The notes beneath the pieces are model-generated. The model worked only from the letters and a program-made list of their open reading frames with translations. It was not told the origin of the DNA and did not search any database. DNA of 64,000 bases, from assembly GCF_009769385.1 (NCBI RefSeq), contig NZ_VKAB01000027.1, positions 1 to 64,000 of the forward strand, written 5' to 3'. Positions 1 to 64,000 of the stretch are shown here, in pieces. The position numbers and the translations under genes are program-made. Origin of the DNA: Saccharothrix deserti. Lineage in GTDB: Bacteria; Actinomycetota; Actinomycetes; Mycobacteriales; Pseudonocardiaceae. The number at the start of each line of letters is the position of its first letter. Positions within the stretch are counted from its first letter, which is position 1.

Positions 1-91
1 CGTCGTCATCGATCCCACGGACACGTACCCGATCTGCCACTCACCCAGCCTGACGGACACGCACCGCCCGGAACAGGACCCGCGCGGCGTG

Positions 92-280
92 TCACGTCAG
101 GGCGAACGTTGCCTGATGCGGCACTAGTTCGCTGCGGTCGGCGCGCAGGGTGACGCTCGCCGGTCCTTGGGTGAAGCGGCGCGTCGCGCAGGTGGGCGCG
201 GTGTAGCCGATCAGGGGCTGTAGTGGGCAGAAGACGTTGGTGAGCGCGGGTTGGCCGGGGTATTTGTGTGAGCTCGTCAT
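92..280 (-). CDS. small hypothetical protein (62 aa)
   Basis: Its ATG overlaps the TGA of the cupin gene (ATGA at 277-280), so it is probably translated by coupling as the last visible gene of the leftward operon. The product is soluble, with no membrane segment and no motif I recognise. The overlap and the leftward direction are the only support. It could be a real small accessory protein or a chance frame after the operon's last real gene. The operon may continue beyond the left edge. Confidence 0.45.
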   Translation of the reverse strand: MTSSHKYPGQPALTNVFCPLQPLIGYTAPTCATRRFTQGPASVTLRADRSELVPHQATFALT

Positions 281-1155
281 GACGCCGTGGCGGGGATCGG
301 ACGGTTGCCGAAGTGCGCGGCGTGCTGCTGCAACCGGGCCAGTTCGGCGGCCGGGGCGTGACGGTAGAGCGCGGCCAATCCGGAGGGCATCAGCAGGCCC
401 TCGGCCCAGTTCGGGGACTCACCGCGCCGCAAAGGCCGCTCGGTGAGCTCACGTCTGGAGCCGACCACGGCGATCTTCGAGGCCGTGCGCGCGATGGTCA
501 GCTCGGGCGCTGGGGCCGCTCGGTACTTCAGGTCGCTGTCGACTGCCTCCCGGCTGGTGTGTCCGTTCAGCAGGTCGGCGACGTCGGTGTAGATGTTGAA
601 CACCGCCGCCGGAGCGTCGAGCACAACGGTCAGGTGCCAGGCACCGAACGGGATGACGACGTGATCACCAGCACGGCACACATGGTAGTCCATTGTGGAG
701 TTTCCGTTGTCGTCGATGTTGGTGTGCAGCATGAGAACCCGTCCGGACAGGCACTGGAAGATTTCGACCTGTGCCGGGGTGTTCCAGTGGCCGAGCGACC
801 GGCCAAGTTCCGGGCTGCCACCGAGGTTCGCGGCGGTGTAGACGACGAGGTCGGCGAACCAGGCGTGCGTGCCTTCCGCGCCGTCGATCGGCTGGCCGGT
901 CTTGGGTCGGGGCGCGGCGATGTCGCGGTAAGCGAGGTAGAGCTGGGGGTCGATGCCACGATTGAGCATCGCGCGCACCTCGTCGGGGTAGACCAGGTAG
1001 ACCGATCCGTCGGCGTCGGCACCCGTCAGCAGATCGCGGAGGTGGCGGGCCCGGCCTTCGCGGGCTGATGCCGCGACGAGCAGGTCCAGACCGCTCGGCG
1101 GCAGCGGGCGAGGAGAGACACGGGCCGTGGGGATGTCCAGCGGCGTGATCATCAA
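277..1155 (-). CDS. cupin-fold sugar-phosphate isomerase-like protein
   Basis: The 292-residue protein has a central cupin-like stretch at about residues 120-190: GHWNTPAQVEIFQ, a GRVLML strand, then GDHVVIPFGAWH and a VFNIYTD strand. This layout resembles the cupin-type glucose-6-phosphate isomerases. The metal site is only partly recognisable: one histidine in GHW, a Glu in VEIF and a His in AWH. It lies 26 bases after the HAD gene in an operon with two other sugar-phosphate enzyme families, so a role in remodelling a sugar for a 7-deazaguanine product is inferred. Two in-frame ATGs (1155, 1152) are equally possible. The substrate is unknown. Confidence 0.6.
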   Translation of the reverse strand: MMITPLDIPTARVSPRPLPPSGLDLLVAASAREGRARHLRDLLTGADADGSVYLVYPDEVRAMLNRGIDPQLYLAYRDIAAPRPKTGQPIDGAEGTHAWFADLVVYTAANLGGSPELGRSLGHWNTPAQVEIFQCLSGRVLMLHTNIDDNGNSTMDYHVCRAGDHVVIPFGAWHLTVVLDAPAAVFNIYTDVADLLNGHTSREAVDSDLKYRAAPAPELTIARTASKIAVVGSRRELTERPLRRGESPNWAEGLLMPSGLAALYRHAPAAELARLQQHAAHFGNRPIPATAS

Positions 1156-1181
1156 ACGGGTTCCTCGGATCGGCGGTGGGT

Positions 1182-1928
1182 TCAGGAGCAGGTGGCCAGG
1201 ACGGCGTCAGGCATCTGGTCGAGGCTGGTGATGTCCTGTACGCCGGTGGGGCAGGGTTTGCCACGCGGGTTGAACAGCACCGCGCGGCATCCGGCGTTCA
1301 GCGCGCCGTGGATGTCGGTGGTCAGGCTGTTGCCGACGTGCACGACCCGGTCCAGGTCCGCGCCCGCAGCGGCGGCGACCGCGACGAACATCTCCCGGCG
1401 GGGCTTGGCCAGCCCGACGTCGGACGAGAAGACGGTTTCGTCGAACACCGTGGCCAGGTCGTGGTCGTCGAGGATGAGCCGGGACACCGACGCCGGGGTG
1501 GCGAGTGTGTTGGAGGTCAGCACGAGCCGGGCGCCGGCCTGCCGCAGCGTCCAGAGCGCACTGTGCGCGCCAGGGATGAGGTCGGGGCACGCCCGCAGGA
1601 CCGCGTGGGTGTGCGGGACGAGCAGGGTGTCGACCAGCCGCGTGTCCGGGGACAGGCCCATGACGGTGAGCATCTGCTCGACTTGGCCGCGTACCGGAGG
1701 TTGTTCGCCGGTTGTGCGTTGACGTTGCTGGGTGTCCGCGCGCACGGCGAGGATCGCCTCACGGACCTGGTCGTCGGGTAGGTCGTGGCCGAACTCGGCG
1801 AGCACGATCTCGAACTCGCGGATCCGCCAGGCGGCTTCGGCCTCGCGGTCGCCGTAAGTGATCAGCGTTCCCCACAGGTCGACGCTGACCACCCAGCTCT
1901 CCAACGGGCCTGCCGCGGCCGGAGTCAC
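1182..1928 (-). CDS. HAD-superfamily hydrolase
   Basis: The 248-residue protein has the four HAD motifs: DLWGTL near residue 17 (nucleophile Asp), TSN near residue 138, the Lys of GLAKPRREMF, and VGNSLTTDI near residue 205, where the usual VGDS reads VGNS. Members of this family dephosphorylate small phosphorylated metabolites in the cytoplasm. The GTG start overlaps the stop of the epimerase-like gene (GTGA). By context it probably removes phosphate from a sugar or nucleotide intermediate made by the neighbouring enzymes. The exact substrate cannot be read from sequence. Confidence 0.8.
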   Translation of the reverse strand: MTPAAAGPLESWVVSVDLWGTLITYGDREAEAAWRIREFEIVLAEFGHDLPDDQVREAILAVRADTQQRQRTTGEQPPVRGQVEQMLTVMGLSPDTRLVDTLLVPHTHAVLRACPDLIPGAHSALWTLRQAGARLVLTSNTLATPASVSRLILDDHDLATVFDETVFSSDVGLAKPRREMFVAVAAAAGADLDRVVHVGNSLTTDIHGALNAGCRAVLFNPRGKPCPTGVQDITSLDQMPDAVLATCS

Positions 1929-2647
1929 GTTCGCTCCTCGGCGCGCTGTCCGTCGGACGCCGGATCGCGCCGCTGGTTGTGCAGCCAGGTGGTGGTGGCA
2001 GCGAGGTCGTCGCTGCCCAGCAGCAGCGATCCGGCGACTACGGCGTCGGCGCCAGCGGCGGCGAGCGCGGGAACGGTGTTCCTGCGGATGCCGCCGTCGG
2101 CGATGACGGGAAGCTGGTCTCGGCCGGTGCTTGCGGCCAGTGCCCGCAGATGCCGGACGCGATCCGGCGCGGCCGGGTCCATCGCGGTGCCCTTGGTACC
2201 CAGCGGCGTGCCGATGAGGACCACGAAGTCGACGTCGTCGAGGTACGCGGCGACGGTGTCGACGGGTGTGTCCAGGCGCAACGCGAGGCCAGCGGCACCG
2301 CCCAGCGCGCGGATCGTCTGCAGGGCCTCGCTGACGTCATTGGCCTCCGCGTGCACGGACAACAGGTCCACTCCGGCACGGGCGAAGTCCTCAACCAGGG
2401 GCAGAGCGCGCTCGGCCATGACGTGGACGTGGAACGGCACCTCCGTGTGCTGGCGTAGCGCCGCGACGAGGTCGGGGAAGAACAGCGGGCTGGGCACGAA
2501 GCGGGTGTCGGAGGCGTCGATGTGAAAGACGTCGGCGTGCGGGGTCAGCCGGGTGACCTCCGCGCCCAGGTGCGCCAGGTCGGCCGACCACAGCGACACC
2601 TCGACCGCGAGCCGGTCGCGCGGGTACAGCTCAGCCAGCCGCAGCAT
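1925..2647 (-). CDS. ribulose-phosphate 3-epimerase-family protein
   Basis: This TIM-barrel protein of 240 residues follows the Rpe pattern: SLWSADLAHL at the first strand, DVFHIDASDTRFVP with the metal-binding His-Asp pair, HVHVM, and a C-terminal phosphate-binding ADGGI...GADAVVAGS. The usual strand-6 motif (VxPGxxGQ) is replaced by GTPLGTKGTAMDP, so the substrate may differ from ribulose 5-phosphate. It overlaps the upstream TIM-barrel gene by 17 bases. It is likely a specialised copy for the cluster's sugar rather than the housekeeping pentose-phosphate enzyme. Confidence 0.75.
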   Translation of the reverse strand: MLRLAELYPRDRLAVEVSLWSADLAHLGAEVTRLTPHADVFHIDASDTRFVPSPLFFPDLVAALRQHTEVPFHVHVMAERALPLVEDFARAGVDLLSVHAEANDVSEALQTIRALGGAAGLALRLDTPVDTVAAYLDDVDFVVLIGTPLGTKGTAMDPAAPDRVRHLRALAASTGRDQLPVIADGGIRRNTVPALAAAGADAVVAGSLLLGSDDLAATTTWLHNQRRDPASDGQRAEERT

Positions 2648-3563
2648 TGCGGACCACCTGGTCGTCTGCGGAGGCGGGGAAGTGGGCGCGGCAGTGTTCG
2701 ACGGAGCTGGCGATCAGCTTCAGCACCTCGGCGGTGTTGTCCTCGAACCGCGGGTAGACCTCCAGGATCACCGAGATGTCGGCCAGGTCGTTGTCGGTCA
2801 GGCAGGCTGCGAGCGCGCCGACGTCGAAGGTGCCCTGCGGGTGCGGCCAGCCCCAATGCGGGTCGCCGTGGCCGTCGGTGTTGTCCAGGTGGATCTGCCG
2901 GATGCGCGAGCCGAGATTGTGAATCCAGCTCTCCATCCCGGCGTCGGCGCCGTGCAGCCGTTGGAACAGCGCGTGCCCGGTGTCCAGCGTGAGCCCCACG
3001 TTGTCAATCCCGCGCCCGCGAAGGGTGTTCAGCAGGGTCTGGCAGTGGTCGATATAGGCCGGGTACTCCCGCAGGATCGGGGTCGGCTCGACCAGCAGTT
3101 CGCGCACTCCGCTGTCGGCGGCGCGACGGGCGAGTCGTTCGAGGTGGTCGACGAGTTCGTTCTGGCGGTCGGCTCGGCGGTCGGGATCGGCGGCGTCAGC
3201 CTCACTGATCGTGCCCATCGGGCCGCCGACCGCCGGAGCGCCGAGTTCGGCGGTGAGGTCGATGGCGCGGTGCCACCAGGTCAGGGCGGCGGAGCGGGCG
3301 TCGGCGTCCGGGTCGAGCAGGCCGCTGGGCACGTAGTGGGCCAGCCCGACGAAGCACGAGTCGATGATCAGGTCGTGGGCCGCGGCGGCGTCGCGCACCC
3401 GGCGGGCCAGCCGGGCGCGTTGGTCGTCGGGCCACCAGGGGTCAAGCAGGTCGAAGGTGAACTGCACCCGATCGAGGCCGAGCTCTTCGCGGACGAACGC
3501 GGCCCAGCGTTCCGGTTCCGGCATCCGCTTGACGGCGAAGCAGAGGTTGACGCCCAGGGGCAT
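2631..3563 (-). CDS. sugar phosphate isomerase/epimerase (xylose-isomerase-like TIM barrel)
   Basis: The product has 310 residues. I chose the ATG at 3563 because AAGGAG lies just upstream. The metal-site strands of the AP-endonuclease-2/xylose-isomerase-like family are visible: LLVEPTP (Glu), LTLDTGHA (Asp/His), IHLDNTDGHGD (His and Asp) and VILEVYP (final Glu). Such enzymes isomerise or epimerise ketoses using a divalent metal. It sits between the deoxyribosyltransferase-like and epimerase-like genes with a short gap upstream (50 bases), so it may have some independent translation. The specific sugar is unknown. Confidence 0.75.
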   Translation of the reverse strand: MPLGVNLCFAVKRMPEPERWAAFVREELGLDRVQFTFDLLDPWWPDDQRARLARRVRDAAAAHDLIIDSCFVGLAHYVPSGLLDPDADARSAALTWWHRAIDLTAELGAPAVGGPMGTISEADAADPDRRADRQNELVDHLERLARRAADSGVRELLVEPTPILREYPAYIDHCQTLLNTLRGRGIDNVGLTLDTGHALFQRLHGADAGMESWIHNLGSRIRQIHLDNTDGHGDPHWGWPHPQGTFDVGALAACLTDNDLADISVILEVYPRFEDNTAEVLKLIASSVEHCRAHFPASADDQVVRNAAAG

Positions 3564-3613
3564 GGCAAGGCTCCTTGTCGGATCGGTGATGTGTCGAGCG
3601 GAAGGGGGTTCGG

Positions 3614-4066
3614 TCAGCGGGCGGGCGTGAGCGCGTCGAGGTGGGCGCGCAGCAGGGTGCTCAGCTCGTCGATCGAGCGTGCGATGCCGCCGTTGAGGGA
3701 GTAGTCGATCATCAGGTTGTTGGAGTCGGTGCCGCCGAAGCGGCGTGAATCGGTCTGCAGGCCGAAGCAGTCCGCGCCGCGGGCGCGGGCCATGCCGAGT
3801 TCCACGCAGCCGCCCTCGTCGGGGACGCGGCCGTCCAGGATGAACACGAAGATCGCGCACTCGGTGATCGCGGCGCAGTCCAGCTCGTAGAGCCGGCGCC
3901 GGACGGTGTCCTCGTCCAGGCCCTGGCGGACCAAGGGGGCGGCTTCGCCGCCGTCGCGCTGGGGCAGAAAGGTGTCGAGGCCGAGGGCGCGTACCGCGGC
4001 GTCAACTTGGAGGTTGAACCCTTTCTCCGCGTCGCAGAACAATGGTGCGGCGATGTATGCCTTCAT
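3614..4066 (-). CDS. nucleoside 2-deoxyribosyltransferase-like protein
   Basis: The protein is about 150 residues. It opens with MKAYIAAPLF, the typical first strand of nucleoside 2-deoxyribosyltransferases, and carries DEGGCVELGMARARG, which contains the family's nucleophilic Glu, and a C-terminal NNLMIDYSL. Family members move a deoxyribosyl group between bases or hydrolyse nucleotide N-glycosidic bonds. I prefer the ATG at 4066 over 4072 because GAGGAG is then well spaced. It follows the QueC-like gene by 33 bases, and context points to cleavage or exchange of a 7-deazaguanine-type base. This is inference. Confidence 0.75.
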   Translation of the reverse strand: MKAYIAAPLFCDAEKGFNLQVDAAVRALGLDTFLPQRDGGEAAPLVRQGLDEDTVRRRLYELDCAAITECAIFVFILDGRVPDEGGCVELGMARARGADCFGLQTDSRRFGGTDSNNLMIDYSLNGGIARSIDELSTLLRAHLDALTPAR

Positions 4067-4099
4067 GGGCATGCTCCTCGAAGGTCGGCAGGGGGTTGG

Positions 4100-4813
4100 T
4101 CAGCTCGCCACGGCCGCGCCGACGGTGGCCAGCGCGGCGAAGAACTCGTGCGCTCGGTGGTCGGGGTAGCGGCCCTCGCGCATGGCCGGGATGTAGAACT
4201 CGCGGACCCGATCCCAGGTCCAGGGCTGCTGCTCGAACTCGGCTTCGACGCCGTTGTTGACCAGGGACGTCCAGCGGCGCAGGCAACTGGGGCATCGGCC
4301 GCAATGCACGGTGCTGCCGTCGGTGCGGCTGCAGGAGAACGTGAGCAGCAGGTGGTCGACCGGCAGGCCCTGCGCGAGGTACCAGGCGATGATCTCGGTC
4401 TTGGTCATGTCCCAGAATGGGCTGTCGACGCGGAGCAATCGCTCCGAGAAACGGGCGATGAACCGGCCCATGTCGGCGAACGCTTCGCGGCTCTTGTCCA
4501 GGGTGTGGTCGCCCTTGACGCCGATGCACCACACCGTTTCCGCGCGGTTGGCCGCGAGCATCGCCAGGTGCACGTTGCGCAGCGGGATGATCGCGTCCTC
4601 GGCCTCCCACGCCCCGAGCCGGAGTTCGTCGCTGATCTCGACCTCGATCCCGGCGGCGTCGGCGAGCGCGGCGATGGCGGCGCGTTCCTGGCTGGCGTAG
4701 CGGTGACCGAGGTCGAAGTAGAGGCTCGGTGGGCGGCCGAGGTAGTGCCAGGCAGGGTAGGAGTCCAACCCGGCGGAGAACAACAGGACCTCTGGGATCC
4801 GGTTCTCGGTCAT
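4100..4813 (-). CDS. QueC-like PP-loop ATPase (divergent copy)
   Basis: The 237-residue protein starts with the ATP-binding PP-loop FSAGLDSYPAW (SGGxDS in canonical QueC) and ends with a zinc-type cluster CSRT...HCGRCPSC. QueC converts 7-carboxy-7-deazaguanine to preQ0. This copy diverges from the canonical QueC at 22782-23486, lacks its GGLDS and much of its middle region, and may act on a different carboxylate. Its ATG overlaps the stop of the thymidylate-kinase-like gene (ATGA). Having two QueC-type proteins in facing clusters is unusual. Confidence 0.75.
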   Translation of the reverse strand: MTENRIPEVLLFSAGLDSYPAWHYLGRPPSLYFDLGHRYASQERAAIAALADAAGIEVEISDELRLGAWEAEDAIIPLRNVHLAMLAANRAETVWCIGVKGDHTLDKSREAFADMGRFIARFSERLLRVDSPFWDMTKTEIIAWYLAQGLPVDHLLLTFSCSRTDGSTVHCGRCPSCLRRWTSLVNNGVEAEFEQQPWTWDRVREFYIPAMREGRYPDHRAHEFFAALATVGAAVAS

Positions 4814-5562
4814 CGCAACGCTCCTGTCTGGGTGTGCAGCACGGGCGAGAGCAGTTCGTCGATCTCGGCCAGCACGCTCGGCGTGGTGCGGGCGCCGACC
4901 CGGATCCGCCGGATGCGGTCGGGGAGGGCGTCGGCGAGCAGGCGGTAGGCGTGGCTGTAGCCAGGCAGGAACAACAGCCGCTCCACCGAGCCGGGGTTGC
5001 CGCCGCCGCGGCCACGGGCGATGGCACGTTCGCGGGCCAGCGGCCAGGGCATTTCCAGCCACAGCGCGACATCGGGGTGCAGGAACCACGGTGCGGCGAC
5101 CGCTCGGACCTGCTTCAGCAGCAGCGCCGGATCCACGTCGGGGTGTTGTTCGGTCAGCACCGCCAAGGCGTAGGCGAGCTTGGAGTACACGCCGTGGTCG
5201 ACGACCACGACGTCGTGCTCCGCCAGCGCCGGCCGGTAGAGGACGCGGTGGTTGTAGGACTCCCGGCACAACCGCAGCAGGACGTCAACCGTGGCGTGGT
5301 GCGGCGCGGCGTAGCCGCCGAGGCCGTCGCGGCGGCGCAGCGGCGCGTTGTCGAGCATGTCCGACAGGCGTTCGACGACGCCGTGGCGGGGCCCGTAGTG
5401 CAGGACGCATGTCGAGAACCCGGCGGCGGTCAGCCGCTCGCCCAGCGCGGTGGCGGTCGTGGTCTTCCCTGTGCCCCAGATCCCTTCGACGGTGATCAGC
5501 ACACCGCGGGCGGCCTCATAGGGCTGCGGGTCGGGCCGACCGGCGACAAGGTCAACGGCCAC
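4810..5562 (-). CDS. thymidylate kinase-like nucleotide kinase
   Basis: The 250-residue P-loop protein has GIWGTGKTTTA at about residues 28-38 and a VVVDHGVYSKLAYA segment where thymidylate kinases have DRYxxSxxAY. A lid-like basic region (RERAIARGRGGG) follows. It is probably a (deoxy)nucleoside or nucleotide kinase; the altered DR motif argues against ordinary dTMP kinase. The GTG at 5562 lies within the end of queE (11-base overlap), which suggests coupling. In context it may phosphorylate a modified nucleoside monophosphate. Confidence 0.7.
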   Translation of the reverse strand: MAVDLVAGRPDPQPYEAARGVLITVEGIWGTGKTTTATALGERLTAAGFSTCVLHYGPRHGVVERLSDMLDNAPLRRRDGLGGYAAPHHATVDVLLRLCRESYNHRVLYRPALAEHDVVVVDHGVYSKLAYALAVLTEQHPDVDPALLLKQVRAVAAPWFLHPDVALWLEMPWPLARERAIARGRGGGNPGSVERLLFLPGYSHAYRLLADALPDRIRRIRVGARTTPSVLAEIDELLSPVLHTQTGALR

Positions 5563-6265
5563 GCTGGTCTCCCCAGACGAGCACGTGCAGCCGCGTGGTG
5601 AGGTGGAAGCCCCGCTCAATGGCCGGGTCGGCGATCTCGGCCAGCCGCCTCGTGACCTCCTCGGCGGTCCGGCCTTCGGGCATTACGTACACCGGTGTCA
5701 GATCGTGGTTGGCAACGAGTTCGGTGATTTCGTCGAGGTCGGCAATGCTGGAGACGACGAACTTGAACACGGCCCGGCCGCTGGCCGCGAAGTGGCCGAG
5801 CACGCGGCCCTTGATCCGCTTCGAGGTCGGCATCCCGACGCCGAAGCTCGACAACTTCGGCGACACGTTGAACCGGGTGACAGATGTGAGCAGGTCCGGT
5901 GCGGGCGCGATCGTGCCGTTCGTCTCGATCTCCACCTGCAGCCCGGCGTCCACGAGCCCCTGCACGAGTGCGACGAGGCGGCGCTGCTGGACCAGCGGCT
6001 CGCCGCCCGTGATCACCACGAGGTCGACCGGCTGCGCCGTCGCCCAGGCCAGTAGATCGTTGATCGAGTTGACGGTGCCTTCGGCGTCCAAGTCGAACCG
6101 GGCACCGTCCCAGGTGTAGGGCGTGTCGCAGTCTTCGCAGGTCAGGTTGCAGTTCATCAGGCGGATGAACACGGCCCGACGCCCGATCGACGGACCTTCG
6201 CCTTGCACGGTCGGGCCGAACTTCTCCGCGACGAGCAGCTCGTCGTCGGCCAGTGTGATCGTCAC
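5552..6265 (-). CDS. queE: 7-carboxy-7-deazaguanine synthase QueE
   Basis: This is a radical SAM enzyme of about 237 residues that makes 7-carboxy-7-deazaguanine from the QueD product. Visible signatures are the QGEGPSIGRRAVFIRL entry, the cluster cysteines in CNLTCEDCDTPYTW (about residues 39-52), VVITGGEPL, and a ferredoxin-like C-terminus. The GTG start (6265) overlaps the TGA of the queD fusion. Length and motifs fit a functional enzyme. With queD and the two QueC-type proteins it gives the preQ0 pathway, apart from GTP cyclohydrolase, which is not in the window. Confidence 0.93.
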   Translation of the reverse strand: MTITLADDELLVAEKFGPTVQGEGPSIGRRAVFIRLMNCNLTCEDCDTPYTWDGARFDLDAEGTVNSINDLLAWATAQPVDLVVITGGEPLVQQRRLVALVQGLVDAGLQVEIETNGTIAPAPDLLTSVTRFNVSPKLSSFGVGMPTSKRIKGRVLGHFAASGRAVFKFVVSSIADLDEITELVANHDLTPVYVMPEGRTAEEVTRRLAEIADPAIERGFHLTTRLHVLVWGDQRGR

Positions 6266-7095
6266 CGGCCGCTCCGCTCGTCCTGGGTGAACTCGGCCCA
6301 TCGGCGCGGCGACTCCCAGACGCGAACCGCCTGGACCGCAGCGGCCTCTCTCGCGTTGGCCTGGCCGAGGGTCCGGGCATACAGGTGCTCGGCAAGCAGT
6401 TCCGACGTCGGCTGGAACTCGAGCACGGCGTTCAGGTCGCGGTGGTCCAGGTGACGGTCGAGATACTCGGCGAGCAGGGCGCGGAGCCTGGCGCGGCGGC
6501 GGGGACTCGTCTGTCGGTCCAGCCGGAGGTCCACCCGATAAGAGTGGCCGTGAGGCCGGCCGCACTTGTGTCCGTCAGGCAGGCCCTCCAGGTGGTGGGC
6601 AGCCTCAAAGGTGAACGATTCGTCATCGACGCGCTGGTGCGCCCCGGTGGTTGCGCCGAAGTCGACGTGGACGGCGTGGAGCTGCTTCCCGCGCTCGGGT
6701 GGCATGTGGGCCAGGAACCACGCGGTGATGTGCTGGGCGAGCGCGTCGGTGGTGGTGTCGAACGTGAACAAGGCGTTGAGGTCGCGATGGTCCAGTTCGC
6801 GCTTGAGATACTCACCGACGGGGGCGAGTTCGGCGTAGTCCGCCACGAAACCGGGTGCCCGCAGTTCGGTGTCGGTGAGCTGGACCTCGACGGTGAAGGT
6901 GTGACCGTGGGGTCGCGCGGCCTTGTTCTCGGCGTCGGGCAGATTGGTGAGGTGGTGCGCCGCGGCGAACGAGAAGCTGCCGTCGCCGATGCAGTAGCGT
7001 CCCCGAGCCACGTCGCTCACCGCGACTCGGGTTGAGCTCGCTGGATGGGCCTCACGGTCCGTCCTTTCATGGTGGCTGCTTGTGATCCAGCTCAT
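6262..7095 (-). CDS. queD: tandem QueD-QueD fusion (6-carboxytetrahydropterin synthase-like)
   Basis: The protein of about 277 residues carries two PTPS/QueD domains. Domain 1 (about residues 35-150) has AAHHL, RPHGH and DHRDLN, but reads NKAARPHGH where the catalytic Cys is expected. Domain 2 (about 155-265) has EAAHHL, GHKCGRPHGH with the Cys present, and DHRDLN. Both therefore keep the zinc histidines, and only the second keeps the Cys. QueD makes 6-carboxy-5,6,7,8-tetrahydropterin from dihydroneopterin triphosphate. The start is uncertain: the ATG at 7095 has no clear ribosome site and a later GTG is possible. Confidence 0.85.
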   Translation of the reverse strand: MSWITSSHHERTDREAHPASSTRVAVSDVARGRYCIGDGSFSFAAAHHLTNLPDAENKAARPHGHTFTVEVQLTDTELRAPGFVADYAELAPVGEYLKRELDHRDLNALFTFDTTTDALAQHITAWFLAHMPPERGKQLHAVHVDFGATTGAHQRVDDESFTFEAAHHLEGLPDGHKCGRPHGHSYRVDLRLDRQTSPRRRARLRALLAEYLDRHLDHRDLNAVLEFQPTSELLAEHLYARTLGQANAREAAAVQAVRVWESPRRWAEFTQDERSGR

Positions 7096-7145
7096 GGAAT
7101 CGTGATGTGGATCGCGGCGGGAGGGCTCACGAGGGGGCTCACGAA

Positions 7146-8003
7146 TCACCTGGCGTCTGGCGGCGTGCGCTCCCAGCCGTCCTGCCGGGCGACAAGGTGG
7201 ATGGGCAGGCAGTGTGGTAGCTGTACGCGCAACTCTGCGCCGACCTGCGTGCGGACCTGCGTGTTCGCCAACGCAGTCCGCGCGGTGAGTGCCATATCGG
7301 CGGCAACGCGAGCGATAAAGTCCCAGGTCGGCCGTGCTTCGGCGAGAACCGCGGGGTGACGTCGAAGTTCGTCGGCAGGGTGCCGAAATACCCATACGCG
7401 CGGGCGGAGCTGCTCGACCTCAAACCAGCGATCCGGGTCAGGATCGTCAGGAAAGGCGTGCTCGAACCTAATTGACTCCGCTTGCTCAGTGCTGAGACGA
7501 AACACTGCGAAGTAGCCCTCGTCGTCGATGCTGCGCAGCGTCTGCTCCAACAGATCAGAATTCTGAGAGAGGACGTCATCGCGGATGATGCTCGCCCGAT
7601 TGTCAATGCGCTCTCGACACCACTCCGCGCTGGCGGTGAACACAAGGGCAATCGCAGGTGTCTCAAACTTCGTTGCTATGTCGAGGAGTTCCGCACGCTG
7701 ATCGCTGCGTAGGTTCGTAGAGTCAACCACGGTGGTGACCCTGTTCCGGAGGCGCTGGCGGAGCATGTCGAGCAGTTGCTTGCGTGCCGCAGAACTGTTC
7801 GACTGACTGGCTGGGTCGTTGCACATTCGGGCACGAAACTCATCCATTGAAAGAATCTCAACGGGGGCGAAGTGTCGGTGTGCAAGGGTACTTTTACCGC
7901 TTCCCTGCAAGCCTACAAGAATTACCAGGGCAGGGTTCGGAAGGTCGATATGAAGGGCTCCGGAGGTCTTCACGAGCGGGTTCTTTCCGTAGTCAGGTCG
8001 CAT
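7146..8003 (-). CDS. P-loop kinase (polynucleotide-kinase/zeta-like ATPase)
   Basis: The 285-residue protein has a Walker A GLQGSGKST at about residues 31-39, a downstream SMDEFRA, and VVDSTNL, the pattern of AAA-33/T4-Pnk-like small-molecule or nucleic-acid kinases. Its ATG lies inside the end of the regulator gene (11-base overlap), so the two are coupled. It ends 51 bases before queD and probably belongs to the same transcript. The phosphate acceptor is unknown; a nucleoside or RNA end is possible. Base composition is slightly lower in G+C than in its neighbours. Confidence 0.7.
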   Translation of the reverse strand: MRPDYGKNPLVKTSGALHIDLPNPALVILVGLQGSGKSTLAHRHFAPVEILSMDEFRARMCNDPASQSNSSAARKQLLDMLRQRLRNRVTTVVDSTNLRSDQRAELLDIATKFETPAIALVFTASAEWCRERIDNRASIIRDDVLSQNSDLLEQTLRSIDDEGYFAVFRLSTEQAESIRFEHAFPDDPDPDRWFEVEQLRPRVWVFRHPADELRRHPAVLAEARPTWDFIARVAADMALTARTALANTQVRTQVGAELRVQLPHCLPIHLVARQDGWERTPPDAR

Positions 8004-9465
8004 GGATCGCGCTTTTTACTCGACGTGTCAACTCGACCACGCCAGGTTCGGTGCGCCAGCGTGACATTCGGGAGATCAGGGCATTGAGGTAGTCCACGGC
8101 GCGGGCCGAGCTGACGACGGCGAGAGCGGACACGGCGCGGTGACCGTGGTCTAGAGCGTGTTCGAGGTCGGGCCGGTATTCCTGTAAGTAGGTGCTGCCT
8201 AGGACGCTTTGGCGGATGGCGTACGCCCTGGCGAAGGTGTCGGTCGGCATCTCGGCGAACGTGTTCCAGCGCAGTGCTGCGCGCGGTCGACCGAGATCAC
8301 GCTGGATCTCGACCGCATCGGAGGCGAGCCGGCGCTCATCGAAGAAGTCGATCCAGGCCGGATCGTCCCCGGTGCAGGAGTTGGCGGCGTCGAGCAGGCG
8401 CTCCGCTGCGGCGAGCGCACCGTCGGCCATGCGTGCGTTTCCGCTGCGTGCCCAGATCCGGGCCTCGATCAGCTTGAAGAAGCCCTTCACCCGCGGTGTG
8501 GCGTGCCCGCCGACGCGGTGAAACGCACTGTCGGCCATGTCGATCGCGTCGTCGTGGAATCCGCCGAGGCTGCACTGCAGGGCCATGCAGATCAGCACGT
8601 AGCCGCCGAGCGGGACATCACCCGCTGCGCGGGCCTGGCGCAGCGCCTGGATGTAGTGCCGTTGGGCGTTGACGTGGTCACCGTTGTCGAATGCAGTCCA
8701 TCCGGCGAGCCGAGCGAGCTGCGCCGTGGCCGTGAACAGCTGGCGCCCGACGGAGTCGCTGTAGGAGCCGTGCAGCAGCGGGGCCGCGCGTTCCTTGAGG
8801 CAGACGGTGAGCTGAGACGTGCGCCAGTTCCCACCGCCGTAACGGGAATCCCACTGCCGGGCCTGTTCAGCTGTTTCAAGCAGTTCGACGACATCGGCTT
8901 TCCCGACGCGCCGGAAGGCTGCGGGTGACCGCGAGGCGGCGGTGTCGTCGACGGGTAGCGTGAGCCAGCGGCGGACCGGGGTGTTGTAGTTGGCGACGGC
9001 GACGCCAGGGCTGCGGCGGACGTCGCGCCGGTCCACCTGGCTCCAGAACCTGGTCGCGACTTGCACAGCCGTGCCGAGCTCACGCGGGAACTCCAAGCCG
9101 ATACTCGAGTCGGCGTCAGAATCATGGTCCAGGTCGATCTCAGCCAGGCCGACCGGGCGCCCGAGGCGTTCTGCAAGGACTTGGGCAATGAGCGGGCGCA
9201 CCGCCTGGGCTGGCCGCGTTCCCCTCTTCATCCAGTTCGTCCAACTGGTGTGGGTGTAGTGCGTCTCCAGACCGGCGGTCTCCGCGAGCTGGTTGAGCCG
9301 GAAAGCCAACGACTTCTTCGCCGCACCGGATGCCTCGACCAGACGGGTCAAGGCGAGGTTGGGCTGAGGTGTGGAGCTCACGGACCACGGTGGGCCGAGC
9401 GCTCCCGCCAGCACACCCGCGAGTGGAATCCCGTCGACGTGGAGGGCGGTCTCACCACCACTCAC
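7993..9465 (-). CDS. XRE-like transcriptional regulator with TPR-type C-terminus
   Basis: The 490-residue protein has an N-terminal cryptic helix-turn-helix: residues about 36-100 read NLALTRLVEASGAAKKSLAFRLNQLA, then HTSWTNWMKRGTRP. A long alpha-helical C-terminal half resembles the TPR regulators of actinomycete specialised metabolism. It is the first gene of the leftward 7-deazaguanine operon and is divergent from the XRE gene at 9751, so autoregulation and control of the operon are likely. Earlier and later starts are possible. The HTH differs from the four XRE-TPR genes transcribed rightward. Confidence 0.75.
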   Translation of the reverse strand: MSGGETALHVDGIPLAGVLAGALGPPWSVSSTPQPNLALTRLVEASGAAKKSLAFRLNQLAETAGLETHYTHTSWTNWMKRGTRPAQAVRPLIAQVLAERLGRPVGLAEIDLDHDSDADSSIGLEFPRELGTAVQVATRFWSQVDRRDVRRSPGVAVANYNTPVRRWLTLPVDDTAASRSPAAFRRVGKADVVELLETAEQARQWDSRYGGGNWRTSQLTVCLKERAAPLLHGSYSDSVGRQLFTATAQLARLAGWTAFDNGDHVNAQRHYIQALRQARAAGDVPLGGYVLICMALQCSLGGFHDDAIDMADSAFHRVGGHATPRVKGFFKLIEARIWARSGNARMADGALAAAERLLDAANSCTGDDPAWIDFFDERRLASDAVEIQRDLGRPRAALRWNTFAEMPTDTFARAYAIRQSVLGSTYLQEYRPDLEHALDHGHRAVSALAVVSSARAVDYLNALISRMSRWRTEPGVVELTRRVKSAIHAT

Positions 9466-9750
9466 CCCTCAGCGGCACGTCCCGGTGAAAACGGTTCCGG
9501 ATACCCAGGCTGCGCCGAAGTGGAAGCCCTCCCGGACCGCAGCGAGGCCAGTCAACGCTCGGTGATCAACGACAGCCAGAGCGCCGATGGGGCGGCAACA
9601 AGGCGACAATGAGGCGTCACCACTCCTGACCTGCGCAAACGACTTTTTCTGAGGTGGTAGTCCGAACGGGTGCAGCTCGCCGAGCGGGTGATCAGTCTTG
9701 ACCGGTAGCTGGTTATCGTGGCAGGTGACCAACAGTGCGAGGTGGTGTTC
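9466..9750. promoter_or_regulatory. divergent promoter region between two regulators
   Basis: These 285 bases separate the leftward regulator (9465) from the rightward XRE gene (9751) and must hold both promoters. The right half is relatively AT-rich around 9635-9660 and includes the blocks TGACCTGCG-CAAA (about 9632) and CCGAACGGGTG (about 9662). Closely similar blocks recur upstream of the XRE gene at 25467. No convincing -10/-35 pair can be assigned by eye. Confidence 0.45.
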
Positions 9751-11034
9751 ATGGGCAACCGGCGAGATGCCTTCGCCGCGCGGCGTGAGCAGATGGGCTA
9801 CACCCAGGAGAGCTTTGGGGCGGCAGTGGGGGTGGAGTTCTCCACCGTCGGACGCTGGGAACGGGGCGACCTGACCCCGCAGCCGTATCGCCGCCGACGT
9901 ATCGCCAAGGCGCTCGGTGTGAACCTCGACGAGTTGGGTGCGTTGCTCACGCCACCCCGGCAGACTTCTACCGTTGCCGTTGTACCACCCGACCCTGCGG
10001 AGGCCGACGACATGAACCGTCGAGACCTGCTGCGCTTGTTCAGCATGACGGGCGCGTTGCTCGCCCTGCCTGCTGACGAGACGGCCCTCGGCGACGTCGA
10101 CCGGCTCGCCGCCGCGGCTCACACCGGCATGGTGGACACGGCCGGGGCGGCAGAGTTCGCCCAACTCAACTCCCACCTCTGGCGCGTGTATGCCCTGTCG
10201 CCGACCAAGGCCCAGGTACTGCCGCTGGTGCGGGCCCAACTCGACGTGCTCACCGACTCCCTACGCCGACCGCAGACACCAGCGATTCGGCGGCGGCTGT
10301 GCGAGCTGACCGCCGACCTCTTCCAGTTGGCTGGCGAGATCTTCTTTGACGGCGACCGGTACACCGACGCCGCCCACTGCTACGCGCTGGCGGCGACAGC
10401 GGGCAAGGAGGCCGCCGCTTCCGACCTGTGGGCCTGCGCGCTGACCAGGCACGCCTTCATCGCCGTGTACGAGCGCCGGTTCTCCGAAGCCGCACCCGTG
10501 CTCGACTTGGCCGCCACGCTCGCCCGCCGAGGCGACTCCGGCCTGTCGACCCGCCACTGGGTCGCCGTCGTGCAGGCCGAGACCTTCGCCGGCCTCGGCG
10601 ACCTCGACTCCTGCCAACGCGCCCTCGACACCGCTGCGGAGGTCCAGCACCTACAGGGCCCGGTACACAACGGCGGCTGGCTCCGGTTTGACGGCTCGCG
10701 CTTGGCCGAGGAACGCGGTACCTGTTACGTCACGCTGGGCCGCCACGACCTAGCCGAAGCCGCCCTGGTTGACGCCCTGCAGGGCACATTGACCGCCCGC
10801 CGGAAAGCAGGCGTCCTGACCGACCTGGCAATGATCGGGGTGCACCGCCGCGACCCAGACCAGGTCGTCACCTACGCCGACACCGTGCTGGCCGCCGCCC
10901 GCCAGACGGGCTCCGGGGTCATCGCACGGAAGCTGCGCGTTCTACAGCCATACCTCGTCCCCTTGCTTAACCACCAACAGATCCAGCGACTCGATGCCGA
11001 GATCACCGACCTCGTCGGCAACCGCGCCGCGTGA
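9751..11034 (+). CDS. XRE-family regulator with TPR-type C-terminus
   Basis: The protein starts at the ATG MGNRRDAFAARRE. Residues about 8-70 form an XRE helix-turn-helix (GYTQESFGAAVG...STVGRWERG). Residues 110-427 are helical repeats of TPR type. A twin-arginine-like RRDLLRLFSMTGALLAL stretch near residue 92 is a remnant often seen in this regulator family and is probably not an export signal. The HTH is nearly identical to those at 11486, 13742 and 25467. It overlaps or nearly abuts the next gene, suggesting a regulator-partner couplet. Confidence 0.85.
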   Translation: MGNRRDAFAARREQMGYTQESFGAAVGVEFSTVGRWERGDLTPQPYRRRRIAKALGVNLDELGALLTPPRQTSTVAVVPPDPAEADDMNRRDLLRLFSMTGALLALPADETALGDVDRLAAAAHTGMVDTAGAAEFAQLNSHLWRVYALSPTKAQVLPLVRAQLDVLTDSLRRPQTPAIRRRLCELTADLFQLAGEIFFDGDRYTDAAHCYALAATAGKEAAASDLWACALTRHAFIAVYERRFSEAAPVLDLAATLARRGDSGLSTRHWVAVVQAETFAGLGDLDSCQRALDTAAEVQHLQGPVHNGGWLRFDGSRLAEERGTCYVTLGRHDLAEAALVDALQGTLTARRKAGVLTDLAMIGVHRRDPDQVVTYADTVLAAARQTGSGVIARKLRVLQPYLVPLLNHQQIQRLDAEITDLVGNRAA

Positions 11035-11048
11035 TGGAGGACAACCGA

Positions 11049-11408
11049 ATGCACAACGACCGTGGCCGCGTGTTCCGCGAGGCATGGATCGCCGGAGTCA
11101 CTAAGCATTACCCCGGAGAGCCGAAGCCCGGCTACATCACGCCGTGGGACCAGACCCCGGACTGGGAACGGGACGCCGCGACTGCCGTGTACGACCAGGT
11201 CCTTGCCTTCATCAAGGCCACCGATGGCGCCACCTCCAAGCTCACCCCAGACCAGAAAGGCCGCTTTGTGGCGCTGTGCTGGATCGGTCAGATCTTCAAG
11301 CATTTCCCTGAGCCGAAGCCGTCGTACGTCGCGGACTGGGACGACTTGCCGGACTGGCAGAAGGCGACGGACATCGACATCTTCGAGCGCATCGAACAAG
11401 ACGCCTGA
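11049..11408 (+). CDS. conserved-type hypothetical protein with internal duplication
   Basis: The protein has 119 residues from the ATG at 11049, chosen because GGAGG lies about 8 bases upstream; a GTG overlapping the previous stop (11031) is the alternative. It contains two copies of a Trp-rich motif: HYPGEPKPGYITPWDQTPDW at residues about 18-37 and HFPEPKPSYVADWDDLPDW at about 80-98. It has no signal peptide or enzyme motif. The repeats suggest a pseudo-symmetric or dimer-like fold. It is coupled to the preceding XRE regulator. Function unknown. Confidence 0.65.
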   Translation: MHNDRGRVFREAWIAGVTKHYPGEPKPGYITPWDQTPDWERDAATAVYDQVLAFIKATDGATSKLTPDQKGRFVALCWIGQIFKHFPEPKPSYVADWDDLPDWQKATDIDIFERIEQDA

Positions 11409-11485
11409 CCTTGCGGCGTCATAGGCGGACAGGCCGAGGCTGCTAACCCGACGAGGCCGACGGCTGAACAAGGTGGATGAGCGGC

Positions 11486-12790
11486 ATGGGCAACAAGCGT
11501 GAGGCGCTCGCGGCTCGACGCGAGGCGATGGGCTTCACCCAAGAGAAACTGGCCACGGCCGTAGGTGTGGAGTTCTCCACGGTCGGACGGTGGGAACGCG
11601 GTACCTTGACGCCTCAGCCGTGGCGGCGCCCTCGAATCGCGAAAGCCCTGGACGTTTCACTCGACGAGTTGGACGTGTTGCTTGGACAACGTCCGGCCCA
11701 AGACTGGCAGCCGTTCACCGGGCCCGCGGCCTCGGGGCAAGCCCCGGCGACCTCCCTGGTGTCGAATCCGTCTGCCTCCGCGATCTCGGCGGCGTATGAC
11801 CCCACCGCACGCGTCGACGTGGGAACGGTGCCGGCCACGTTCCTGGAATCACTCACCTTGACCGTGAAGTCGCCACGTCGGATCGGATGGGCCGAGGTCG
11901 AGCAGGTCAAGCTGATGACGGGCACGCTCGCCGCTAGTGAGAACCTCTACGGCGGCGGCATGGCGGGCGAGGCAGGGGCCGCACACCTGCGATGGGCCAG
12001 CCGCCTGCTGAGCGCACAGGCCAGCACAGCCGTTGAAGCGGGCATGTTCGAAGCGGTCGGAAATTTGGCGGGAGTTGTCGCGTTCTCAGCCTTCGACGTC
12101 GGTAACCATGACGCCGCAGCGCGATGCTTCCGGTTCGGCCTGTGGTGCGCCGAGCAGGGCGGCTCGTGGGAACTGCGTGCAGCGACCCTCGCCGACATGG
12201 CCCGCCAAGCCATCTACCTGGGCAACCTGGACGAGGCCCTGTCGTTGATCGAGTTCGCCCAGGTCCGAGCTGACCGGCTCACCGCCACCGCGAGGGCAAT
12301 GATCGGCGTTGTCCGCGCTCGATTGCTGGCGATGCTGGGCCGCCATGACGAAGCACGAGCCGACGTAGACCGCGCCGACATGCACTTCGCCCACCGGCAA
12401 GTGGCCACCAACCCGCCCTGGCTCGTCTATTACGACGAGGCCGAACACGCAGGTAGCAGCGCGCGAGCACTTACTCCGCTCGCGGTGGCGGGCAAGCGGC
12501 CGGGCGATGCCGCCGAACGCCTCGAAACCGCGATCCGACTGCACAGCGATGCCTATCCGCGCTCACGAACATTCTCCAGGACCCGCTTGGCTACTTTGCA
12601 CATGACGATCGGTGACCCACGTGAAGCCGTCGACATCGGACGGCAGGCCATCGCTGACGCCGCGATGTTGAACTCTCGGCGGATGGATGAGGAACTCTCC
12701 AAGCTGATGCGGGCGTGCAAACGTCACCGGTCGATCCCGGAAGTGGCCGTACTCTCGGACTTCGTGGCATCGGCTATGAGCGATGTCTGA
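11486..12790 (+). CDS. XRE-family regulator with TPR-type C-terminus
   Basis: The protein has about 434 residues from the ATG at 11486; ATG 11477 is in frame just upstream. The N-terminal XRE domain (GFTQEKLATAVGVEFSTVGRWERGTL, split here across residues 14-40) is followed by the shared TPQPWRRPRIAKAL segment. A linker follows, then helical repeats to the C-terminus. Its 3' end overlaps the phosphotransferase start at 12783, so the pair is translated together. By analogy it binds DNA near its own promoter. The effector is unknown. Confidence 0.85.
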   Translation: MGNKREALAARREAMGFTQEKLATAVGVEFSTVGRWERGTLTPQPWRRPRIAKALDVSLDELDVLLGQRPAQDWQPFTGPAASGQAPATSLVSNPSASAISAAYDPTARVDVGTVPATFLESLTLTVKSPRRIGWAEVEQVKLMTGTLAASENLYGGGMAGEAGAAHLRWASRLLSAQASTAVEAGMFEAVGNLAGVVAFSAFDVGNHDAAARCFRFGLWCAEQGGSWELRAATLADMARQAIYLGNLDEALSLIEFAQVRADRLTATARAMIGVVRARLLAMLGRHDEARADVDRADMHFAHRQVATNPPWLVYYDEAEHAGSSARALTPLAVAGKRPGDAAERLETAIRLHSDAYPRSRTFSRTRLATLHMTIGDPREAVDIGRQAIADAAMLNSRRMDEELSKLMRACKRHRSIPEVAVLSDFVASAMSDV

Positions 12791-13691
12791 TGTGGACACC
12801 GATGCGGTTCTGTCCAGAAATCCACGCGAGGTGCTGGCAGTAGCGGGCAGCAAAGCAGGTGTGCCAACCGCGGAAGCCACACTGATCCGTGACGGCACCA
12901 ACGTGCTCTACCGGTTGACCGGTGAGGTCGTCGCTCGCGTTGGCCCTCCGGGGTCTCAACGTGTCGCAGCCCGTCAGGTCCGTGCCTCGCACTGGTTGGC
13001 CGAGGTTGGGATCCCCGTCGTGCGTGCCCTCGACAACATCGACCAGCCCACGATTGTCGGGGATCGGCCCGTCACATGGTGGGTAGAGCTGCCCGAACAT
13101 CGCCACGCCACGCCCGCCGAACTAGGCGCAGTACTGGCACGACTTCACGCCCTGGAAATACCAGAAGCGCCCTCCTTCTCCGTTGTCGACCCCTTCGAGG
13201 GCCTGCGCGACTCAATCGACGGCGGAAACGCCCTGCCGGAAGCTGACCGGGCCTGGCTTCGAGATCTCACGGAGCGGCTGCACAAAGAGTACTTGGCGCT
13301 CGTTCCGGGACTACCTCAGTGCGTCATCCACGGCGATGCATGGCAGGGCAACGTCGTTGTCCCCAGCGCGGGCGGCGCCCCAGTGTTGCTGGATCTCGAC
13401 CATATCGGGATCGGGCCTCGTGAGTGGGACCTGGTCTCGTTGGCCGTCGATTACACCGACTTCGCCCGGATCGCGGACTTGGATTACCAGGCATTCGTGG
13501 ACGCTTACGGCGGTTACGACATGACCGCGTTGCCTGGCTATCGCACCCTGGCGACGATCAGAGAACTACGTTGGACAGTCTTCGTCCTCGGCAAAGCCAA
13601 TGCCAACCCGGAAGCAGCCGAACAGGTACGACACCGGGTGGCCTGTTTGCGGGGCGAAATCAGTCGACCGTGGTCGTGGTCGGCGTTTTGA
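12783..13691 (+). CDS. aminoglycoside phosphotransferase-family (APH) kinase
   Basis: The 302-residue protein has the APH/choline-kinase fold. Residues about 30-60 hold the nucleotide lobe (TNVLYRLTGEVVARVGPPG). CVIHGDAWQGNVVV near residue 180 is the catalytic loop (HGDxxxxN), and VLLDLDHIGIGPREWDL is the Mg-binding DxD-type segment. Such kinases phosphorylate small hydroxylated molecules, sometimes antibiotics. The ATG overlaps the regulator's end. Resistance to, or tailoring of, a cluster product is possible but not shown. Confidence 0.85.
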   Translation: MSDVDTDAVLSRNPREVLAVAGSKAGVPTAEATLIRDGTNVLYRLTGEVVARVGPPGSQRVAARQVRASHWLAEVGIPVVRALDNIDQPTIVGDRPVTWWVELPEHRHATPAELGAVLARLHALEIPEAPSFSVVDPFEGLRDSIDGGNALPEADRAWLRDLTERLHKEYLALVPGLPQCVIHGDAWQGNVVVPSAGGAPVLLDLDHIGIGPREWDLVSLAVDYTDFARIADLDYQAFVDAYGGYDMTALPGYRTLATIRELRWTVFVLGKANANPEAAEQVRHRVACLRGEISRPWSWSAF

Positions 13692-13741
13692 GTCGGCGAC
13701 CTCCGACTTACTCGTACATCGAACATCCGAGGTGGTAAACG

Positions 13742-14983
13742 TTGGACCGACGACAGGAACTCGCGGCTCGACGTGAGGCGATGGGCTTCACACAGGAATC
13801 GCTTGCGCAGAAGATCGGTGTCGAAGCCTCAACCGTCGGTCGATGGGAACGTGGCACGCTCACGCCACAACCGTGGCGTCGGCTGAGAATCGCATCGGAA
13901 CTCAAGCTCTCGCTCGCTGAGCTCGACACACTACTTAACCCCTCGACATCCGGCGCCGCGCCTACCGAGGCCATGATCAGTCGACGTGAAATCATGCGGG
14001 ATACAGCCCTGCTAACGGGTACGGTGCTTGCACACCGTTGGCTCGCCGCGCCTGACAGCGTCGCCGAAGCCAGCTCCGATGGAGTTGCTGCTCTGCAAGA
14101 TCTGTCCTCGACAACGGCCGCTGTGACGAGGTTGCACGAGACCTATCAAGCCGCTCGATACGCCGAGGTCGCCAGCGCGCTGTCCACTGTCGCAGACGCC
14201 ATAACTGCGTTGATGTCCACCAGTCGGGGACAAGAACGACGCCAAGCTCTGATCCTGCGATGCAGTACCGCAGTGGTGGAAGCGAAGCTGGCAACCAAAA
14301 CAGGTGACGGTGCGGCGGCACGTGTCGCCGCCGAACGTGCGAAAGCGGCTGCCGACGAAGCCGACGATCCGTTCGGACAGGCTAGTGCGGCGTACCAGAT
14401 GACCTGCGCCTTGCTCAAGCTTGATCAAGCCGCCGTTGCAGAGGAACTCGCGGTCGGTGCTGCTGCAACCGTGACCGGCGATGACCCTCGCCGCATCAGT
14501 CGGGCGGGCGCGCTGACGTTGATCGCGGCGATCATCGCAGCCAGGCGAAACGACCTCGCCACTGCCCGTGGCAGGCTGGAGACGGCACAACGGCTGGCAG
14601 ACCGGCTCGGACGAGACGCCAACGTCGGCTATACCGCGTTTGGCCCCACTAACGTCACCATTCACCGCATGTCGGCGGCCGTGGCCCTGGACGACCCGTA
14701 CCAACTGCTCGCCATCAGCGAACGACTCGATCCCACTCGTATGCCCACAGGATTGCGCGGCCGGCGAGCCCAGTTCCACCTCGACAGCGCCTGGGCACAC
14801 ACGCAGATCGACGAAGATGCCCTTGCAGTGCTGCACTTGCTGGAAACCGATCGCATCGCGCCCGAGATCGTTTACACCAGTCGTACAGCCCACAACCTCA
14901 TCCGAGACCTGATGGCACGTGAACGGCGTCGTGAGGTGCCCGGCCTGCGCGAACTGGCAATCCGTACCGGAGTGGCGGCGTGA
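13742..14983 (+). CDS. XRE-family regulator with TPR-type C-terminus
   Basis: The 413-residue protein starts at a TTG (13742) about 6 bases after GAGGTGG. The XRE domain reads GFTQESLAQKIG...STVGRWERG, then the same TPQPWRRLRIA segment as its paralogues. A SRREIMRDTALLTGTVL stretch near residue 80 parallels the RRDLLRLFSM stretch of the gene at 9751. The remainder is helical repeat. The stop overlaps the GTG of the flavoprotein gene (GTGA), so this is the third rightward regulator-partner couplet. Confidence 0.85.
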   Translation: MDRRQELAARREAMGFTQESLAQKIGVEASTVGRWERGTLTPQPWRRLRIASELKLSLAELDTLLNPSTSGAAPTEAMISRREIMRDTALLTGTVLAHRWLAAPDSVAEASSDGVAALQDLSSTTAAVTRLHETYQAARYAEVASALSTVADAITALMSTSRGQERRQALILRCSTAVVEAKLATKTGDGAAARVAAERAKAAADEADDPFGQASAAYQMTCALLKLDQAAVAEELAVGAAATVTGDDPRRISRAGALTLIAAIIAARRNDLATARGRLETAQRLADRLGRDANVGYTAFGPTNVTIHRMSAAVALDDPYQLLAISERLDPTRMPTGLRGRRAQFHLDSAWAHTQIDEDALAVLHLLETDRIAPEIVYTSRTAHNLIRDLMARERRREVPGLRELAIRTGVAA

Positions 14984-15543
14984 GCCAGAACCGCGGCTCT
15001 GTCTACCTCGTAGTAACGGGCGCGCCGCCGGTGCTACGGATCGACGAGTTCGTCACCCTGCTGTCCAAGCAGGGATGGAGGGTGTCGTTGATCGCTACTC
15101 CCACTGCGGCCTCGTGGATCGACCTCGACGCACTCGCTGCCGAAGCTGGCTGCTTGGCGCGGGTGACAGCACGCCCACCAGGCGAACAGGACTCGCTGCC
15201 GACAGCAGATCTCGTCATCGCCGCGCCGCTGACGTTCAACTCCCTCAACAAGTGGGCTGCGGGTATCAGCGACTGTGTGGCTCTGGGCGTGTTGAACGAG
15301 TTGCTCGGCGCCGAGATACCGATCATCGCTGCACCGTGCGTGAAAGCGTTGCTGCGCAAGCATCCTGCGTACGCTGACAGCGTGGAACGCCTGACACAGT
15401 GCGGAGTGGTCATGCTTGACCCCGATGCGGTCACCACCCGCGCCGAGGACGGGCTGGCCACCTTCGACTGGACACAGATCCTGTCAGCCGTGACCGCGAA
15501 CACCAGCGGCGAATCGTCGACCGGTTCACCGTCCGCCACATGA
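14980..15543 (+). CDS. flavoprotein (HFCD / PPC-decarboxylase-like)
   Basis: The 187-residue Rossmann-type protein has VYLVVTGAPP at the N-terminus, then TADLVIAAPLTFNSLNKWAAGISDCVALGVLNE (here in two parts, residues about 75-107) and IIAAPCVKALLRKHPAY. The ladder AAPLTFNSLNKWAAG corresponds to the PxTxNTxxKxAxGxAD motif of the flavin-dependent Cys decarboxylase family. It may be an FMN-binding decarboxylase or a redox partner. It is coupled to the preceding XRE regulator by a GTGA overlap and converges on the PIG-L gene 18 bases away. Confidence 0.8.
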   Translation: MSQNRGSVYLVVTGAPPVLRIDEFVTLLSKQGWRVSLIATPTAASWIDLDALAAEAGCLARVTARPPGEQDSLPTADLVIAAPLTFNSLNKWAAGISDCVALGVLNELLGAEIPIIAAPCVKALLRKHPAYADSVERLTQCGVVMLDPDAVTTRAEDGLATFDWTQILSAVTANTSGESSTGSPSAT

Positions 15544-15561
15544 TCGCAGGGCCGGTCGAGG

Positions 15562-16200
15562 TCACAGGGCTGCAGCGGCGGGCAGGCGGCCGAGGACGGG
15601 TAGTGGGACGAAGTTCTCGGCGTGCGTGACGCCGATGCGGATGCCCCACAGGCGGGCGAGGGTCTCGGCCATCGGGCCGAAGTGCTCGTCGATGGGTTGC
15701 GAGGCGTGTGCGGCCAGGGCGCGTTGCTTGGTGGTCCAGGTGCTGCTGATGTCGACGATGGTGTGCGCGGGGATGGTGCCGTCGAGGGTGAGGCCGTTGT
15801 AGGTGTCGGCGGTGTAGACGCGACGAGGATGCCCGGTGGTGATGACCACCTCGGGCAGTGCGTCGAGCAGGGCTTCGGCGATCCGTCGGTGGTCGGCGTG
15901 CACGTCGCGCAGCGGGTGGGTGATGACGACCTCGGGGCGGGACTCGAGCAGCAGCTCGCGCAGGGCCGCCGCAGTGGGCTGCTCGATCTGGTAGAGCCCG
16001 GCGCCGAGTACGGCCGCCCCAGCGGCGGCCTCGGCGGCGCGCGGTTCGGGATGGCGCGGGACGGCGATGGTGACGGCGGCCCCGGCGGCGGCGCACAGGG
16101 CCAGCGTGCCCCCGGCCCACAGTTCGGCGTCGTCGGGGTGGGCCATCACGGTGAGCACGGAGCCGGGCGCGGCGAAGGCGGGCGTGGTCACGGGGTTCAC
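15562..16200 (-). CDS. PIG-L family (LmbE-like) deacetylase
   Basis: The protein of about 212 residues begins with VLTVMAHPDDAELWAGG (zinc His and Asp-Asp at about residues 21-24) and has THPLRDVHADHR (second zinc site) near residue 95. The family removes N-acetyl groups from GlcNAc-containing conjugates, for example MshB in mycothiol synthesis. It is the last gene of the leftward operon and overlaps the nuclease gene. With the GT4 two genes upstream it forms an MshA/MshB-like pair, suggesting an aminosugar on the product. Confidence 0.88.
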   Translation of the reverse strand: MNPVTTPAFAAPGSVLTVMAHPDDAELWAGGTLALCAAAGAAVTIAVPRHPEPRAAEAAAGAAVLGAGLYQIEQPTAAALRELLLESRPEVVITHPLRDVHADHRRIAEALLDALPEVVITTGHPRRVYTADTYNGLTLDGTIPAHTIVDISSTWTTKQRALAAHASQPIDEHFGPMAETLARLWGIRIGVTHAENFVPLPVLGRLPAAAAL

Positions 16201-17051
16201 CAGAGCCCGAGCTTGTCAATGACCTCGGCAGGCTTGGGCAGGGACCGGCTCGGCCGGCCAGTCGGTAGCAGCGGAAGGTCGAGGTCGACACGCATCCTGA
16301 TGAGGTCCCGCCACGAGAGGATCTGGTCCCAGGCGTTGGTCACGGCCGTGCCTTTCGCACCGGTCAGCCGTCCGGAGTCGGGGAGCTGGTCGAGGGCGAG
16401 CCCGCCTTGGAGCAGCTTGGCAGCGGTGCGCGCGCCGATGCCCTTCACACCGGGGATGTTGTCGGAGGCGTCGCCTTTGAGCGCGCAGAAGTCCGGCCAT
16501 TGCGGCGGGGTGACCTCGTGGCGGGCGAGGACCTCGGCGGGGCCGATGTGGCGGCGGCCTCGGTTCATCCCGGTGTTGAGCACCAGGACGTTGTCGGTGA
16601 CCAGTTGGTAGAAGTCGCGGTCGCCGGACATGATCCACACCGGCCGCTCGGGTTCGTCCCGGCCTGTGGTGGCGACGAGGGTGGCGATCACGTCGTCGGC
16701 TTCGGCGGTGTCGATCTCGATCCAGGCCAGGTCGTAGGCGGTCAGGGCGTCCTGGACGTGCGGAATCGCCCGGATGGGCTTGAGTGCGGCCTCGTCCACG
16801 ACCCGGTTGGCCTTGTAGTCGCCGTCGGTGGTCTGGCGTTCGGCCGCGCCGTGCTGGCCGTCGAACACCACGAGCACCTCGGGCGGAGCGGAGAACTCCT
16901 CGCGGATGGCCACGCGCAGTAGCGCGAAGAAGGCGAACTCGGCCGTGAGCTCGCGGGTCTTGTCACGGGAGTAGATGGCGGCGGGAAATCCGAACGCGCC
17001 ACGCCAGAGCAGGTTGTGGCCGTCTACCAGCAGGAGAGGGACAGCGGACAT
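16197..17051 (-). CDS. 5'-3' exonuclease/FEN-family nuclease
   Basis: The 284-residue protein has the FEN architecture: LLVDGHNLLWR (first metal Asp), VVFDGQHGAAER, TAEADDVIATL, SGDRDFYQLV and the helix-three-turn-helix KGDASDNIPGVKGIG. It resembles the 5'-nuclease domain of DNA polymerase I without the polymerase. Its ATG overlaps the GT4 stop (TGATG). A structure-specific nuclease inside a sugar and nucleoside operon with a reverse transcriptase is unexpected. It could process nucleic acid that carries the modification or act with the RT. That role is inference. Confidence 0.9.
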   Translation of the reverse strand: MSAVPLLLVDGHNLLWRGAFGFPAAIYSRDKTRELTAEFAFFALLRVAIREEFSAPPEVLVVFDGQHGAAERQTTDGDYKANRVVDEAALKPIRAIPHVQDALTAYDLAWIEIDTAEADDVIATLVATTGRDEPERPVWIMSGDRDFYQLVTDNVLVLNTGMNRGRRHIGPAEVLARHEVTPPQWPDFCALKGDASDNIPGVKGIGARTAAKLLQGGLALDQLPDSGRLTGAKGTAVTNAWDQILSWRDLIRMRVDLDLPLLPTGRPSRSLPKPAEVIDKLGLW

Positions 17052-18190
17052 CACCGCACCGCCTTCACGAAGTCTTGGGCGACTGTGGTGGGCAGATAGT
17101 CCCGCGAGCGGTAGTACGCAGCCCTTGATAGCGCTGCGTAGCGTAGCGGATCGTCGAGCAGGAGTTCGGCAGCACGCCAGAGACCGAATTCGCCGTGCGC
17201 GCGGGGCACGATGATCCCGCCCGCGTCGTCGCCGGTACCGACGAGCGTGGGCAGGTTGCCCACGTCGAACGTGACGACCGGGGTGCCCGCGCTCATCGCC
17301 TCCAGCGCGACCAGTCCGAAGGTCTCCTTGGTCGAGGGCACGATGACCACAGCGGCCTCGGCCAGCCACGGCTGAACCTGATTCCAGCGCAAGCCGTCGT
17401 GGATGCTGCCCATCAGCAGGCGCGCGGCCGAGTGGGCGCAAAGCCGAAACTCGGCGGACTGCGCGCCGGGGGCCTGCTCGAACCCGGCCTCGGCGAGAAC
17501 GACCTCGATGTGGCGTTCGATGAGGCGGCCGGCGTCGAGCAGGGCATGGACGTTCTTCTCCGGGCCGAGCCTGGCCAGCACCCGTACCGGCCCGTGAATC
17601 CGCAGCACCTCCCTGCGCTGATCGGTGGGCGGGGTCTGCTCGCCAAGCAGGGCGTTGGGCACGACCTGCCAGCGGGTGGTGTCATAGCTCCGGCCGTGCG
17701 CCTGGTCGAGGACCGTGGTCGACGGAGCGATCACCACGTCGGCGCGCTTCAGCGCGGGTAGCAGGTCCTCGTCGTGACCGACGACGTGCATCGCGAGCAC
17801 CGACCTCACGCCGCGGCAGAGCGGGGCCAGTCGCCCGAGGCCCCACAGGGCGTCGACGTACACGGCGACGTCGACGCGGTGGCGGCGGTACAGGTGTCGG
17901 AGGTCGGCGGCGATGATCTGGTCTTGGCCGTGGGCGCTGATCGCGTCCCGCAGCTCTTCGTCGTCGGCCGGGAAGGTGACCCCGACCGAGCCGAGCACGA
18001 CGACGTCCTCGTCGATCGCCTCGCCCGTGGCCTGCTCGCGCTCGGTGGCGGTGATGATCAGGGCTCGGTGCCCGAGCTGGCGCAGCCCGTGAGCGAGGGC
18101 GGCGGTGGCGCGTTCCATCCCGGCCGGGGCGTCTCGGGTGTAGGAGGCCAGGACGAACGCGACGGTCAACGGTTTGTCGTGGTCAGGCAT
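17051..18190 (-). CDS. glycosyltransferase family 4
   Basis: The 379-residue GT-B protein has an N-terminal acceptor domain (FVLASYTRDAPAGMERATAALAHGL) and a C-terminal GT4 donor domain with VRVLARLGPEKNVHALLDA and VVIVPSTKETFGLVALEAMSAGTPVV (here the EX7E-type block at about residues 290-320). It would transfer a sugar from an activated donor in the cytoplasm. It overlaps the phosphoribosyltransferase gene by 8 bases and the nuclease gene by 1. Pairing with PIG-L suggests GlcNAc transfer then deacetylation, as in mycothiol synthesis, but with an unknown acceptor. Confidence 0.88.
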   Translation of the reverse strand: MPDHDKPLTVAFVLASYTRDAPAGMERATAALAHGLRQLGHRALIITATEREQATGEAIDEDVVVLGSVGVTFPADDEELRDAISAHGQDQIIAADLRHLYRRHRVDVAVYVDALWGLGRLAPLCRGVRSVLAMHVVGHDEDLLPALKRADVVIAPSTTVLDQAHGRSYDTTRWQVVPNALLGEQTPPTDQRREVLRIHGPVRVLARLGPEKNVHALLDAGRLIERHIEVVLAEAGFEQAPGAQSAEFRLCAHSAARLLMGSIHDGLRWNQVQPWLAEAAVVIVPSTKETFGLVALEAMSAGTPVVTFDVGNLPTLVGTGDDAGGIIVPRAHGEFGLWRAAELLLDDPLRYAALSRAAYYRSRDYLPTTVAQDFVKAVR

Positions 18191-18752
18191 GGCGGGTCAC
18201 CTGCTCGGGCATCGGCATGGTGGTGATGGGCTTGTCGGGGCGTTTCTCCCAGGGGAAACTGACCCAGTCCGACACCGTCCAGACCGAGTAGTCAGGTCGG
18301 GTCTGCGCGCCGCTGTTGAGACATAGGGTCGCGGTGATCAGGCGGGCGTCCGGAGTGAGCACTGGGGTGAGCACGTTGCGGAGCTTGTGCAGGGTGGCGC
18401 CGCTGCCGCAGATGTCGTCGACGACCAGGACCGTGCCGCCGAGTTTCTTTCGTCCCAGGGTGCGGCGAAAGGCGTCGAACTCGACGCTCACCTTGCCGGT
18501 GGCCTGCCGGTAGATGGCGTCGTCGGCGTTGTGGCTGGCCTGCACCGTCCGACCTTTCACACCGAACCGACCGGCGAGAATGCGAGCTGGTGCGACGCCG
18601 CCATCGGCGATCCCGATGACGTGGTCGATCTGCGGGTGGTCGCGTTGGATGGCGGCGAACAGCAGGAGGCAGGCTTCGCGGAGGGCGTCGGGGGTGATCC
18701 GCCAGATCCGCTGGTGCTCGAAGACGCGTTGTGGGGTGCGGGTACGAGTCAT
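18183..18752 (-). CDS. phosphoribosyltransferase
   Basis: The 189-residue type I PRTase has the PRPP-binding loop VLVVDDICGSGATL at about residues 109-122 and VIGIADGGVAPARIL near residue 44. It resembles purine phosphoribosyltransferases (xanthine/hypoxanthine type). In this context it could attach phosphoribose to preQ0 or a related 7-deazapurine base, as PRTases do in pyrrolopyrimidine nucleoside antibiotic pathways; this is inference. Its ATG overlaps the radical SAM stop (ATGA). Confidence 0.85.
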   Translation of the reverse strand: MTRTRTPQRVFEHQRIWRITPDALREACLLLFAAIQRDHPQIDHVIGIADGGVAPARILAGRFGVKGRTVQASHNADDAIYRQATGKVSVEFDAFRRTLGRKKLGGTVLVVDDICGSGATLHKLRNVLTPVLTPDARLITATLCLNSGAQTRPDYSVWTVSDWVSFPWEKRPDKPITTMPMPEQVTRHA

Positions 18753-19726
18753 GCCGAGCCGTCCCGTCCGGTCAGGACCAGGCTGGCGGGTCCGGTCAGC
18801 GGGCGCAGCGGGCTGATGGCGGTGGTGTCGTGGGTGTTTCGCCAGACCTGTCCGTCGGCGCGCACGACGGTGAACCCGGCGGCGTCGGCATGGGTACGCA
18901 GCCGGACCGCGACCGGTGCCGGATGCAGCCCGGTGACCAGGTCGTGGGCTTCGTCGTCGGGTAGCTGCTCGGCGTCGGCGAGGGCGGCACCTTCGCCGAT
19001 GGGCAGGTACTGCAGGAAGGTCACGCCGTGGACGCCGAGCCGGTCGGCCAGCTCGACCACGGCGGGCAGGTGCGGCGCGGTGGAACGCATGAGCACGGTC
19101 TGGATCTGGGTGGGGATGCCGTGCGCGACAGCGGCGCGGATACCGGACACCGCTTTGGTGAACGACCCGCCGCCGCGCCAGCGGTCGTGCCGTTCGGCGT
19201 CGGGGCCGTCCAGGCTGACCCGGATCGCGTCGACTCGGCTGGCGAGCGCCTTGGCGCGGCTGACGAGCTGGGTGCCGTTGGTGGTGACGCTGACCGCGCA
19301 GCCGCCGTCGACGAGCACGTCGAGCAGGGCGCCGAGTTCGCGGATGAGCAGCGGTTCGCCACCGGAGATGTCGACGCCGAGCACGCCGGAGGACGCCAGC
19401 GTGGCGGCGACCTCGGTTCGTGGACCGCGGCCCAGCTCGGGGACGGTCTTGTCGTCCAGGCAGTGAAGGCAGGACAGGTTGCAGCGCACGATGGGCGACC
19501 AGCACACGCTGACCGGCATCCAGTCGCCCAGTTCGCCGGGGTGCAGCTCGGGCAGGTCCGCGATGCCCTGCGAGGTCAGAGCGGTGCGTCCGGCGAGGAC
19601 GGGCTGGTCGAGGCGGTGGGTCTGGCCGGTGAGCGGGTCGTAGACGACGCCGATCCCGCCGCGCGTGCCGGTGGCGACCGTGCGGCGCACCGAGCCGCGG
19701 GCAGTGGTCGCGGAGGTCGTGGTCAT
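18749..19726 (-). CDS. radical SAM protein
   Basis: The protein of about 325 residues has the CxxxCxxC cluster motif as CNLSCLHC at about residues 80-87, GVDISGGEPLL, SVTTNGTQL and RVSLDGPDAERHD, typical of radical SAM enzymes of the MoaA/PqqE/SPASM branch. No C-terminal SPASM Cys cluster is visible. Start and stop overlap the neighbouring genes by 4 bases. It may carry out a C-C or C-H modification of the sugar, base or a peptide. The substrate is unknown. Confidence 0.88.
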   Translation of the reverse strand: MTTTSATTARGSVRRTVATGTRGGIGVVYDPLTGQTHRLDQPVLAGRTALTSQGIADLPELHPGELGDWMPVSVCWSPIVRCNLSCLHCLDDKTVPELGRGPRTEVAATLASSGVLGVDISGGEPLLIRELGALLDVLVDGGCAVSVTTNGTQLVSRAKALASRVDAIRVSLDGPDAERHDRWRGGGSFTKAVSGIRAAVAHGIPTQIQTVLMRSTAPHLPAVVELADRLGVHGVTFLQYLPIGEGAALADAEQLPDDEAHDLVTGLHPAPVAVRLRTHADAAGFTVVRADGQVWRNTHDTTAISPLRPLTGPASLVLTGRDGSA

Positions 19727-20775
19727 GGGCGTACCTCGCAGTGGGTGAGCAGGTCGGTCATGGCGGCGATGAAGTGCTCGGCCCGGCCTCTGGGGGCGGG
19801 CAGGTCCAGCAGGGCCCGGTAGCGGGCGAGGGTGTGCGGCCAGCCGGCGAGCTTGTGCTGCCACTGCTCGGCGGCGTCGGGAGGGTCGAGGTGGAACCCG
19901 ACGACCTGGCGCAGCGGGATGACCAGCAGCCCGGCGGCGATCAGACAGGCCCCGAGGTAGGTGTCCTCCATGCCCCAGCCGAGGCGGGAGAACTCCGCGT
20001 CGAACCCGCCGACCTCCAGCACTGCGGCCCGGGGCACCGCGACCAGGGCGGTGACGACCATGCGGGGCAGGTCCCAGTCGTAGTAGCGCTGCCCGTAGCC
20101 GAGGTCGATGAACTCGTGGGTGTCGTCCAGCGGACGTCCGTCGAGCGGCTCGGGCAGGGTGATCCCGCTGTAGGGCAGCACTGTGTTCGGCGGTGGTCGC
20201 CACACGACCCGATGGTCCGCGCCGAGGTGCGGGACGCGCGCGAGGACGGCGGGGTCGCGGGAGTGGACCTCGTAGCGCAGGTTGTGGCGGAACCCGACCA
20301 GCACGCTGGTGTCGGTGGCGCGCGTAGCGATGTCGGTGATCACGTGCGGCGGGAGCACCATGTCGCCGTCGAGGTACAGCACGGTCTGCCCGCCCGCGAC
20401 CGCCGTGCCGACGTTGCGGGAGGTGGCCGCACCCATTCGCTGCGGCAGCCGCACGAACCGGTCAACCACCCGATGCCGGACGGCGACCTCGGCGGTGTCG
20501 TCGGTGCTGGCGTCGTCGACGACGATGACCTCGAACCGGTGGCGGTGGTGCTGGGCCTCCAGGGCGTCGAGCACGGTGGGCAGGCAGTAGCCGACCTGGT
20601 GGGCGGGGATGACCACCGAGACGGTGCGCGACGGCGCGAGCCAGCAGTCCGAGGGGGTGGGCTGGTGCCAGCCGAGCCCGTCGGCGACCGCCTCCCAGGC
20701 GTGGGTGCTGGACGTGTGGTTGTTGCCGTGCCGCAGCAGTTCTTCCCGCAGCGGCACGGGCTGGGCGTCGGTCAC
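19723..20775 (-). CDS. glycosyltransferase family 2 (with galactosyltransferase-like C-terminus)
   Basis: The protein of about 350 residues has a GT-A domain with SVVIPAHQVGYCLPTVLDAL, EVIVVDDASTDDT and the metal-binding YLDGDMVLP near residue 140. A C-terminal GGFDAEFSRLGWGMEDTYLG matches the glyco_transf_7C catalytic motif of polypeptide and chondroitin-type transferases. I chose the GTG at 20775, which overlaps the DUF6884 stop. It probably transfers a hexosyl group. It has no membrane segment, so it acts in the cytoplasm. Confidence 0.88.
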   Translation of the reverse strand: MTDAQPVPLREELLRHGNNHTSSTHAWEAVADGLGWHQPTPSDCWLAPSRTVSVVIPAHQVGYCLPTVLDALEAQHHRHRFEVIVVDDASTDDTAEVAVRHRVVDRFVRLPQRMGAATSRNVGTAVAGGQTVLYLDGDMVLPPHVITDIATRATDTSVLVGFRHNLRYEVHSRDPAVLARVPHLGADHRVVWRPPPNTVLPYSGITLPEPLDGRPLDDTHEFIDLGYGQRYYDWDLPRMVVTALVAVPRAAVLEVGGFDAEFSRLGWGMEDTYLGACLIAAGLLVIPLRQVVGFHLDPPDAAEQWQHKLAGWPHTLARYRALLDLPAPRGRAEHFIAAMTDLLTHCEVRP

Positions 20776-21242
20776 AGCCAACCCCACCGGGTCAGCACAA
20801 CGCTCGCGCCGCTCCAATCGGATGGTTCCGGCAGCAGCGTCAACCCGAGCGGGGGCACGTAGTCGAACAGGCAGGCTGCGGCGGTCAGGTAGAGCGGTTC
20901 CAACACGACCAGGACCTGTCGCAGTGTCGGGGCGGCCAGGTCGGCGGCCAACCGTGCGGAGACGCGCTCCTGGAGACGTTCCGCCTCGCCGAGGCTGCGC
21001 AGCTTGTGGTCGTAGGTGCCGATCGGCTCGTCGGGGTGCAGCAGACCGTGCTCGGCGGACAGGATCCTGATCCGCGACCGGTAGACGTCTGCCAGGTGTT
21101 CCCGCAGATGTGGGACGAGCGCGCCCTGGTAGAGGTCCAGGGCCGGGACCGGTGTGGTGGTGACGGCCTTCTCCCGGCTGCAGGAGACGATGACCAGACC
21201 CTGGTCCGGCGTGAGCCGCGCGTCGTTGGTGGTGAGCCTCAT
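20772..21242 (-). CDS. DUF6884-like protein
   Basis: The 156-residue protein has the order seen in DUF6884-type proteins: VIVSCSREKA near residue 18, LDLYQGALVPHLRE, then YRSRIRILSAEHGLLHPDEPIGTYDHKL (in parts, residues about 52-80). No biochemical function is established to my knowledge. The conserved Cys, the Ser-Ala-His-Gly and the Tyr-Asp suggest a nucleotide or base-binding site. It overlaps the neighbouring genes by 4 bases on both sides, so it belongs to the operon. Confidence 0.7.
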   Translation of the reverse strand: MRLTTNDARLTPDQGLVIVSCSREKAVTTTPVPALDLYQGALVPHLREHLADVYRSRIRILSAEHGLLHPDEPIGTYDHKLRSLGEAERLQERVSARLAADLAAPTLRQVLVVLEPLYLTAAACLFDYVPPLGLTLLPEPSDWSGASVVLTRWGWL

Positions 21243-21796
21243 GGCTGACGCACCACCCGGAACCCGATACCCGGCGAGGCGACTTCGGCGGGCGCGGCGT
21301 TGCGGAACGTGGTCCGCGCGTAGAGCGGGAGCGAGGCATAGGAGCCGCCGCGCAGCGTCACGCCGTTGCCCATCGTGGCGCGCAGAGTCCACTCCCACAC
21401 ATTGCCCGCCACGTCCAGCAGCCCCTCGGGCGTCGCCCCGGCGGGATGGGCGTCGACCGGGCTGGTGGCATCGAGCCCGCTGTCACGCAGGTTCGCCAAC
21501 TCCGGGCACCACTCCTGATCGCCCCACGGCCAGCGCCGCCGCTGCGGCCCGCCCGCCATCCATTCCCATTCCGCCGAGGTCGGCAGCCGCCCGCCCAGGG
21601 CCCGCGCGACCAGGATCGCCTGGGCGTGGCTGATCCCGGTGACCGGGCGCAGGCCGTCCACGCCAGAACGCGCGCACCCCAGTTGCGCGTAGGTGACCGG
21701 AGCGCGTGTCCACAGCAGTGCACCGACCTCGACCGGCCGGGCGTCGTCGCCGAAGGCGCACGTTCCGCCGGGCACCTCGACCCACTCCACGTTCAC
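21239..21796 (-). CDS. C-type-lectin/FGE-fold (SUMF1-like) protein lacking FGE cysteines
   Basis: The protein of about 185 residues starts at GTG 21796 (a TTG overlapping the RT stop is the alternative). It has the FGE-sulfatase/C-type lectin fold signatures: GGRLPTSAEWEWMAGG, RRWPWGD, LLDVAGNVWEW, LRGGSY and IGFRVV. In true formylglycine-generating enzymes RGGSF is followed by two active-site Cys; here the aligned positions are Ser and Ala, so FGE chemistry is unlikely. Genes of this fold are typical targets of diversity-generating retroelements, and an RT gene is directly upstream. No template repeat was found. Confidence 0.82.
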   Translation of the reverse strand: MNVEWVEVPGGTCAFGDDARPVEVGALLWTRAPVTYAQLGCARSGVDGLRPVTGISHAQAILVARALGGRLPTSAEWEWMAGGPQRRRWPWGDQEWCPELANLRDSGLDATSPVDAHPAGATPEGLLDVAGNVWEWTLRATMGNGVTLRGGSYASLPLYARTTFRNAAPAEVASPGIGFRVVRQP

Positions 21797-21801
21797 TTCG
21801 C

Positions 21802-22767
21802 TCAACCCCCGATCAGGAAGAGGTCTTCGACGTTGGCCTGCGCGCGCACGCGACTCTTGGACTGGTTGGGGCGCAGGCCGAACTGGACGAGGGCCTCCGC
21901 GATGGTCGTGAAGGCGTCCTGCGCGTGGTCGCGGTCGCGGGCGAAGACCACGTAGTTGTCGGCGAAGCGGACCACCCGTAACCCGTCCAGCAGGGCGTCC
22001 ACTCGCGACAGTCGAAGGTTGATCAGCATCGGGGCCAGTCCCGAACCTGGTGCGATCGGATGAGGCATCGCGGACAAGGCGGTACGCACCCGCGTAAGAA
22101 AGGTGCCGTCGTGGATGTGTGCGGCGCACCAGTCGACGACCTCCTCGACCGTCACACCGTCGGACACCGACGCCACATCGACATCGGCCACCATGCGGAA
22201 TCCGGCCTCGGAGAAGGCCGCGGCCTGACGCAGAGCCGTCATGCGGTTGCGGCGAGGTCGGTAGCCCGACACCCAGTCCCGCAGCACACGGGCCTCCAGG
22301 ATCGGCTCGATGGCGTTGCGCAGCACGCGATGCACGAGCCGATCGATCAGCGTGGGCACGCAGGCCACCATCGGCTTGCCCGTATAGGTCGGGAAGCGGA
22401 TCTCACGTACCGGCCCTGGCCGCCACGTGCCCTCGGCCAACTGCTCGGCCAGAGCAGGCAGGAGTTCGCCGGAGCGTCGGCGCAACTCCGCCAGCGTCAT
22501 CCGGTCAGCGCCGGGTGCCGAGGCGCGTCGGCCGCACTGCCGCAGCGCGGCCCGTAGATGCTTCTCGCCCAACAACGGCATCAGCGAGTGCGTCTGCACC
22601 GAGGTGGGTAGCGGCGCGCTGGGCGGGTCCGCTAGCGTCGTCGGTGCTTGGGCGGCAGGAACGATCCCCCGGTCACCGACGTCAGGCCCGCAACCCAACA
22701 CGCGCAGGCTGTGACCAGGGGAAAGACGGCCCCGCTCAGGCCCCGACACTGCCGCGTCTACGTCCAC
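21802..22767 (-). CDS. reverse transcriptase (RNA-directed DNA polymerase) with FADN motif
   Basis: The 321-residue protein resembles group II intron/retron-type RTs: HRVLRNAIEPILE, SGYRPRRNRMTALRQA, VADVDVASVSDGV (catalytic Asp of motif A), GLAPMLINLRLSRVD, and VRFADNYVVFARD, where YADD is expected. The second Asp of the catalytic pair is Asn. No maturase or endonuclease domain follows, so it is RT-only. The GTG at 22767 has GGGGAAG upstream; the first 60 residues are low in homology. It sits between queC and the lectin-fold gene. Activity may be lost or altered. Confidence 0.85.
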   Translation of the reverse strand: MDVDAAVSGPERGRLSPGHSLRVLGCGPDVGDRGIVPAAQAPTTLADPPSAPLPTSVQTHSLMPLLGEKHLRAALRQCGRRASAPGADRMTLAELRRRSGELLPALAEQLAEGTWRPGPVREIRFPTYTGKPMVACVPTLIDRLVHRVLRNAIEPILEARVLRDWVSGYRPRRNRMTALRQAAAFSEAGFRMVADVDVASVSDGVTVEEVVDWCAAHIHDGTFLTRVRTALSAMPHPIAPGSGLAPMLINLRLSRVDALLDGLRVVRFADNYVVFARDRDHAQDAFTTIAEALVQFGLRPNQSKSRVRAQANVEDLFLIGG

Positions 22768-22781
22768 GATCGCACTTCCCC

Positions 22782-23486
22782 TTACGCAGCCCGGTACACG
22801 GTGGGGTCGTCAATGTCGTTGTCGCGGAACGCTTCCCGGCGCTCGACACAGGTGCCGCATGTCCCGCAGTGCACCTCCTGGCCCCGATAGCACGACCACG
22901 TCCGCGCGAACGGCACCTCCAGCGCGATGCCGAGCCGCACGATGTCGGTCTTGCTCAGTGATAGGAACGGGGCGAGCACCTGGAACTCGGGCACCAGCAG
23001 GCCGTCGTTGGCCGCGTGGACGCTGCGGGCGAACCGCTCGACGAACTCCGGCCGGCAATCTGGGTACACGCTGTGGTCCCCGGCGTGCGCGCCGAAGGCC
23101 ACCGCGTCGGCACGCGCCGCGATCGCGACCGAGACGGCGATGTCGAGCATGACCGCGTTGCGGTTGGGCACCACGGTGACGACCATCGACTCGTCGGTGT
23201 AGTGCCCGTTCGGCACGGCCACCGAGGCGTCCGTCAGCGCGGAGCCCGTCATCAGTGCGCCGAGGCTGGTCAGATCGATGATCTCGTGTCGGCTGTGGAG
23301 CAGCCGCGCGATCTCGGCGGCGTGGCGGAGTTCGACGCGGTGACGTTGTCCGTAGTCGAACGACAGCAGGGTCAGGCGGCTGTGCCGCGCGGCGAGCCAG
23401 TAGGCCAGCACGGTGGAGTCCAGTCCGCCGGAGGCGATCACGACCGTGTGCTCGGGGTGCCGGTGCTCGGCCTGGTCGATCGACAT
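22782..23486 (-). CDS. queC: 7-cyano-7-deazaguanine synthase QueC
   Basis: The 234-residue protein has the PP-loop ASGGLDSTVLAY at about residues 19-30 and the C-terminal zinc site CYRGQEVHCGTCGTCVER. It has the expected length and motif order of QueC, which converts 7-carboxy-7-deazaguanine with ammonia and ATP to preQ0. I chose the ATG at 23486, two bases after the upstream stop. It shares this operon with the RT and glycosyltransferases, while queD and queE are in the other operon about 16 kb away. Confidence 0.94.
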   Translation of the reverse strand: MSIDQAEHRHPEHTVVIASGGLDSTVLAYWLAARHSRLTLLSFDYGQRHRVELRHAAEIARLLHSRHEIIDLTSLGALMTGSALTDASVAVPNGHYTDESMVVTVVPNRNAVMLDIAVSVAIAARADAVAFGAHAGDHSVYPDCRPEFVERFARSVHAANDGLLVPEFQVLAPFLSLSKTDIVRLGIALEVPFARTWSCYRGQEVHCGTCGTCVERREAFRDNDIDDPTVYRAA

Positions 23487-23488
23487 GA

Positions 23489-23971
23489 TCACCACGCCCG
23501 CGAGGAGGCGGTGCGGCGGACGGCACCGACGACGGCACCCCACGGCGGCAGCTCCAGGTCGGCCTTGGGCTGCGCCAACCACCGCAGCTCGTCCTCGGCG
23601 GATCCGAAGGCAGGCAACACAATCGTGGACCCGACCTCCTTCCACCCGACCTGCAAGGAGACCAGATCGGCGATGGTGGATTCGCGCATCGTGGTGCGCG
23701 GCTGGGTGAGGAAGATCCAGTCGTCCGGTTTGCCGGGCACGACGATGATCGGCGCGCTCAGCATCGACCGGACGAGCTGGTGGTTGACCTCACCGCCGAA
23801 CCCGGCCCGCATGATCAGCGCGTCCACCGTGTCGCCCAGACGCAGCCGGACCTCGCCCGTCGACGGGTCGATCGTGGTCGGCCAGCTCAGCAGGTCGGTG
23901 TAGTACTGCGACAGCGCGCTGGCGTCGACCGGCGCGCCCTGCTCGATTTCCGTTGCGGTGGCCGTGGTCAT
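23489..23971 (-). CDS. hypothetical protein (actinobacterial prim-pol-like small family)
   Basis: The 160-residue protein has the segments YYTDLLSWPTTID, VRLRLGDTVDALIM, PIIVVPGKPDDWIFLTQPR and LVSLQVGWKEVGSTIVLPAF. I recall this arrangement from short actinobacterial proteins related to the N-terminal part of bifunctional primase/polymerases. No catalytic Asp pair is visible, so enzymatic activity is doubtful. It is the first well-supported gene before queC (2-base spacing). Function unknown. Confidence 0.65.
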   Translation of the reverse strand: MTTATATEIEQGAPVDASALSQYYTDLLSWPTTIDPSTGEVRLRLGDTVDALIMRAGFGGEVNHQLVRSMLSAPIIVVPGKPDDWIFLTQPRTTMRESTIADLVSLQVGWKEVGSTIVLPAFGSAEDELRWLAQPKADLELPPWGAVVGAVRRTASSRAW

Positions 23972-23996
23972 GGACGTGCTCCTTCGCGAGGGAGGG

Positions 23997-24093
23997 GTTG
24001 GTTCGGCGGAGCCGAAGTCCCGCAGGAAAGCTCCGGCCCCGCCGTGATCGAGGGGCGCGGCACTCGACGCCGCGCCGGATGCGCCGAACCAAC
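23997..24093. promoter_or_regulatory. long inverted repeat in the leader of the queC operon
   Basis: GTTGGTTCGGCG at 23997-24008 is perfectly complementary to CGCCGAACCAAC at 24082-24093, and the 73-base loop contains further GC-rich pairing. It lies just upstream of the start at 23971 and downstream of the small gene ending at 24197. It could be an attenuator, a structured leader or an operator. Confidence 0.45.
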
Positions 24094-24196
24094 GGCCGGC
24101 GCAAGAGAATCCGAATCAGACAACTCCAGGCAGCGCTCCGAACACGCCGTCAGACGGGAACCGGAGACGCTGGGGTGGACAGGACTCCGACCCGCC

Positions 24197-24442
24197 TCAT
24201 GCGGCTTCGCTTTCTCGGATGAAGCCCAAGCCGTGCGTGCCGACCGTCTTCAGCGCATGCCGCAATACCGGTGAGGGAGGTTGATCCGGTTTCCGCCAAT
24301 GCCTGCCGACACGAGACTCGGCACGGCAGTGCCTGCCAACACGAGGCGCGCTGGGACGCCGTCGCCGGAAGGCGCGGTATAGCAGGCAGCTCACGAACAC
24401 CACGGCGGCGATCGCGGTGATCACCGGGGCCAGCGGGATCAT
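24197..24442 (-). CDS. small single-pass membrane protein
   Basis: The 81-residue protein starts at the ATG overlapping the stop of the upstream gene (ATGA at 24439-24442). A longer frame from 24511 exists but would overlap that gene by 73 bases. It begins MIPLAPVITAIAAVVFVSCLLYRAF, a membrane segment split here at residues 1-24 by hydrophobic runs, followed by a basic tail (FRRRRP). It is probably a membrane anchor with a cytoplasmic C-terminus. Function unknown; the family is not recognised. Confidence 0.5.
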   Translation of the reverse strand: MIPLAPVITAIAAVVFVSCLLYRAFRRRRPSAPRVGRHCRAESRVGRHWRKPDQPPSPVLRHALKTVGTHGLGFIRESEAA

Positions 24443-24810
24443 GCGTACCCACCTCGCCGGGCGGGGATCGCGGCGGAACCAGGTATCGGGGTCGTGGTTC
24501 CGCCGCGACATGGCGGTGCGGCAGGGCGCCCCGCGACGGCTGGGGGACGGCCGTCGCCGTACTGCTGCACCGTGCTCGTCGTGCCGGTCTCCTCGGAGGG
24601 GCCAGATCCACCTGGCGCGGGCGTGGCGGCCACCTTCGTGGCCGTGGCGAAGACGGAGCGGAACTGCTCGGCCTCAGCAGCGTCGAGGGCGGCGGCCTCA
24701 CCTGGGGGCGCCACCACCACGACCTCCGAGCCGCGCACGAGCACCTTCAGACTTCGAGGGCGGCCGGCGACATCGCGGCACGTCACCGCCCAAGGTCCGC
24801 GGTCGTTCAT
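24439..24810 (-). CDS. small hypothetical protein (123 aa)
   Basis: The N-terminal half (WAVTCRDVAGRPRSLKVLVRG...VVVVAPPGEAAALDAAEAEQFRSVF in parts) looks like a compact beta-rich domain common in short actinobacterial hypotheticals. The C-terminal half is Pro/Gly/Thr-rich and probably disordered. It is the first gene of the leftward RT/queC operon, and its stop overlaps the next start (ATGA). It follows a 656-base gap that would hold the promoter. Confidence 0.55.
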   Translation of the reverse strand: MNDRGPWAVTCRDVAGRPRSLKVLVRGSEVVVVAPPGEAAALDAAEAEQFRSVFATATKVAATPAPGGSGPSEETGTTSTVQQYGDGRPPAVAGRPAAPPCRGGTTTPIPGSAAIPARRGGYA

Positions 24811-25466
24811 CGTGCGTCACCGCCTCGTGCGGTGGTCCAACTCCGTACCCACACCGGCTGCACGAGGAAACGCGGCACAGCGAGCTTTGTTTGTGGGCAT
24901 CGCGAAACCGTAGGCTTCGCGAATCGCTGGGAGAGCGTCATCATCTACTCCGATAGTCAGCGAGTCCCGATTTACTTTTGTTCCGAACTTCTGCTACTCC
25001 TCATAGCGTCGAGCGTGTTGTTCGCTCGTCGGTCGAAACCGGGCGAGCGATCGGCGTTCCGGCGGCAACGGCGCTGGTAGAGCCGCTGTAAAACCCGCCA
25101 ACGCAGCTAAACGTCCGGCGCGCGGAATGAACCAGAGCGACCACGCGGCGGCGATGGGGCGTCCAGGGGGCGGCAACTATCGTGACCTGCGGAAATGCCG
25201 ATTCGGGGGAGGGTGTGCCGAATGGGTGAAACTTGGGCCACCGTGGGTATTCGCCGCTAAAAGGCGGGGCACGTTGGAGTGGGTTGTGGTAATCGCCCCC
25301 GAACGTCAACGACACCTCGGGCACCAAGAACCACTGATTGCGTGCCCAGGTCCGCCTGTCGGGAAGATCCTCTAGGGTTGACGGGTCGGACCCGTCGCGA
25401 GCTACGGTTGACCTGGGCAAACAGCGACGGGACCATCAGGACGCGACCGGCGCGGACGGAGACGAC
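24811..25466. promoter_or_regulatory. divergent intergenic region with dyad before the XRE gene
   Basis: These 656 bases separate the leftward operon from the rightward XRE gene and show no credible gene. A relatively AT-rich stretch (about 24930-25020) suits the leftward promoter. At 25380-25396 there is a perfect dyad, GACGGGT-CGG-ACCCGTC, preceded by TTGACG, about 70 bases before the XRE start: a candidate operator. The blocks TGACCTGCGGAAA (about 25180) and CCGAATGGGTGAAA (about 25217) resemble those upstream of the gene at 9751. Confidence 0.45.
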
Positions 25467-26678
25467 ATGGCAACGCGACGACAAAGCCTCGCGGACCGTC
25501 GTACGGCTCTGGGATTCACTCAAGAGACGCTTGCCCAGCGACTCGGCGTCGAGCGCTCGACGGTTGCCCGATGGGAACGCGGCGTCCAGGCACCGCAACC
25601 GTGGAACCGGCCCGACTTGGCGAAGGCGCTACAGGTCACACCGGACGGGCTCGCCGAGCTGCTCAGCCAGACCCAGGCCAACAGTGCGAGGTCGGCCCCC
25701 TCCGCTCTCGGCAGTTCTTTAAGGCCGAATTCCCTCGCCGGGTCGGATGTCGTTGAGAGCATTCACGCGACGACCCAGGAGTTCCAGGTCGCAGATCGCA
25801 GAATGGGTGGAGGCGCACTCTATCCGTCAATCGCGCATTACCTCACGGCAGAAGTCGCGCCACAATTGCTCTCCCCATCGGGCGGAGTCTCGGTTCCCCG
25901 GTTGTTCGCCGCCGCCGCCTCTGTCACCGAAATCGCCGGATGGATGGCACACGACAGCGGCGAGGACGGTCCTGCTCGTCAGTACTTCGACCGCGCCTTC
26001 AGACTTGCCGTGGCCGGAGATGATCGTGCGTTGGCAGCCAACGCCTGCGCGTCGATGGCTCATTTGGCGATCGAACTGCGCCAACCGCGAGACGCGCTGC
26101 GCATCGCGGCACAAGGTCTCGACCAGGCCGACCATGCTCAGGGCACCACCAGACTTGTCGCACGACTGCACTCCATGCGTGCACGCGGCCTCGCACTGGT
26201 CGGCGATCGTGTCGGATGCGCGCGAGCACTGGAAGACGCCGAGCGAACGTTGGGTCATGCCGCGGGAGAGGAACCCGCGAAGTGGATCGCGGCCTTCGAC
26301 GAGGCGTCGCTCGCGAGCGAGGCGGCTCTGTGCTTCCTCCAGTTGACCGAACTCGGTGAAGCCGAACGCCGCGCTCGCGAAGTCATCCGCCTCCGCTCGG
26401 GTGACCGTGTCCGGAGTCGCACTTTCGCCCAACTGACACTCGCCAACGTCCTGGTCCACGCCGGACGGACCGATGAGGCGGCAGCGATAGGCCACGAAGC
26501 GTGCAGCACTATCACCTCGTTGAACTCTGCCCGTGTCGTGCATCAACTTCGCGCCCTTGGTGGCGTTCTCAGCCTTGCGCCGAAGTCGCCAGAGGTGGCG
26601 ACGTTCCTCGCGTCGCTCGCTGGCCTCTCCTCGATCTCAGGTGACCGGAATGGTGAGGTTGCCTCGTGGCCGGTGTGA
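25467..26678 (+). CDS. XRE-family regulator with TPR-type C-terminus
   Basis: The 403-residue protein starts at ATG 25467 (MATRRQSLADRRT). Its XRE domain (GFTQETLAQRLG...STVARWERG) is followed by APQPWNRPDLAKAL and helical repeats. It is the fourth member of the paralogous set in this window, and the only one located beyond the RT operon. It overlaps the NUDIX gene start. A dyad 70-87 bases upstream is a candidate autoregulatory site. Confidence 0.85.
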   Translation: MATRRQSLADRRTALGFTQETLAQRLGVERSTVARWERGVQAPQPWNRPDLAKALQVTPDGLAELLSQTQANSARSAPSALGSSLRPNSLAGSDVVESIHATTQEFQVADRRMGGGALYPSIAHYLTAEVAPQLLSPSGGVSVPRLFAAAASVTEIAGWMAHDSGEDGPARQYFDRAFRLAVAGDDRALAANACASMAHLAIELRQPRDALRIAAQGLDQADHAQGTTRLVARLHSMRARGLALVGDRVGCARALEDAERTLGHAAGEEPAKWIAAFDEASLASEAALCFLQLTELGEAERRAREVIRLRSGDRVRSRTFAQLTLANVLVHAGRTDEAAAIGHEACSTITSLNSARVVHQLRALGGVLSLAPKSPEVATFLASLAGLSSISGDRNGEVASWPV

Positions 26679-27157
26679 CCGATGACGAAGAGCGATACGC
26701 ATATCTTGCCGAGGGCAACGCGAAACAAGCCCGTAAACGGGTAGCGGCCGACCTGCTCATTCGCGACGAGGCAGGCCGGATCCTGCTGGTGAATCCAACC
26801 TACAAAGAGGACTGGGACCTGCCCGGAGGCATGGCCGAGAGCAACGAGCCACCTCGGAAGGCCAGCGAGCGGGAGTTGGCCGAAGAACTCGGTCTTGCCG
26901 TGGCTGCCGGTCGCATCCTCGTCCTGGACTGGGTCGGTCCTCACGGGCCGTGGGATGACCAGCTGGTCTTCATCTTCGACGGAGGAACACTGCGGCCTGA
27001 GCAAGCTGCCGCCATCCAGATCAGCGATCCCGAGATCAGTGAGTTCGCCTTCGTCGAACTCGTCGAAGCCAGAGCCAGGCTGCGTCCCGACATGGCCCAA
27101 CGCCTGACCCGGGCATACGACGCCCTCGCCACGGGAACTATGGATTATTCCGAGTAA
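26675..27157 (+). CDS. NUDIX hydrolase
   Basis: The protein of about 160 residues carries a NUDIX box: the Gly of GGMAESNEPP followed by RELAEELGL, at about residues 50-72 (GX5EX7REUXEEXGU pattern). It hydrolyses a nucleoside diphosphate linked to another moiety; the substrate is unknown. The GTG at 26675 overlaps the regulator stop (GTGA); GTG 26666 is also in frame. It may clean up or cap-process a modified nucleotide, and it forms a couplet with the XRE-TPR regulator. Confidence 0.88.
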   Translation: MTDDEERYAYLAEGNAKQARKRVAADLLIRDEAGRILLVNPTYKEDWDLPGGMAESNEPPRKASERELAEELGLAVAAGRILVLDWVGPHGPWDDQLVFIFDGGTLRPEQAAAIQISDPEISEFAFVELVEARARLRPDMAQRLTRAYDALATGTMDYSE

Positions 27158-27199
27158 CCGACTCGTCCGTGTCGGCCGCGAGGCCAGAGCTTCGCGTAG

Positions 27200-27838
27200 T
27201 CAGCCCGGCGGTCCCACGGCCACGGTCACCAGGGCGCCGAGCGCTAGGTAAGGACCAAGCGGCATCGGCGCATGACGCTCGACTCGCCAGACCAGTCTCA
27301 ACACGACGCGCGCGACCGCAGCGAGCAGCCACCCAACGAACGTTCCTGTCAGCACCGCCCCCCAACTCAGCCACGCAAGGGCAAGGCCAAGCAGACCGGC
27401 GAGCTTCACATCGCCGGCACCGAGCCCGCCGAGCGCAAGGGCGAGCACAAGGTAGGCCGCGGCGAGCACGACCATCCCGGCCAACGCCCGTAGCAAGTCG
27501 GCGTAGCTCGAGTTCAGGGCGGTCTCGGTGGCGAAGACTCCACCGAGCACGAGGTAGCTGGGGAGAACCACCTTGCTCGGCAGACGCTGCTCGGCGAGGT
27601 CGACTATCGCGAGCGGCACTGCCACGGCGGCCAGGTAGCTGTAGGCCAAGAGATCGAAGCCGGTTCCAAGACGCCACGCCAGCACAGCAAACAAGATCGC
27701 CGTGAGGGCCGAGGACGCGACCCATGCTCGCGGACCGAACGGCGTGGCTCGGAGCAGTCTTCGAGTCCAGAGGGCCAGCACCCCACCGACGGCTGCGCCC
27801 ACTGCCGTCCAACAAATGATCAACACACCGGGCGTCAA
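27200..27838 (-). CDS. prepilin peptidase (type IV / Tad, A24 family)
   Basis: The integral membrane protein of about 212 residues has several hydrophobic helices. The two catalytic Asp motifs of A24 aspartic peptidases are present: IVDLAEQRLPS and GLGAGDVKLAG. It would cleave the leader of the Flp-type pilin at 34792 at the cytoplasmic membrane face. It is divergent from the rest of the Tad locus. The start is uncertain: TTG 27838 is used, GTG 27826 is possible, and ATG 27958 would add a hydrophilic extension. Confidence 0.85.
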   Translation of the reverse strand: MTPGVLIICWTAVGAAVGGVLALWTRRLLRATPFGPRAWVASSALTAILFAVLAWRLGTGFDLLAYSYLAAVAVPLAIVDLAEQRLPSKVVLPSYLVLGGVFATETALNSSYADLLRALAGMVVLAAAYLVLALALGGLGAGDVKLAGLLGLALAWLSWGAVLTGTFVGWLLAAVARVVLRLVWRVERHAPMPLGPYLALGALVTVAVGPPG

Positions 27839-27909
27839 CTGACCGCACCGCACATCACTGTTTGTAGCAATATCAACACGAGTTGCCGCCCAAAGTGTCG
27901 CGAACTTTG

Positions 27910-28027
27910 GTTCAACTGATACCCCTGTTGAACTCGCAGAGTGACGTGAATGATCCAAAAGAGTGAATCTTGGTCAGAGATTGCCATACCGACTTCAAAG
28001 TCAGTGCTTACCGACTTTGCAGTCGGT
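27910..28027. promoter_or_regulatory. paired dyads in the divergent promoter of the Tad locus
   Basis: GTTCAAC at 27910-27916 pairs with GTTGAAC at 27927-27933. Further right are two tandem dyads: a nearly perfect one at 27988-28005 (ACCGACT...AGTCAGT) and a perfect one at 28010-28027 (ACCGACT-TTGC-AGTCGGT). Their starts are 22 bases apart, two helical turns. They lie between the prepilin peptidase and the lipoprotein gene, in AT-rich DNA, and look like operators. Confidence 0.55.
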
Positions 28028-28046
28028 GGGGGGCCGTGGTGTAGAC

Positions 28047-28691
28047 GTGGTCAGTATCACCAGACACAAGAGACGATCGTTACGGAAGTCGGGGGGTGCA
28101 CCTGTGGCAGGGGGGACGTTTCGCTCCTGGGGTGGTCGCGCACTCGTGGGCGCGGTGAGCCTTGCAGTGCTCGCGGCCTGTAGCTCGGGCAACTCGGCGA
28201 GCCCGCCTTCCGGGACATCGAGTCCCGCTGCTGCGCCTCCAGCGGCGTCGAGCCCGAGCACCCCACTGTCCGCCGAAGACAAGGCCAAGAACGACGCCTT
28301 GACCGCGTACCGAGGGATGTGGCAGGACTTCGTCGAGTCCGGGCGGACATCGGACTGGCAGTCACCGAAGCTGGGGCAGCACGCGACAGGCGTCGCGCTG
28401 ACGAACCTGTCGCGCGGCCTGTACGCCGATCACTACAACGGCCTGGTCACCAAGGGCGATCCGGTGTTGAACCCCACCGTGTCCTCTGTGGAACCCGCCG
28501 GCGACCCTAAAAAGATCATTGTTTCCGACTGCGGTGACTCGACGAACTGGTTGAAGTACCGCGCCGACAACGGGCAACTCGCCGACAACGAGCCGGGAGG
28601 CCGTCAAGCGATCAACGCCATCGTTGAGAAGCAGTCCGACGGCTCGTGGAAGGTGTCGGACTTCGGCGTACACGACGTGGGGACGTGTTGA
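28047..28691 (+). CDS. lipoprotein in the Tad locus
   Basis: The protein has about 214 residues from a GTG at 28047. An N-terminal basic region (TRHKRRSLRK) precedes a hydrophobic helix ending in the lipobox LAAC, so it is probably a secreted lipoprotein. A Ser/Pro/Ala-rich linker follows, then a domain of about 140 residues with an NTF2-like look (LTAYRGMWQDFVES, then a C-terminal beta-rich region ending DFGVHDVGTC). It may help assemble or anchor the pilus outside the membrane. A later GTG start is possible. Confidence 0.72.
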   Translation: MVSITRHKRRSLRKSGGAPVAGGTFRSWGGRALVGAVSLAVLAACSSGNSASPPSGTSSPAAAPPAASSPSTPLSAEDKAKNDALTAYRGMWQDFVESGRTSDWQSPKLGQHATGVALTNLSRGLYADHYNGLVTKGDPVLNPTVSSVEPAGDPKKIIVSDCGDSTNWLKYRADNGQLADNEPGGRQAINAIVEKQSDGSWKVSDFGVHDVGTC

Positions 28692-28693
28692 CC

Positions 28694-29713
28694 ATGCGAC
28701 GCTTCGCAACCATCACCGGGATCGTCGCTGCAAGCCTGCTCGGTCTCGCAGCTCCCGCCCTGGCGGACGGCGGCTGGGGAAACACGAATTGCAGCCAAGT
28801 TCCCACACCGGCGTGTGAGCTGGGAGCGGGCAACAACGGCAACAACGGACGGCCCGGCGGGAACCCCGGGCAAGGCAACAATCCGAACTACCCCGGTACC
28901 GGCAACGACCCCAGCAGCGGGAAGCCCAGCAACCCCGGAGACACGATCATAGGCGGTGACTCGAATCTCGCGAGTTGCTCGTATGTGAAGAGCGACTACC
29001 AGCCACCGGCCGGCGGCGTGGTCACCGCCGCCTACAAACCGCCCACCGCGACCGGCGGGGTTGTGCACGCTGCGGTGTTCCGCCCGGCAGTGGTTCGCGC
29101 GCAGGCAGCGCAGCCCGGTCAGGGGCCCGGCGCGTGGTACGTGTGGAAATGCACCACCGATGGCGTCACGGACGGGCTCTACCGGCCGCCGGTGTGGATT
29201 CCCGACGGGCAGCAGCCGGGCGCGGCCCTGTTGCCCTCGCCCGCCGAGCTGGCGCAGATGGCGCGTAAGCAGCTTCGGTTGCCCTCGCCGACGATCGCGG
29301 CGAACCCGGCCGGTGACCAGTTGGTGAACCTGCCGACCTGGATGTGGTTGTCCGGTGGCTGGGGCCCGGTCTCGGCCACGGCCTCGGTACCCGGTGTCTC
29401 GGTGACGGCGGTCGCGACGCCGACGTCGGTGACCTGGTCGATGGGCGACGGCTCCACCGTCACCTGCACCGGCGCCGGAACCCCGTACAAGGCGGGCACC
29501 GACCCCAAGGCACCCTCGCCGGACTGCGGCCACGTCTACCGCCGTTCCTCGGCGAGTCAGCCGGGGCAGGCGTACCCGGTGACGGCGACCGTGCACTGGA
29601 CGGTCACCTGGTCCGGCGCGGGGCAGGGCGGGACGTTCCCGGACATGACCACGACGGGCGACGCGACCTTCCGCGTGGCGGAGTCCCAGGCGCTCAACAA
29701 CGGTGGCGGCTGA
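28694..29713 (+). CDS. secreted PKD-like protein
   Basis: The 339-residue protein has a clear signal peptide (MRRFATITGIVAASLLGLAA, cleavage near ALA-DGG). An Asn/Gly/Pro-rich segment with NNGNNGRPGGNPGQG follows at residues about 38-75. A C-terminal PKD-like beta domain has VTWSMGDGSTVTCTG and a VYRRSS strand. It follows the lipoprotein by 2 bases. Similar proteins occur in actinobacterial Tad loci. It is likely surface-exposed. Role not known. Confidence 0.72.
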   Translation: MRRFATITGIVAASLLGLAAPALADGGWGNTNCSQVPTPACELGAGNNGNNGRPGGNPGQGNNPNYPGTGNDPSSGKPSNPGDTIIGGDSNLASCSYVKSDYQPPAGGVVTAAYKPPTATGGVVHAAVFRPAVVRAQAAQPGQGPGAWYVWKCTTDGVTDGLYRPPVWIPDGQQPGAALLPSPAELAQMARKQLRLPSPTIAANPAGDQLVNLPTWMWLSGGWGPVSATASVPGVSVTAVATPTSVTWSMGDGSTVTCTGAGTPYKAGTDPKAPSPDCGHVYRRSSASQPGQAYPVTATVHWTVTWSGAGQGGTFPDMTTTGDATFRVAESQALNNGGG

Positions 29714-29835
29714 CCGACACCCGGTCCCCAACGGTTCCGATCTCTTCATAGCCAACAGCGAAATCACCTGTTCCGCTCGCTGGACACCCTTCGGCGACGC
29801 GGCGCACTACCCCCATGCCTTCTGGAGGTACCGGC

Positions 29836-30546
29836 GTGAGCACCAACACCACGATCCGGGCGGACACCGACCGACCCGCCGGCAGGGCCGACGGCCCGTG
29901 GATCAGCGACGGCAGGAAGCCGCCCGCCTCGCGGCTGCGCACCGCGGGTCGTCGTCGCAGCGTCCCGTACCTGCTGCTCGGGGTGCTGCTCGTGCTGGCG
30001 TGTGTGGGCGGGTTCGTGCTGATCTCGCTGAACTCAGGTGATCGGCAGGCGGTCCTCGCGCTGGCCCGGGACGTGTCGGTGGGCCAGGTGTTGACCGCGC
30101 AGGACCTGCGGCAGGTCAACGTCGCGGTCGATCCCGGCGTCGCGGTGGTGGGTGCGGACCAGGCGGCCACCGTGGTGGGCAGGCCGATGGCCACGAGCCT
30201 GTCGGCCGGGGCACTGATCACCCCGAACTCCGTCGGTGGCGCCGCCGTGCCGGCGGACGGGCAGGCGATCGCCGCACTCGCGCTCAAGGCCGGTCAGTTC
30301 CCGCCCGAGGTCGCCCCGGGAACGCGCGTCTCGGTGGTCTTCGTACCCGGTCAGGCGGGCACGGTGAGCAGCCCACCCTCCGATGGCGGAACGGTGTGGC
30401 CCGCCGTGGTGACCAGCGTGATCGTCCCGCCGAACGAGCAGACCACCGTGGTCTCGGTGCAGCTCGCCGAGTCCGCCGCCCGCCAGGTCGCCGCGGTGCC
30501 GGCCGGGCAGTTGTCGATCGTGATGCTCTCCACGGGAGGCCGCTGA
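29836..30546 (+). CDS. SAF domain protein (CpaB/RcpC-like)
   Basis: The protein of about 236 residues has a GTG start with TGGAGG upstream. A hydrophobic helix follows a basic region (residues about 40-65, LLLGVLLVLACVGGFVLI). An SAF domain follows: ALARDVSVGQVLTAQDLRQVNV and MATSLSAGALITPNSV. CpaB/RcpC-type proteins help the Tad secretin or assembly platform. It overlaps the next gene by one base (TGATG). Confidence 0.8.
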   Translation: MSTNTTIRADTDRPAGRADGPWISDGRKPPASRLRTAGRRRSVPYLLLGVLLVLACVGGFVLISLNSGDRQAVLALARDVSVGQVLTAQDLRQVNVAVDPGVAVVGADQAATVVGRPMATSLSAGALITPNSVGGAAVPADGQAIAALALKAGQFPPEVAPGTRVSVVFVPGQAGTVSSPPSDGGTVWPAVVTSVIVPPNEQTTVVSVQLAESAARQVAAVPAGQLSIVMLSTGGR

Positions 30547-31451
30547 TGTTGGTCTCGGTCCTGTCCCTGAAGGGCTCGCCGGGCGCGACCACGTTCGCCG
30601 TGGCGCTGGCGGCCCGCTGGCCGGCACCGGCCCGCACCCTTGTCGTCGAAGCCGACCCGTCCGGCGGCGACCTGGCCTTGCGGTTCTCCCTGCCGTCGAC
30701 GCCGGGCCTGGTGAGCCTGGCCGCCGCCGCGCGCCGTGGCGGCGATGCCGACCTGGTGTGGCAGCACACCCGGCAACTGCCCGGTGGGCTGCCGGTGATC
30801 GCGGCCCCGCCGGACGCGGACCAGGCCCGCGCGGCGCTGGCCGCGCTGGCACCCGACCCCGCCGGCGGGCTCGGGGTCCTGCGCGCGGCGGGGAATCAAC
30901 CGGGAACCGTGGTGGTCGTCGACTGCGGGCGGGTGGATCCCGGTTCGCCGGCGCTGTCGATCGTGCGCTCCTCCGATGTCGTGGTGCTGCTGTCGCGTGC
31001 GCACGCCGACGACCTCGCACACCTGCCGCGCCGGCTGCCCGCGGTCGGCCGCTGGAGCCCGAACCCGGTGCTGCTGCTGGTCGGCGAGGGCTACTCCACC
31101 GCGGAGGTCGCCCGCGAACTCGGCGTGTCGCCGCTGGGACGGGTACCGCACGACCCGAGCGGCGCGGCGGTGTTGTGCGGGAGGCCGGGCAAGCGGCGTT
31201 GGGGGCGCAGCGGCCCGGCGCACTCCGCGTTGGGCCGGTTCGCGCACAAGGTCGCCACCCGGCTCGCCGCCCACGAGAGTCCCTCCGCACCCGTCCGGCG
31301 ACCAGCCGAACCCACTCCGCCGGCCACCCAGGTCCCGGAACTGCGTGCGGTGCCCGGAGGTCCGCCCGACGCGGTCTCACCCAACGGCGTCCGCGCCGCG
31401 CACAGGCCCGCCGCCGACCAGGACGACGGTCGACAAGGAGGGCAGTCGTGA
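30546..31451 (+). CDS. CpaE/MinD-like ATPase
   Basis: The protein has about 301 residues. A deviant Walker A is at the N-terminus (SLKGSPGATTFAVALA). VVEADPSGGDLA and VVVVDCGR follow, as in ParA/MinD-type Tad localisation proteins. A Pro-rich tail (residues about 260-301) is probably disordered. It likely positions the pilus machinery. It overlaps the tadA-type ATPase gene at 31451. Confidence 0.85.
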   Translation: MLVSVLSLKGSPGATTFAVALAARWPAPARTLVVEADPSGGDLALRFSLPSTPGLVSLAAAARRGGDADLVWQHTRQLPGGLPVIAAPPDADQARAALAALAPDPAGGLGVLRAAGNQPGTVVVVDCGRVDPGSPALSIVRSSDVVVLLSRAHADDLAHLPRRLPAVGRWSPNPVLLLVGEGYSTAEVARELGVSPLGRVPHDPSGAAVLCGRPGKRRWGRSGPAHSALGRFAHKVATRLAAHESPSAPVRRPAEPTPPATQVPELRAVPGGPPDAVSPNGVRAAHRPAADQDDGRQGGQS

Positions 31452-32938
31452 TGACGTACCCGACCGACCGCTACCCGGCGCCCGTGCCGCTGCGGCCTCA
31501 CCAGCAGCCCGACGGCCCGGATCTCGATGCTGCCGGTCAGGCCGCACCTGGTCACGGTGCGGGCGCGCCGCCGCTGGGATGGGACGCCGAGGACGACGCG
31601 GTGGACCTCTCGGCCGCCACGATCCGGCTGCGGCAACACTTGCGGGAGCGGTTGAACGCCGAGCTTCCGCAGCGGGTGGCCGACCAGCAGGACCGCACCG
31701 GGACCACCGCCACGCGCGAGGCGCGGCGTGAGCTGGCCCGCGGCATCCTCGACGAGGCGCTGCGCGTGCACACCGAGAACGAGCTGGCCGCGGGGCGGCA
31801 GCTGTTGTCCCGCGAGGCCGAGCAGCGGGTCGTGGCCGAGGTCGTCAACGAGCTGTTCGGCATGGCGGGTTTGCAGCCGTTGCTGGACGACCCGACCGTG
31901 GAGACGATCAACGCCAACCGGTTCGACCGGGTCTTCGTCCAGTTCGACGACGGCCGCCGCGCCCAGGTCGGCCCGATCGCGGGGTCGAACGAGGAGTTGA
32001 CTGACCTGGTCCGGCTGCTCGCCGCACGCGCGAGCAGCCAGGAGCGCCGGTTCGACCAAGGCTCCCCGGCGGTCAACCTCCAACTTCCCGGCGGGGAGCG
32101 GCTGTTCGCCGTGATGGGGCTGACCGCGGGCGGGGTGACGGCGCTGTCGATCCGCCGCCACGGCTACCTCACCGTCACGCTGCCCGAGCTGCGGCGGCGC
32201 GGCACCCTCGACCCCGGCCTGGAGCGGTTCCTGCGGGCGCTGGTCAAGGCCCGCAAGAACGTCCTGATCACCGGCGGCACCGGGGCGGGCAAGACCACGC
32301 TGCTGCGGGCGCTGGCCTCGGAGATGGACCCGCTGGAGCGCATCGTCACCATCGAGGACGCCTTCGAACTCGGGCTGGACCACGACCCGGACATCCACGC
32401 CGACGTGACCGCGTTCCAGGCCCGCGAACCCAACGTCGAGGGCGAGGGCGCGATCAGCCAGGCCGAACTGGTCCGCTGGGGCCTGCGGATGAGCCCGGAC
32501 CGGGTGATCGTCGGGGAGATCCGCGGGCCCGAGGTCATCCCGATGTGCAACGCCATGAGCCAGGGCAACGACGGCTCGATGGCCACCCTGCACGCCTCCA
32601 GCTCCCGGATCGCGTTCACCCGGCTCGCGTCCTACGCCGCCCAGGGCGTGGAGCGGCTGCCGCTGGAGGCGACGAACCTGTTGGTCGCCTCGGCGGTGCA
32701 CTTCGTGGTGCACCTGGCCCGTGCCGAGGACCGCCGCACCCGCGTGGTGTCCTCGATCCGCGAAGTCGTCGGCGCCGACGGGCCCCAGGTCATCTCCAAC
32801 GAGGTCTACCGCCCCGGCCCCGACCGGCGCGCCCGGCCGGTGGCGGGAGCGTTGCGCACCGACACCCTCGACGACCTGGTCGACGTCGGCTTCGACCCCG
32901 GCGTGCTGGAAAACCCCGAGGGCTGGTGGACGCCGTGA
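31451..32938 (+). CDS. tadA: Tad secretion ATPase TadA/CpaF
   Basis: The 495-residue protein has the CpaF family order: an N-terminal helical domain, LFGMAGLQPLLDDPTVETI, a P-loop GGTGAGKTT near residue 275, IVTIEDAFELG, RVIVGEIRGPEV, and GNDGSMATLHA. It is the hexameric motor for pilin assembly at the cytoplasmic membrane. AAGGAGG lies upstream of the start. It overlaps tadB by 4 bases. Confidence 0.95.
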   Translation: MTYPTDRYPAPVPLRPHQQPDGPDLDAAGQAAPGHGAGAPPLGWDAEDDAVDLSAATIRLRQHLRERLNAELPQRVADQQDRTGTTATREARRELARGILDEALRVHTENELAAGRQLLSREAEQRVVAEVVNELFGMAGLQPLLDDPTVETINANRFDRVFVQFDDGRRAQVGPIAGSNEELTDLVRLLAARASSQERRFDQGSPAVNLQLPGGERLFAVMGLTAGGVTALSIRRHGYLTVTLPELRRRGTLDPGLERFLRALVKARKNVLITGGTGAGKTTLLRALASEMDPLERIVTIEDAFELGLDHDPDIHADVTAFQAREPNVEGEGAISQAELVRWGLRMSPDRVIVGEIRGPEVIPMCNAMSQGNDGSMATLHASSSRIAFTRLASYAAQGVERLPLEATNLLVASAVHFVVHLARAEDRRTRVVSSIREVVGADGPQVISNEVYRPGPDRRARPVAGALRTDTLDDLVDVGFDPGVLENPEGWWTP

Positions 32939-33843
32939 ACATCACCCTCAGCCCCACCACCGCCGCGGCGGCACTGCTCGGCGCCGGTACCGGCCTCGGC
33001 CTGCTGCTGGTGATCCTCGGCTGGCGCGGCACCGACCCCCACCGCCCGCGCCGCCGCCGAACCCGCGCCGGCGGCCAGGCTGACGACCATCGCACGCTAC
33101 GGCTCGCGCTCGCCGTGGCCGTCGGGGTGGTGGCCGGCCTGCTGACCGGGTGGGTGGTCGGCGCCGTGCTGGCCGGGCTCGCGTGCTGGGCGCTGCCGCG
33201 GGTGCTGGGCCGCGACCCCGAGCACGCCCTCCGGGTCGCCCGGATCGAGGCCATCGCGACCTGGACGGAGATGCTGCGCGACACCCTGTCGGCCGCCGCC
33301 GGGCTGGAACAGGCCGTCCTCGCCACGGCGCCGCTGGCGCCGGCGGCGATCCGCGGCGAGGTCGGCGAACTCGCCGCCGGGATCGAGAACGGAGATCGCC
33401 TGGCGCCCGCGCTGCGCAGGCTCGGGGAGCGGCTGGACGACCCGGTCGGCGACCTGGTCGTCGCCGCCCTGCTGCTGGCCGCCGAACAGCAGACCCGCCA
33501 ACTGGCCGACCTGCTCGGCTCGCTGGCCGACGCCGCCCGCGGGCAAGCCTCGATGCGGATGCGCGTGGAAGCCGGACGCGCCCGCACCCGCACCTCGGTG
33601 CGCGTCATCGTCGGCACCACCCTGGCCTTCGCCGTCGCCGTGGTGCTGCTCAACCGCGACTACATGACCGCCTACGACAGCGCGACCGGGCAGATCGTCC
33701 TACTGGGCATCGGGGTGCTGTTCGCGTTGGGGTTCGCGTGGCTGGCCCGCATCGCCCGCGTCGCCCAACCCGACCGGTTCCTGTCCACAGCCGCCGAACC
33801 CACCGGTGACCGCGCGGTGCTCGTCACCGAAAGGCAGGTGTAA
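32935..33843 (+). CDS. tadB: TadB-like inner membrane platform protein
   Basis: The 302-residue protein has N-terminal membrane helices (ALLGAGTGLGLLLVILGW and ALAVAVGVVAGLLTGWVVGA), a cytoplasmic T2SSF-like domain (EMLRDTLSAAAGLEQAVLA and LVVAALLLAAEQQ), and C-terminal helices. The GTG start lies inside the tadA stop (GTGA). TadB and TadC form the platform for the TadA motor. Confidence 0.9.
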   Translation: MNITLSPTTAAAALLGAGTGLGLLLVILGWRGTDPHRPRRRRTRAGGQADDHRTLRLALAVAVGVVAGLLTGWVVGAVLAGLACWALPRVLGRDPEHALRVARIEAIATWTEMLRDTLSAAAGLEQAVLATAPLAPAAIRGEVGELAAGIENGDRLAPALRRLGERLDDPVGDLVVAALLLAAEQQTRQLADLLGSLADAARGQASMRMRVEAGRARTRTSVRVIVGTTLAFAVAVVLLNRDYMTAYDSATGQIVLLGIGVLFALGFAWLARIARVAQPDRFLSTAAEPTGDRAVLVTERQV

Positions 33844-33848
33844 CCGCC

Positions 33849-34742
33849 GTGATCACCTACATCGCGCTGGGCACCGGTCTCGGGATCGGGCTGTGGGCGC
33901 TGGCGGTCTGGCTGTTCCCGCCACGACCGGCGCTCGGCGCCGTCCTGGCCCGCGCCACCGCGCCACCCGCCCCGCCGCCGATCCTCGCCACCGACGACAC
34001 CGGCTGGGCCGCCCGGCTCGGCCGCCCCGCCGTCGCGCCGCTGCGCGCGCTGGGACTTCCCGGTCCGCGCCTGGCGCGCGACCTGGCGGTCATCGGCCGC
34101 TCGACCTCGACCCACCTGGCGGAAAAGGCCACGCTCGCCGTCGCCGGGCTGTTGCTGCCGGTGCTGCTGACCGTGGTCCTCACCCTGGCCGGGCTCGGGC
34201 CGGGTTTCGAGTTCCCGATCATCGCCGGGCTCGTGCTCGCCGCGGTCGGGTTCGTCCTGCCGGACCTGCAAGCCCGCTCCGACGCGGCGAAGCTACGCGT
34301 CGGGTTCCGGCACGCGCTGTCGGCCTACCTGGACCTGGTGTGGATCACCCTGGCCGGTGGCGCCGGTGTCGACAGTGCCCTGGGCGACTCGGTGAACATC
34401 GGCCGCGGGTGGGCCTTCGAGCAGATCCGCCGCGCGTTGGACACCGCCCGCCTGACCCGGACGACCCCGTGGGCGACGCTGCGCCAACTCGGCGAGGAGC
34501 TCGACGTCACCGAACTGGCGGAGCTGGCGGCGTCGGTCAGCCTGGCCGGCACCGAGGGCGCCAAGGTCCGCACCAGCCTGGCGGCCAAAGCCGCCACCCT
34601 GCGCACCCACCAGATCACCGAAGCCGAAGGCGACGCCCAGGCCGCCACCGAGCGCATGTCGCTGCCGGTGATGTTGCTGTTCCTCGGGTTCCTGGTCTTC
34701 ATCGCCTTTCCCGCATTAACCCATGTCCTCAATGGACTGTGA
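33849..34742 (+). CDS. tadC: TadC-like inner membrane platform protein
   Basis: The 297-residue T2SSF-type protein has an N-terminal helix, central paired hydrophobic helices (LLLPVLLTVVLTLAGLG, then IIAGLVLAAVGFVLP), a cytoplasmic domain with AYLDLVWITLAGGAGVDSAL, and a final helix LFLGFLVFIAFP. It starts at GTG 33849, six bases after tadB. It is the expected partner of TadB. Confidence 0.9.
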   Translation: MITYIALGTGLGIGLWALAVWLFPPRPALGAVLARATAPPAPPPILATDDTGWAARLGRPAVAPLRALGLPGPRLARDLAVIGRSTSTHLAEKATLAVAGLLLPVLLTVVLTLAGLGPGFEFPIIAGLVLAAVGFVLPDLQARSDAAKLRVGFRHALSAYLDLVWITLAGGAGVDSALGDSVNIGRGWAFEQIRRALDTARLTRTTPWATLRQLGEELDVTELAELAASVSLAGTEGAKVRTSLAAKAATLRTHQITEAEGDAQAATERMSLPVMLLFLGFLVFIAFPALTHVLNGL

Positions 34743-34791
34743 CGCCTCCTGCGGGCATGAGTCTCACGGGAATGACAAGAGAGGAGAACGG

Positions 34792-34980
34792 ATGCTCTCA
34801 CAAGTGGAGGCATTGTGGACGGTGCTGCGAGCACGGTGGGAGGCGCTGCGCCAACGGCCGGAGGCCGGATACTCGACCGAGACCGTTCTGGTGACCGCGC
34901 TGCTCGTCGCCGCCGCGCTCGTGGTGATCGCGATCGTCGTCTCCAAGGTCCTCACCAAGGCCAACGGAATCACCATGTGA
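34792..34980 (+). CDS. Flp-type prepilin (62 aa)
   Basis: I chose the ATG at 34792 because GAGAGGAG lies upstream. The peptide has a long basic N-terminal leader ending in EAG, then YSTETVLVTALLVAAALVV (here split from IAIVVSKV), i.e. a Gly before the mature start, a Glu at +4, and a hydrophobic pilin helix. This matches the substrate of the prepilin peptidase. The C-terminus is short, as in Flp pilins. It is followed directly by TadE-like genes. Confidence 0.75.
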   Translation: MLSQVEALWTVLRARWEALRQRPEAGYSTETVLVTALLVAAALVVIAIVVSKVLTKANGITM

Positions 34981-34985
34981 TCACC

Positions 34986-35438
34986 ATGAGCCACAGGAAA
35001 CCTCGGCCCGCAGGGTACGTGCGTGGCGGGTGGACGGTCCGAGTCCGGCGGGCGCTGAAGGGTGATCGTGGTTCGGCCGGCGCGGAGCTGGTGATCGCCA
35101 CCCCGCTGCTGTTGCTGATGCTGCTGGCGATCATCCAGTTCGCACTGTGGAGTCACGCCACCCACATCGCCCAGGCCGCCGCCTCGCAGGGCCTCGCCAC
35201 CGCACGAGCCCAGAACGGCACCGCGGCAGCGGGCACGGCAACCGCGCAGCAGATCCTCGACCAGCTGGCGGGCGGCCCGCTCACCGGCGCCACGGTCGCC
35301 ACCGACCGCGGCGCGGCCTCGGCGTCGGTGCGCATCTCCGGGACGGCCACCCCGGTGATCCCGTACCTGAGCCTGCCCGTGCACGCCGAAGCCGCCGGAC
35401 CCGTCGAACGCTTCGTGCCCGACCTGACGGGCGGGTGA
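34986..35438 (+). CDS. TadE-like pseudopilin
   Basis: The 150-residue protein starts at ATG 34986; GTG 34977 overlapping the pilin stop is possible. After a basic N-terminus it has [20 protein letters not shown], the TadE motif with conserved Glu in the first hydrophobic segment. The rest is a small periplasmic-type domain. It is a minor pilin or assembly factor. Confidence 0.85.
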
Positions 35439-35443
35439 CCGCC

Positions 35444-35965
35444 ATGACCACACCACCGACACCGACGACCGCCATCAGGCCGCCACGGCGGCACCCGGGC
35501 CGCGTACGGCCCGGCCGACGCGGCTGGTCGGCGTGGTGGCGCGCCGACGACGGCTCCGTCGCCGCCGAAGTCACCATCGCCACCCCGTTCCTGATCATGC
35601 TGCTGGTGTTCGTCGGCGTGGTCATCCATCGGGGCGTGGACGCCCGCATCCGCATCGACGACGCCGCCCACCAGGCCGCCCGCGCTGCGAGTATCGAACG
35701 CACTCCTGCCGCTGCGGTGTCGGCCGCCCAGTCCACCGCGGCCGCCGCTCTGTCCTCGGCAGGGGTGGTGTGCCGCTCTCTGACGGTCACCACCGCGACC
35801 GGCGGTCTGCGACCCGGCGGCACGGTCAGCGTCACCGTGTCCTGCGACGTGGACTTCGGCGACGCGCTCATCCTCGGTGTCCCCGGCGGCAAGCGGCTGT
35901 CGGCCAGCGCGATCGAACCGGTCGACGTCTGGCGCTCGACGGTGAACACCGGGAGCGAGACGTGA
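35444..35965 (+). CDS. TadE-like pseudopilin (second copy)
   Basis: The 173-residue protein has the motif [20 protein letters not shown], with Glu and a hydrophobic helix near residue 45. Residues 70-173 are an extracellular domain containing two Cys (VVCRSL, VSCDVDF), which may form a disulfide. Its ATG is 6 bases after the first TadE stop. Like its neighbour it is probably processed and assembled as a minor pilin. Confidence 0.83.
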
Positions 35966-36441
35966 GCCGCCCCGCACGCCGGACCCGGCAGGGCCGATGG
36001 GCGGCGTGGTGGAGGGCCCGCCGCCGTTGGTGGCGCGCCGACGAGGGCCGCGTGACCGCGTTCGTCGTCGTGCTCACCACCGGCATCCTCGCCCTGGCCG
36101 GGCTCACCCTGGACGGCGGCCTCGCGCTGGCCGCAAAGGTGCGGGCCAACGGCCAGGCCGAGGCCGCCGCCCGCGCCGGAGCACAGGCCATCGACCTGAC
36201 CGCCTACCGCGACAGCGGCGCGCTGAGGCTGGTGCCCGCGCAGGCGGTCGCGAACGCCCAGACGCATCTGGCGGCCGAGGGCGCCACCGGAACGGTGACC
36301 GTCTCCGGCGACACCGTCACGGTCACCGTGACCGCCTCGCAGCCGACGCAGCTGCTTGGGCTGGTCGGCATCGGCTCGCTGTCGGTGCACGGGCAGGGAA
36401 GCGCCCATCCACAGCGCGGCGTGACCGCGATCGACCCCTGA
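35962..36441 (+). CDS. TadG-like pilus protein
   Basis: The protein of about 159 residues starts at a GTG inside the previous stop (GTGA). The Trp/Arg-rich N-terminus precedes [21 protein letters not shown], a helix of the type found in TadG/TadE-like proteins, then [25 protein letters not shown], the pattern of the TadG N-terminal domain. It is shorter than full TadG, with no VWA part. Confidence 0.8.
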
Positions 36442-36495
36442 CCACCCCCGCGTCGCCCGTACCGGTGAGGCGCGTCAACGACAAGGAATATCGGC

Positions 36496-36933
36496 ATGGC
36501 AACGCCAGAAGAGATCGAGCTCCGTATCCAGGAGGCCGACACCGCCCGCAGCGCGCGGAGAGCGGCTGCGGCACGGCAGGTCGGCGAACTCGTCCAGCGT
36601 CGGGCCGACATCGTCGAACAACTCCAGGACATCGAGCGGCAGCTCGGCGACGTCCTCGCCAACGCCCAAGACGTCATCGACGTCGACGAGATGGCCGAGT
36701 TCACCGACGTGAAGGCCACCGACCTCTCGCAATGGCTCGCGGGACGCAAGGCGACGCGCGCCAAGCGGAAGAAGCCCGCCACCGGGGCGTCCGGTGCGAG
36801 GAGCGACGCGAGTCGCGGAGCGTCCGCACCTGGAACGCCAAAGCCCGGTTCGGCGTCCGCAGCGGTCGAGCCCGCCGTACCTCCCACCGATACCACGGCC
36901 ACACCCGAGCGGGTCACCGCCCAGGTGACGTGA
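36496..36933 (+). CDS. coiled-coil hypothetical protein
   Basis: The 145-residue protein has residues 3-75 predicted helical by heptad pattern (ELRIQEADTARSARR, then IVEQLQDIERQLGDVLANAQ). After that comes a low-complexity tail rich in Ala, Ser, Pro and Thr. It is soluble. It sits between the TadG-like gene and the large LysM-BTAD gene, so it may be part of the pilus locus or its regulation. I do not recognise a family. Confidence 0.6.
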   Translation: MATPEEIELRIQEADTARSARRAAAARQVGELVQRRADIVEQLQDIERQLGDVLANAQDVIDVDEMAEFTDVKATDLSQWLAGRKATRAKRKKPATGASGARSDASRGASAPGTPKPGSASAAVEPAVPPTDTTATPERVTAQVT

Positions 36934-37018
36934 CGACGGCTCTGCCGTCCGGCCCCGCGGCGCTCGAGTCCAGAGGACGCGAGTTGTAAGCCTGTACCGC
37001 CAAGGAATCGAGCACGTT

Positions 37019-40000
37019 GTGACCGCACCATCGCATCCGTCTCGCCGGAAGCCTGTACGGCCGGCCGGCGCGCGAGGTCGTGCCCGGCACGGCGCCGGGC
37101 GCGTCCTCGGGTTCGTCGCAAGGCTGCTGCGAGGGCTACTGGCCGCCGTGGTCCTGGTCGGGCTGCTGGCCGGCCTGCCGTGGGCACTCACCCACTTCAT
37201 CGGCTGGCCCTTGCCCGACCACGTGCCCTCGTGGGCGGAGGTCGAGGGTGTGCTGCTCGGTCCGATGACGACCACGTTCCTGCTGGACTTCCTGGCCTGC
37301 GCCAGTTGGTTGGTATGGGCGCTGTTCACGCTCGACGTGGCACGCTGCGCGGTCGAGATCGCCCGCGACGCGCGGCTGCCGGACCTGTCCGCGGCCGGAC
37401 CGGTGCACCGGGTCGCGGCTGTGCTCGTCGGCGCGGTCCTGATCTCGATCCTGGGTCACCGAACCGACCCGGCCCGCACGAGCACGCCCTTCACCGGACC
37501 GGACACCGGCTCCGAGATCGTGGCTACAGCCCCGGCCTGGCACTACCCGTCCGACCAGGGCGTCGGGGGTATCCGGCACGCCGCGTACGCCGCACCGCAC
37601 CACACCGCTCCGGCCGTGGTCGAACGGCTTACCCCCGCGAAGTCGGACGTGGTGCGGCCCTACGACCCCGAGACCGGCGTGTACGACTCGCTGTGGCGGA
37701 TGTCCGAACGCACCCTGGGCGACGGCAACCGCTGGCCGGAGATCTACGAACTCAACAAAGGCAAACCTCAACCCGACGGTGGCACGTTCACCCGCCCCAG
37801 CCTCGTCTTCGCCGGTGAGGAGATGGCTCTGCCCGACGACGCCACCGTGCCCACGACACCACCCGACCAACACGCCCCGCCACCACTTTCGCCGGCACCA
37901 CCTCCGCCTCCGGCACCCGTGACGCCCCCACCGGCCACCTCGACACCGAGCAACCCGGCGACGCCCGCTCCCTCCACACAACAGACACCGCACACGACCC
38001 CGGCACCCCAGACCACCCCGGCACGACCGAACACCCAGCAGGCGCCGCAGTCGGGTCCGGACGTGACGGGTGAGCCGGGGTTCCGCTGGGGTGATGAGCT
38101 GTTCGTCGGGCTCGGGCTCGCCGCGGCGGTCAGCGCCGCCCTGCTCGTCGCCCGCCGTCGTCACCGGCGCCGCTACCGGCCCGGCAGCGGCGACCGCACC
38201 GACCTGCCCGTCGCACCGGTGGTGTACCAGCTGCGGCTGGCACACCTGCGCGCCGACCAGGACGACGACCTCGACCTCGACGCCGGCGAACCGGACGAGC
38301 GGCCTCGGCGCACATCGGCACCCCCGGTGGTGCTGGGCGCGGCGGGTCGTTCCGGTGAGGAGGCGTCGGTCCTGGCGGTGGGTGTGCTCGACGGCAGGGA
38401 GATCGCGCTCGACCTGGCCGCCGCACACGGCCTGGGCCTGATCGGCGCGGGCGCCCCCGCAGCGGTCCGCGCCCTGCTGGTCGCCACCCTGGCCACCACG
38501 TCGGAACCCGTGCGCGTGATCGTCCCAGCAGCCGATCTCGCCGCCCTGCTCGGCCGCCAGGCCGCCCGAACAGCACTGCCGGCGAGCCTGCGCGTGGTGG
38601 CCGACCTCGACACCGCCCTGGACGAACTGGAGGCCGAGACCCTGGTGCGCGCCAGCCGTCATCAAAGCGGAGGTGCCGATGCGGGGCCTCCCGTAGTCCT
38701 GGTGGCCCGCGCACCCGAACGGCAGCGGCAGCGCCTGCAAGCGGTCTTGGACAACGGGGCGGGCTTCGGCGTGACCGGGCTGTTGCTGGGCCAGTGGGCG
38801 CCCGGTGTCACCGCCTACGTCCGCGACGACGGCACCATCTCCGCCACCAGCCCCGGCCCCGGCGAGCCCCTGCGCGGCACGCGCGTGTTCCGGCTCGGCG
38901 ACACCGACACCGCCGACCTACTGGTCCTGCTGCACCGCGCCGATCCTGAACCCGAGCCCGTCACGGTCGACGAGCACGGCCCGCCATCGAGGCCACGGCC
39001 TCACGCCGTGGCCGGCGACACCGATCCCGACCAACCGGTGACCCCCGAGGCGAACGAGAACGGCCAGGACGCCGCCACCGGGCAAGCCGAGGTCTCGGCC
39101 GACGACACCGACCTGGAGATCCTCCCGGCCGACGGCGCTGCGCAGCCACCGGCCGACACCGAGCTGGAGATCCTCGGATCGACCTCCTCACCCGTGTCCC
39201 CGCCCGGTCTTCGCCTACGCCCTTCCCCGCCCGCACCCGCCCGGAACGAACCCGCGGGCGAGGTGACCGGGAACGCCGACACGCCGGATGCCGCCCACGC
39301 CGGGAACCGGGTCGACAGCCACCGACCCGAGCGACCCGGCGGTTCCGGCGAGGACGCGCTCGTGCCGCTGAGAATCAGCGTGTTGGGGCCGCCACGAGTG
39401 TGGTGGCGACCCGAACCCGCCGCACGCGGTGACGACATCGTCGAGCGCGAGATCACCTCGGAGTTCCAGCCCCGCGTCCGGGAACTGCTGGTGTTCCTGG
39501 CGCTGCATCCCGACGGCGCCAGCCGTGAGGCGCTGATCGGCGCCCTGTGGGCTCACAGCCCGCTGGAGAAGACCACCAACGCCATGAACACCAGCCTCAG
39601 CAGACTGCGCCGCGCCGTGACCGCGGCAACCGACGGCGCCCTGTCCGACATCGTCCTGGTCGGCGAGGGCCGCTACCGCCTCGACCCGGACCTGGTGGAG
39701 GTCGACTACCACCGCTTCGCCGCCGCCGTGGCCACCCGCCGCGCCGCCGCCACCGAGCAGGACCGGGTCGAGGCGTACCGGCACATCGTCGACCACTACG
39801 GCGGCCCGCTGGCCGACGGAATGAGCACCGAGTGGATCGAGACCGCCCGCGAAGCCATCCGCCGCGACGCCATCGACGCCGTGGCCGCCCTCGCCCGCGC
39901 CCTGGTCGACCACGACCCCCAGCAGACACTCGACCTGCTGGAAGTGGCACGCGCATTCGACCCACACAACGAGCTGATCTACCGCGACATCATGCGCCTG

Positions 40001-40192
40001 CAGGAACGCCTCGGACAGCTCGACGCCATCCCACGCACCCTGACCCTGCTCACCACCCGACTGGCCGAGGTCGACGACCGGCCCAGCCAGCAGGCCGTGA
40101 GCCTGGCCGACCGGCTGCGCCGCCGTCACGAAGCGACGACCGAGCAGCGCCCGCCGTTGGGAGCCGACCGTGAGCACAGCAGAGCCGGGTGA
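37019..40192 (+). CDS. membrane LysM protein with C-terminal BTAD (SARP-like) domain
   Basis: The 1057-residue protein starts at GTG. Hydrophobic helices lie near residues 37-57, 82-105 and 124-145. A LysM-like segment at about 215-265 reads DSLWRMSERTLGDGNRWPEIYELN (shown to its first 19 residues as the repeat core). A Pro/Thr/Ala-rich linker spans 275-345 and another helix is near 360. From about 783 (LRISVLGPPRV) come an OmpR-like winged helix and a BTAD TPR domain. It probably links the cell wall or pilus to transcription. It is the last rightward gene of the Tad block. Confidence 0.82.
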   Translation: MTAPSHPSRRKPVRPAGARGRARHGAGRVLGFVARLLRGLLAAVVLVGLLAGLPWALTHFIGWPLPDHVPSWAEVEGVLLGPMTTTFLLDFLACASWLVWALFTLDVARCAVEIARDARLPDLSAAGPVHRVAAVLVGAVLISILGHRTDPARTSTPFTGPDTGSEIVATAPAWHYPSDQGVGGIRHAAYAAPHHTAPAVVERLTPAKSDVVRPYDPETGVYDSLWRMSERTLGDGNRWPEIYELNKGKPQPDGGTFTRPSLVFAGEEMALPDDATVPTTPPDQHAPPPLSPAPPPPPAPVTPPPATSTPSNPATPAPSTQQTPHTTPAPQTTPARPNTQQAPQSGPDVTGEPGFRWGDELFVGLGLAAAVSAALLVARRRHRRRYRPGSGDRTDLPVAPVVYQLRLAHLRADQDDDLDLDAGEPDERPRRTSAPPVVLGAAGRSGEEASVLAVGVLDGREIALDLAAAHGLGLIGAGAPAAVRALLVATLATTSEPVRVIVPAADLAALLGRQAARTALPASLRVVADLDTALDELEAETLVRASRHQSGGADAGPPVVLVARAPERQRQRLQAVLDNGAGFGVTGLLLGQWAPGVTAYVRDDGTISATSPGPGEPLRGTRVFRLGDTDTADLLVLLHRADPEPEPVTVDEHGPPSRPRPHAVAGDTDPDQPVTPEANENGQDAATGQAEVSADDTDLEILPADGAAQPPADTELEILGSTSSPVSPPGLRLRPSPPAPARNEPAGEVTGNADTPDAAHAGNRVDSHRPERPGGSGEDALVPLRISVLGPPRVWWRPEPAARGDDIVEREITSEFQPRVRELLVFLALHPDGASREALIGALWAHSPLEKTTNAMNTSLSRLRRAVTAATDGALSDIVLVGEGRYRLDPDLVEVDYHRFAAAVATRRAAATEQDRVEAYRHIVDHYGGPLADGMSTEWIETAREAIRRDAIDAVAALARALVDHDPQQTLDLLEVARAFDPHNELIYRDIMRLQERLGQLDAIPRTLTLLTTRLAEVDDRPSQQAVSLADRLRRRHEATTEQRPPLGADREHSRAG

Positions 40193-40200
40193 CCGCGTCA

Positions 40201-40219
40201 CACCGCCCCACGGGCGGTG
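40201..40219. terminator. short GC hairpin between convergent genes
   Basis: CACCGCCC (40201-40208) and GGGCGGTG (40212-40219) form a perfect 8-bp stem with loop CAC. It lies between the ends of the rightward LysM-BTAD gene and the leftward HxlR gene and could terminate both. There is no strong T-run. Confidence 0.45.
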
Positions 40220-40220
40220 G

Positions 40221-40721
40221 TCAACCGGCGGGGCCGTCCGCCCGATCCGGACGGTGGTCGACGGACGGGACGGCATCGCCGGCTCCGTCGAGTTCGGTCA
40301 CGTCGCCGAGATCGCCGGCATCTCCATTGTTTTGACGGCTGTGTGCCTGGGCTTGTGCGAGAAGTTCCGGGTGTTTCTCGGTCCACGCGATCAGTGGCTC
40401 TGCCAGCGTCAATACCTCGACGACTTCGGGGTTCAACGAGTAAGTCACTTCCGGCGGAAAAGTCTCCGTGTGGCTTTCGCGGAGGATGATCCCCTGTTCG
40501 CGCATCTTTTTCAATGTGCGCGCCAGAATGCTATCGTGCAGGACAGCGTGTTTGTCCGACCAATTCTCGTCGATGGAATACGAGTTGACCGTGGAGAGAA
40601 TCTCGACCCGGCGCAGCGGGCCGTCTCGAAGTGCCACCATGATGGCGGGTACCCACTTGTCCCCGAAAAGGTTCTTCAGGTCGTACACCCCACGAAGGAC
40701 TCTGTCGTCTCTCTCCGTCAC
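40221..40721 (-). CDS. HxlR-family transcriptional regulator
   Basis: The 166-residue protein has the winged-helix HxlR order: LKNLFGDKWVPAIMVALRDGPLRRVEIL (in two parts, residues about 15-40), DSILARTLKKMREQGIILRE and VTYSLNPEVVEVL. The Cys residues used for sensing in several HxlR proteins are absent. The C-terminal 40 residues are acidic and low in complexity. It faces the BTAD gene and is divergent from the AT-rich gap that precedes the AAA gene, so it may control that promoter. Confidence 0.85.
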   Translation of the reverse strand: MTERDDRVLRGVYDLKNLFGDKWVPAIMVALRDGPLRRVEILSTVNSYSIDENWSDKHAVLHDSILARTLKKMREQGIILRESHTETFPPEVTYSLNPEVVEVLTLAEPLIAWTEKHPELLAQAQAHSRQNNGDAGDLGDVTELDGAGDAVPSVDHRPDRADGPAG

Positions 40722-41630
40722 CGCACCCTCCCCATGTGCACCGACCCGACCCCCGAGCCGCGCCCCTCGTCGCGTAGTGCGGCAGCGCCTTCCCCGAGCG
40801 TGCCGCTGATGCGATCGTGCCTGTTCGGCGCGATCGCGTCGTCGCTCTCCGTCTCGCCGGCGAGAAGGCGAACGTCCTTCACGCTACGCCAAACGGTGCA
40901 CCTCGCCCACTGTATTCCTACTCATCTAAATGTCACTGTGTGTAGCCAAGATCGAGATCGTCTGCGCGTACGGTGACGTCCGTTGGGGGTTCATATGGGG
41001 GATCACATTGGGGATCATCTTGGGGATCCCGTTAGAACGCCACCCCCTCCAGTCGGCGAAGACGCCGGTCAGGGCCCTGTAGGGGGATCCGCTGGTATCC
41101 CAGACTCGCTTGCCCACAAGCCGGTGAACACATCGGGGCGGCTGGCGGTCAGCTCCCTGACCTGCCGTCTCCCTGCTCGCCTGTCGCTGTCGTGTGTCGC
41201 AATCGCCGGTCTCCCTTCTTGTCGTCAATGCCATTCATTATTTCCCGTTCCTTATTTCTGCTTGCGGCCGATCTCCTTATTTGTGGCCGGCGTCGCTTTT
41301 GCGTCCGCGGCCTCCTTCACGTCTCACGTGTCGCTGACCTGCGGAAACCGTGCGGCGCGACGCTCGAAAATATCGGTGCACGCCCAAGCCTGTCATTTCA
41401 GTGAATGGCGACCGCGCGACGGCCCGAAAAGAGTCTTGAAAATGAGCTGTCAAACCCGTTGCGAACGGCGCGGCGCAGAGTCATAATTGAATTGTCGCCA
41501 GGGGAACCGGAATCACATCGAATACCACACCCGGCGCGAGCCATGCCCGGTGAACGAAACCCGGAAATGACCGAAAAGCCTTGCAGAATGCGCGCCCGTC
41601 CACCGTGCGGAATCGAAAGGACCACCCGCG
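40722..41630. promoter_or_regulatory. AT-rich intergenic region with four 12-bp iterons
   Basis: About 900 bases without a credible gene, and markedly lower in G+C than the flanks. At 40986-41028 a GGGG(A/T)TC core recurs at 40986, 40998, 41010 and 41022, exactly 12 bp apart; the unit is about TTGGGGATCA. This is typical of replication-initiator or repressor arrays. The rest contains weak AT-rich stretches near 40900-40940, 41230-41290 and 41450-41500 suitable for promoters. Confidence 0.5.
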
Positions 41631-42908
41631 ATGACCACCCCGACCCCGCCCGCTCCGGCACCCGCCGCCCCTGCCACCACCCCCGCCGCCCCGGCGGGTG
41701 GGACCGTGCCCCGGTTGCGCAACGGCGAACTGCGCGCGATGGTCGCGAAGGTCCTCGCCGACAACACGGGCACCGCCCTCACCCCGCGCGCCATCGCGCA
41801 CACCCTGAACCGGTCCTCGGGCGCTGTGGGCAACGCGTGCAAGGTGTTGACCGACCGGGGCGAGGCCGAGGTCGCCTCCACGACGCCGCTGGCCTATCGG
41901 GCGACGGCGACCACCGCGTCCGCCGCCGCCCCCACCATCACTCCCGCCCCCGCGCCATCCGGAACGCCCCGCCCGCGCCGCCCCAAGAAGACCGCCGCCG
42001 CCCCTGCCACGTCCGCCCCGTCCACCGCCGCGCCCGCGCCGACCTCCGCCCCGTCCGGGGCGGGCGGTTCGGCGACCGGTTCGGCGGCGGTGACCGGTCC
42101 CGTGATGCGTCCGAACGGCACGGAGTACCACCCGCGCCTGGTATCGGGGACGACGTTGCCGGACGTGACCGCGTTGCGGCGGCTGCGCGAGGCGGGGGTC
42201 GCCGCCCTGCTGTACGGACCACCCGGCACGGGCAAGACCAGCGTGGTGGAGGCGGCGTTCCCGAACTGCGTCACGGTGCAGGGCGACGGGGACACCGTGG
42301 TCGCGGACCTCGTGGGCGACTACACCAAGACCCCAGACGGGGAGTTCGTGTTCGTGCACGGTCCGCTGGTCCGCGCGATGCGCGAGGGCGTGCCGCTGTT
42401 CATCGACGACGCCACCCTGATCCCGCCGACCGTGCTGGCCGTGGTCTACCCCGCGATGGACGGACGCCGGCAGATCGTGATCAAGGCCAACGGCGGCGAG
42501 GTCGTCGACGCCGCGCCGGGGTTCTACGTGGTCGCCGGACACAACCCCGGCGTGCACGGCGCGGTGCTCACCGACGCCCTGTCGTCGCGGTTCTCCGTGC
42601 AGGTGCAGGTGTCCTCCGACTACGACCTCGCCGACCAGTTGGGGGTGGACGGCAAGGCGGTGCGGGTGGCGCGCAACCTCGCCACCCGGCAGGAGAAGGG
42701 TGAGGTCGGATGGGCACCGCAACTGCGCGAGTTGTTGGCGTTCAAGAAGATCGCCGCCGTGTTGGGCGTCGACGCCGCCGCCGCGAACCTCGTGGGCATC
42801 GCCCCGGAAGAGGACCGCGCCACCGTCGCCGCCGTGGTGCGCGCCGCCTTCGGGCGCACCGTCACCCCACTCGCCCTCGGTGCCCGCATCACCCCCGCCA
42901 AACCCTGA
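41631..42908 (+). CDS. MoxR-like AAA+ ATPase with N-terminal winged helix
   Basis: The protein has about 425 residues. Residues about 1-22 are Pro/Ala-rich. A winged-helix-like segment at about 24-80 reads LRNGELRAMVAKVL, then LTPRAIAHTLNRSSGAVGN (a resemblance to the C-terminal half of the repeat protein at 48327). An Ala/Pro linker follows, then a MoxR-type AAA domain: YGPPGTGKTSVVEA near 195 and LFIDDATL near 256. MoxR ATPases work with VWA partners; the next gene is one. It is probably a regulated chaperone or an element-maintenance factor. Confidence 0.85.
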   Translation: MTTPTPPAPAPAAPATTPAAPAGGTVPRLRNGELRAMVAKVLADNTGTALTPRAIAHTLNRSSGAVGNACKVLTDRGEAEVASTTPLAYRATATTASAAAPTITPAPAPSGTPRPRRPKKTAAAPATSAPSTAAPAPTSAPSGAGGSATGSAAVTGPVMRPNGTEYHPRLVSGTTLPDVTALRRLREAGVAALLYGPPGTGKTSVVEAAFPNCVTVQGDGDTVVADLVGDYTKTPDGEFVFVHGPLVRAMREGVPLFIDDATLIPPTVLAVVYPAMDGRRQIVIKANGGEVVDAAPGFYVVAGHNPGVHGAVLTDALSSRFSVQVQVSSDYDLADQLGVDGKAVRVARNLATRQEKGEVGWAPQLRELLAFKKIAAVLGVDAAAANLVGIAPEEDRATVAAVVRAAFGRTVTPLALGARITPAKP

Positions 42909-42955
42909 CACCCCACCCAACCGTCACCCCGCGACTGTCGTGAAAGGACCGTTCC

Positions 42956-44752
42956 ATGAGCACCCACTTCACCGCCGACCCGGACGCCACCGGTGCCGCC
43001 GTGTTCCCCGCCCGCCCCGAATGGCTGACCCTGTCCACCGCCTTCGCCGACGAGGTCCCCGTGATCGCCGACCGGGACGACCTCGTGGTCACCATCGCGC
43101 CCGGCGCGGGCGGCGGTGCCCCGGCGTGTTTCTACCCCGCCCGCGCACTGATCGAGGTCGACGGCGACCACCTCGGCGTCGACCCCGCCACCGTCGACCC
43201 CGCGAACCTGTCCGACCGCCCCCGCTACGCCCCGGCGTGGGGTGCGCTGACCCACGAGTGCGGGCACGCCCGGCACACCGTGTGGGAACCCCCGGACGAC
43301 GCCCCGCCCGGCGTGGTCGCCGCCGCCATGCTGCTGGAAGAGCCCCGCATGGAAGCCGCGCACATCCGCCGCCGCCCCGACGACCGGCACTGGCTGCGGG
43401 CGTGCGTGAAGAGCATCGTCGCCGCCGACCTGCACCTGTTCGCCGACCCCGCCACCGCCCCGCAGATGACCCCGGCGCACGCCGCGCACACCGCCGCGCT
43501 GCTGTTGGGACGGGCGGACGGAGGCGTGCTCACCCGCCGTGAGGTCGCCCCGGTCGCCCGTGTCGTGCAGGACGTGCTCGGCGCGGACACCCTCGACAAG
43601 TTGCGGGCGGTGTGGCGCACGGCGTTGCGCACCGCCGACGACGACGGCCAGACCATGCTCGACCTCGGGCGGCAGTGGTGCGAGATCCTCGGCACCGACC
43701 CCGACACCGACCCCAACGACCCGGACCCCGGCGCGGCACCCGACCCGTCCGGCACCCCCGACCCGTCCGGCGGCACCACCGGGACCGGCACCCCCAACGC
43801 CCCGGCCACCCCGTCGCCGTTGGCGGGCGCGATCGCCGCCGTGCTCGACGGGGTGGCGGCGAACGTGGCGCGCGAGAAGGCACCCGAGGACCCCGCCGCC
43901 GTCGCCGCCGCCGCGAAGGCACGCGAGGCCGCCGCCGACGAGAAGGCACGGGAGGCGGCGCGGTCGGTGTTCGCCCTCGGTGGTCCCCGTACCGGGTCGA
44001 CCGCCACGTCCGGCACCCGCCGGCCCACCCCGCAGGAGCGCACCGCCGCGCGGGTGTTGGCGCGGGCGTTGGACACCGCCGGGATCCGGGAGCGGGTCGC
44101 GGTGAAGTCGACCTCCGACGTGCCGCCGGGACGGTTGCGGATGCGCGGGGTGCGTGCCGCCGAAGCCCAACGCGCCGCCGGGGCGACCGTGACCGCCGAA
44201 CCGTTCACCCGCATCACCCGCACACCGGTCACCGTCCCGCCGTTGCGGGTCGGGGTGGCCTGCGACGTGTCCGGCTCGATGGGGTGGGCGCGCGACCACG
44301 TGGCCTCGGCGGCGTGGATCCTCGCCGACGCCGCCCGCCATACCAGGGTGCCCGCCCAGACCGCGAGCGTGATCTTCGGACACCATGTCCGCCCGCTCAC
44401 CCACCCCGGCAAGACCCCCTCCGAGGTCACCGAGTTCCACTCCAACGACAACTGGGAGGACATCCCCACCGCGCTGGACGCCCTCGACGGTGCCCTCGGA
44501 CTGTCCCGCCCCGGCGCGGCGCGACTGGTGGTGATCGTGTCCGACGGCCGGTTCCGTGACCAGCCCCGCCGGGACGGGCAGAAACGCCTCGACCGGTTGC
44601 GCGCCGCCGGGTGCGCGGTGCTGTGGCTGACCATCGACGACACCGACACCCCCCTCGACGGGGCGACCGTGCACCGGTTGACCGACCCCACCGCCGCCGC
44701 CCAGGCCATCGGGCGCGCCGCCACCGCCGCCCTGCGCGCCGCCACCCGCTAG
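42956..44752 (+). CDS. VWA-domain protein with HExxH motif
   Basis: The 598-residue protein has an HECGH motif (ALTHECGHARHTVW) near residue 98, suggesting a metallopeptidase-like N-terminal domain. An Asp/Pro-rich region at residues about 250-290 is followed by helical repeats with many Ala/Lys/Glu. The VWA domain starts with CDVSGSMGWARDH near 437 (MIDAS DxSGS). It is the likely partner of the MoxR-type ATPase upstream (47-base gap). Whether the HExxH is active is not known; the flanking ligands are not obvious. Confidence 0.82.
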   Translation: MSTHFTADPDATGAAVFPARPEWLTLSTAFADEVPVIADRDDLVVTIAPGAGGGAPACFYPARALIEVDGDHLGVDPATVDPANLSDRPRYAPAWGALTHECGHARHTVWEPPDDAPPGVVAAAMLLEEPRMEAAHIRRRPDDRHWLRACVKSIVAADLHLFADPATAPQMTPAHAAHTAALLLGRADGGVLTRREVAPVARVVQDVLGADTLDKLRAVWRTALRTADDDGQTMLDLGRQWCEILGTDPDTDPNDPDPGAAPDPSGTPDPSGGTTGTGTPNAPATPSPLAGAIAAVLDGVAANVAREKAPEDPAAVAAAAKAREAAADEKAREAARSVFALGGPRTGSTATSGTRRPTPQERTAARVLARALDTAGIRERVAVKSTSDVPPGRLRMRGVRAAEAQRAAGATVTAEPFTRITRTPVTVPPLRVGVACDVSGSMGWARDHVASAAWILADAARHTRVPAQTASVIFGHHVRPLTHPGKTPSEVTEFHSNDNWEDIPTALDALDGALGLSRPGAARLVVIVSDGRFRDQPRRDGQKRLDRLRAAGCAVLWLTIDDTDTPLDGATVHRLTDPTAAAQAIGRAATAALRAATR

Positions 44753-44760
44753 CCGCCGCC

Positions 44761-44794
44761 CCGGTCCGGGGGCGACCACCCGCCCCCGGACCGG
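44761..44794 (+). terminator. strong GC hairpin after the VWA gene
   Basis: CCGGTCCGGGGGCG (44761-44774) pairs perfectly with CGCCCCCGGACCGG (44781-44794), a 14-bp stem with 6-base loop, starting 9 bases after the stop codon. It ends the AAA-VWA unit. The small gene at 44837 follows with its own ribosome site. Confidence 0.6.
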
Positions 44795-44836
44795 ACTCCG
44801 ACCCGACGGAAACGACAGACACCCGAGGTGATCACG

Positions 44837-45091
44837 ATGACCGACACCCCCATCGCGACCGTGGGCGACCTGATCGCCGCCCTCACCGCCTACGACCCCA
44901 CCACGCCCGTCCGGCTCGCCACCCAGCCCGGTTACCCGATGGAACACGCCCTCGGGCGGGTGGTGTGCACCCCCGACGACGCCGAAGGCGACGGCACCCC
45001 GCCCACCGACCCGCCCGTGGTGTGGCTCGGCGCGGGTGACCAGGTCGGCTACCTGCCCGCCCTCGCCGCCAACGCCCTGGGGTGGTCGTGA
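44837..45091 (+). CDS. small hypothetical protein (84 aa)
   Basis: I chose the ATG at 44837 because GAGG lies 8 bases upstream; GTG 44828 is also in frame. The protein begins TPIATVGDLIAALTAYDPTT (residues 3-22), then LATQPGYPMEHALGR, and ends VWLGAGDQVGYLPALAANALGW. Similar short proteins are common on actinobacterial plasmids and integrative elements, with unknown role. It is soluble and acidic. Confidence 0.65.
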   Translation: MTDTPIATVGDLIAALTAYDPTTPVRLATQPGYPMEHALGRVVCTPDDAEGDGTPPTDPPVVWLGAGDQVGYLPALAANALGWS

Positions 45092-45134
45092 TGACCATGA
45101 CCGCGCCCGGCGTACCGGGCGGGCGGTGAGCCGC

Positions 45135-45655
45135 ATGTCCACCAAGACCGACTTCTACGTCGGGCGCGGGCACGACGCCGAATGGCTCGGCTCCCTGCAA
45201 TGGAACTGCGACCCCGACAACCTGCTGCGCGTCCCGCCCGGACGGCTCGCTCTGACTCGACCGACGAGACCACCTACCGCGACGCCGTGGCCGACCTGTT
45301 CGTGACCTGGGAGACCGAAGACCTCGGCGCGGCCTTTCCGCGCCGGACCGGCTGGCCGTGGCCGTGGTCCACCAGCCACCTGAACAGTTGGATCCTCACC
45401 TACGACCCCGACCCCGGCGGCGTGTTCGCCACCGTGGGCGGCGGCGTGCGATGGGAACGGCTCAACCCCCGCGCACCCCAGGAACCCCACGGCGGCGACA
45501 TGGAACCGCCCGACATGGACGCCTGGTTGCGCGACCCCGCCGCCCCGCCGTCGGTGCCGCTCCCGCTCATACGCGATCCCGGCACCGGAGTGCCCACCGC
45601 CGCCGGACGCGCACCCCAGACCCAACTCGTGAAGCCCCGGAAGAGGCAACCATGA
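45135..45655 (+). pseudogene. element-type hypothetical gene, apparently frameshifted near 45250
   Basis: Two adjacent frames look like the halves of one protein. The first runs from ATG 45135: TKTDFYVGRGHDAEWLGSLQW to about PPGRLAL. The second continues as DSTDETTYRDAVADLFVTW...GWPWPWSTSHLNSWILTYD to 45655. I know similar proteins (TKTDFYVGRG at the N-terminus, PWPW later) from actinobacterial integrative elements. The switch lies at about 45245-45260, at CGGCTCGCTCTGACTCGACC. It may be a true mutation or a sequencing error in GC-rich DNA. The stop overlaps the next start (ATGA). Confidence 0.6.
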
Positions 45656-46491
45656 CCACCCACCACGTCACGACGCCGACGGACGCGATCCGGAACGCCT
45701 TGCCACCCGAGACCGTGCTGCTCGCCCCGACACCACCAGCCGCCGTGCCGATGCGTCCGCCCGCCGGAGCATGGGGGCTGGTCGTGGTGGCGGTGAACAC
45801 CATCGACGCCGCCGGAGCCTCGGTTCGCCTCGTCGGCGACGGGCCCCGCCCCGACCCCGCTCACACCGACACCGCCGCCCTGTTGGCGGGCGTGTGGCTG
45901 CCCGCACCGCCGCCCGCCGACCTGCACACCGGAGACGTCGTGGTGCGGCTGTACCCGCCCGCCGACGACGACCCCGCCACGGCCGAGGTCGAGGTCCTCG
46001 CCGCCATGCAGGGCGAGTGGCGCACCGTGCGCAGGTGGCGCGCCGTGGGTGCGCGCTGGCCGCACGAGGTCGCCATGTCGGTGCTCGTGCACATGCGCTA
46101 CCTCGCCGACGCCGCCCTCGGCGACGCGCAATGGGCCACGCTCACCGGTCCGATCGCCGCCTCCATGCCCGACTGGCTCTCGCGCGGACTCGGGCTCGCC
46201 GGCGAGTCCGCGGGCTCGGCGCCTCGCCGTCCCGCGCCCGACGCCCTCGCCGCGCTGATCGACGCCGGACTGGTCGAGGTCGGCGAACAGCTCGAATGGG
46301 CTGGGCACACCGCCACCGTCCGCGCGGGCGGTGTGCTGCACGACGGAGGACCGCACGAGTTCGCCGTCTCTACCGTCACCGCCCTCGCCACCAGCCTCTC
46401 GGGCTGCACGGTCAACGGCTGGCACCTGTGGCACCGCACCCGCGACCACCGCCCGCTGTCCGACCTGCGCACCGAACTCGCCACCCGTTGA
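45652..46491 (+). CDS. hypothetical protein with RAMA-like C-terminal domain
   Basis: The 279-residue protein's C-terminal 80 residues match the RAMA (restriction adenine methylase-associated) pattern: LIDAGLVEVGEQLEWAGHTA, VLHDGGPHEFAVST and VNGWHLWHRTRDHRPL. This domain is thought to bind DNA or modified bases. The N-terminal 200 residues are shared with the paralogue at 50712 (ADLHTGDVVVRL against ADLHDGDLVIRL). Its ATG overlaps the preceding stop. Function unknown. Confidence 0.7.
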   Translation: MTTHHVTTPTDAIRNALPPETVLLAPTPPAAVPMRPPAGAWGLVVVAVNTIDAAGASVRLVGDGPRPDPAHTDTAALLAGVWLPAPPPADLHTGDVVVRLYPPADDDPATAEVEVLAAMQGEWRTVRRWRAVGARWPHEVAMSVLVHMRYLADAALGDAQWATLTGPIAASMPDWLSRGLGLAGESAGSAPRRPAPDALAALIDAGLVEVGEQLEWAGHTATVRAGGVLHDGGPHEFAVSTVTALATSLSGCTVNGWHLWHRTRDHRPLSDLRTELATR

Positions 46492-46560
46492 ACCCGCCGG
46501 TCCACGCCCGCCGGGCGACGACTCCGACGGGCACCCGACCCGCACCCAAGGAGACCAGCG

Positions 46561-47154
46561 ATGACCGTCATGATCGAACGCGACGAGGCCGCAGGAGCCA
46601 CCGCGAACCGCTACCACTACACCCGCACCGTCGAGATCGCCGGACGCACCGTCCAAGCCCGCGTCGAACGCGACTTCTACATCAACCAGAGCCTCGCCGT
46701 CGCCGAGGTCCTCAACGACCAGATGACCTGGACGAAGCTGGCCGCCGAGGCTCCGGGCAACTGGTGGCACGACACCCCGACGCCACGCCACGACGTCCAC
46801 GCCGTGACCGTCCTCGGTCCGCTGACCGAGCAGCTCCTGCGCCGCGCGGCCGAGATCCTCGCCGCGCCACCGACCACGGTGACCGTGTCGCCCCACGTGC
46901 ACGGCGCGATCAGCGCGCTGCTGGCCACTAGCTACGGCTTCGACGCCGAACACCGCATCGACCCGGACGAGATCGCCTGGGCGTACAGCCACGGCGGCGC
47001 GCTGCACATCATCGAACATCCCGACGGCAGCGTCACCTTCACCAAAGCCCACCGCGACGACTGCCCGTTCATCACCAGCGCGGGCACCCAGGACTGCGAC
47101 GAGGACTGCTACTTCGAGCACCCCGCCGACGCGAAACTGCAGCTCGGCGAATGA
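46561..47154 (+). CDS. hypothetical protein (197 aa)
   Basis: GGAGACCAGCG precedes the start; ATG 46570 is an alternative. The protein is mixed alpha/beta, with IAGRTVQARVERDFYINQSL and a C-terminal Cys/His-rich DDCPFITSAGTQDCDEDCYF that may bind zinc. It has no membrane segment. It belongs to a run of genes typical of actinobacterial integrative elements. Family not recognised. Confidence 0.6.
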   Translation: MTVMIERDEAAGATANRYHYTRTVEIAGRTVQARVERDFYINQSLAVAEVLNDQMTWTKLAAEAPGNWWHDTPTPRHDVHAVTVLGPLTEQLLRRAAEILAAPPTTVTVSPHVHGAISALLATSYGFDAEHRIDPDEIAWAYSHGGALHIIEHPDGSVTFTKAHRDDCPFITSAGTQDCDEDCYFEHPADAKLQLGE

Positions 47155-47267
47155 CCGCGACCAACGCCGACTTCCACGAAGCAACCGGGCCCCCGCACCC
47201 CGGCCGACTCGGTAACCCGGACCCGAGGCGCCCGCACGGGCAACCACCAGGAAGGCGAAACGGAACC

Positions 47268-47585
47268 ATGCCCGACCTCCACGACCTGCTCGCACCCCAG
47301 CCGCAGTGCCCGGACTGCGACGTCGCGATCGGCGAGCCGCACGTCGACGGCTGCGACGTCGCGAGGTGCCTTGTCACCGGGCTGCAACGGCTGAGCTGCG
47401 AGGCCGACCACGACTGCGGCATCGACACCTGGACCGGCCGCTGGCCGGGCGAGGCCGACTGCGAGCGCCTCGGCTGGATGATCATGCCCAACCGGTCCGA
47501 CCTCCCCGGGCTGCCCGACCTCAACCGGCTGTACACCCAGGCCACCTGGAACCCCACCACCCGACAGTGGGACGCCTGCACCTGA
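47268..47585 (+). CDS. Cys-rich hypothetical protein, element type
   Basis: The 105-residue protein starts at ATG 47268 (AGGAAGG upstream); an upstream ATG at 47151 overlapping the previous stop would add a low-complexity extension. It has the zinc-ribbon-like CPDCDVAIGEPHVDGCDVARC at residues about 13-33, then a WTGRWPGEADCERLGW signature and LNRLYTQATWNP. I recall this signature from proteins of Streptomyces-type integrative elements. Function unknown. Confidence 0.65.
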   Translation: MPDLHDLLAPQPQCPDCDVAIGEPHVDGCDVARCLVTGLQRLSCEADHDCGIDTWTGRWPGEADCERLGWMIMPNRSDLPGLPDLNRLYTQATWNPTTRQWDACT

Positions 47586-47628
47586 CCACCGCCTCCACCA
47601 CCGACGGGCATTTATGCGCCCAATCCCG

Positions 47629-47653
47629 CCAGCGACCCCGTACGGGTCGCTGG
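47629..47653 (+). terminator. perfect 10-bp hairpin
   Basis: CCAGCGACCC (47629-47638) pairs with GGGTCGCTGG (47644-47653) around the loop CGTAC, 43 bases after the stop of the Cys-rich gene. It is likely a terminator for the rightward gene run. Confidence 0.6.
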
Positions 47654-48266
47654 TCGGCCTTCACGCGCGCACCGCGATACCCCGCCTGACGGCGAACGTG
47701 TCGGCTCGAGCCCGGCGGGCTTGACGGGTGCCACGTCCATCCGATTGTCGGTGGGAAGCACGGAGGCAGCACCCTCGACAGCTCGCCCTACCTTCCCCCT
47801 TCCGGAAGGGGAGCCGAGCCGCGGCAAGCCTGCCTTTCCTGATCCCACCTGCTCGCCGGCCGAGGTCGGCTCCCCGTTCGTTACCGCATCCAGGCACGGA
47901 ATCGAGGCCGACAACACTCGGCGCGACCGATCACGATCACGGACTCGGCCCGCGACCGTTGCCGCGCATAGTGCCCCCCGAGGGGCTCCGTTACCGCTGG
48001 CGGCCGGACCGGTTGGGGTTATTCGTCTTTCGGGACGCGGCGGACCACGCATGACCCCGGCGGCGGGGTGACACCAACCACGACAGCGCGCGCTTGGACA
48101 ACCGCACGCCACGAATGTGGCGCGCCCACGTCGCCCGCTATCCCGTCGATAGGGGAAGGGCGCATAGCAGTGGATTCGGCGGAACAACTGCACAACGCCC
48201 GCCGGACGGGGACGGTGGGAGCGCGCCGCCAGACCCCGATGCCGGGTGTCCGGCACTGCGAGCAAT
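47654..48266. other. gene-free intergenic segment
   Basis: No credible gene on either strand. It contains a perfect 16-base palindrome CCCCTTCCGGAAGGGG at 47796-47811. Together with its flanks it separates the converging rightward element genes from the leftward repeat-protein gene. Confidence 0.5.
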
Positions 48267-48300
48267 CGTGCCCTCCAACGGCGGACCGTTGGAGGGCACG
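48267..48300 (-). terminator. terminator hairpin of the TDDQP gene
   Basis: CGTGCCCTCCAACGG (48267-48281) is perfectly complementary to CCGTTGGAGGGCACG (48286-48300), a 15-bp stem with a tetraloop CGGA, 27 bases beyond the stop of the leftward gene. Confidence 0.7.
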
Positions 48301-48326
48301 AATCACGCGGTCACCTTGCGGCGACG

Positions 48327-49103
48327 CTACTTCGTCGACGTGTCCGCCGACTCGGTGGCCGTCGGGGCGAGCGAGTACTTCTTGGGCTTGTCGCTGGTGC
48401 GCACGGCGTAGCCGCTCTCGACCAGCTTCTCCAGCGCGTTGTGCACGGCACCCGAGGATCGGTTCAGCGCCTTGCCGATCGTGTTCGGGCTGAACTCGCC
48501 CGAGTTGTCGCGCAGGTAGTCCTCGACCATCCCGCGCAGCGCCCCCGGTGCCAACCGCTCGGGCTTCTCCTGTTGCCCGCCGTCCGCGCCCGACTCGCCA
48601 GCCACCTCCGGCTGGTCGTCGGTCGGCTGGTCGTCCGTGGGCTGGTCGTCCGTGGGCTGGTCGTCCGTGGGCTGGTCGTCCGTGGGCTGGTCGTCCGTGG
48701 GCTGGTCGTCGGTCGGCTGGTCGTCCGTGGGCTGGTCGTCGGTCGGCTGGTCGTCCGTGGGCTGGTCGTCCGTGGGCTGGTCGTCGGTCGGCTGGTCGTC
48801 CGTGGGCTGGTCGTCGGTCGGCTGGTCGTCCGTGGGTTGGTCGTCCGTGGTGATGGACCAGCGGTCGGCGGGGCGCGAACCCCCGTCGGCGATTCCGGTG
48901 GTGCGAGTGACGAGGCCGTCCTTCTCCCAGCGGGTGAGGAGCTTGGGAGCGGTCGATTTGCCGATTCCGGCGGCGGTGGACAGGGCGGCGGCGGTGCTGC
49001 CGGGGTTGTCCCGCAGTGCCTGCCACAGCTTCTCCTCGGTGTCCGTGCGCGGCTTCGCCGGGTCGGGGACGGAGCGCAGGGTGCGGGTCGTGGTGGTGGA
49101 CAT
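48327..49103 (-). CDS. two-winged-helix protein with TDDQP repeat linker
   Basis: The 258-residue protein starts at ATG 49103 with GAGGTAG upstream. The N-terminal winged helix (residues about 20-80) reads KLWQALRDNPGSTAAALSTA, then GKSTAPKLLTRWEKDGLV. A central linker of 16 perfect TDDQP units (about 90-170) follows. The C-terminal winged helix (ALRGMVEDYLRDN, NTIGKALNRSSGAVHNALEKL) resembles the N-terminus of the MoxR-type ATPase at 41631. It is probably a DNA-binding protein, with two DNA-binding ends joined by an acidic flexible linker. Confidence 0.78.
   Translation of the reverse strand: MSTTTTRTLRSVPDPAKPRTDTEEKLWQALRDNPGSTAAALSTAAGIGKSTAPKLLTRWEKDGLVTRTTGIADGGSRPADRWSITTDDQPTDDQPTDDQPTDDQPTDDQPTDDQPTDDQPTDDQPTDDQPTDDQPTDDQPTDDQPTDDQPTDDQPTDDQPTDDQPEVAGESGADGGQQEKPERLAPGALRGMVEDYLRDNSGEFSPNTIGKALNRSSGAVHNALEKLVESGYAVRTSDKPKKYSLAPTATESADTSTK
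48611..48850. repeat. 15-bp tandem repeat, 16 units
   Basis: GCTGGTCGTC recurs every 15 bases from 48611 to 48836; the unit is TCGTCCGTGGGCTGG with a second variant TCGTCGGTCGGCTGG. Read leftward it encodes TDDQP, so unit number can change without a frameshift. Confidence 0.9.
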
Positions 49104-49531
49104 GACTACCTCGCAGTGGTGACGTGTCGGGTGGGTGGTCATGCCCCGGCCGGAGCGGGTGCGGCCCCCGGTGCGCATCCGGTGGTTGTCGGGCCGCACG
49201 ACTATGGACGCTTCCTTCGGCGCATGAAGTCAAGCGGTACATCAAAAAAACACTTGTCTCGTGTGGACGGACACCGATCCGCCTGTGTCGTTGGTACAAA
49301 CAGGTCCACTTCGTTCGCGCATCACGCACCGGCATTGACATCCCGGTCCGCACGAAGCGTCCATACACGTCAGCCCGACCGACAAACCATTGGGAACAAA
49401 GGGGGTTGACGAATGCGCGACTTTCCCGCGCTCTCGCCGTGGGGCGGCCGGCGGTGCCGGGCCCGCGGTGCACACAGCACGGAACGGCGCCTCGCGTTCA
49501 CTAACCACGCCGCGCCGCAGGGGAAATCGTC
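49104..49531. promoter_or_regulatory. divergent intergenic region
   Basis: These 428 bases separate the leftward TDDQP gene from the rightward gene at 49532 and hold both promoters. A relatively AT-rich segment with an A7 run near 49243 suits a leftward promoter. I see no convincing gene or dyad. Confidence 0.45.
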
Positions 49532-50668
49532 ATGACCGCCGTGACAGCGCGGGACGTGCCCGAGATCCGGGCGCGGATGACCGACTGGGCGCGAGATCCC
49601 GGACTCGACGGGGCGGGGAACTGGTTCCGCTTCTTCCTCGGTCCCAGCCCCGACGGAGCCACCGAGTCCCGTGTGTTCGACCGTATCGACGACGTAGGAG
49701 CCACGATCGCGGGCACGCTCGCGGTCCAGTTCCCGGCGGCTGAATTGTTCTACGTATCCGCCGACATGACCGACCTCGCCCGCCACGCCGCCGACACGCT
49801 GACCGACTACCGCCTGCACCCCGAGGACCTGCCCGCCCAGGTCGGCCTGATGGTCTACGAGCACCCACCGGTAGAGGGAACCGCCGGCGCGCGCCACGAC
49901 GACGTCTCGGTCGTCTCGTGGGGACCGGGACGCGGAGGCTTGTGGGCGCACACCTGGGCAACCACATCCCCATCGCAGCGCGGCATCGTGCGGATCGGCC
50001 GCACGCTCGCACAGGCACCCCACGACGAGGTGCTGGCACGAGCCAGAACAGCCGCCACGCGCGATCTTCCCGAACCGTCACCGGAGAACAAACCCTCCGC
50101 CGACGCGGAGGTCGCCGACCAGGCGGCCGACCACATCCTCGCCACGTTCCTGCCGAACCTGGAGCGCGCCCCGGTGCCGCCGTCGTTCGCCCCGCCGCAC
50201 GGCTACGAGTGGTGCGCGCTCACACCGATGGAGTTCACCGAGATGCAAGGCTGGCCGGGCGGGGTGTCCGGAGGCGAGTCCACTGTCGACACCGACGCCA
50301 CGGTCGCCTTGCAGCGCACCATTCTCGCCACATGGCTGCTGATGGGACAGACCCTCGTGCGCTCGGAGTCGATGACCGCGCCTCGCGCCGCCCGCCGCCG
50401 GATCGAACGCCTCGACCCGGTTCTGGACCCCACCGTGCGCTACATCGACCTGCGGCGCGCCCGCACCGAGCCCCCCGACCGCCCCGACGACGACTTCGGG
50501 AAGGGCACGCGGGAGTACCGGCACCGGTGGATCGTGCGCGGTCACTGGCGCAACCAGTACTACCCCAGCCGAGGCGACCACCGCCCCATCTGGATCGACC
50601 CGCACTTCGCCGGTCCCGAGGACAAGCCGTTGCTCGGCGGCGAGCGCGTGAACGTCCTGCGCCGATGA
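49532..50668 (+). CDS. hypothetical protein, actinobacterial element type
   Basis: The product has 378 residues, with GCAGGGG upstream of the ATG. The C-terminal half carries a Tyr/Trp-rich signature: REYRHRWIVRGHWRNQYYPS near residue 335 and HRPIWIDPHFAGPEDKPLL near 355. I associate this with conserved proteins of actinobacterial plasmids and integrative elements. The N-terminal half is mixed, with no membrane segment and no recognised catalytic motif. Function unknown. Confidence 0.7.
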   Translation: MTAVTARDVPEIRARMTDWARDPGLDGAGNWFRFFLGPSPDGATESRVFDRIDDVGATIAGTLAVQFPAAELFYVSADMTDLARHAADTLTDYRLHPEDLPAQVGLMVYEHPPVEGTAGARHDDVSVVSWGPGRGGLWAHTWATTSPSQRGIVRIGRTLAQAPHDEVLARARTAATRDLPEPSPENKPSADAEVADQAADHILATFLPNLERAPVPPSFAPPHGYEWCALTPMEFTEMQGWPGGVSGGESTVDTDATVALQRTILATWLLMGQTLVRSESMTAPRAARRRIERLDPVLDPTVRYIDLRRARTEPPDRPDDDFGKGTREYRHRWIVRGHWRNQYYPSRGDHRPIWIDPHFAGPEDKPLLGGERVNVLRR

Positions 50669-50711
50669 AACCCAACCGCTGCACGACCATCCGACCTTGA
50701 AGGGCACCACC

Positions 50712-51587
50712 GTGACCACCGGATCCAACCCTGTCCCGCCCCACCAGTCGGCCGCTGCCGCGCCGAACACCGACCAGCGCACCGATGACCCCGGCGTGTC
50801 CACCGCGACGCCACAGCCCGACGAAGAGACGGCGTTGCTGCGCTGGGAAGGACTGCCCGTCGACGCGACGGTGCTCGTGCCGTCCCTCGGCCCCACACCG
50901 ATGCGCACCCCGCACGACGCCTGGGCGATGCTCGTACTCGCCGTGGACATCCTCGGCGACGTCGACCCCGACACCGCCGGACAGGTCGCCCTGTTCACCG
51001 CAACGTGGCTGCGTGGTCGGCCACCGGCCGACCTGCACGACGGCGACCTCGTCATCCGACTGACCCCTCCCGACCAGGACCCCGACCTGCCGGAGGGCGA
51101 CGAGCACGCCGTCGACGTGGAGATGCTGCTGGCCTATCGAGGCCGGTGGTTGCCCGTCGGCCGCTGGTCGGGGATGGACGAGCGCTGGCCGTGGACCCTC
51201 GCTCCCACCGCCGCCGCCGTGATGAGCCTGTACGTCGACGCCGCCGAGACCCTCAGCCGCGACATGGTGCTGAACTCCGAACGGCCGGGCTCCTCGCCGT
51301 TTCGGTGGGCGGGCACCGTCGTGAGCGACCTGCTCACCGCCAAACTCCTGGAGGTCGGCGACGAGCTGGTGTGGGACCGCCGTGCCGGCCAAGTCCGCCA
51401 CACCGCCCGCATCCGCATGGACGGCACCTTCCTGCTCGCCGACGAACGGGTCTTCGCCACCCCCTCGGCCGCCGCGACCGCACTCGGCGGCAAACACCAC
51501 CACGGCTGGAGCGCGTGGCGGCGGACCGCCGACGGCCGCGCCCTGGACGACCTGCGAGCCGAACTGCGCGCCCCGCACGAGCGGTAA
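50712..51587 (+). CDS. hypothetical protein with RAMA-like C-terminal domain (paralogue)
   Basis: The protein has about 291 residues from GTG 50712 (AAGGG upstream; TTG 50697 possible). The N-terminal part is similar to the protein at 45652 (VLVPSLGPTPMRTPHDAWAM, ADLHDGDLVIRL, MSLYVDAAETLSRD). The C-terminal RAMA-like domain reads LLEVGDELVWDRRAGQVRHT, GTFLLADERVFATPSAAATA and WSAWRRTADGRALDDLR. These are two diverged copies about 5 kb apart in one element. Function unknown; binding to modified DNA is possible. Confidence 0.7.
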   Translation: MTTGSNPVPPHQSAAAAPNTDQRTDDPGVSTATPQPDEETALLRWEGLPVDATVLVPSLGPTPMRTPHDAWAMLVLAVDILGDVDPDTAGQVALFTATWLRGRPPADLHDGDLVIRLTPPDQDPDLPEGDEHAVDVEMLLAYRGRWLPVGRWSGMDERWPWTLAPTAAAVMSLYVDAAETLSRDMVLNSERPGSSPFRWAGTVVSDLLTAKLLEVGDELVWDRRAGQVRHTARIRMDGTFLLADERVFATPSAAATALGGKHHHGWSAWRRTADGRALDDLRAELRAPHER

Positions 51588-51635
51588 CCCGCCACCACCG
51601 TCCGGGGGACCTCGCCCACCGCCGTGGGGGTGTGG

Positions 51636-51752
51636 CGCCCCCGGCCACCCCCCCGCCCCCCCCCCCGGGGCCGCCCCCCGCCCCCACCCCCCCCCCGGGC
51701 CCAACCCCGCGGGGGGGCGCGGGGCCCCCCCCCGCCCCGCCCCCCACGCCCC
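51636..51752. other. extreme G/C homopolymer tract
   Basis: About 117 bases almost entirely C and G, with runs of up to about ten C and seven G. It lies between the RAMA-type gene and the prim-pol gene. It is non-coding: all six frames are Pro/Gly/Arg/Ala repeats. It may be real or a collapsed or erroneous assembly region. Confidence 0.6.
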
Positions 51753-51776
51753 GACCACCGGAAGGAGACCACCACC

Positions 51777-52760
51777 GTGCACACCAACGACATGCTCACC
51801 GTCGCCCTCGATGCCGTCGCGCGGGGCTGGCACGTCTTCCCCATCCGGCCCAACTCGAAGAAGCCGCCCGCTCTGCACGGCGAGGACGACTGTCCGCGTT
51901 CGGGAATCTGCGCCACCACCCACCAGGGATGGGAACAGCGAGCCATGAACGACCCCGACCAAGTGCGGTGGTTCTGGAACAGCCGCCGCTACAGCGGCTG
52001 CAACGTCGGCATCGCGGCCGGACGAAGCGGGCTGCTCGTGGTGGACATGGACACCCTCGACTCACCCGCCGACGTGCCCCCGGACGGCTGGAAACGGGAG
52101 GGGGTCCGGGACGGACGCGACGTGTTCACCGTGGTCTGCCAGCAGGCCGGTCAGCCGGTGCCGTGGGAGACGCTGACCGTCGACACCCCCAGCGGCGGCC
52201 GGCACCTCTACTTCCACGCACCCGAAGGCACGCAGCTGCGCAACACCCAGGGAGCCACCGGCAACGGACTCGGGTGGAAGGTCGACACCCGCGGCTGGGG
52301 CGGCTACGTCGTCGCCCCCGGATCGACCACCCCGACCGGCCGATACGAACTCGTGGAAGACCTCCCCGTGGCCGATCTGCCCACCTGGTTGGTCCACCGC
52401 CTGTCCCCCAAGCCCGTCACGACCACCACAGCGGCCCCTCAGATCGCCTCACAGCGGTTGCCCGCCTACGTCGACGCCGCTGTCCGGGGCGAGTGCCGAT
52501 ACGTCGCACAAGCCGCACCCAACGAGCACAACAGCGTCCTGTACGCCGCATCCGGGCAACTGGGCCAACTCGTCGGTGGCGGGATGCTCCCTGCGTTTCA
52601 AGCCGAACAAGCCTTGTACGCAGCCGCTACCCACATGATCAACGGACCGTGCCGGTGCACCGAACGCGAGATCCGCCGCGTGATCGAGAAGGGCTTGCGC
52701 GCCGGACAGCAACGCCCACGCACCGCACCCGCCGACCAAACCCGCCGAGGTGCCGCGTGA
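51777..52760 (+). CDS. bifunctional DNA primase/polymerase (prim-pol)
   Basis: The protein has about 327 residues, with GTG start and GGAAGGAG upstream. The N-terminal prim-pol domain reads ALDAVARGWHVFPIRPNSKK, SGCNVGIAAGRSGLLVVDMDT (the catalytic Asp pair, here in parts, residues about 70-90) and SGGRHLYF. The C-terminal region is helical, with a Cys-rich CRCTEREIRR that resembles a DNA-binding insert. It likely starts replication of the excised element. It overlaps the methyltransferase start (52757). Confidence 0.88.
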   Translation: MHTNDMLTVALDAVARGWHVFPIRPNSKKPPALHGEDDCPRSGICATTHQGWEQRAMNDPDQVRWFWNSRRYSGCNVGIAAGRSGLLVVDMDTLDSPADVPPDGWKREGVRDGRDVFTVVCQQAGQPVPWETLTVDTPSGGRHLYFHAPEGTQLRNTQGATGNGLGWKVDTRGWGGYVVAPGSTTPTGRYELVEDLPVADLPTWLVHRLSPKPVTTTTAAPQIASQRLPAYVDAAVRGECRYVAQAAPNEHNSVLYAASGQLGQLVGGGMLPAFQAEQALYAAATHMINGPCRCTEREIRRVIEKGLRAGQQRPRTAPADQTRRGAA

Positions 52761-53488
52761 ACGTCCTGGAGCTGTTCGCCGGAATCGGAGGCCTGTCCCT
52801 GGGCCTGGAGCGCGCCGGGATGCACGTAGTGGGCCAAGTCGAGATCGACCCGTTCTGCCAGCGCGTGCTGGCCCGACACTGGCCGGAGGTCCCCCGCCAT
52901 GACGACGTCCGCACCGCCGCCGAGTGGTGGCAGTCCCAACAGCGGCCCGTCGTGGACGTCGTCGCCGGCGGGTTTCCCTGCCAGCCCGTCAGCGACTCCG
53001 GACGGCGTCTCGGCACCGACGACCCCCGGTGGCTATGGCCCGCAATGCTCGCCGTCATCCTCGCCCTACGGCCCCGATGGGTCCTGTGGGAAAACGTGCC
53101 CGGTCTGCTCACCCGTGGACTTCACATCGTCCACGCCGACCTTGTTCGAGCCGGCTACCGACACCGCATCGGCCGTACCTCCGCTTGTGCAGTGGGTGCC
53201 CCACACCCACGTGAGCGGCTGTTCGGACTGGCCCACACCACGAGCATCGGATGCCAGTCGCGGTGGAGTCCTGGGCCGCGACCGGCACCACTGGAACCTC
53301 ACCGACGCGGTGCGCAACCGGGACGGCCGTGGACCGGTCAACCCCGACCTCATGGAGTGGCTTATGGGGTTTCCGCCGGGGTGGACCGACGTCGCGGACT
53401 CGGCAACGCCGTCGTGCCCACCGTCGCCGAACACATCGGCCGCCTGATCATCACCACAGACCGCGACGAACGGGACGGCGCAGCATGA
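52757..53488 (+). pseudogene. C5-cytosine DNA methyltransferase, frame-disrupted TRD
   Basis: In the first frame (GTG 52757) the N-terminal catalytic part is intact: LELFAGIGGLSLGLERAG (motif I), GGFPCQPVSDSG (IV, Cys nucleophile), WVLWENVPGL (VI) and RERLFGLA (VIII). After about 53225 the expected target-recognition sequence lies in another frame: SDWPTPRASDASRGG, NLTDAVRNRD and MEWLMGFPPGWTDV. Motif X (GLGNAVVPTVAEHIGRLI) is back in the first frame. Two compensating frame changes near 53225 and 53390 are implied. The stop overlaps the next start (ATGA). Confidence 0.75.
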
Positions 53489-55020
53489 GCACCACACGAA
53501 CACTGCACGCCGTTCCCGAAACCGACACCACCACCCCGGCGCCAGAGTGGGAAGCGCCGATGCCACTGGGCACCAGCCGCGCCGTCCCGCCCTTCCCGAT
53601 CGACGCGTTCCCGACGTGGCTGGCCGACCACGTCACCGCAGTCGCCAACCTCACCCAGACCCCGCCCGATCTCGCCGGATGCCTCGCCCTGGTGGCGTTG
53701 TCCACGGCGGCCGGCGGGCGGGTGCGGGTCCAGGTGCGGCCCGGTTGGGATGAGCCGGTCAACCTCTACTCCGTCGTCGTGCTCCCGCCCGCATCACGGA
53801 AATCCGCCGTGTTCAAGGCGATGACCCGGCCGATCCGCGCGGTGGAGAAGGAACTCGTCGCCGAGGCGAAAGCAGAGATCGAGTCAGCCCGTATCGGGCG
53901 ACGCGCCGCCGAAGAGTTCGCCGCCCGCGCGGAAAAGGCCGTGTTGTCGGCCGACCTGTCCGACCGTGACGCCGCGCTGGAAGCCGCGGTGAACGCCGCC
54001 ATGCAGGTCGACAAGAGCGCCATGCCGATCACCCCGCGGCTGATCGCCGACGACGCCACGCCGGAAGTCGTCGCGACTCTGCTGGCCGACCACGGCGGCC
54101 GGATCGCCGTGCTGTCGGCCGAAGGCGGGCTGTTCGGCACGCTCGCCGGCCGCTACTCGGGATCGCCGAACCTGGACGTGTTCCTCAAAGGCCACGCCGG
54201 TGACCTCCACCTGGTGGACCGGCAAGGACGGGAAGCCACCGCCGTCGAGGAACCCGCGATCACGTTGGGCCTGACCGTCCAGCCGTCGATCCTGGACGGT
54301 TTGGCCCGCAACGAAGCGTTCCGGGGAACCGGGCTGCTGGCCCGAATCATGTATTCCCTGCCCGTCAACACCGTGGGCAGCCGCATTTCCCGCCCCACCC
54401 CTGCGGCGCCCGAAATCGCCGACGCCTACGACACCCGCATCCGGTCCCTGGTACGCGAACTCGCCGAGTGGACCGACCCCGCCGTGCTCGTGTTCACCCC
54501 GGCCGCCGACGACCTCATGGCCGACCTGCAAGACGAGATCGAACCCCGCCTGCACCCCGTCACCGGCTCCTGGGCACACCTCGGCGACTGGGGCGGCAAA
54601 CAGGCCGGGCTCACCGCGCGCATCGCCGCCCTGCTCCACCTCGCCCACAACCCCACCAGCTGGGCCGGTGCCATCACCACCGACACCTTCACCGCAGCAC
54701 GCCGCATCACCGACTACGCCGCCGCCCACGCCCTCGCCGCGTTCGACCGCATGGGCAGCGACCCCGTCATCGACGACGCACAGGTAGTCCTGGACTGGAT
54801 CGAGCGTACCCACCCCACCTCGTTCACCGTCCGGGAGCTGTTCACCGCGATGAACCGCGCCAGGTTCAAGAAGGTCGGTGACCTCACCCCCGCCCTGGAC
54901 CTGCTCGAACAGCACGGCCACATCCACCACAGCCCGCCGCCCGAACGACGTGGACCCGGCCGCAAGCCGTCCCCGACGTACTACGTCCACCCCACCCACC
55001 GGGCCGGAGACCAGTCGTGA
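53485..55020 (+). CDS. DUF3987 / YfjI-type replication protein
   Basis: The 511-residue protein has FPTWLADHVTAVANLTQTPP, LPPASRKSAVFKAMTRPI (a Walker-like region), AVLSAEGGLFGTLAGRYSGS and LVDRQGREATAVEEPAITLG. These are signatures of DUF3987 proteins, which are found with primases on plasmids and integrative elements. The C-terminal 80 residues look like a winged helix (SFTVRELFTAMNRARFKKVG). It is coupled to the methyltransferase and is likely a replication helicase-like component. Confidence 0.85.
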   Translation: MSTTRTLHAVPETDTTTPAPEWEAPMPLGTSRAVPPFPIDAFPTWLADHVTAVANLTQTPPDLAGCLALVALSTAAGGRVRVQVRPGWDEPVNLYSVVVLPPASRKSAVFKAMTRPIRAVEKELVAEAKAEIESARIGRRAAEEFAARAEKAVLSADLSDRDAALEAAVNAAMQVDKSAMPITPRLIADDATPEVVATLLADHGGRIAVLSAEGGLFGTLAGRYSGSPNLDVFLKGHAGDLHLVDRQGREATAVEEPAITLGLTVQPSILDGLARNEAFRGTGLLARIMYSLPVNTVGSRISRPTPAAPEIADAYDTRIRSLVRELAEWTDPAVLVFTPAADDLMADLQDEIEPRLHPVTGSWAHLGDWGGKQAGLTARIAALLHLAHNPTSWAGAITTDTFTAARRITDYAAAHALAAFDRMGSDPVIDDAQVVLDWIERTHPTSFTVRELFTAMNRARFKKVGDLTPALDLLEQHGHIHHSPPPERRGPGRKPSPTYYVHPTHRAGDQS

Positions 55021-55024
55021 CCCT

Positions 55025-55360
55025 CCGCAGAATCCGCACAATCCGCAGAATCCCGCCGACCGACCTGTTTCCGCAGATCAAGCAGGGTGCGCCCCGAACG
55101 GCCGTGCTCTCCGCAGAACTTCCGCAAAACCTCCGCAGAATCCACCAGGCCCCACCCACCGGGTGCCCAGCACGCGGATCACCTGGAGCACCCGACGAGG
55201 GCAGGTCCGGCAGCCGCCCACCCCGGCCGCGACCGGCCCCGTGAATTCTGCGGAGGTTTTGCGGAGATTCTGCGGAGTCTGACCATGATCACCCCACAAC
55301 CTGCCTACCAGCACAAACGACCACATCCGGTCAATTCTGCGGATTCTGCGGATTCTGCGG
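55025..55360. repeat. symmetric palindromic iteron array (12 core sites)
   Basis: Nine-base sites occur in four groups: three tandem CCGCA(G/C)AAT at 55025-55051; three (CCGCA(G/A)AA(C/T)) 11 bp apart at 55111-55141; three inverted (ATTCTGCGG/GTTTTGCGG) 11 bp apart at 55245-55275; and three tandem ATTCTGCGG at 55334-55360. The two halves mirror each other about 55193 to within one base. A single CCGCAGATC lies at 55071. The array fills the gap between the replication gene and the integrase, including the integrase leader. Confidence 0.9.
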
Positions 55361-55380
55361 AGGCCCAAGGAGCCCCAGCC

Positions 55381-56586
55381 ATGCCCAAGCCCGGACGACG
55401 TCCACCGATCGGCGTCGAACTGTCCGACGACATCGAGCACCTCCCCGACCGTCCGACGCCCTACCGCGCCCGCGTCCGCTGGACCGACCCCGCGACCGGC
55501 AAACGCCCTTCGTTGTCCAAGTCGTGCATGACTGAAGAGCAGGCACAAGCCTGGATCGACGCCATGAAGCGCGCGGCGGCCGGCGGAGTGGACCCCAGCG
55601 CCGGAGAGATGACGCTCACCGACTACGGCAACGCCAACATGCCGTTGGCGCTCCGCGGCCTGGAAGCCAAGACCACCGATCCCTACCTGGCCGGATGGCG
55701 CAAACGCGTCGTGCCGACCATCGGGCACATCCCCGTCCAGATGGTCACGCACGGCGTCGTCGACCGCGCCGTACACGGCTGGATCGCCGACGAGCACAGC
55801 CGCTCGACCGTGAAGAACAGCATCGCCGTCCTAGTCCGCGTCATGGAACAGGCGTTGCGCGACGAGATCATCGACCGCAACCCGGCCAGGATCACCGGAT
55901 GGCAGCGCGAGTACGCCCGCGCCGAAGACGAGCTGGACGACCCGCGATCCCTCGCGCTGGCCGACTGGACGGCGCTCACCCACCTTGCCGATGCGCTGGT
56001 CGCCAGTTCCTCGAACGAGTACGAGGGCTGGCGCGACGTCGTGCTGTTCGCCGCGTGCACCGCGGCACGCATTGGCGAAGTGTCCGGCTGCCGCGTAAAA
56101 GACCTCGACACCACCGAGTGGACCTGGAACGTGCGGCGCCAGACCACCAACGGACCGGGCGGACTGATCGACAAAGGCACCAAGGGCAAACGCGCACGCC
56201 GCGTCCCCATCATCGAAGAGATCCGCGAACTCGTGGAACGACGAATCGCCGAGACGGACGGCACCGGAGACGCACGCCTGTTCACCGGCCCACGAGGCGG
56301 CCGGATCACCACCGCCGTACTCCGCGACGCCACCCACTGGGACGACGTCGTCAACAAGCTCGGATACGAACACCTACGCCGCCACGACCTGCGCCACACC
56401 GGGCTGACGTGGATGGCCGACGCGGGCGTGCCGGTCCACCACCTCCAGAAGATCGCCGGACACGGGTCTCTGACCACCACACAGCGCTACCTGCATCCCG
56501 ACCGCCGATCGGTCACCGACGCGGGCGCGCTGCTCTCCCAGCACCTCCAGAAGTCCACGCAAACCCCGCGGCTGCGCGCCGTCTAA
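55381..56586 (+). CDS. int: tyrosine recombinase (integrase)
   Basis: The protein has about 401 residues. I chose ATG 55381 because AAGGAG lies upstream. The N-terminal arm (residues about 20-60) is an AP2-like segment with YRARVRWTDPATGKRP. A SAM-like core-binding domain covers about 80-165. The catalytic residues are R in AARIGEV, K in TKGKRARRVP, H-R in RRHDLRHTGLTWMA, H in IAGHGSL and Y in TQRYLHP. The stop is 137 bases before the tRNA-Pro 3' end, as for elements integrated into tRNA genes. Confidence 0.95.
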   Translation: MPKPGRRPPIGVELSDDIEHLPDRPTPYRARVRWTDPATGKRPSLSKSCMTEEQAQAWIDAMKRAAAGGVDPSAGEMTLTDYGNANMPLALRGLEAKTTDPYLAGWRKRVVPTIGHIPVQMVTHGVVDRAVHGWIADEHSRSTVKNSIAVLVRVMEQALRDEIIDRNPARITGWQREYARAEDELDDPRSLALADWTALTHLADALVASSSNEYEGWRDVVLFAACTAARIGEVSGCRVKDLDTTEWTWNVRRQTTNGPGGLIDKGTKGKRARRVPIIEEIRELVERRIAETDGTGDARLFTGPRGGRITTAVLRDATHWDDVVNKLGYEHLRRHDLRHTGLTWMADAGVPVHHLQKIAGHGSLTTTQRYLHPDRRSVTDAGALLSQHLQKSTQTPRLRAV

Positions 56587-56671
56587 CCACGTCTCACAGC
56601 CCCCGGTCCACAAATGGTCCACAAAACCAGGCTGTGACGATCTTGGACATGATCCACATCCGGGCACGAAA

Positions 56672-56713
56672 AAGCCCCGCTGATCAGGTGTTTTACCTAG
56701 ATCAGCGGGGCTT
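56672..56713 (-). terminator. intrinsic terminator downstream of tRNA-Pro
   Basis: AAGCCCCGCTGATC (56672-56685) pairs with GATCAGCGGGGCTT (56700-56713), with additional AGGT/ACCT pairing inside. Read leftward the stem is followed by a T-run (complement of AAAAA at 56669-56673). It ends the tRNA transcript. Confidence 0.8.
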
Positions 56714-56723
56714 CTTCAGACCG

Positions 56724-56797
<74 letters not shown>

Positions 56798-56900
56798 GCC
56801 GCATCCCGTTGTGGGGTGCGCGGATAGCTTAGCGCACTCGCAACGAGCCCCCGACGCGGCCCCCCGGGTTGGGCGATCAGGCGGTCTACCTGCGGGAATG

Positions 56901-56930
56901 ACAGAGGCCCACCTCTTGGCGGGCCTCTGT
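56901..56930 (-). terminator. hairpin before the sensor-kinase 3' end
   Basis: ACAGAGGCCC (56901-56910) and GGGCCTCTGT (56921-56930) form a perfect 10-bp stem, with a 10-base loop. It lies 46 bases beyond the stop of the leftward kinase gene. No T-run follows. Confidence 0.55.
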
Positions 56931-56975
56931 GCTCCCCTCGGCCTCAACCGCTCCCCCGGATCGACGCCCTGCCTA

Positions 56976-58094
56976 CTATGCGTTCGCCGGGTTTCGTGCA
57001 CTACCGCCGAAAGTCGAGTCATCTGCGTCAACTTTCGACGGACCCGAGGGTAGGTTCGCTTCCACCGCGAAGCTGCCGTCTGGTCGGGTGTTGGTGGTCA
57101 GGGTGCCGCCTACCAGGCTCACGCGTTCTCGTAGACCGTGTAGGCCGTGGCCGCCTTGCTCTGGTGGCGGTGTTCGGGTTGTGGGTGGACCGTTGACTAT
57201 CGAGACCCGCAGGCGTCCGTCCTTTTTAGACAGTCGCACTTGGACCGCGGCACCGGGGGCGTGTTTGGTGACGTTGGTCAGGGCTTCCTGGATGATTCGG
57301 TACACCGCGCGGCCTGTGGCGGGTGGTGGTGGTTGGCCGCTTTGGTCTTCGTAGGTGACGGTCAGGCCTGCTGATCTTGCTCGGTCGATGAGGGACTCGA
57401 TGCCTTCGAAGCCCGGGGTTGGTTCGGTGTTGAGGAGGCCCAGTGCCGCTCGCATCTCGGCCAGGGCTTCCTTGGCCAGTGCTCGAAGGCGTAGGGCCGT
57501 GTCGCGGGTTTTCGGGTCCTCGGTGGTGGCTGCCAGGGCTGCCGACTCGACGGCGATGAGGGTTGCGTGGTGGCCTACGGCGTCGTGGATCTCCCGGGCG
57601 ATTCGGGCGCGTTCGGAGGCCCTGGCGCCGTGTTCGCGTGCCTCCAGCTCGGCGGTTCGGGCGCGGGAGGCTTCGGTGAGGCTCGCGGTCAGTTCGCGTC
57701 TGGTGGTGATCAGGGCGCCCAAGGCGGTGGGGGCGCCGGCCATGAAGAGGCTGAACGTGAACGTCAGGAGGGCGGCGGCGGGGGCCAGGGACTGGGTGAC
57801 CACCACCAGGGTGGACGGGAGGATGGTTGCGAGAGTCACCCAGGTGATCATCACTGGTACCGAGGACTTGCGGCCTATGCGGTACATGGCGACGACGGTG
57901 GGTGGCCAGCCGAGTCCTCCGATGAGGCCTGGCATGCAGATCAGGGCCGCTGTCCAGGGTTTCCAACGGCGTATCGGGAGGAGTAGGCACGCCGCTAGCG
58001 CTGTGGGGATCGACCACGTGTACGGGACGTAGTCGGCCAGCAGGACCATCGCGGCGGGCACCGTGACGACCAGGAACTCGAGGAAGATCACCAC
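56976..58094 (-). CDS. sensor histidine kinase (NarL-type partner)
   Basis: The 372-residue protein has five to six hydrophobic segments in the first 140 residues, then a HisKA_3 dimerisation region (RARIAREIHDAVGHHATLIA; phospho-His at about 175) and an HATPase_c domain with IIQEALTNVTKHAPGA and a GGHGLHGLRERV G-box. It is a membrane-bound sensor of unknown signal. The GTG start overlaps the response-regulator stop. It belongs to the chromosomal side of the tRNA gene. Confidence 0.9.
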   Translation of the reverse strand: MVIFLEFLVVTVPAAMVLLADYVPYTWSIPTALAACLLLPIRRWKPWTAALICMPGLIGGLGWPPTVVAMYRIGRKSSVPVMITWVTLATILPSTLVVVTQSLAPAAALLTFTFSLFMAGAPTALGALITTRRELTASLTEASRARTAELEAREHGARASERARIAREIHDAVGHHATLIAVESAALAATTEDPKTRDTALRLRALAKEALAEMRAALGLLNTEPTPGFEGIESLIDRARSAGLTVTYEDQSGQPPPPATGRAVYRIIQEALTNVTKHAPGAAVQVRLSKKDGRLRVSIVNGPPTTRTPPPEQGGHGLHGLRERVSLVGGTLTTNTRPDGSFAVEANLPSGPSKVDADDSTFGGSARNPANA

Positions 58095-58744
58095 GTGCCC
58101 ACCTGGTGCGCGACGAGGGCGGCTTGGACTCGGTTCTCGACCCCCAGCTTGGTGAGCACGGTGGAGACGTAGCTCTTCACCGTCGCCTCGCTGAGGCCCA
58201 GCGACGCGGCGATGGCGCTGTTCGGCTGCCCGCTCGCCAAGAGGGTGAGGACCTGGCGTTCACGGGCGCTCAGGCCGTCGAGGTGCGGGTTGTCGCGCAG
58301 GCGGGCCGCACGCAGCTTGGGCAGGAGCCGCGCGGTGATCCTGGGGTCCAGGACCGCTCCCCCGGCGGCCAGGTCGAGCACCGCGCGGACCAGGGCGTCG
58401 GGCTCGGCGTCCTTGAGCAGGAAGCCCTGGGCTCCCAGTTCCAACGCCGTCGCCACGTAATCGTCCAGGTCGAACGTCGTCAGCACCGCCAACGCGGGCG
58501 GGTCCGGCCACGCCAGCAGTGCCTTCAACGCCGCCAGACCGTCCATGCCCGGCATCTGCACGTCGACCAGCGCCACGTCCGGCCGGAACCGGCGCACGAC
58601 GTCCAGCAGGCCGACGCCGTCCGCGGCCTCCGCCACCACCTCGACCCGGCCGTCGGCCTCCAGCAACACCTTCAGCCCTCGGCGGAGCAGCGCTTCATCG
58701 TCAGCGAGGACCAATCGCACCGGCACGACGCCAGGCAACCGCAT
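58088..58744 (-). CDS. LuxR/NarL-family response regulator
   Basis: The protein has about 218 residues. A receiver domain has Asp-Asp in VLADDEALLRR, the phospho-Asp in VALVDVQMPGMDG, and Lys in FLLKDAEPD. A C-terminal LuxR helix-turn-helix reads LSARERQVLTLLASGQPNSA, then ATVKSYVSTVLTKLG. It overlaps the kinase gene by 7 bases. A shorter start (GTG 58726) is possible. Confidence 0.93.
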   Translation of the reverse strand: MRLPGVVPVRLVLADDEALLRRGLKVLLEADGRVEVVAEAADGVGLLDVVRRFRPDVALVDVQMPGMDGLAALKALLAWPDPPALAVLTTFDLDDYVATALELGAQGFLLKDAEPDALVRAVLDLAAGGAVLDPRITARLLPKLRAARLRDNPHLDGLSARERQVLTLLASGQPNSAIAASLGLSEATVKSYVSTVLTKLGVENRVQAALVAHQVGTW

Positions 58745-58765
58745 TCCGCCTGCCGGAGCAACCGA

Positions 58766-60172
58766 TCACTTCTTCGGGCGCTTCTCCCGCACCCGCACCG
58801 AGATGCGCACCGGGCTGCCCGCGAAGTCGAACTCCTCGCGCAGCTTCCGCTCGATGAACCGCCGGTACCCGGCCTCCAGGAAACCCGTCGTGAACAGCAC
58901 GAACGTCGGCGGACGGGTGCTCGCCTGGGTGGCGAACAGCACCTTCGGCTGCTTGCCGCTGCGCACCGGCGGCGGGGTGGCGGCGATCAGGTCGGTCAGC
59001 CACGAGTTCAGCCGTCCGGTGGGCACCCGGGTGTCCCAGGAGTTCAACGCCGTCCGCAACGCGGGCGCGAGCTTGCGCACCGCGCGTCCCGTCAACGCGG
59101 AGATGTTCACCTTCTCCGCCCACGGCACCCGGACCAGGCCCCGCTCCAGCTCACGCACCATCGCGTGCCGCCGGTCCTCGTCCACGAGGTCCCACTTGTT
59201 GAACGCCAGCACGCACGCCCGACCCGACTCCACGACCATGGTCAGCACCCGCAGGTCCTGCTCGCTGATCGGTTCGGACGCGTCCAGCAGCACGATCGCC
59301 ACCTCGGCGGACTCGATCGCGGCCTTCGTGCGCAGCGACGCGTAGTACTCCGCGCCGGACGCGAAGTTCACCCGTTTGCGCAGGCCGGCCGTGTCGACGA
59401 ACCGCCACAGCTCGTCGTCGAGCTCCACGAGGGAGTCGACCGGGTCGACGGTGGTGCCCGCGACGTCGTGCACGACGGACCGGTCCTCGCCGCTGAGCCG
59501 GTTGAGCAGGGACGACTTGCCGACGTTCGGCCGGCCGACCAGCGCCACCCGGCGCGGGCCGCCGCGGACCGCCTCGAACGTCTCGCGCGGCGTCTCCGGC
59601 AGCGCCTTGAGGATCGCGTCGAGCATGTCGCCCGAACCGCGTCCGTGCAGGCCGGACACCGGGATCGGCTCACCGAGGCCCAGCGACCACAGCGACGCGA
59701 CCTCGGCCATCAGCCGCTCGTCGTCGACCTTGTTCGCCACCAGCAGCACGGGCCGCTTGGACCGGCGCAGCAGCTTCACCGCGGCCTCGTCGTTGGTCGT
59801 CGCGCCGACGGTGGCGTCCACCACGAACAGGATCGCGTCGGCGGTGGCCATGGCGAGTTCCGCCTGCGCGGCGACCGCGGCCATCATGCCGACGGCGTCG
59901 GGCTCCCAGCCGCCGGTGTCGACCACGGTGAACTTGCGCCCGTTCCACAACGCGTCGTACGCCACCCGGTCACGGGTGACGCCTGGCACGTCCTGCACGA
60001 CCGCCTCACGGCGGCCGATGATGCGGTTGACCAGGGTCGACTTGCCCACGTTCGGCCGGCCGACCACGGCCAGCACGGGCATCGGCGGCGCGCCGCCCTC
60101 TTCGCCCTCCACCGTCTCGTCGAACGCGGTCCAGTCGGACTCGTCCGCCCAGGTGCCGTCCAAGTCCGTCAT
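58766..60172 (-). CDS. der: ribosome-associated GTPase Der (EngA)
   Basis: The 468-residue protein has two tandem G domains: [12 protein letters not shown] with TRDRVAYDA and DTGGWEP, and [13 protein letters not shown] with GTTVDPVDS and [12 protein letters not shown] and NKWD specificity motifs and a C-terminal KH-like domain follow. Der acts in 50S subunit assembly. It overlaps the acyltransferase gene by 4 bases. It is a typical single-copy core gene, which supports the chromosomal assignment. Confidence 0.97.
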
Positions 60173-60813
60173 CTTGCTTCTCCTCGCTGGCTGTCGAGCT
60201 CGGCCACCAACGTGGCCAAGCGGTCGCGGACCTGCTCGGTGGCCTTCACGAGCGCCTGGCGACCCTTGTCGGTCGGCAGCTCGAACGGCTCACCCACGAG
60301 CACGTCCACCACGGGCCGGAACCGGCGTCCGGTTCCGGCCGGGCGCAGGGTTCCCCGGCACGCGACGGGCACGACGACCGCGCCGGTCGAGCGGGCGAGC
60401 CACGCCGCGCCCTTCTGGGCCTCGGTCACGTCGCCCGTGCCGCGGGTGCCCTCGGGGAACACGCCGACCACGCCACCGGCCCGCAGCACCTTCTGCGCGG
60501 CCAGCAGCGGCGCCCGGTCGGGCTCGCCGCGCCGCACGGCCAGCTGGCCGATCTTGCGCAGCAGCGTGCCCACCACGCCCTTGAACATCTCCTGCTTGAT
60601 CAAGAACACCACACGCCGGGGCAGGACGCCGAACAATATCGGCCCGTCCGCCATCGAGCTGTGGTTCGCCACGACGACCACCGGGCCTGCCAGCGGCATC
60701 CGCGAGACGCCGTGCACCCGCACGCGGAACGGCGTCCGGAAGGGCCCGCGCGAGATCCACCGGCCGATGTCGTGCAGCCAGGGCGCCGAGCCCTCGGGGA
60801 GCTGGTCGGTCAC
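60169..60813 (-). CDS. 1-acylglycerol-3-phosphate acyltransferase (PlsC-like)
   Basis: The protein of about 214 residues has the acyltransferase HX4D block [17 protein letters not shown] and the [10 protein letters not shown] block, with [11 protein letters not shown] downstream. It acylates a lysophospholipid at the inner membrane leaflet. Its start overlaps the cmk stop and its stop overlaps der. The cmk-plsC-der order is common in actinobacteria. Confidence 0.93.
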
Positions 60814-61538
60814 CCGCGCACCCGTCCGCTCGTCCGGGCCATCAGGCCGTGGTCGTCCACCAGTTCCAGCAGCGCGTCCAGCGTGCCGGGGAGGTCCAGC
60901 GACGTCGTGTCGAGCACCACCGCGTCGTCGGCGGCACGCAGCGGCGACACCGCGCGCGACGAGTCGTAGGCGTCGCGGCGCTGCACGTCGGCGAGCGTCG
61001 CGTCCAACGTGGACTCGCGGCCGGAGGCGGTGTCCTGCTTGGCGCGGCGCTGGGCGCGGGCCTCGGCGTCGGCGGTCAGGTAGACCTTGAGCGGGGCGTC
61101 GGGCACGACGGCGGTGCCGATGTCACGGCCCTCCACCACGATGCCGCCCGCCTCGTCCAACGCGGTCGCGATGATCCGGCGCTGTTCGGCGACCAGCAGT
61201 TCGCGCACCGCGGGCACGGCCGAGACCGGTGACACGGCCAGCGTCACCTCGGGGCCGCGGATCTCCGTGCCGACGTCCTCGCCGTCCAGGAACGTCGTGG
61301 AGCGGTCCGGGTCCGTGCCCTGGACGACCGGCGCCGCACGGGCGACCTCGGCGACCCGTGCCTGGTCGGTGAGGTCGACGCCGGCGCGCAGCACGGCCAG
61401 CGTGATCGCGCGGTACATCGCGCCGGTGTCCAGGTAGCGCGCGCCGAGAGTGGCCGCGAGTCGGCGTGCTGCGGAGGACTTGCCGGTGCCGGAGGGCCCG
61501 TCGAGGGCCACAACGCCACGCAGCTCACCGTGTCCCAC
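60810..61538 (-). CDS. cmk: cytidylate kinase
   Basis: The 242-residue protein has VVALDGPSGTGKSSAARRLA (P-loop at residues about 8-27), YLDTGAMYRAITLA and VVEGRDIGTAVVPDAPLKVYLTA (here in parts), the standard CMP-kinase motifs. It phosphorylates CMP and dCMP. GAGGAAAAC precedes the start. It is the first gene of the leftward cmk-plsC-der unit. Confidence 0.97.
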   Translation of the reverse strand: MGHGELRGVVALDGPSGTGKSSAARRLAATLGARYLDTGAMYRAITLAVLRAGVDLTDQARVAEVARAAPVVQGTDPDRSTTFLDGEDVGTEIRGPEVTLAVSPVSAVPAVRELLVAEQRRIIATALDEAGGIVVEGRDIGTAVVPDAPLKVYLTADAEARAQRRAKQDTASGRESTLDATLADVQRRDAYDSSRAVSPLRAADDAVVLDTTSLDLPGTLDALLELVDDHGLMARTSGRVRG

Positions 61539-61628
61539 GGGTTTTCCTCCTCAACGCGACGGTCGTCAACCGCCAATTGTGCCTGGTGCGGCACGTCACA
61601 CCCGCATCAGGGCCAGTCCGTGCCCAGG

Positions 61629-62744
61629 TCAGTCCAGATCCGCCAGCAGCAGGCCGCTGCGCGGCTTCGGGGTGAAGTAGGTGCTCTTGCGCGGCATCCG
61701 GCCGCCTTCCGCGTGCACGGCCAGCACGTCGGCCAGCGGCACGGGTGCCATCAGCAGGACGGCGTCCAGGTCCGCGCCGTCGGGGGCCACCGGGACGTCA
61801 CCGGTCACCGGGCGCACGTGCGGGCTCTCCGGGTCGAGCCCGAGCGCCTTGTCCAGCAGCACGGCCTCCACGAACGCGTGGTCCACGCCGTCCGACGGCA
61901 GTTCGACGCGAACGGCGGAGGTGCCGGCCACCGCGACCACCACCCCCGGTGACGGGCGGGTCGCGGCGTCGACCGGCGTCACCGTCAGCCCGACCGCACG
62001 CCACGCGACGGTCAGGTCCGCCAACGACAGCCCGGTGCCGACGACGGCCCGGTGGATAGGCCCGATCCGCAGGTCGGGACCGGCCGTGACCAGCGCCAAC
62101 AGCCCGGACAGCCCGGCCGACGCGGCCACCCGGTGGTTGCCGTCGGCCACCATCAACGGGTGCTCGCCGGCGGCGGCCAGCAGGGCGTCCTGGCGGTCGC
62201 CCGGCCCCACCAGCCACAGCCAGTGCCGCCGCCCACCGGGATCGACCACGGACACGGCCGGCTCGTCGTCCACCTCCGCCACCAGCCGGGTCAGCCCGAC
62301 CTCGCGGGCGACCGGCACGAGCATCGCCGCACTGGTCACGCAGCCGAGGCCGGACAGCACGCGGGCGCGTTCGGCGACCACGTCGGGGTAGACGTCCTCG
62401 GTGTGCCCGACGGCCGCCGGGTCGACCATGCACAGCAGCCCGTACGCGGTGCCGTCCGGGCCGTCCACGCGGTACGGCGCAACGACGTCGCGCACCTCGC
62501 GGTAGGCGTTGCGGCGCAGGTGGGCGAGTTCGGCGCGGGCGTGCGGCAGGGCGTCGAACAGGCTCGACCCGGCGGCCAGCGCGGCGGGCGTGCGGTGCGG
62601 GTGCTGCACGGCGAGCAGCGTGCCGGGACGGGCGCGGGCCAGCGCGGCGACGATCCGCTCGGGCTCGGCGAACTCGTCCACGTCCGGTCCGGGCACGCGG
62701 TCGCGGACCACCCATCCCCGGCTGATCGCCCCGACACGTCCCAT
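61629..62744 (-). CDS. DUF1015 family protein
   Basis: The 371-residue protein follows the DUF1015 pattern: RGWVVRDRVPGPDVDEFAEP near the N-terminus, PYRVDGPDGTAYGLLCMVDP, HPLMVADGNHRVAAS (the most conserved block, about residues 198-212), and a PRKSTYFTPKP C-terminus. It is cytoplasmic and its role is unknown. Its ATG at 62744 is 21 bases from the divergent TrkA-C gene, so the promoters overlap. Confidence 0.88.
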   Translation of the reverse strand: MGRVGAISRGWVVRDRVPGPDVDEFAEPERIVAALARARPGTLLAVQHPHRTPAALAAGSSLFDALPHARAELAHLRRNAYREVRDVVAPYRVDGPDGTAYGLLCMVDPAAVGHTEDVYPDVVAERARVLSGLGCVTSAAMLVPVAREVGLTRLVAEVDDEPAVSVVDPGGRRHWLWLVGPGDRQDALLAAAGEHPLMVADGNHRVAASAGLSGLLALVTAGPDLRIGPIHRAVVGTGLSLADLTVAWRAVGLTVTPVDAATRPSPGVVVAVAGTSAVRVELPSDGVDHAFVEAVLLDKALGLDPESPHVRPVTGDVPVAPDGADLDAVLLMAPVPLADVLAVHAEGGRMPRKSTYFTPKPRSGLLLADLD

Positions 62745-62765
62745 CACCCGATTATGATCGGGTGG

Positions 62766-63248
62766 ATGAACGTCGAGGTGACGCCGCTTCCGGGGATCGG
62801 CACCCGCCAGGACTTCATGATCCGAGCAGGCCGTCGGATCGGGGTGATCACGCACCGCGACGGCAAGTTCGACCTGATCGTCTCGCACCCGGACGACCCG
62901 GACGACTGCGTGGCGTCGATAGCGCTGACGCCCGCCGAGGCGAGCACCCTGGCGGGCCTGCTCGGCGCGCCGCAGCTGGTCGCGCTGCTCGAAGAGCAGC
63001 ACCGGGACGTCGCGGGCATCTCGACCAGGCAGTTCCCGATCGTGCCCGGCTCCCGGTTCGACAGCGCCGCGCTGGCCGCGACCGAGCTGCGCACCCGCAC
63101 CGGCGCGTCCATCGTGGCCGTCGTGCGCGGCGGCGCGGTGCACCCGTCGCCGCGGCCGGACTTCGTCTTCGCGGGCGGCGACCTCGTCGTCGTGGTCGGC
63201 ACCACGTCCGGTCTCGCCGAGGCGGGCGAGCTGCTGGGCGGTGGCTGA
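62766..63248 (+). CDS. TrkA-C domain regulatory subunit of a cation:proton antiporter
   Basis: The 160-residue protein has an N-terminal small domain with PGIGTRQDFMIRAGRRIGVI. The C-terminal RCK_C-type domain reads RTRTGASIVAVVRGGAVHPSP and FAGGDLVVVVGTTSGL. Such proteins sense a ligand and gate a partner channel or antiporter, here the CPA2 gene directly downstream. ATG 62766 is used; ATG 62754 and GTG 62763 are in frame. Confidence 0.9.
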   Translation: MNVEVTPLPGIGTRQDFMIRAGRRIGVITHRDGKFDLIVSHPDDPDDCVASIALTPAEASTLAGLLGAPQLVALLEEQHRDVAGISTRQFPIVPGSRFDSAALAATELRTRTGASIVAVVRGGAVHPSPRPDFVFAGGDLVVVVGTTSGLAEAGELLGGG

Positions 63249-63253
63249 GCACC

Positions 63254-64000
63254 TTGCACAACACCGCAATCGCACTCATCCAATTGGGCGCGGTCTTCTT
63301 CGGGCTGGGCCTGCTCGGCAAGATGGCGTGGCGGATCGGCATCTCCCCGATCCCGCTCTACCTGATCGGCGGCCTGGCGTTCGGCCAGGGCGGCCTGGTG
63401 CCGTTGCACGGCATCGAGGACTTCACCCACATCTCCAGCGAGATCGGCGTGATCCTGCTGCTGCTCCTGCTCGGCCTGGAGTACTCGGCCGCCGAGCTGG
63501 TGACCGGCCTCAAGCGGTCGTGGACGGCCGGTGTGGTGGACATCGTGCTGAACGCGACGCCGGGCGTGATCGCCGGGCTGATCCTGGGCTGGGGTCCGGT
63601 CGGCGCGCTGGCGATGGGCGGCGTCACCTACATCTCGTCGTCCGGGATCATCGCGAAGGTGCTCGGCGACCTGGGCCGGCTGGGCAACCGGGAGACGCCG
63701 GTGGTGTTGTCGATCCTGGTGTTCGAGGACCTGGCGATGGCGGTCTACCTGCCGATCCTGACCGCCCTGCTGGCGGGCGTGAGCTTCCTCGGCGGGTTGA
63801 GCGCGGTGGGCATCTCGTTGGCCGCGATCACCGTCGTGTTGATCATCGCGCTCAAGTTCGGCCGGTACGTGTCGGCGCTGGTGGACAGCCCGGACCCGGA
63901 GGTGTTCCTGCTCAAGGTGCTCGGCGCGGCGTTGCTGGTCGCGGGTGTGGCGTCGCAGTTGCAGGTGTCCGCGGCGGTCGGCGCGTTCCTGCTGGGCATC
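63254..64000 (+). CDS. CPA2 (Kef-type) cation:proton antiporter, truncated by the window edge
   Basis: The frame opens at TTG 63254, six bases after the TrkA-C stop, and runs off the end. It encodes repeated membrane helices: GAVFFGLGLLGKMAWRIG, LYLIGGLAFGQGGLVP, IGVILLLLLLGLEYSA and VTYISSSGIIAKVL, then VLVFEDLA-type sequence (reads ILVFEDLAMAVYLP), the conserved KefB-like segment. It transports K+ or Na+ against H+ across the membrane. The 3' part is missing. Confidence 0.88.
   Translation, partial: MHNTAIALIQLGAVFFGLGLLGKMAWRIGISPIPLYLIGGLAFGQGGLVPLHGIEDFTHISSEIGVILLLLLLGLEYSAAELVTGLKRSWTAGVVDIVLNATPGVIAGLILGWGPVGALAMGGVTYISSSGIIAKVLGDLGRLGNRETPVVLSILVFEDLAMAVYLPILTALLAGVSFLGGLSAVGISLAAITVVLIIALKFGRYVSALVDSPDPEVFLLKVLGAALLVAGVASQLQVSAAVGAFLLGI

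Follow-up and report, generated by a model that had tools for sequence, protein, structure and literature searches.

The window, by which we mean the entire 64,000-nucleotide stretch of Saccharothrix deserti DNA that was analysed (contig C21), contains, in this order, genes for a bifunctional primase-polymerase (Prim-Pol), a DNA cytosine methylase and a DUF3987 protein, an array of short repeats, a tyrosine integrase gene and tRNA-Pro(GGG). The Prim-Pol gene (plus strand, 51792-52760 when counted from the first ATG) matches PF09250 with an E value of 1.6e-42; its reading frame is open from 51624, and the initial part corresponds to a C/G-rich run outside the conserved element. The DUF3987 gene, which encodes the proposed initiator, occupies 53485-55020 on the plus strand (PF13148, E 2.7e-102; PHROG "DNA helicase", E 4e-64). 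The methylase gene between them (52760-53488) looks like an extra insertion, since the Prim-Pol and DUF3987 matches are adjacent in a relative (L211) that lacks it at that place. Beyond the array come the integrase gene (plus strand, 55381-56586; PF00589, E 5.3e-23), a neighbor that we do not propose as the binder of the array, and the tRNA gene (56723-56797), whose 3' end constitutes the attachment core (minus strand, 56723-56753). Elsewhere in the window, the minus strand at 48327-49199 encodes a protein whose two ends give MarR-like and TrmB-like helix-turn-helix matches, with a long DQPTDDQP repeat separating the two.

Among the traits of AICEs, a tyrosine integrase, 31-bp att direct repeats derived from tRNA-Pro, and Prim-Pol (PF09250) are present. 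On a second contig, C22, the 31-bp 3' end of tRNA-Pro occurs three times without a mismatch (at 3795, 34533 and 53201; L005-L008), so that at least two elements stand in tandem at one tRNA gene. The array-bearing element is 18.7 kb long, with att sites at C22:34533 and C22:53201, and the element preceding it carries its own Prim-Pol. C22 also encodes a 679-aa protein matching the FtsK/SpoIIIE PHROG (E 4e-12), for which Pfam returned only a sub-threshold DUF87 match. While the absence of a xis gene, previously noted, holds for the surroundings of the array, it may not extend to the whole element, since an HTH_17 protein on C22 matches the excisionase family phrog_66 (E 8e-8). To the right of window position 51,703, C21 and C22 agree at 99.9% over 12.3 kb, and the last 20 kb of the two contigs are identical; we consequently rejected the C22 copy as an independent second element, and the duplication is probably contig redundancy. 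To the left, the window departs from the conserved element where C22 stays colinear with relatives: upstream of Prim-Pol, three relatives match the C22 version only (72-90% identity in the matched pieces), and the DNA match of the window to a relative begins at 51,737. Because the two contigs agree only rightward and the left part of C22 alone is matched in relatives, the window to the left of ~51,703 is probably a wrong join (a contig chimera) at a C/G-rich low-complexity run, although it may be a real variant. One motif, GACCTGCNNAAACNNC, occurs at 15 places in the same genome and is thus not confined to the element.

Twelve CCGCAGAA-type sites, hereafter iterons, form a near-exact mirror after the DUF3987 gene. 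On the plus strand, a left outer block (55025-55050) contains three iterons at 9-bp spacing, starting at 55025, 55034 and 55043, and a left inner block (55111-55140) contains three at 11-bp spacing, starting at 55111, 55122 and 55133. Beyond a centre spanning 55141-55245, the inverted iterons follow on the minus strand, in a right inner block (55246-55275; 11-bp spacing, starts at 55246, 55257 and 55268) and a right outer block (55335-55360; 9-bp spacing, starts at 55335, 55344 and 55353). We could thus confirm the twelve sites at the coordinates given in the earlier note, and its symmetry point of ~55193 was borne out by the centres of the outer (55192.5) and inner (55193) sets. The inner blocks (55109-55143 and 55243-55277) are indeed complementary at 32 of 35 positions, as the same note had it, and the outer blocks (55022-55051 and 55334-55363) at 29 of 30. 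A generic mirror-site score reaches 12.5 for this region, versus a maximum of 7.0 among 1100 dinucleotide shuffles (20 for each of 55 such regions). The gaps between outer and inner blocks hold a second conserved motif, GTTTnnGCnGGTCA, present as GTTTCCGCAGATCA in the left gap (plus strand, 55067-55080) and as an inverted copy in the right gap (minus strand, 55306-55318). The right gap further contains a GTGATCATGG motif (minus strand, 55283-55292), which was also recognised by eye in the right gaps of many relatives. The CCGCAGAT at 55071 was considered as a thirteenth iteron and left out of the count because it falls within the left copy of GTTTnnGCnGGTCA.

When the DUF3987 protein was searched in 390 genomes of the family, matches with E values up to 1e-30 were found in 49. 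Fifty-three downstream loci, the best 80 of 232 relatives from a scan of genome contigs, a Streptomyces plasmid and the window made up 135 regions, or 109 distinct ones once those with the same first 120 nt after the stop codon were merged (near-duplicates such as L058/L059 were kept). We applied a strict detector that looks for three 8-mers at 9-bp steps followed by three inverted ones and passes scores of at least 40. A mirrored 3x9-bp iteron pair lies near the 3' end of DUF3987 in 78 of the 109 distinct Actinomycetota loci, and none of 2180 shuffled controls passed (maximum 38). The array that the earlier note had suggested looking for in other DUF3987 elements hence recurs, and the idea that it is unique to this strain, one half of what that note had held would refute it, is rejected. 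Its first block starts between -48 and +32 bp from the end of the DUF3987 stop codon in all but two of the 78 loci, the exceptions being L066 (+509) and L098 (+181). There are 44 long arrays, 32 compact 3+3 arrays and two long arrays with a wide centre (L055 and L068), in which the outer blocks start ~700 bp apart and the centre holds a small ORF, different in each (622-1020 in L055 and 522-941 in L068, encoding 132 and 139 aa).

The array test by the strict detector failed at 31 of the 109 loci, three of which (L103, L130 and L175) pass a looser one. A whole-locus scan of 23 of these 31, with 4-kb flanks where available, gave seven scores of 38-40, none beside the stop codon, which we did not count as arrays (null maximum, 37 in 69 shuffles). 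Around the stop codon of the second DUF3987 gene of the same genome (L067, on contig C1), the stretch from -90 to +900 bp holds no array. An 18.4-kb circular Streptomyces plasmid record shows a similar, less regular array after DUF3987, and in the 850 bp following the YfjI relative of an E. coli plasmid no 8-mer occurs in more than two copies. With that region and the array-less DUF3987 loci, the notion that such arrays accompany DUF3987 in all phyla is unsupported. A Prim-Pol gene was detected upstream at 16 of 55 distinct named loci with two queries, probably an undercount. In Dactylosporangium roseum, three DUF3987 loci (L147, L148 and L149) with near-equal match scores lie ~8.1 kb apart on one chromosome, and are apparently tandem elements. 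Two phages (L205 and L206) have distant DUF3987 genes followed by TGACAAAA-type repeats that flank a stretch rich in AT, much as in a PICI origin; L206 has its two sides inverted, and in L205 the orientations are mixed.

Among 43 long arrays, when sites with up to two mismatches are counted, 23 have 6+6 sites and the others between 4 and 8 in each half. Of 167 inner steps, 127 measure 10 or 11 bp. The distance from outer to inner block falls mostly into two classes that differ by about one helical turn, one of 65-69 bp (58 of 86 halves) and one of 55-59 bp (17 halves). In a set of 39 long arrays, which leaves out L177, L180, L182, L098 and L085, AT content is 50% in the iterons, 27% in the centre and 28-31% in the flanks; the centre, of variable length and on average GC-rich, contains no AT-rich melting region. 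The GTTTnnGCnGGTCA motif, counted on either strand with three substitutions allowed, was found in 27 of 39 left gaps and 29 of 39 right gaps, versus 46 of 780 flank segments.

What kind of protein is encoded next to the array? An AlphaFold2 model of DUF3987 (mean pLDDT 82.7) resembles an MCM-like AAA+ fold with a C-terminal winged helix (residues 427-501). The best match of this predicted model in VIA-align is to MCM helicases (6mii_A; Z 17.8, rmsd 3.7, 270 residues aligned). Foldseek alone gave no match below E 0.001 for the model, and a sequence search of solved structures with alignment A1 gave no relevant match. The canonical Walker A motif is GxxxxGK[S/T]. It is absent from the 23 DUF3987 proteins aligned, in which the nucleotide-binding loop instead reads PxxRK[S/T], without the usual glycines and with P102, R105 and K106 invariant; the ATPase activity of DUF3987 is therefore not assured. 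The accessible portion of one publication predicts DUF3987 to be a helicase and describes no origin for it (PMC5862659), and our search of the open-access literature found no publication on a DUF3987 origin.

The iteron letters vary between loci together with this winged helix. The units reduce to NNNNCAGAA with a variable triplet, and CCG-, GGA-, TGA- and TGC-CAGAA types occur across loci. Covariation was analysed in 73 of the 78 array loci, L098, L081, L088, L089 and L099 being dropped because the protein was partial or its C terminus out of frame. In a partial Mantel test, the iteron correlates with the winged helix given the ATPase domain (0.349, 0 of 5000 permutations as high), and the converse value, for the ATPase domain given the winged helix, is -0.154. 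Among 400 columns x 3 bases, the top five pairs all involve winged-helix residues 454, 457 and 458. Of 26 proteins with Arg454, 25 have a G-type triplet, with G as its middle base (the exception is L096), and G is found there in none of the 47 proteins lacking Arg454, a rule derived by screening these same 73 mutually related proteins. On a tree of the ATPase domain the two traits change six and five times, and four supported independent pairs can be drawn, three or all four of which agree, never opposed, with a median sign-test p of 0.125 (0.05 is beyond reach with four pairs). Eight proteins beyond the set also follow the rule, seven with Arg and G-type iterons (L103, L100-L102, L204, L205 and L206) and one with Gln and a non-G iteron (L207), with the provisos that L103 was known before the rule was formed, that registers outside the set were assigned by eye and that L100-L102 offer one or two sites each when the pattern is counted. 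In the AlphaFold2 model, the covarying residues form the end of the second helix of the winged helix and the following turn. Such domains usually read DNA through another of their helices. Anatomy and covariation together establish, at the level of sequence, that DUF3987 is the gene to which the array belongs and that array and winged helix co-evolve.

We therefore come to what the array might do. The reading that we favor, with a probability of about 0.8, is that it is the replication origin of the integrated mobile element, bound by the DUF3987 initiator encoded just upstream. This was among the options listed in the earlier note, and both the conservation of the array with DUF3987 and the covariation support it. 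The array on the Streptomyces plasmid record and the resemblance of the model to MCM also speak for it, while the array-less loci, the lack of an AT-rich melting region, the atypical nucleotide-binding loop, the position of the covarying residues outside the usual DNA-reading helix and the E. coli YfjI relative speak against it. As the covariation suggests, the C-terminal winged helix would read NNNNCAGAA, with the variable triplet serving as a specificity tag. DUF3987 protomers would assemble on both inverted half-arrays, each made of 3x9 bp plus 3x11 bp, their MCM-like ATPase ring, to judge from the fold, would open and unwind DNA, and the upstream-encoded Prim-Pol, to go by the gene content, would prime synthesis on the excised circle.

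The earlier note had also envisaged arm-type binding sites of the tyrosine integrase. Integrases do use repeated arm sites, and the array stops only 20 bp before the start codon of int. This reading is nevertheless contradicted by several findings and is highly improbable. The att core lies ~1.4 kb away. In L051-L055, the DUF3987 proteins are 84-86% identical to that of the window and the array is of the same kind, but the integrases are only ~24-29% identical over the aligned part (a profile identifies these distant proteins as tyrosine integrases). Conversely, in L062, where the integrase is 76% identical to the window's, the array ~1.8 kb from it, beside its own DUF3987, is made of TGACAGAA. 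Across the 55 integrase-bearing elements, iteron distance follows the winged helix (r 0.433), the ATPase domain less closely (0.245), and shows no correlation with the integrase (0.035), with a partial r of 0.433 for the winged helix given the integrase (0 of 5000 permutations as high) and of -0.035 for the integrase given the winged helix. Better candidates for arm sites are the GGTCCACAAA repeats arranged in tandem between the int and tRNA genes (plus strand, 56605-56628), which sit in a stretch 83% matched in L211. Nearly negligible is a partition, or centromere-like, site. Plasmid partition loci also carry iterated inverted sites, but the protein covarying with the array is helicase-like in its fold, and a Pfam scan of 20 ORFs recognised no partition gene.

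A role of the array as an operator, through which DUF3987 would act mainly as a repressor or switch of int/xis, or of its own operon, and not start replication, appears unlikely. It would suit the compact 3+3 arrays, which are operator-like, and the many elements, not all, in which the array fills the leader of int or xis. However, int is distant from the array in L062 and L064 and was not found in the downstream stretch, short in some cases, at 18 of the 32 loci with compact arrays and 4 of the 44 with long ones, and an operator would not need as many as twelve sites in two halves. Moreover, as far as the consulted part of PMC7581432 goes, such repeats serve in other mobile elements as origins to which helicase initiators bind. 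Regulation of int may be an added side role. The third option of the earlier note, a joint switch between replication and integration, would likewise concern that leader, which the array fills in many elements but not in all. A DNA or RNA stem-loop with pairing arms, either a terminator or an origin of the kind proposed for pRN1 3' of its primase-helicase gene (in the available text of PMC4234260), would explain why the arms are so strongly complementary and why mirrored sites match each other slightly better than non-mirrored ones do (0.73 mismatches against 1.00 in long arrays, and 0.92 against 1.10 in compact ones). It is nevertheless quite improbable, as the distance between outer-arm starts ranges from 40 to 716 bp across loci, an ORF separates the halves in L055 and L068, the letters of the arms track the winged helix, and a stem has no need of sites stepped by 9 and mostly 10-11 bp.

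An origin bound by DUF3987 would give a large and little-annotated class of integrative elements in actinobacteria a concrete candidate for both origin and initiator, and could serve as a narrow-host replicon for actinomycetes. The same mirror design recurs in many related bacteria, its repeat letters apparently matched to each element's own protein, and the residue/base rule lends itself to a test by single-residue swap. We can tentatively go one step further, to a possibility that we would bet against, in which two MCM-like hexamers assemble head to head without a separate loader, the six sites of each half (three at 9 bp and three at 10-11 bp) serving one ring, and the code linking residue 454 with the triplet's middle base allows replication specificity to diverge between elements, which can then share a cell. 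Should each half with its six sites indeed hold one ring, bacteria would have here a simple counterpart of the MCM double hexamer that loads itself.

Several known systems share features with this module. The ORF904 protein of pRN1 is likewise an initiator of prim-pol/helicase/winged-helix type, and the putative origin 3' of its gene is an inverted repeat; in the part of PMC4234260 available, in contrast, that origin is described as a structural stem-loop and recognised motifs are not identified. It is speculation on our part that the arms of the pRN1 stem-loop are also paired protein sites. In the RepPP-type AICE SLP1 (SCO4617-SCO4618), an actinomycete integrative element, the Prim-Pol gene also adjoins the replication gene, but the sections of PMC3218068 accessible to us mention no such array. 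The Cch/Cch2 modules of SCCmec similarly pair a helicase with a primase-polymerase, and the C-terminal domain of Cch2 attaches to direct repeats that lie downstream of the operon (according to the available portion of PMC7581432). They differ in that Cch2 has a Primase_Cterm/D5-type domain and Cch a DUF927, and only three iterons were found for Cch2. The closest parallel is with SaPI/PICI rep-ori modules, whose origin lies directly 3' of the initiator gene and includes two sets of short iterons, around an AT-rich region in PICIs (in the accessible parts of PMC6092414 and PMC7581432). Here this layout is reproduced in the position of the repeats only (76 of 78 loci). Reading of the iterons by the C-terminal domain of the initiator, another trait of these modules, has its counterpart here in the strong covariation. 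The initiator belongs to the DUF3987 family, the geometry is a mirrored 3x9 + 3x11, there is no AT-rich centre, and the elements, which carry Prim-Pol, an integrase and an FtsK-like gene, are not phage satellites as far as seen. Because of the other protein family, the mirrored geometry and the lack of an AT-rich centre, we have not filed the module as a member of the SaPI, PICI or SCCmec groups. The best reading, by analogy, is that it would work like the SaPI/PICI rep-ori modules.
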